In this document: positions 1 through 14,219 of the stretch, one piece after another | Numbering within the stretch: the first letter of the stretch is position 1 | How the letters are laid out: every line of letters starts with the position of its first letter | NCBI GenBank assembly: GCA_026710565.1 | Contig: JAPOQV010000436.1 | Span: 1 to 14,219 of the forward strand | DNA: 14,219 nucleotides | Reading direction: 5' to 3' | Source: Spirochaetaceae bacterium | GTDB lineage: Bacteria; Spirochaetota; Spirochaetia; SZUA-6; Bin103 | Translations under genes and position numbers: made by a program | The notes under the pieces: model-generated | Database searches by the model: none | Told to the model about the DNA's origin: nothing | What the model saw: only the letters and a program-made list of their open reading frames with translations

Positions 1-302
1 CGGGGCGGCAGGTCGTGCACGGAGCGCCCGGCGATGCGGATGGTGCCGGCCGACGGGGTCTCGAAGCCGGCCAGCATCATCAGGTAGGGGGTCTTGCCGG
101 AGCCGGACGGCCCGAGCAGGGTCAGGAACTCGCCTTCATGAACGCTGAGGTTCAGGTCCCTGACGACCAGGGTGCGCCCGTCGTAGCTCTTGTCGATCGA
201 GGAGAACTCGACGTACGGCGGGACGCCGTCCGGGGCGGCATCCTGCGCCGTGGCGGACTCACCCGGTTGCGCGGCGACGCCTCCCGATGTGGCCGTCCTC
301 AT
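1..302 (-). CDS. ABC transporter ATP-binding protein, PotA/UgpC type (5' part only)
   Basis: This is the first 100 residues of an ABC-transporter ATPase; the rest lies beyond base 1. The Walker A motif GPSGSGKT spans residues 64-71 and is followed by LMMLAGFE, then a segment ending HDLPP. This is the usual start of spermidine/putrescine, iron or sugar importer ATPases (PotA/UgpC/FbpC type). Residues 1-28 form an Ala/Gly/Pro-rich tail ahead of the first strand (YVEFSSIDKSY). Residue 72, usually Thr after the P-loop GKT, is Pro, while the catalytic Lys70 and Thr71 remain. The ATG is 12 bases after the aldolase stop, with an in-frame TAG just upstream and no clear Shine-Dalgarno sequence, so it is probably translated as the second gene of an operon. 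The substrate cannot be told from this piece, since the partner permeases are outside the window. Confidence 0.88.
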   Translation of the reverse strand, partial: MRTATSGGVAAQPGESATAQDAAPDGVPPYVEFSSIDKSYDGRTLVVRDLNLSVHEGEFLTLLGPSGSGKTPYLMMLAGFETPSAGTIRIAGRSVHDLPP

Positions 303-314
303 GGACTGCGCATT

Positions 315-1049
315 CTACCATGGAAGCGCCGAGGTTCGGCCCAGACGGGTGAGCGCCTCTTCGATCGCCCCCTTGACGACGCCGAGCACCTGCACCGACT
401 CGGTATGGTCGCCGAGCATGAACTTGCCGGCCGCCCTGACCTTGGCCTCGGCCCGTTCGTACTGCTCGGCCACGCGCGGGTCGGCGTGCCCGCCCGGGAG
501 GCCCAGCGACTGCGCCATGTCCTCGGGACCGCCGGCGAAGAAGTCGATGCCGTCCACCTGCAGGATGTCGTCCAGGTTGTCCACCGAGGTGACGCTCTCC
601 AACTGCGGGACCAGCAGCGTGTTGCGGTTGGCGGCCTCGAACAGCGAGATGCGCTCGGGGCCGTCCTGGCGCAGCACCATCGGGTAGCTGGTCGAGCTGC
701 GCAGTCCGAGCGGCGCGAAGAACGTGTACTTGACCAGCGCCTCCGCCTCCGCGCGCGTCTGCAGGTTGGGGACCACGATGAGCTGCACGCCGCGGTCAAG
801 GTAGGACAGGATGGTCGACTCCGCACCGTCGGGGATGCGCACGGTGGTGGTCATCCCGAACCCCTCGGCGATGCGGCAGATGGTGCCGACCTGCTGCGGG
901 GTCACCGGCGCGTGCTGTCCGTCCAGGCTGACGAAATCCAGGCCCATGCGGCCGGCCAGCTCGACCACCTCTTCCGAGGGCTCGTTCATCGACACGCCCA
1001 GCGCCTTTTCGCCGCGCGCCTTACGCCATAGGATCCGGTTCTCGATCAT
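315..1049 (-). CDS. HpcH/HpaI aldolase/citrate lyase family protein
   Basis: A 244-residue class II pyruvate-type aldolase (TIM barrel, metal-dependent). Members split or form 2-keto-3-deoxy acids such as 4-hydroxy-2-oxoheptanedioate or 2-dehydro-3-deoxyglucarate, giving pyruvate and an aldehyde. Family landmarks visible are DGQHAP (the catalytic-base His is His46; usually DGEHAP), Arg71 in TVRIP, APLGLR at 112-117, the metal ligand Glu151 in PQLES, and the metal ligand Asp177 in GPEDM. The length matches the family (about 250). The start at 1049 is supported by a GGAGGGAGG Shine-Dalgarno sequence at 1054-1062; the longer open frame reaching 1325 has no family similarity upstream. It probably forms an operon with the ABC ATPase 12 bases downstream. 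The exact substrate is unknown; the replacement of GEHAP by GQHAP suggests a divergent subgroup. Confidence 0.9.
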   Translation of the reverse strand: MIENRILWRKARGEKALGVSMNEPSEEVVELAGRMGLDFVSLDGQHAPVTPQQVGTICRIAEGFGMTTTVRIPDGAESTILSYLDRGVQLIVVPNLQTRAEAEALVKYTFFAPLGLRSSTSYPMVLRQDGPERISLFEAANRNTLLVPQLESVTSVDNLDDILQVDGIDFFAGGPEDMAQSLGLPGGHADPRVAEQYERAEAKVRAAGKFMLGDHTESVQVLGVVKGAIEEALTRLGRTSALPW

Positions 1050-1050
1050 G
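1047..1050. other. Overlapping divergent start codons (CATG)
   Basis: The ATG of the arylsulfotransferase-like gene (1048-1050, plus) and the ATG of the aldolase (1049-1047, minus) overlap by two bases on one CATG. The aldolase Shine-Dalgarno sequence (1054-1062) lies inside codons 3-5 of the plus-strand gene. Any promoter for either gene must lie within the coding sequence of the other. Seen directly; the starts are the best-supported ones but not experimentally known. Confidence 0.7.
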
Positions 1051-2514
1051 ATTACGCCTCCCTCCGTGCGCTTCGCCGTCGCGGCCGCGTTCGCCCTTGC
1101 CGCCCTGATCGCTCCCGCCGAGGATTCCAGCCCGCCCCGCGTCGTGTCGGCGAGCGCGACCCTGCATCCCGACAACAGCCTTATAGCAGAGATCGCCGTG
1201 CAGCTCGACGCGCCCGGCCGCGTGTACGTCGAGTACGCGGGACCGGACGGCACGCTGCGCTCGGCGACGACGGCGGACCCTGCCGGCACCCTCACCGTGC
1301 CGGTGGTGCGCCTGCTCCCCGACACCGAGTACGCCTACGCGGTCGTGCCGGTCGCCGGCGACGGTACGCCCGGCGCACGCGCGGCCGAGGGCATGTTCCG
1401 TACGCGCGCGCTGCCGCCGGCGCTGGCCCGCCTGCAGATCGACGCGACCGGCGAGTCCACCGCGGAGCTGGTGCTGCTCGACCTGCAGGACAACCCGGAC
1501 AGCTTCTTCCTGTTCCTGGACCGCCTGGGCCGCATCGTCTGGTACCACCGCAACCGGCCGGTCGTGGCCGACCCGCCGACGCCGATCAGGGCGGTGCGCC
1601 AGAAGGCCAACCACAACCTCGTCTACTGGGAGGGCGGCCCCACCGGCCGTTTCGTGAACTGCTGCCTGCGCGAGATCGATCCGCTCGGGCGGGTGGTGAC
1701 GCGCCTGGTCAACAACGACATCGACAAGTGGGCCCACCACGACCTGGCGATCCTGCCGGACGAGCAGGTGCTCTACGTCGCCCACGAGATCATCACCATC
1801 GACGACACCGAGCGGGGAGGCGAGCCGGAGACCCGCGTCCTGGTCGACTCGCTACGCCTGTGGGATCAGGTCACGCACACCACCGAGGAGGTGTGGGACG
1901 CGCGTGATCACCTGTCGCTGGCCAACCGCGTGCGTTGGGGCGGGGACATCAAGAACTGGCTGAACGTCAACTCGCTGGCCCTGGGCGTGCGCGGCAACGT
2001 GATCCTGTCGCTTTCCAACCGCAACGAGATCATCTCCATCGCGCCGGACTTCCGGAGCATCGAGTGGCGGCTGGGCGGACCCGAGTCCAGTTACGAGTTC
2101 GCCGACCCGACCGACCGGTTCTACTTCCAGCACACCGCCGCCGAGCTCCCGAACGGCAACATCCTGCTGTTCGACAACGGCCGCGACCGGCCGGAGGAGG
2201 AGGGAGGCGAGTATTCCCGCGCCCTGGAGCTGGCGCTCAACACCTACGACCTGGTCGCGGTGAAGGTATGGGAGTACCGGCACACCCCGGACCTGTACTC
2301 CCTGTCGCGGTCGAGCGCCTACCGGCTGCCGTCCGGGAACACGCTGATCAACTTCGAGACCAACGACAGTGACCCGCAGCGCGTGATCGTCGAGGCGGAC
2401 GCCGGCGGCGCCGCGGTGTGGCAGGCCGACCTGCGCAGCCCGACCATCCGCAACAGCTACCGCGCCTATCCGGCCGAGACCATCATGGGCGAACGACGAA
2501 TCGAGGAGAGGTGA
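1048..2514 (+). CDS. Exported arylsulfotransferase (ASST)-family protein
   Basis: A 488-residue protein with a Sec signal peptide (residues 1-24, cut likely after APA), an FN3-like beta domain at about 28-120, then a beta-propeller of the arylsulfotransferase family. Family members move sulfuryl groups between phenols in the periplasm through a sulfohistidine. Landmarks are a HHD motif at 230-232, a W-x-x-x-NS motif at 304-309, Arg325 in LSNRNE, FQH with His362 followed by LPNGNILLFDNG, SRALEL, a VWEYRH segment and LPSGNTLINF near the end. These correspond to E. coli AssT His252, His356, Arg374 and His436, except that the His356 position (residue 306) is Asn. Starting at 1048 keeps the signal peptide at the N-terminus; upstream codons of the open frame look non-coding. 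It is followed by an oxidoreductase overlapping by one base. The sulfotransferase reaction itself is uncertain because of the Asn. Confidence 0.85.
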   Translation: MITPPSVRFAVAAAFALAALIAPAEDSSPPRVVSASATLHPDNSLIAEIAVQLDAPGRVYVEYAGPDGTLRSATTADPAGTLTVPVVRLLPDTEYAYAVVPVAGDGTPGARAAEGMFRTRALPPALARLQIDATGESTAELVLLDLQDNPDSFFLFLDRLGRIVWYHRNRPVVADPPTPIRAVRQKANHNLVYWEGGPTGRFVNCCLREIDPLGRVVTRLVNNDIDKWAHHDLAILPDEQVLYVAHEIITIDDTERGGEPETRVLVDSLRLWDQVTHTTEEVWDARDHLSLANRVRWGGDIKNWLNVNSLALGVRGNVILSLSNRNEIISIAPDFRSIEWRLGGPESSYEFADPTDRFYFQHTAAELPNGNILLFDNGRDRPEEEGGEYSRALELALNTYDLVAVKVWEYRHTPDLYSLSRSSAYRLPSGNTLINFETNDSDPQRVIVEADAGGAAVWQADLRSPTIRNSYRAYPAETIMGERRIEER

Positions 2515-3590
2515 TGCAGCAACTGACCGCCGCCCTGATCGGGCTCCGCCACCCGCACTCGGCGGGACACATCCGCACGCTGGACTGCCTGCCCGAGGTG
2601 GGGCGCATCGTCGTATGGGACGAGGATGCCTCGGCTCTCGACGCGCTGCGCGGCGAGGTGCAGGACACGCCGGTCGAGCAGGCCGGCAGCCTGGCGGAAC
2701 TGCTGGACCGCCGCGACCTGGCCTTCGTGATCGCCGCCGAGCGCAACGACCGCAACCCCGACCTGTTCTCGGGCATCCTGGAGGCCGGCCACCACCTCTT
2801 GGCCGAGAAGCCGCTGGGACGGACCGCCGCCGACGCCCGGCGCGTGGTGGCCGCCGCCGAGCAAGCCGGCCGGCAACTCTCGGTGTTCTACACCAACCGC
2901 TTCAATCCGCTGGTCGCCGAGGCGCGCCGGCTGGTGCGCGCGGGTGCGCTGGGCACGCTGTTCTCGGTGGAGATCAGGATGCTCACCACGCAGGTCCGCT
3001 TCCGCGGCCCCGGCCACTGGCTGTTCGACCGCGGCGCCGCCGGCGGCGGGATCCTCTCCTGGCTGGGCTGCCACTCGCTGGATCTCATGCAGTTCCTCAC
3101 CGGCGATCCCATCGGGTCGGTGGCGGCGGAGGTCGCCACGCGCGGCGACGACGGCTTCGACGTCGAGGACACCGCGACGCTGTCGATGCGCCTGCGCTCC
3201 GGCGCGCTGGCATCGCTGCACGCCGGCTACATGCTGGCGGTCTCCGGCGGCGGCTTCTACAACGCCGCCGGCTACGACCAGCACGTCGGCGTCAACGGTC
3301 GCGAGGGGCGGCTGTGGTGGAACGACCGCGGCCCGCCCGAGCTGCACCTGGAGAGCGGCGTGCCGGAGTTCGCGGCCGCGCCGCGGCGCACCTTCACCTT
3401 CACTCCCGCCGAGTCGCGCGCCTACGGGGGCGGCTACGGCGAGCGGTTCGTCCGGGACTTCATCGCCGCCACGCGCGGCGAGGGACCGGTGCCGGTCCCG
3501 GGCGCGGCGGCGGTGCGGGTGGGGCTGGTCGTCGACGCGGCCTACGAGTCGGCGCGCACCGGCCGGCGCGTGGAGGTTCCAGCGGAATAA
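2514..3590 (+). CDS. Gfo/Idh/MocA family oxidoreductase
   Basis: A 358-residue NAD(P)-dependent dehydrogenase of the glucose-fructose oxidoreductase/inositol dehydrogenase family. An N-terminal Rossmann domain starts AALIGLRHPH, where the glycine-rich loop is the G-x-x-HPH variant rather than GxGxxG. The family EKP motif is at 98-100 (AEKPLG), with Lys99 the usual catalytic lysine. The C-terminal alpha/beta domain carries the HxxD pair at His187 and Asp190 in GCHSLD, also expected at the active site. The protein begins at ATG 2514, whose A is the last base of the previous gene's TGA (TGATG), after a strong GAGGAGAGG Shine-Dalgarno sequence at 2503-2511. The two genes are thus translationally coupled. 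Family members oxidise or epimerise sugars, inositols and sugar derivatives; the substrate here is not identifiable. Confidence 0.92.
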   Translation: MQQLTAALIGLRHPHSAGHIRTLDCLPEVGRIVVWDEDASALDALRGEVQDTPVEQAGSLAELLDRRDLAFVIAAERNDRNPDLFSGILEAGHHLLAEKPLGRTAADARRVVAAAEQAGRQLSVFYTNRFNPLVAEARRLVRAGALGTLFSVEIRMLTTQVRFRGPGHWLFDRGAAGGGILSWLGCHSLDLMQFLTGDPIGSVAAEVATRGDDGFDVEDTATLSMRLRSGALASLHAGYMLAVSGGGFYNAAGYDQHVGVNGREGRLWWNDRGPPELHLESGVPEFAAAPRRTFTFTPAESRAYGGGYGERFVRDFIAATRGEGPVPVPGAAAVRVGLVVDAAYESARTGRRVEVPAE

Positions 3591-3607
3591 CCGGCTAGCT
3601 GAGCCGG
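3591..3607. terminator. Possible bidirectional terminator hairpin between convergent genes
   Basis: A perfect 6-bp GC-rich inverted repeat (CCGGCT and AGCCGG, 5-base loop) lies exactly where the oxidoreductase gene ends at 3590 and the convergent PIG-L gene ends at 3595. No T-run follows on either strand, so intrinsic termination is doubtful; it may only separate two converging transcripts. Confidence 0.3.
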
Positions 3608-4444
3608 CGGATGCGCTCCACGCGGCCCTCGCGGGCGGCGGCGAGCATGCGTTCCGGGACAGCCAGGCGCCCGAGCAGCGCCGGGCTCTCCTGCACGAAG
3701 GTCTCGGCGTAGCGGGTCCTCATCACGCGGCCCAGGTGGGCGAGCTCCATCTCGATGCGCCGGCGGGCGCGCTCGGGGTCGTGCTCCTGCGTGCGGTAGC
3801 ACGCCTCCGCCTGCACGCGCAGCTCCACGATGTCATCGGGCAACTCCACCCCGCAGGTGACCTGGCTGGTGTCGAACATGATGCCGGAGAAGTAGGTGAC
3901 CGCCACGCGGTGCGGGCGTCCGGCGCGCGGGGTGGCGGCGCGGTCGCGCGCCTCCAGCACCGCCCGGCCCACCTCGGTGTGATCGGTGCGCTGCGCCATG
4001 CGGAAGCCGGAGTCGCCGTACGGGTTCTCGGTGATCAGGATGTCGGGAGCGACCTCGACGATCAGCGCCTGGATCGCGTCGATCGCCTGCGGCTGCTCCT
4101 GGCGGGTGAACGGCTTGTCGTCGAATCCCAGCACGCGCACGTCATCGATCCCGAACAGCGCCGCCGCCTGCCGCATCTCCTGCTCCTTGCGGCCGGTGTA
4201 TGCCTCGATCGGCTCGCCGACGATGGCGGGGTCGCGTTCCGCCTCCGGCTTTGCCATCTCGTCCAGGAAGCGCTCGCGGTGGGTGGCGCCGCCGTGCGTG
4301 ACGCTGCACACGGTCACCCGATCGCCCGCGCGGGCATGCAGGCAGAGGGTGCCCGATACCCAGGTCCAGTCGTGCGGGTGCGCCCATGACGGCGAGCAGA
4401 CTCAAGGGTTCGCTCACGGCGTCATGATAGTGCCATCGTTCCAT
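3595..4444 (-). CDS. PIG-L/LmbE family deacetylase, frameshifted in the metal-binding motif
   Basis: The frame from 4380 down to 3595 encodes most of a PIG-L (LmbE) zinc deacetylase, a family that removes N-acetyl groups from sugar conjugates. It starts HPHDWTWVSGTL, then ARAGDRVTVCSVTHGG, and has the distal ligand motif TDHTEVG near the middle. The first His and the Asp of HPHD plus the His of TDHTEVG would bind zinc. This frame has no ATG, GTG or TTG between its upstream stop and HPHD. The matching N-terminal strand (SLLAVMGA) is in another frame, entered from ATG 4444 behind a GGAGG at 4448-4452, or from GTG 4417. The frame changes at about 4379-4384, equal to one extra base or two missing bases. 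Starting at GTG 4317 would give an ORF but lose two ligands. Repaired, the protein would be about 282 residues, normal for the family. Whether this is a real mutation, programmed shifting or a sequence error is unresolved. Confidence 0.8.
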
Positions 4445-4460
4445 GTGCCTCCGACGTGTG

Positions 4461-4859
4461 TCATCCGGCGGCGGGAAGTACGTCGATGTCGACACAGTCG
4501 CACAGTTCGCGGTCGGCGGTGACCAGCGTCAGACCGAATACCATGGCGCTGGCGGCGATGAAGCGGTCGGCCGGATCCTGATTCTGCAGCCGCACTGCAC
4601 GGCTGGCCGTCGCCACGTCGATCGTGACGGGAGCTTCCCGCAGGGGAGGATCGGCCAGCGCGTCCCGCACCCAGCTCCGGGCGTCGGGCTCCAGCATCAA
4701 CCGCCCGCGCTCGCTCAGGATCAGAACCTCCCAGACGCTGATGGAGCAAAGCCACAGCTCGTTCGAGGGATCCTCCAGGGCTCGCCGCACCGGCTCCGCC
4801 AGCCGCGAGACGTCCGCCACGCTCCACACCCAGATGTGCGTGTCGAGCAGCAACTTCAT
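4461..4859 (-). CDS. vapC: PIN-domain toxin ribonuclease, VapC-like (first TA module)
   Basis: A 132-residue PIN-domain protein, the toxin half of a type II toxin-antitoxin pair; such toxins cleave RNA (often tRNA or rRNA) using Mg2+. The acidic active-site residues are visible: Asp6 (LLLDTHIW), Glu44 (SVWEV), Asp95 and Asp98 (QDPADRFIAA) and Asp116 (TADREL). The LDTHxxxW start and DPADRFIAA are typical of PIN toxins paired with Phd/YefM antitoxins. The ATG overlaps the antitoxin stop by four bases (ATGA), so translation is coupled. The PIG-L gene follows in the same direction after 16 bases. All catalytic residues are present, so the toxin looks active. Confidence 0.93.
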   Translation of the reverse strand: MKLLLDTHIWVWSVADVSRLAEPVRRALEDPSNELWLCSISVWEVLILSERGRLMLEPDARSWVRDALADPPLREAPVTIDVATASRAVRLQNQDPADRFIAASAMVFGLTLVTADRELCDCVDIDVLPAAG

Positions 4860-5101
4860 TCCTGTCGCAGGACTTCCCAGTCCGACGGATCGGATGCCGG
4901 AGCGACGATGTCACCCACGATTCTGGTGCGGTCCCGCAGGCAGCCCAGCCACCCTTCGTCCCGCGCAGCGGGCGGCGGCGGAACGATCTGGGCCACCGGC
5001 TTGCCGAACCGCGTCACCAGGACCGGCACCCGCGTCTTGCCCACGCGGTCCAGAACCGCCAGACAGGTCGCCTTGAACGTCGATATCTGAATCTCTTCCA
5101 T
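4856..5101 (-). CDS. Phd/YefM-family antitoxin (first TA module)
   Basis: An 81-residue antitoxin. Its N-terminal half (ISTFKATCLAVLDRV, then PVLVTRFGKPVAQIVPP) is the Phd/YefM DNA-binding fold; the acidic, Trp-containing C-terminus (about residues 48-81) would wrap the toxin. Such antitoxins neutralise the partner PIN toxin and repress their own promoter. The ATG at 5101 is the only start before an in-frame stop. An AAGGAG abuts the ATG with no spacing, so it is poorly placed as a Shine-Dalgarno sequence; the promoter position instead suggests a leaderless mRNA. A repeated operator-like element lies just upstream. The toxin gene follows with a four-base overlap. Confidence 0.92.
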   Translation of the reverse strand: MEEIQISTFKATCLAVLDRVGKTRVPVLVTRFGKPVAQIVPPPPAARDEGWLGCLRDRTRIVGDIVAPASDPSDWEVLRQE

Positions 5102-5109
5102 CTCCTTGG

Positions 5110-5138
5110 TTCATACCATGGTCAAAGATCATGGTCAA
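5110..5138 (-). promoter_or_regulatory. Sigma70-type promoter of the first TA operon
   Basis: Read on the minus strand, TTGACC (5138-5133) is followed by a 17-bp spacer and TATGAA (5115-5110). The expected transcription start, 6-8 bases past the -10, falls at 5104-5101, on or next to the A of the antitoxin ATG at 5101. The spacer is filled by the operator-like element. Confidence 0.6.
5116..5136 (-). promoter_or_regulatory. Operator-like element of the first TA operon (direct repeats)
   Basis: Two copies of GACCATG (minus strand) start 13 bp apart; the longer match on the plus strand is CATGGTCAAA at 5117-5126 and 5130-5139. It fills the spacer between -35 and -10. The 21 bp match 18 of 21 positions of 11908-11928, at the start of the second TA module. 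It is a plausible binding site for the Phd/YefM antitoxin; binding is inferred. Confidence 0.55.
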
Positions 5139-5168
5139 AATACCAGCCGACAAAACAGGCTTGCACGA

Positions 5169-5186
5169 CTCGGCCATTTTGCCGAG
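5169..5186. other. Small inverted repeat upstream of the BMP gene
   Basis: CTCGGC and GCCGAG flank a six-base loop (CATTTT). It lies in the 144-bp divergent gap between the TA operon and the BMP importer operon, about 60 bp before the importer start. It could be an operator or a leader hairpin. I found no convincing promoter for the importer in this gap beyond a weak TTGCAC at 5161. Confidence 0.3.
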
Positions 5187-5245
5187 CATGTCGGAGACCG
5201 GCGCGGCGCATGCGTCCGCGCACCCCCCGATACGGAGGCATTACC

Positions 5246-6232
5246 GTGCGACGAATTCTCTGTGCGGCGGCGATCGGCTTGTTGTGTGCCGGCGCCGCCA
5301 TGGCCGACATCAACCCGGCCGTCGTCTACGACGTCGGCAGCAAGTTCGACAAGTCGTTCAACGAGGGCGTCTACAACGGCGCCGAGCGGTTCAAGGAGGA
5401 GACCGGCGTCGCCTACGCCGAGTTCCAGATCACCAACGAGGCGCAGCGCGAGCAGGCGTTCCGGAACTTCGCGCGCCGCGGCTACAGTCCGATCATCGCC
5501 GTGGGCTTCAGCCAGGCGCCGGCCGTGGAGGCGGTGGCCGCCGAGTACCCGGACACCAGCTTCGCCATCATCGACATGGTCGTGGACCTGCCCAATGTCC
5601 AGTCCATCGTGTTCAAGGAGCACGAGGGCTCGTTCCTGGTGGGCATGATCGCCGCCATGGCGTCCGAGACCGGCACGGTGGGCTTCGTGGGCGGCATGGC
5701 CACCCCGCTGACCCGCCGGTTCGCCTGCGGCTACGTGCACGGGGTCCAGTACGTCAATCCGGACGCCGAGATCTACCAGAACATGGCCGGCACCACGCCG
5801 GCGGCGTGGAGCGATCCGGTAAAGGGCGCGGAGCTTGCCAAGTCGCAGTTCGACCGCGGCGCGGACGTGGTGTTCGCGGCGGCCGGCGCCACCGGGCTGG
5901 GCGTGCTGCAGGCCGCCGCAGACGGCGGCAAGCTGTCGATCGGGGTGGACTCCAACCAGAACTATCTGCACCCGGGGTCGGTGCTGACCTCGATGCTCAA
6001 GCGGGTCGACGTCGCGGCCTACGATGTCTTCAAGACCGCTCTGGACGGCACCTGGGAGCCGGGCTTCAGGAACCTGGGGCTGGCCGAGGACGGCGTCGGC
6101 TGGGCGCTGGACGAGCACAACCAGGCCTTGATCAGCGACGAGATGGCAGCGCAGGTGGAGGCCGCGGGCGCCGCCATCGTCGCCGGGGAGATGGAGATCC
6201 ACGACTACATGGCGACCAACTCCTGCCCCTGA
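5246..6232 (+). CDS. BMP family ABC transporter substrate-binding protein
   Basis: A 328-residue periplasmic receptor of the basic membrane protein (BMP/PnrA) family, which binds purine nucleosides or related molecules for import. The start is GTG 5246, behind GGAGG at 5234-5238 with seven bases between; this gives a clean Sec signal (residues 1-20, cut after AMA, mature DINPAVVYD). There is no convincing lipobox, so it should be soluble rather than a lipoprotein. Family landmarks are GSKFDKSFNEG at 31-41, ITNEAQREQAFRNF, AVGFSQA, FAIIDMVVDLPNV, SIVFKEHEGSFLVG, GFVGGM, SQFDRGADVVFAAAG, GVDSNQNYLHPG and LTSMLKRVDVA. The length and the NSCP C-terminus are like proteobacterial homologues. It is the first gene of a complete importer operon; the stop overlaps the presumed ATPase start. 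Confidence 0.95.
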   Translation: MRRILCAAAIGLLCAGAAMADINPAVVYDVGSKFDKSFNEGVYNGAERFKEETGVAYAEFQITNEAQREQAFRNFARRGYSPIIAVGFSQAPAVEAVAAEYPDTSFAIIDMVVDLPNVQSIVFKEHEGSFLVGMIAAMASETGTVGFVGGMATPLTRRFACGYVHGVQYVNPDAEIYQNMAGTTPAAWSDPVKGAELAKSQFDRGADVVFAAAGATGLGVLQAAADGGKLSIGVDSNQNYLHPGSVLTSMLKRVDVAAYDVFKTALDGTWEPGFRNLGLAEDGVGWALDEHNQALISDEMAAQVEAAGAAIVAGEMEIHDYMATNSCP

Positions 6233-7767
6233 CGGAGCGGCCTCCCCCCGCTATCGCGCTGCGGGGGATCAACAAGCGCTTCGGCGCCGTGCAAGCCAAC
6301 CGCGACGTGTCGCTGCAGGTCGCGGCCGGGTCCATTCACGGCATCGTCGGCGAGAACGGCGCCGGCAAGTCGACCCTGATGAGCATCCTCTACGGGTTCT
6401 ACCGGGCCGACTCCGGCACGATCGAGGTGGCCGGACGGCCGGCCGCCATCGGCAGGCCCCGCGACGCGATCGCCGCCGGCATCGGCATGGTCCACCAGCA
6501 CTTCATGCTGGTGGAGCCCCTGACGGTGCTGGAGAACGTCCTGCTGGGTGCCGAGGGCGCGGCGCTCCTGCAGCGCGGCCTGCGCCGCGCGCGCGACACG
6601 CTGACCCACCTGGCGCGGGAGTACGGGCTGGAGGGGGAGGGCGATGCCCCGGTCGGAGACCTGCCGGTCGGCATCCAGCAGCGGGTGGAGATCCTCAAGG
6701 CGCTGTACCGCGGCGCCGAGACCCTGATCCTGGACGAGCCGACCGGGGTGCTCACGCCGCAGGAGGCCGACGAGCTGTTCCGGATCCTGGCCGCGCTCAG
6801 GGAGCAGGGACGGACCATGATCCTGATCACCCACAAGCTGCGCGAGATCATGGCCGCCACCGACCGCGTGACCGTGATGCGCGCCGGCGAGGTGGTGGCT
6901 CACGTCGATACCGCGGAGACCTCGCAGGAGCACCTGGCCGAGCTGATGGTGGGGCGCGCGGTGCTGTTGCGGGTGGAGAAGAGCCCCGCCACGCCCGGCG
7001 AGGTGATGCTTGCGGCCGACCACCTGGACTACACCGATGCCGCCGGCGTGCGCCGCGTGCGGGACGTGAGCCTGAGCGTGCGGCGCGGCGAGATCGTCGG
7101 CATCGCCGGCGTGGCCGGCAACGGCCAGTCGGAGCTGATGGCGCTGCTGGCCGGGATCGAGCGGCCCGAGGCCGGCACGGTGACCGTCAGCGGACGCATG
7201 ATGTCCGACGGACGTGAGGCAGGCGACGCGCGCCGCATGCGCCACGCCGGCCTGGGCCACGTGCCGGAGGACCGCCAGCGCACTGGGCTGGTGGCCACCT
7301 TCGCGGCCAACGAGTCCTCGATCCTGGGCTACCACGACGACCGCGCCTACAACGGCGCCATCCTCATGCACCGGCGGGAGATCATCGCATCTTCCCGGCG
7401 GCAGATGAACGAGTTCGACGTGCGCCCGCCCGATCCGCTGCTGCGCTCGGACGCGTTCTCCGGCGGCAACCAGCAGAAGCTCATCGTCGCGCGCGAGCTC
7501 GACCGCGATCCCGACGTACTGCTGATCGGGCAGCCCACCCGCGGGCTCGACATCGGCGCGATCGAGTTCATCCACCGGCGCCTGGTCCTGCTGCGTGACC
7601 GGGGCATGGCGATCCTGCTGGTGTCGGTCGAGCTGGACGAGATCATCGCGCTGAGCGACCGGGTGCTGGTGATGTTCGACGGCGCCGTCGCCGGCGAGGT
7701 GTCCGGGACGGACGCGACCGAGCAGACCATCGGTCCGCTGATGGCCGGGATCGGCGCGGCGGCCTGA
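6229..7767 (+). CDS. BMP-importer ATPase with two nucleotide-binding domains
   Basis: About 512 residues: two fused ABC domains, as in nucleoside/simple-sugar importers (YufO/NupO, RbsA-like). Domain 1 has Walker A GENGAGKST at 41-49, Q-loop region MVHQHFMLV, a signature LPVGIQQR at 145-152 and Walker B LILDEP with Asp169 and Glu170. Domain 2 has a degenerate P-loop (GVAGNGQSEL, no GKS), signature FSGGNQQK at 410-417 and IGQPTRGLD at 433-441, where the catalytic Glu is Gln. So domain 1 hydrolyses ATP and domain 2 is probably structural, which is usual in this family. No ATG, GTG or TTG lies near the expected N-terminus. The best start is CTG 6229, whose last two bases belong to the receptor's TGA (CTGA, a four-base overlap like the common ATGA). 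GTG 6288 would remove the first strand. Confidence 0.9.
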   Translation: MTERPPPAIALRGINKRFGAVQANRDVSLQVAAGSIHGIVGENGAGKSTLMSILYGFYRADSGTIEVAGRPAAIGRPRDAIAAGIGMVHQHFMLVEPLTVLENVLLGAEGAALLQRGLRRARDTLTHLAREYGLEGEGDAPVGDLPVGIQQRVEILKALYRGAETLILDEPTGVLTPQEADELFRILAALREQGRTMILITHKLREIMAATDRVTVMRAGEVVAHVDTAETSQEHLAELMVGRAVLLRVEKSPATPGEVMLAADHLDYTDAAGVRRVRDVSLSVRRGEIVGIAGVAGNGQSELMALLAGIERPEAGTVTVSGRMMSDGREAGDARRMRHAGLGHVPEDRQRTGLVATFAANESSILGYHDDRAYNGAILMHRREIIASSRRQMNEFDVRPPDPLLRSDAFSGGNQQKLIVARELDRDPDVLLIGQPTRGLDIGAIEFIHRRLVLLRDRGMAILLVSVELDEIIALSDRVLVMFDGAVAGEVSGTDATEQTIGPLMAGIGAAA

Positions 7768-7780
7768 GGTGGCCGTCACC

Positions 7781-7832
7781 CGTGGCTGACTCACGTGGCT
7801 GACTCACGTGGCTGACTCACGTGGCTGACTGA
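7781..7832 (+). repeat. Tandem repeat, 4 x 13 bp
   Basis: Three exact copies of CGTGGCTGACTCA (from 7781, 7794 and 7807) and a fourth with one change (CGTGGCTGACTGA, 7820-7832) sit between the ATPase stop (7767) and the permease ATG (7834). Bases 7768-7780 resemble a decayed fifth copy (8 of 13). Each unit holds the 7-bp palindrome TGACTCA, and each junction forms CACGTG. Stop codons occur in all three frames, so it is not translated as a repeat peptide. No Shine-Dalgarno sequence precedes the permease. Confidence 0.9.
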
Positions 7833-7833
7833 C

Positions 7834-8946
7834 ATGGCCGCCCTGCCGGAAGGCGGCCTGCCGCGCTGGGCCGCCAACGGCGTGCTGCCGCTGGTCAATC
7901 TGCTGGCGGCGTTCGTGGTGGCCGGCATCGTCATCCTGATCATCGGCGAGAGCCCGATCGAGGCGCTGACGGTCCTGATCCGCGGGGCGTTCGGGTTCCG
8001 CGAGGCTTGGGGCTACACCCTGTACTACGCCACCAACTTCATCTTCACCGCGCTGGCCGTGTCGGTTGCCCTGCACTGCGGCCTGTTCAACATCGGCGGC
8101 GAGGGCCAGGGATACCTCGGCGGCCTGGGCGTGGGGCTGGTGTGCCTGTTCCTGGACTGGCTGCCGCTGGTGGTCCTGCTGCCGCTTGCGGTCGCGGCCG
8201 GCGCCCTGTTCGGGGCGGTGTGGGCGTGGGTGCCGGGCTACCTGCAGGCGCGGCGCGGCTCGCACATCGTCATCACCACCATCATGTTCAATTTCCTGGC
8301 CGCCACGCTGATGGTCTACCTGCTGGTGAACGTGCTCATCGACCCCGGTCAGATGTCGCCGCAGAGCCGGGCGTTCGCCGAGCACGTCCGGCTGCCGGCG
8401 ATGCACGAAGTGCTCGGCCGGCTTGGCATCGACTTCCCGCGCACGCCGCTCAACATGGCGTTTCCGTGGGCGCTCGTGTGCGGGGTGCTGGTGTGGATCT
8501 TCATCTGGCATACGCGCTGGGGCTACGAGCTGCGCACCGTCGGCGCCAACACCGACGCCGCCGTCTACGCCGGCATCTCCCCGTCACGCAACATCATCCG
8601 CGCCATGGCGATCTCCGGCGCGCTGGCCGGGATGATGGGGCTGAACGAGGTCATGGGGGTCAGCCACCGGCTGCTGCTCAACTTCACCGCCGGCTACGGG
8701 TTCGTGGGCATCGCGGTCTCGCTGATGGGCCGCAACCACCCGCTCGGCATCGTCGTCGCCAGCCTGCTGTTCGGCGCGCTGTACCAGGGCGGCGCCGAGC
8801 TGGCGTTCGAGATGCCGAAGGTGAGCCGCGAGCTGGTGGTGGTGATCCAGGGCCTGGTGATCCTGTTCGTGGGCGCGCTGGAGTATCTGTTCCGCCCCGT
8901 GCTGCTGCCCTGGCTGCGCGGCCGCCGTCGGGCCGCGGCAGAGTAG
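7834..8946 (+). CDS. ABC transporter permease, BMP/nucleoside importer (first)
   Basis: A 370-residue inner-membrane permease of the BPD_transp_2/LivHM-like family found in BMP-type importers (YufP/NupP-like). Hydrophobic segments appear near residues 18-38, 62-82, 95-130, 145-170, 208-226, 255-275, 288-318 and 335-355, i.e. about 8-10 helices. The diagnostic FNIGGEGQ motif is at 85-92, and the coupling segment follows as ELRTVGANTDAAVYAGI (about 232-248). The C-terminus is an Arg-rich cytoplasmic tail. ATG 7834 is the first usable start after a stop at 7813; it has no Shine-Dalgarno sequence and directly follows the 13-bp tandem repeat. It forms the channel with the second permease, which begins 13 bases after its stop. 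Confidence 0.93.
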   Translation: MAALPEGGLPRWAANGVLPLVNLLAAFVVAGIVILIIGESPIEALTVLIRGAFGFREAWGYTLYYATNFIFTALAVSVALHCGLFNIGGEGQGYLGGLGVGLVCLFLDWLPLVVLLPLAVAAGALFGAVWAWVPGYLQARRGSHIVITTIMFNFLAATLMVYLLVNVLIDPGQMSPQSRAFAEHVRLPAMHEVLGRLGIDFPRTPLNMAFPWALVCGVLVWIFIWHTRWGYELRTVGANTDAAVYAGISPSRNIIRAMAISGALAGMMGLNEVMGVSHRLLLNFTAGYGFVGIAVSLMGRNHPLGIVVASLLFGALYQGGAELAFEMPKVSRELVVVIQGLVILFVGALEYLFRPVLLPWLRGRRRAAAE

Positions 8947-8959
8947 GGAGGCGGAGCCG

Positions 8960-9997
8960 GTGGAGGCGTTCGGGTTCTTCGTCCTGCTGCTGGACGCCAC
9001 CCTGCGGGTGTCGGTTCCGCTGGTGCTGGCGTCGCTGGCGGGGCTGTTCTCGGAGCGATCCGGGATCGTCGACATCGGCCTGGAGGGCAAGATGCTCGGC
9101 GGCGCGTTCGGGGCCGCCGCCGCGTCGTTCGTGTCCTCGGAGCTGCTTGCGGCGGCGGGGCTGACGGCCCTGCTGCCGGCGGCGGCGTGGATCGGGTTGG
9201 CGGCCGGCATCGCCTGCGCGGTGCTGCTGGCGCTGCTGCACGGCGTGGCCTGCATCCGCTTCCACGGCAACCAGATCGTCTCCGGCGTGGCGATCAACAT
9301 CCTCGTCTCCGGCCTCACCGTGCTGCTGGCGATCGCCTGGTTCGGCCAGGGAGGACGGACCCCGCAACTCCCGCCGGAGGGGAGGTTCCGGCCGCTGACG
9401 TGGCCGGGCGCCGAGGCGGTGCAGGAGGTGCCGGTCATCGGCCACCTGTACGGAGAGCTGCTGTCCGGCCACAACGTGCTGGTGTACGCGGCGCTTCTGA
9501 CCGTGCCGGCCGCGTTCTGGGTGATCTACCGGACCCGTTTCGGGCTGCGTCTGCGCGCCGTGGGCGAGAACCCGGAAGCGGTGGACACCGCCGGCATCTC
9601 CGTGGCCGCGATCCGCTACCGCGCCGTGCTGCTGTGCGGGGCGCTGTGCGGCGCGGCCGGCGCCTACCTTGCCACCGCGCAGTCCGCGGCGTTCATCCGC
9701 GACATGACCGCTGGCAAGGGGTTCATCGCCCTGGCGGCGCTGATCTTCGGCAAGTGGCGCCCGGGCCGGACGCTGGTGGCCTGCCTGCTGTTCGGGTTCC
9801 TGGAGGCCCTGGCCGCCCGGCTGCAGGGCGCCTTCGACCTGCAGGGCACCGCCGGCGCGCTGCGGGCGCTGGTGGGGGCGGCGCCGTTCGTGATCGAGGC
9901 GCTGCCCTACGCCCTGGTCGTGCTCCTGCTGGCCGGCTTCGTCGGCCGCGCGGTGGCGCCGAGGGCGAGCGGCATCCCCTACCTCAAGTCGGGCTGA
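8960..9997 (+). CDS. ABC transporter permease, BMP/nucleoside importer (second)
   Basis: A 345-residue partner permease (YufQ/NupQ-like) of the same family. The family motif VDIGLEGKML is at 37-46. Helices run through about 7-30, 45-90, 100-125, 170-185, 215-240, 250-275 and 300-330, with the coupling segment LRAVGENPEAVDTAGIS in the middle. Translation starts at GTG 8960 behind GGGAGG at 8946-8951, eight bases upstream. It closes the receptor-ATPase-permease-permease operon. The gene ends at 9997 without an obvious hairpin; the next gene has its own promoter. Confidence 0.93.
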   Translation: MEAFGFFVLLLDATLRVSVPLVLASLAGLFSERSGIVDIGLEGKMLGGAFGAAAASFVSSELLAAAGLTALLPAAAWIGLAAGIACAVLLALLHGVACIRFHGNQIVSGVAINILVSGLTVLLAIAWFGQGGRTPQLPPEGRFRPLTWPGAEAVQEVPVIGHLYGELLSGHNVLVYAALLTVPAAFWVIYRTRFGLRLRAVGENPEAVDTAGISVAAIRYRAVLLCGALCGAAGAYLATAQSAAFIRDMTAGKGFIALAALIFGKWRPGRTLVACLLFGFLEALAARLQGAFDLQGTAGALRALVGAAPFVIEALPYALVVLLLAGFVGRAVAPRASGIPYLKSG

Positions 9998-10018
9998 TCC
10001 CGGAACCGGCGTGCTGAT

Positions 10019-10047
10019 TTGACGCAACATCAGCGGCCACACATACT
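10019..10047 (+). promoter_or_regulatory. Sigma70-type promoter of the Cache-like/AmrB operon
   Basis: TTGACG (10019-10024), a 17-bp spacer and CATACT (10042-10047). The expected start of transcription is 10053-10056, directly before ATG 10057, so the message would have almost no leader. No Shine-Dalgarno sequence precedes this ATG, in line with leaderless translation. It separates this operon from the importer genes upstream. Confidence 0.55.
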
Positions 10048-10056
10048 TCCGGCGCC

Positions 10057-10539
10057 ATGAAGAGACTGTTGACCGTACTCTGCGCCGGTTTGTGTCTGCT
10101 GGCGAGCGGAGTGGTTGTGGCAGACGAGGCCGAGACGCTGGATGCGATCTCCCATCACATGGTCGCGCAGGCCATGCTGGCCGCCCACTTCATCGACGCC
10201 GCGCTGCAGGCGGGCATGGACGCGGAGCAGATCAACGCCGTGCTCACCGACATCGCCGACAACACGGTGATCACCGAGTTCTGGATCACCGACGAGACCG
10301 GTCAGATCGCGTTCACGAGCATCCCCGGCACCGGCTTCGCGTTCCCGACCGACCCCGACGCCGGCACACAGGCGGCTCCGTTCGCGGTGCTCCTCACAGG
10401 CGACGAGAAGGTGGTGATCCAGGACGCGCAGCCGCGCGAGCTCGATGCGGCGATCTTCAAGTACGTCGGCGTGGCGGGCATCGACCAGCCGCGGATTGTG
10501 CAGGTCGGCGTGTCCGCCGCCGAGCTGGAGAGCGATTGA
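10057..10539 (+). CDS. Small secreted Cache-like sensory-domain protein
   Basis: A 160-residue exported protein: Sec signal peptide at 1-22 (MKRLL start, cut near VVA before DEAET), then a helix (about 25-65) and a beta-rich part with ITDETGQIAFTS, FAFPTDPDAG and FKYVGVAGIDQPRIVQVGV. The ITDExG-x-I and FKYVGV...IVQVGV patterns resemble the extracytoplasmic Cache/PAS-like domains of chemoreceptors and histidine kinases. Here the domain stands alone, with no transmembrane anchor, HAMP or output domain. It might bind a small ligand in the periplasm and serve a partner protein; this is inference. The AmrB-like gene follows after 18 bases and may be co-transcribed. I do not recognise a named family. 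Confidence 0.75.
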   Translation: MKRLLTVLCAGLCLLASGVVVADEAETLDAISHHMVAQAMLAAHFIDAALQAGMDAEQINAVLTDIADNTVITEFWITDETGQIAFTSIPGTGFAFPTDPDAGTQAAPFAVLLTGDEKVVIQDAQPRELDAAIFKYVGVAGIDQPRIVQVGVSAAELESD

Positions 10540-10557
10540 GCAGCACGTAGCCCACGC

Positions 10558-11880
10558 GTGCGCTACACCATCGACCCGCCGCTGCCGCGGGTCCGTCACG
10601 TCGACGTGATCCCCGTCGATCACGACGGCTCCCGCGCATTCTACGTGCGTGACCCGCTGGAGTTCGCCCCGCAGCCCATCGTGCTCGGCGCCGCGGGGCT
10701 GATGATCCTGTCCTGCCTGGACGGCAGGCACACCATGGGACAGGTTCGCCAGGTGCTTCGGGAGCGGCTCCCCGGCGCCGACATCGACGTGGCGGAGATC
10801 CACCGGCTGCTGCGCACGCTCAGCCGCGGCTGCTTCCTGCACGACCGGGTTTCGGCCGAGCGCATCGCCCAGGTGTCGGAGGAGTTCGCCCGCGCCACGG
10901 TGCGGCCCGCCTGGCACGCCGGCCGGTCGTACCCCGACGACGCCGGTGAGCTGGCCGCGATGTTCGACCGCTTCTTCGTCGAGGCCAAGACGGCGATCCC
11001 CAGGGCGGTGGAGCCCGCGGCCGTCCCGGCAGCGGGCTCCACCGCACCATGCCTGGCGGCCGTGATGTGCCCGCACATCGACCTGCGGGCGGGCGGCGCG
11101 ATCTACCCGCCGGCCTTCGCGGCGCTGGCCGCCGCGGCGCGCGATCCCGATCCCATCGAGCTCTACGTCATCCTGGGCGTTGCCCACCACGCCGGCGCGG
11201 AACCGGGCGCCGGCTTCGCGATCGCGACCGACAAGGACTACGCGACGCCGTTCGGCCGGGCGCCGACCGGGCGCAGCGTGATCGAGGAGTGGTCGCGCCG
11301 CGCCGGCCGCGACGTCACCGACCGGCAGACCCTGCACCGCACCGAGCACTCGGTGGAGTTCCCGCTGCTGTTCCTGCACTACATCGAGGCGCGCGCCGGC
11401 CTGCCGCCCTACGAGGTGGGGCCGGTGCTGCTCGGCAGCGTCGACCCCTACCTGCGCGACGGCTCCGACCCGCTTCAGGCCGCGGAGGTCGCAGGCGAGC
11501 TGCAGGCGCTGCGCGAGGGGGTGGCCGCCAGCGGCAAGCGCGCGCTCTACGTGCTCAGCGTGGACTTGGCGCACATCGGCCCCAAGTTCGGCGATCCCGC
11601 GCCGGTCGACGACGCCGGCGCCGCCTCCTGCGAGCAGGCCGACCGCGCCCTGCTGGACTACGCGCAACGGTTCGACTCGGCCGGCTTGACGCGCTCGCTT
11701 GCCGCCTGCGGCAACAACCGCAACGTGGACGCCGTCTCCGGCCTGTACTCCCTGTACCCGCTGCTGGGCGGCGGCGATCGCCACGGCACCCTGCTCGCCT
11801 ACGGCCAGAACCGCCAGCCCGACACCGGCTCGCTGGTCAGCTACGCCAGCATGGCCTTCTACCAGTCTACGGTCGATTGA
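10558..11880 (+). CDS. amrB: AmmeMemoRadiSam system protein B (MEMO1 family), long form
   Basis: A 440-residue MEMO1-family protein. Residues about 130-440 form the Memo fold, related to class III extradiol dioxygenases. The conserved positions are present: His173 (CPHIDL), His210/211 (GVAHH), TEHSVEFPLLF with His264, SVDLAHIG with Asp336 and His339, and Cys384 (ACGNN). Human MEMO1 uses the equivalents of the first two His and the Cys for metal binding. Residues 1-115 are an extra domain whose helical part (DGRHTMGQVRQVLRERL, then LLRTLSRGCFLHD) resembles a PqqD-like winged helix. GTG 10558 is the first start after the preceding gene's in-frame stop; there is no clear Shine-Dalgarno sequence. 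The usual partners, an AMMECR1 protein and a radical SAM protein, are not next to it. The bacterial function is not established. Confidence 0.88.
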   Translation: MRYTIDPPLPRVRHVDVIPVDHDGSRAFYVRDPLEFAPQPIVLGAAGLMILSCLDGRHTMGQVRQVLRERLPGADIDVAEIHRLLRTLSRGCFLHDRVSAERIAQVSEEFARATVRPAWHAGRSYPDDAGELAAMFDRFFVEAKTAIPRAVEPAAVPAAGSTAPCLAAVMCPHIDLRAGGAIYPPAFAALAAAARDPDPIELYVILGVAHHAGAEPGAGFAIATDKDYATPFGRAPTGRSVIEEWSRRAGRDVTDRQTLHRTEHSVEFPLLFLHYIEARAGLPPYEVGPVLLGSVDPYLRDGSDPLQAAEVAGELQALREGVAASGKRALYVLSVDLAHIGPKFGDPAPVDDAGAASCEQADRALLDYAQRFDSAGLTRSLAACGNNRNVDAVSGLYSLYPLLGGGDRHGTLLAYGQNRQPDTGSLVSYASMAFYQSTVD

Positions 11881-11890
11881 CGGTCGATTG
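11869..11890 (+). repeat. 11-bp tandem duplication at the end of amrB
   Basis: ACGGTCGATTG occurs twice in tandem (11869-11879 and 11880-11890). The first copy contains the last amrB codons and most of its stop; the second extends to supply the TTGACC that serves as -35 of the TA promoter. The period equals about one helical turn. Confidence 0.8.
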
Positions 11891-11916
11891 ACCTCTCTCC
11901 GTATTGCGTCCATGAT
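11888..11916 (+). promoter_or_regulatory. Sigma70-type promoter of the second TA operon
   Basis: TTGACC (11888-11893), a 17-bp spacer and CATGAT (11911-11916). The expected transcription start is 11922-11925, so ATG 11925 would be at the 5' end of the message, while ATG 11919 would be too close to the -10 to be transcribed. Confidence 0.5.
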
Positions 11917-11928
11917 CTATGTCCATGG
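11908..11928 (+). promoter_or_regulatory. Operator-like element of the second TA operon
   Basis: Two GTCCATG copies begin 13 bp apart (11908 and 11921); the second is part of the perfect palindrome GTCCATGGAC (11921-11930). It covers the -10 and the start codon. It matches 18 of 21 positions of the element at the first TA promoter (5136-5116, minus strand); the three differences are all A/T swaps. Probably the antitoxin's own binding site (inferred). Confidence 0.55.
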
Positions 11929-12188
11929 ACGAAACAGCCGATACGGTTCCAGCGGGCGAATTCAAGCAGAAGTGCCTGGCGCTGATCGACCGGGTCGCCG
12001 CTACCGGCACCCCGATCATCATCAGCAAGTACGGCACCCCGGTCGCTCGCCTGACACCTCTGGAGAGTCCCCGCGACAGGGAGGAGCGCATCCTCGAAGA
12101 TCTCCGCTCCGGCTCGGGAGGGATGCTGGTCGATGAACAGACGTTCCTGGCGCCTACCTCGGAGATCGCCGGCTGGGCCGACTCGTGA
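11925..12188 (+). CDS. Phd/YefM-family antitoxin (second TA module)
   Basis: An 87-residue antitoxin. VPAGEFKQKCLALIDRVAATG and PIIISKYGTPVARLTPLE form the Phd/YefM DNA-binding domain (about residues 7-48); the acidic C-terminus (EERILEDLRSG through SEIAGWADS) is the toxin-binding tail. ATG 11925 is preferred because the promoter would start the transcript there; an in-frame ATG two codons earlier (11919) would give 89 residues and is a common alternative call. There is no Shine-Dalgarno sequence. It resembles the first-module antitoxin in layout (FKxxCLAxxDRV) but is clearly divergent, so the pair is not a recent duplication. The toxin start overlaps the stop by four bases. Confidence 0.9.
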   Translation: MDETADTVPAGEFKQKCLALIDRVAATGTPIIISKYGTPVARLTPLESPRDREERILEDLRSGSGGMLVDEQTFLAPTSEIAGWADS

Positions 12189-12571
12189 TAGCCCTCGACA
12201 CCCACGCAGCGGTGTGGTGGAGCCAGGCGCCGGAGCACCTCAGCCCCAACGCCGTCGAGATCATCCACGGTGCCGACCGCCTCCTCATCCCATCCATCGT
12301 GTTCTGGGAAGTCGCACTCCTGGTCCGCAAGGGACGGCTCAGACTGAAGCGGAACCAAGCGGTGGCTTGGTGGGCGGAGACCCTGTTATCGATCCCGCGG
12401 GTCGAGGAGGTCCCGCTCACCCATCAGCTCGCCATCGCCGCCGACGCCTCCGACATGCATCCGGACCCAGCCGACCGGTTCATCGCCGCCACCGCTCACC
12501 ACTACCACGCACCGCTGGTGACCAAGGACCACCTGCTGCGGGACATCGACTGGCTAGCGACCGTCTGGTAA
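12185..12571 (+). CDS. vapC: PIN-domain toxin ribonuclease, VapC-like (second TA module)
   Basis: A 128-residue PIN-domain toxin starting at GTG 12185, which overlaps the antitoxin stop (GTGA). Active-site acids are Asp5 (ALDTHAAVWW), Glu42 (VFWEV), Asp94 and Asp97 (HPDPADRFIAA) and Asp115 (TKDHLL). All are present, so an active Mg2+-dependent ribonuclease is expected. It belongs to the same PIN subgroup as the toxin at 4461-4859 (LDTH start, DPADRFIAA core) but differs widely elsewhere. It ends six bases before the stop of the convergent permease gene. Confidence 0.93.
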   Translation: MIALDTHAAVWWSQAPEHLSPNAVEIIHGADRLLIPSIVFWEVALLVRKGRLRLKRNQAVAWWAETLLSIPRVEEVPLTHQLAIAADASDMHPDPADRFIAATAHHYHAPLVTKDHLLRDIDWLATVW

Positions 12572-12577
12572 GCGGTC

Positions 12578-13462
12578 TCAGCCGCCGCCGACGTTGGCGT
12601 GCGGGTCCAGCGCGTCGCGCAGGCCGTCGCCCAGGTAGTTGACGCTCAGCACCGTCAGCGAGATCGCCACGCCCGGCCAGATCACGCGCGCCGGCGTGAG
12701 GGTCAGGAACGGCACGCCGTCGTAGAGCAGCCGGCCCCAGGTCGGAAAGTCGGACGGGAACCCCAGTCCCAGGAAGCTCAGCGCGCTCTCCGTGATGATC
12801 GCCTGCGCGATGCCGAGCGTGGCCGCCACCACGATCGGGCTCAACGCATTCGGAAAGATGTGCAGCAGGATGATGCGCAGCGGCCGCGCGCCGATGCTGC
12901 GCGCGGCCACCACGTACTCCCACTGCTTGATGGCGAGCACCTGGCCGCGGACGATGCGCGCGGTCTGCATCCAGCTCGTGATGCCGATGACGGCCACGAT
13001 CAGAATGAAGATGCCGGCCTCCGGGCCCAGCGCGGACTGCAGCGGGTCTCGGAACAGCATCATGGTGACCAGCAGCAGCGGCAGCACCGGCAACGCCAGG
13101 AACAGGTCGGTCATTCGCATCAGCGGACCGTCGAACCGGTGGAAGTAGCCGGCGGTGACTCCCACCATCGTGCCCAGCGTCAACGACAGCAGCATCGCGG
13201 CCATGCCGACGGCCAGGGAGATGCGCCCGCCCGCCAGCATCTGGGCCAGCGTGTCGCGGCCCAGGTTGTCGGTGCCCAGCGGGTGCTCCAGCGACGGGCC
13301 CTGGTTCTTGGCCCGGTAGTCCAGGTACTGGGGATCGACGTCGTGGACGGCCGGCCCGAACAGCACCGCCAGCGCGATCAGCGACAACACCGCGGCGCCC
13401 GCGATCGTTCCGGAATGGCGCCGCAGCCGGCGCGCGGCCCACGAGCGAACCGCCTCAGTCAT
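12578..13462 (-). CDS. ABC transporter permease, DppC/OppC family
   Basis: A 294-residue inner-membrane permease of peptide/nickel-type importers. An N-terminal helix (about 20-38) is followed by a periplasmic stretch with HPLGTDNLGRDTLAQML at 60-76, the DppC hallmark, then five helices from about 82 to 280. The EAA coupling loop is WEYVVAARSIGARPLRIILLHIFPNAL at 181-207, which contacts the ATPase. The C-terminal GDGLRDALDP (278-287) is also characteristic. Its ATG overlaps the end of the DppB-like gene by eight bases, so the two are coupled. The ATPases and binding protein of the system are not downstream in this window; a TA module follows instead, in the opposite orientation. Confidence 0.94.
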   Translation of the reverse strand: MTEAVRSWAARRLRRHSGTIAGAAVLSLIALAVLFGPAVHDVDPQYLDYRAKNQGPSLEHPLGTDNLGRDTLAQMLAGGRISLAVGMAAMLLSLTLGTMVGVTAGYFHRFDGPLMRMTDLFLALPVLPLLLVTMMLFRDPLQSALGPEAGIFILIVAVIGITSWMQTARIVRGQVLAIKQWEYVVAARSIGARPLRIILLHIFPNALSPIVVAATLGIAQAIITESALSFLGLGFPSDFPTWGRLLYDGVPFLTLTPARVIWPGVAISLTVLSVNYLGDGLRDALDPHANVGGG

Positions 13463-14219
13463 AGCGGATGCGCGGATCCAGCACCCCGTACAGCAGGTCC
13501 GCGACCAGGTTGAAGGTCACGATCAGCGCCGCGAAGAGGAAGGTCACCGTCTGCACGGTCGGGATGTCCGCCCCCTCGATCGCACCGATCAGCAGCGCGC
13601 CGATGCCGTTGATGCGGAAGATCTGCTCGGTGATGACCGCTCCGGCGAAGGTCGTGGGAATGCCCAGGGCGAGCACCGTGACCACCGGGATCATGCTGTT
13701 GCGCAGCACGTGGATGAGGACCACCACGCGCTCGGTGAGCCCCTTGGCGCGGGCGGTGCGCACGTACTCCTGGTGGATGGTGTCCAGCACCGCCGAGCGC
13801 GTGAAGCGGCTGATCTGCGCGGCGTTGAACAGGGCCAGCACCATGACCGGCATGGCCATCTGCTTCACCTGGTAGACCAGGCTGTCCAGGTCGGTCACCC
13901 GGTGGGTGGTGTCGTAGATCGACGGCAGCCAGCCGAGCGATGCGCTGAAGATGACGATCAGCACCGTGCCGGTGAAGAAGGTCGGCACCGAGAAGCCGAT
14001 CATCGTGACCACGGTGCCCAGCCGGTCGAAGATCGAGTGCTGCCGGTAGGCGGACAGCACCCCGACCGGCACGGCGATCAGGATGGCGACCAGGTAGGAG
14101 ATGCCCACCACGGTCAGCGTCTGCGGCAGCCGCTCGGCGACCAGGTCCACCACCGGCGAGCGGGTCGCCCATGAGCGCACGCGCAGGCGGGCGCCGGAGT
14201 CGCCGATCTCGGCGCCGAG
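13455..14219 (-). CDS. ABC transporter permease, DppB/OppB family (5' end missing)
   Basis: The last 254 codons of a DppB-type permease; the reading frame runs off the window at 14219, so about 75-85 N-terminal residues are missing. The visible part begins within the GDSG...SPVVDLVAERLPQTL region that precedes helix 2 in the family. It contains the EAA loop EYVRTARAKGLTERVVVLIHVLRNSMIP and ends GVLDPRIRYD, the family's typical C-terminus (LDPRIRY). A GTG-started frame at 14180 exists but is internal to the domain and not the true start. It pairs with the DppC-like permease that overlaps its end by eight bases. Substrate unknown (peptides, nickel or oligosaccharides in relatives). Confidence 0.93.
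   Translation of the reverse strand, partial: LGAEIGDSGARLRVRSWATRSPVVDLVAERLPQTLTVVGISYLVAILIAVPVGVLSAYRQHSIFDRLGTVVTMIGFSVPTFFTGTVLIVIFSASLGWLPSIYDTTHRVTDLDSLVYQVKQMAMPVMVLALFNAAQISRFTRSAVLDTIHQEYVRTARAKGLTERVVVLIHVLRNSMIPVVTVLALGIPTTFAGAVITEQIFRINGIGALLIGAIEGADIPTVQTVTFLFAALIVTFNLVADLLYGVLDPRIRYD

Follow-up and report, generated by a model that had tools for sequence, protein, structure and literature searches.

Two 21-bp elements lie at the promoters of two separate toxin-antitoxin operons in the window (the whole stretch of 14,219 nucleotides that we analysed), and they are very likely to be real operators, of an ordinary kind. The reading that we favour, with a probability of about 0.78, is that each element serves as operator in the autoregulation of the Phd/YefM-VapC operon next to it, that the two are alike because their antitoxins come from one family and not because they are jointly controlled, and that each antitoxin probably prefers its own site.

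Operon A occupies positions 5101-4461 on the minus strand and operon B positions 11919-12571 on the plus strand, and in both of them the toxin gene lies directly 3' of the antitoxin gene and overlaps it (at 4856-4859 and 12185-12188). Antitoxin A (81 aa; 4856..5101, minus strand) and antitoxin B (89 aa, with an alternative start at ATG 11925; 11919..12188, plus strand) both scored above the curated cut-off of 29.8 bits for the Phd/YefM family PF02604 (32.7 and 34.3 bits, respectively). The VapC-like toxins A (132 aa; 4461..4859, minus strand; E 3.2e-16) and B (128 aa; 12185..12571, plus strand; E 7.2e-17) are PIN domain proteins that matched PF01850 at 60.5 and 62.5 bits, against a cut-off of 23.6. 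The strand-helix-strand-strand order predicted for antitoxin A (E2-5, H6-23, E27-31, E34-39) fits the Phd/YefM DNA-binding fold, and near the start of the long helix stand the residues F9-K10-A11-T12-C13 in A and F-K-Q-K-C in B; searches for structural homologues from the single sequence gave nothing useful. The antitoxins have diverged, as the original prediction held, with 26 of 74 aligned residues identical (35%), and the toxins have 44 identical residues of 117 aligned. Elsewhere in the window, positions 10558-11880 encode AmmeMemoRadiSam system protein B, whose named relatives include Spirochaetaceae and Gemmatimonadota (two) MAGs, and at 7775-7833, between ABC ATPase and permease genes, a 13-bp unit (CTGACTCACGTGG) is repeated in tandem about four times.

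The elements read GACCATGATCTTTGACCATGG (minus strand, 5136-5116), just upstream of the antitoxin A gene, and GTCCATGATCTATGTCCATGG (plus strand, 11908-11928), spanning the start codon of the antitoxin B gene. The match of 18 of 21 bases that had been described for them proved exact on re-reading, all three mismatches being A/T exchanges, and the rest of that description was also seen in the DNA: both loci have two half-sites 13 bp apart with an ATCT spacer between them, and the second half-site belongs to a full palindrome. The palindrome around the first half-site is imperfect. The full palindrome is ACCATGGT (5115-5122) in putative operator A (5116..5136, minus strand; two TGACCAT half-sites), which matches the site of locus L015 at 21/21, and GTCCATGGAC (11921-11930) in putative operator B (11908..11928, plus strand; two GTCCATG half-sites). 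GTATT is common to both loci as well, outside the half-sites. In register, A has GACCATG and B has GTCCATG in both direct copies of the half-site, and a change is also seen in the main palindrome, on its right arm (ACCATGGT versus GTCCATGGAC). Of the four half-sites of B, three (both left ones and that right arm) thus have the A-to-T exchange, always at one and the same half-site position, whereas A and B do not differ in the fourth arm (GATC).

We give almost no credence to chance, or to letters that promoters share, as the explanation for the 18 of 21 identities, although the identity alone is not significant window-wide, because 226 overlapping pairs of 21-mers in the window have at least 18 identities, mostly in GC-rich coding DNA and one tandem repeat. 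What counts is that both copies stand at phd promoters. When the upstream regions of A and B were dinucleotide-shuffled 200 times, their best 21-mer match had 11-15 identities and never the observed 18, and a degenerate pattern shared by the elements matched just these two places in the window at three mismatches or fewer, and none in 200 shuffles. A point on the side of chance came from the exact 20-mer pattern GNCCATGATCTNTGNCCATG, which was present on 23 contigs among about 85,000 species genomes, one of them at a phd gene (L015) and 22 with no phd gene at the site, close to the number that we estimated ourselves for random sequence (about 30). When A or T was demanded at the three free positions, three of the 23 contigs were left, one at phd. 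In viral contigs there were three matches to the motif, none at a phd gene. Equal frequency at unrelated sites had been named beforehand as a result that would speak against the motif, and the exact element, with one of 23 contigs at phd, did not withstand it. Since the contig count was near chance and a single contig in 23 was at phd, the 21-mer taken as a whole lacks specificity. The specific part is the half-site together with its layout, and it is location and conservation, not raw identity, that make the case for these sites.

Upstream of related antitoxin genes, the half-sites are found much more often than chance would give. We read the 100 nt of upstream DNA, on either strand, of antitoxin relatives from the phyla of the L015 Acidobacteria MAG and of a Spirochaeta MAG, among the matches listed; this first set came to 44 loci after 6 of 50 were dropped as copies, and near-copies remained. 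The motif TGACYAT (tandem TGACCAT or TGACTAT) was picked by eye on the same loci on which it was then counted, and it occurred at least once in 34 of the 44 and at least twice in 21, among the matches listed. The corresponding figures were 3.5% and 0.09% of 4400 shuffles, and 1.9% and 0 of 3786 random windows from the same loci. Successive forward half-sites in this set were spaced by 13 bp (9 cases), 14 bp (5) or 12 bp (4). Because the motif had been chosen on the first-set loci, the count was repeated on new loci, taken from the phyla to which an Obscuribacterales MAG and a Syntrophaceae MAG belong, where the motif was present in 14 of 16 loci and at least twice in 10. Over all FKxxC-type loci from several phyla, with near-copies removed more strictly and A and B of the window excluded, at least one TGACYAT was found in 54 of 83 loci and at least two in 37, compared with 134 and 1 of 4150 shuffles; the other 29 of the 83 had no TGACYAT. 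The operator function that had been proposed for the two elements is well supported by this conservation before relatives.

To place the likeness of A and B against the family background, we compared 64 FKxxC-type loci, A and B included (30 of 94 rows were dropped: 20 not FKxxC, 9 duplicates and 1 second gene). Within this pool, operator A matched 10 loci in other genomes at 18 or more of 21 bases, one of them at 21/21, and operator B was at 18/21 to A and to L027. Of the pairs whose antitoxins have less than 45% amino acid identity, 13 of 1301 reached 18/21, which puts A-B at the high end, not alone. The L015 site, directly before a phd gene in an Acidobacteria MAG, equals operator A in all 21 bases, and the antitoxin of that locus shares 63% identity with antitoxin A; L015 and L027 are one locus, and under the latter name operator A matches it over 25 bp without mismatch, longer than its match to B. 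Operator A is therefore nearer to the site of its Acidobacteria relative than to that of its neighbour B. In a tree of 102 antitoxins, a rough one with few columns and unsettled bootstrap, A grouped with look-alikes from other phyla in a set of 25 rows (99/95), apart from B, which fell in a set of 11 (98/90); the group named Q11 in this tree consists of B and all 12 proteins from the search with B, assigned regardless of each one's residue 11. Relatives of B and A were sought in 296 and 392 genomes, respectively, of the Spirochaeta MAG's phylum, and none was close, the best identities being 46% and 42% among the matches listed. A search with B through 299 genomes from the phylum of the Cellvibrionales MAG found none, and neither did searches with A or B in viral contigs and plasmids.

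Duplication of the promoter region, or gene conversion between the two operons, would account for the sharing of GTATT and ATCT outside the half-sites. It is a highly improbable explanation, as the antitoxins are 35% identical and sit in separate tree groups, and operator A equals the L027 site over more bases than it shares with B; the earlier statement that the match does not simply stem from recent duplication agrees with these separate, supported groups. Instead, the likeness of the sites is what the antitoxin family predicts, and shared control is unnecessary to explain it. Nor does one have to suppose that joint control preserves the likeness, given that an element of the same kind stands before relatives in unrelated genomes.

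In our preferred reading, with each element the operator of its own operon, an antitoxin dimer would sit on each of two adjacent palindromes, which are separated by about one turn of DNA, and the toxin would be a likely co-repressor that tightens the complex, as in yefM-yoeB. Lying next to each other across the promoter, the dimers would silence the operon that encodes them. For B, a promoter scan placed a possible promoter at 11888..11916 on the plus strand (TTGACC, 17 bp, CATGAT; 9 of 12 consensus positions), which agrees with the earlier placement of this element over the -10 box and start codon. Nothing at A passed the threshold of the scan, and the possible promoter that we read by eye (5110..5138, minus strand) consists of TTGACC (5138-5133, inside the first half-site), 17 bp and TATGAA (5115-5110). 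At A the first half-site would form the -35 box, with the -10 box following the second half-site. The pattern TTGACY-N16..18-TAnnnT was common to related loci (13 of 64, versus 7 of 3200 shuffles), and A itself is outside the 13. At B the antitoxin mRNA may be leaderless, since the site would cover the -10 box and start codon, and transcription from promoter B (window 11888-11930) may start at or beside ATG 11925, which lies within the operator. Members of the B family whose sequence begins with MD are consistent with this start. Database entries of the A family (P0010, P0011, P0017 and others) often start about 10 residues early, with MVNDHG- or MVSDHG-like peptides that look like operator DNA translated in frame.

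Antitoxins A and B belong to the FKxxC branch of Phd/YefM, in which the TGACYAT half-site and the 12-14 bp layout appear to be old and widespread. The recurrence of one exchange at one half-site position looks like a change of specificity, and the A-to-T change in B most likely matches its altered DNA-reading residues (K-Q-K for K-A-T), which is why each antitoxin probably prefers its own site. K10 and R31 of antitoxin A we take to be the counterparts of R10 and R31 of E. coli YefM, from an alignment made by eye against the YefM sequence. Residue 11 was compared with base 3 of TGNCYAT in 85 loci (38 of 123 rows were dropped: 20 not FKxxC, 17 duplicates and 1 second gene). Ala-11 went with base A in 49 of 63 loci, the other 14 having no motif; four Ala-11 loci had mixed bases, that is, an extra half-site with another base. 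Base A also went with Ser-11 (3 of 4) and Val-11 (2 of 2), and Asp-11 went with base G in all four of its loci, a rule first suggested by L099 and afterwards obeyed by three of three new loci. All four Asp-11 loci form one clade in the tree, so the pairing of Asp with G counts as one evolutionary event. Gln-11 went with base T in its single locus, which is B itself. The nine Glu-11 loci were misfits (seven without the motif, one with base A and one with base T), and one Arg-10 locus and one Asn-10 locus had no motif. Among 120 proteins from the search with A, the residue motif was readable in 119, of which 114 had FKATC; among the 53 proteins P0121-P0173 it was readable by pattern in 40, of which 33 had FKQKC.

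Residue 11 and base 3 are thus paired for Ala and Asp. A tentative extension, which we hold to be possible and somewhat doubtful, is that in the FKxxC branch base 3 of TG[A/G/T]CYAT is determined by one residue beside the key basic one, namely Ala, Asp or Gln at position 11, and that the two operons of the window are a natural pair that diverged by one residue-base change and so avoid mutual repression. The separate idea that Gln-11 alone lies behind T at base 3 in TGTACA sites as well fails, because L070 has Ala-11 and Arg-10 with TGTACA. Upstream of Glu-11 and some Ala-11 antitoxins (L139, L140, L142, L145, L126, L129 and L141), ACTGGTCAT-like palindromes, tandem or single, replace TGACCATGGTCA.

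The nearest known systems are E. coli yefM-yoeB and enterococcal axe-txe, which according to the available portions of two papers (PMC4803016, PMC7730913) have the same antitoxin family and the same operator layout at the promoter, the antitoxin repressing and the toxin helping. The available text on E. coli yefM describes two palindromes, one long and one short, 12 bp apart centre to centre and overlapping the promoter, and a requirement of YefM R10 and R31 for DNA binding (PMC4803016). Both loci of the window show this layout, a pair of palindromes in tandem at the promoter with roughly 12 bp between them, the half-site spacing being 13 bp here and 12-14 bp in relatives. Unlike those systems, as far as the same portions describe them, the core is TGWCCAT (TGACCAT in A and TGTCCAT in B) and not TGTACA, and the toxin is a PIN protein rather than YoeB or Txe. 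No published TGACCAT operator for Phd/YefM came up among the open-licence papers listed. In phage P1 phd-doc (Phd-operator structures PDB 4zm0 and 4zm2) the partner toxin is Doc, and M. tuberculosis VapB46 (PDB 6jqy) showed 26% identity. Three genomes have 10, 9 and 19 Phd/YefM genes, of which at most 30 loci were read. By eye, their subfamilies share much the same arrangement of two palindromes but differ in the core, for instance GACTTAGT, CTTAGCTA, ATCTAG or TGTACA, and certain cores accompany the same subfamily again in a further genome; TGTACA is the core in loci such as L070, L077 and L078. The tandem-palindrome test is a loose one that 324 of 2250 random windows pass.

These systems also provide the precedent for cross-regulation, in which one or both antitoxins would repress both operons and couple the two toxin-antitoxin systems. 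YefM-YoeB and Axe-Txe are described, in the text available of PMC7730913, as binding cognate and non-cognate operators about equally well, and direct cross-regulation of this sort is listed in the accessible part of a review (PMC10305079). The 18/21 identity, the equal spacing and the shared ATCT spacer in the window would fit such coupling. We nevertheless think it unlikely. The core hexamer in the published YefM/Axe case is identical, going by that same text (PMC7730913), whereas the cores of A and B differ, and they do so in concert at one half-site position, with the changed residue beside K10. Moreover, the likeness is explained without cross-regulation, as site A is closer to that of a relative from another phylum than to B.

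Operation of each site on its own operon, by an antitoxin that probably prefers it, is thus the reading that we retain. When toxin-antitoxin operators within a genome resemble each other, shared control does not have to follow, as operators track the antitoxin subfamily across phyla. The pairing of residue and base would offer a compact rule for which related antitoxins should cross-repress, relevant wherever genomes hold many Phd/YefM loci.
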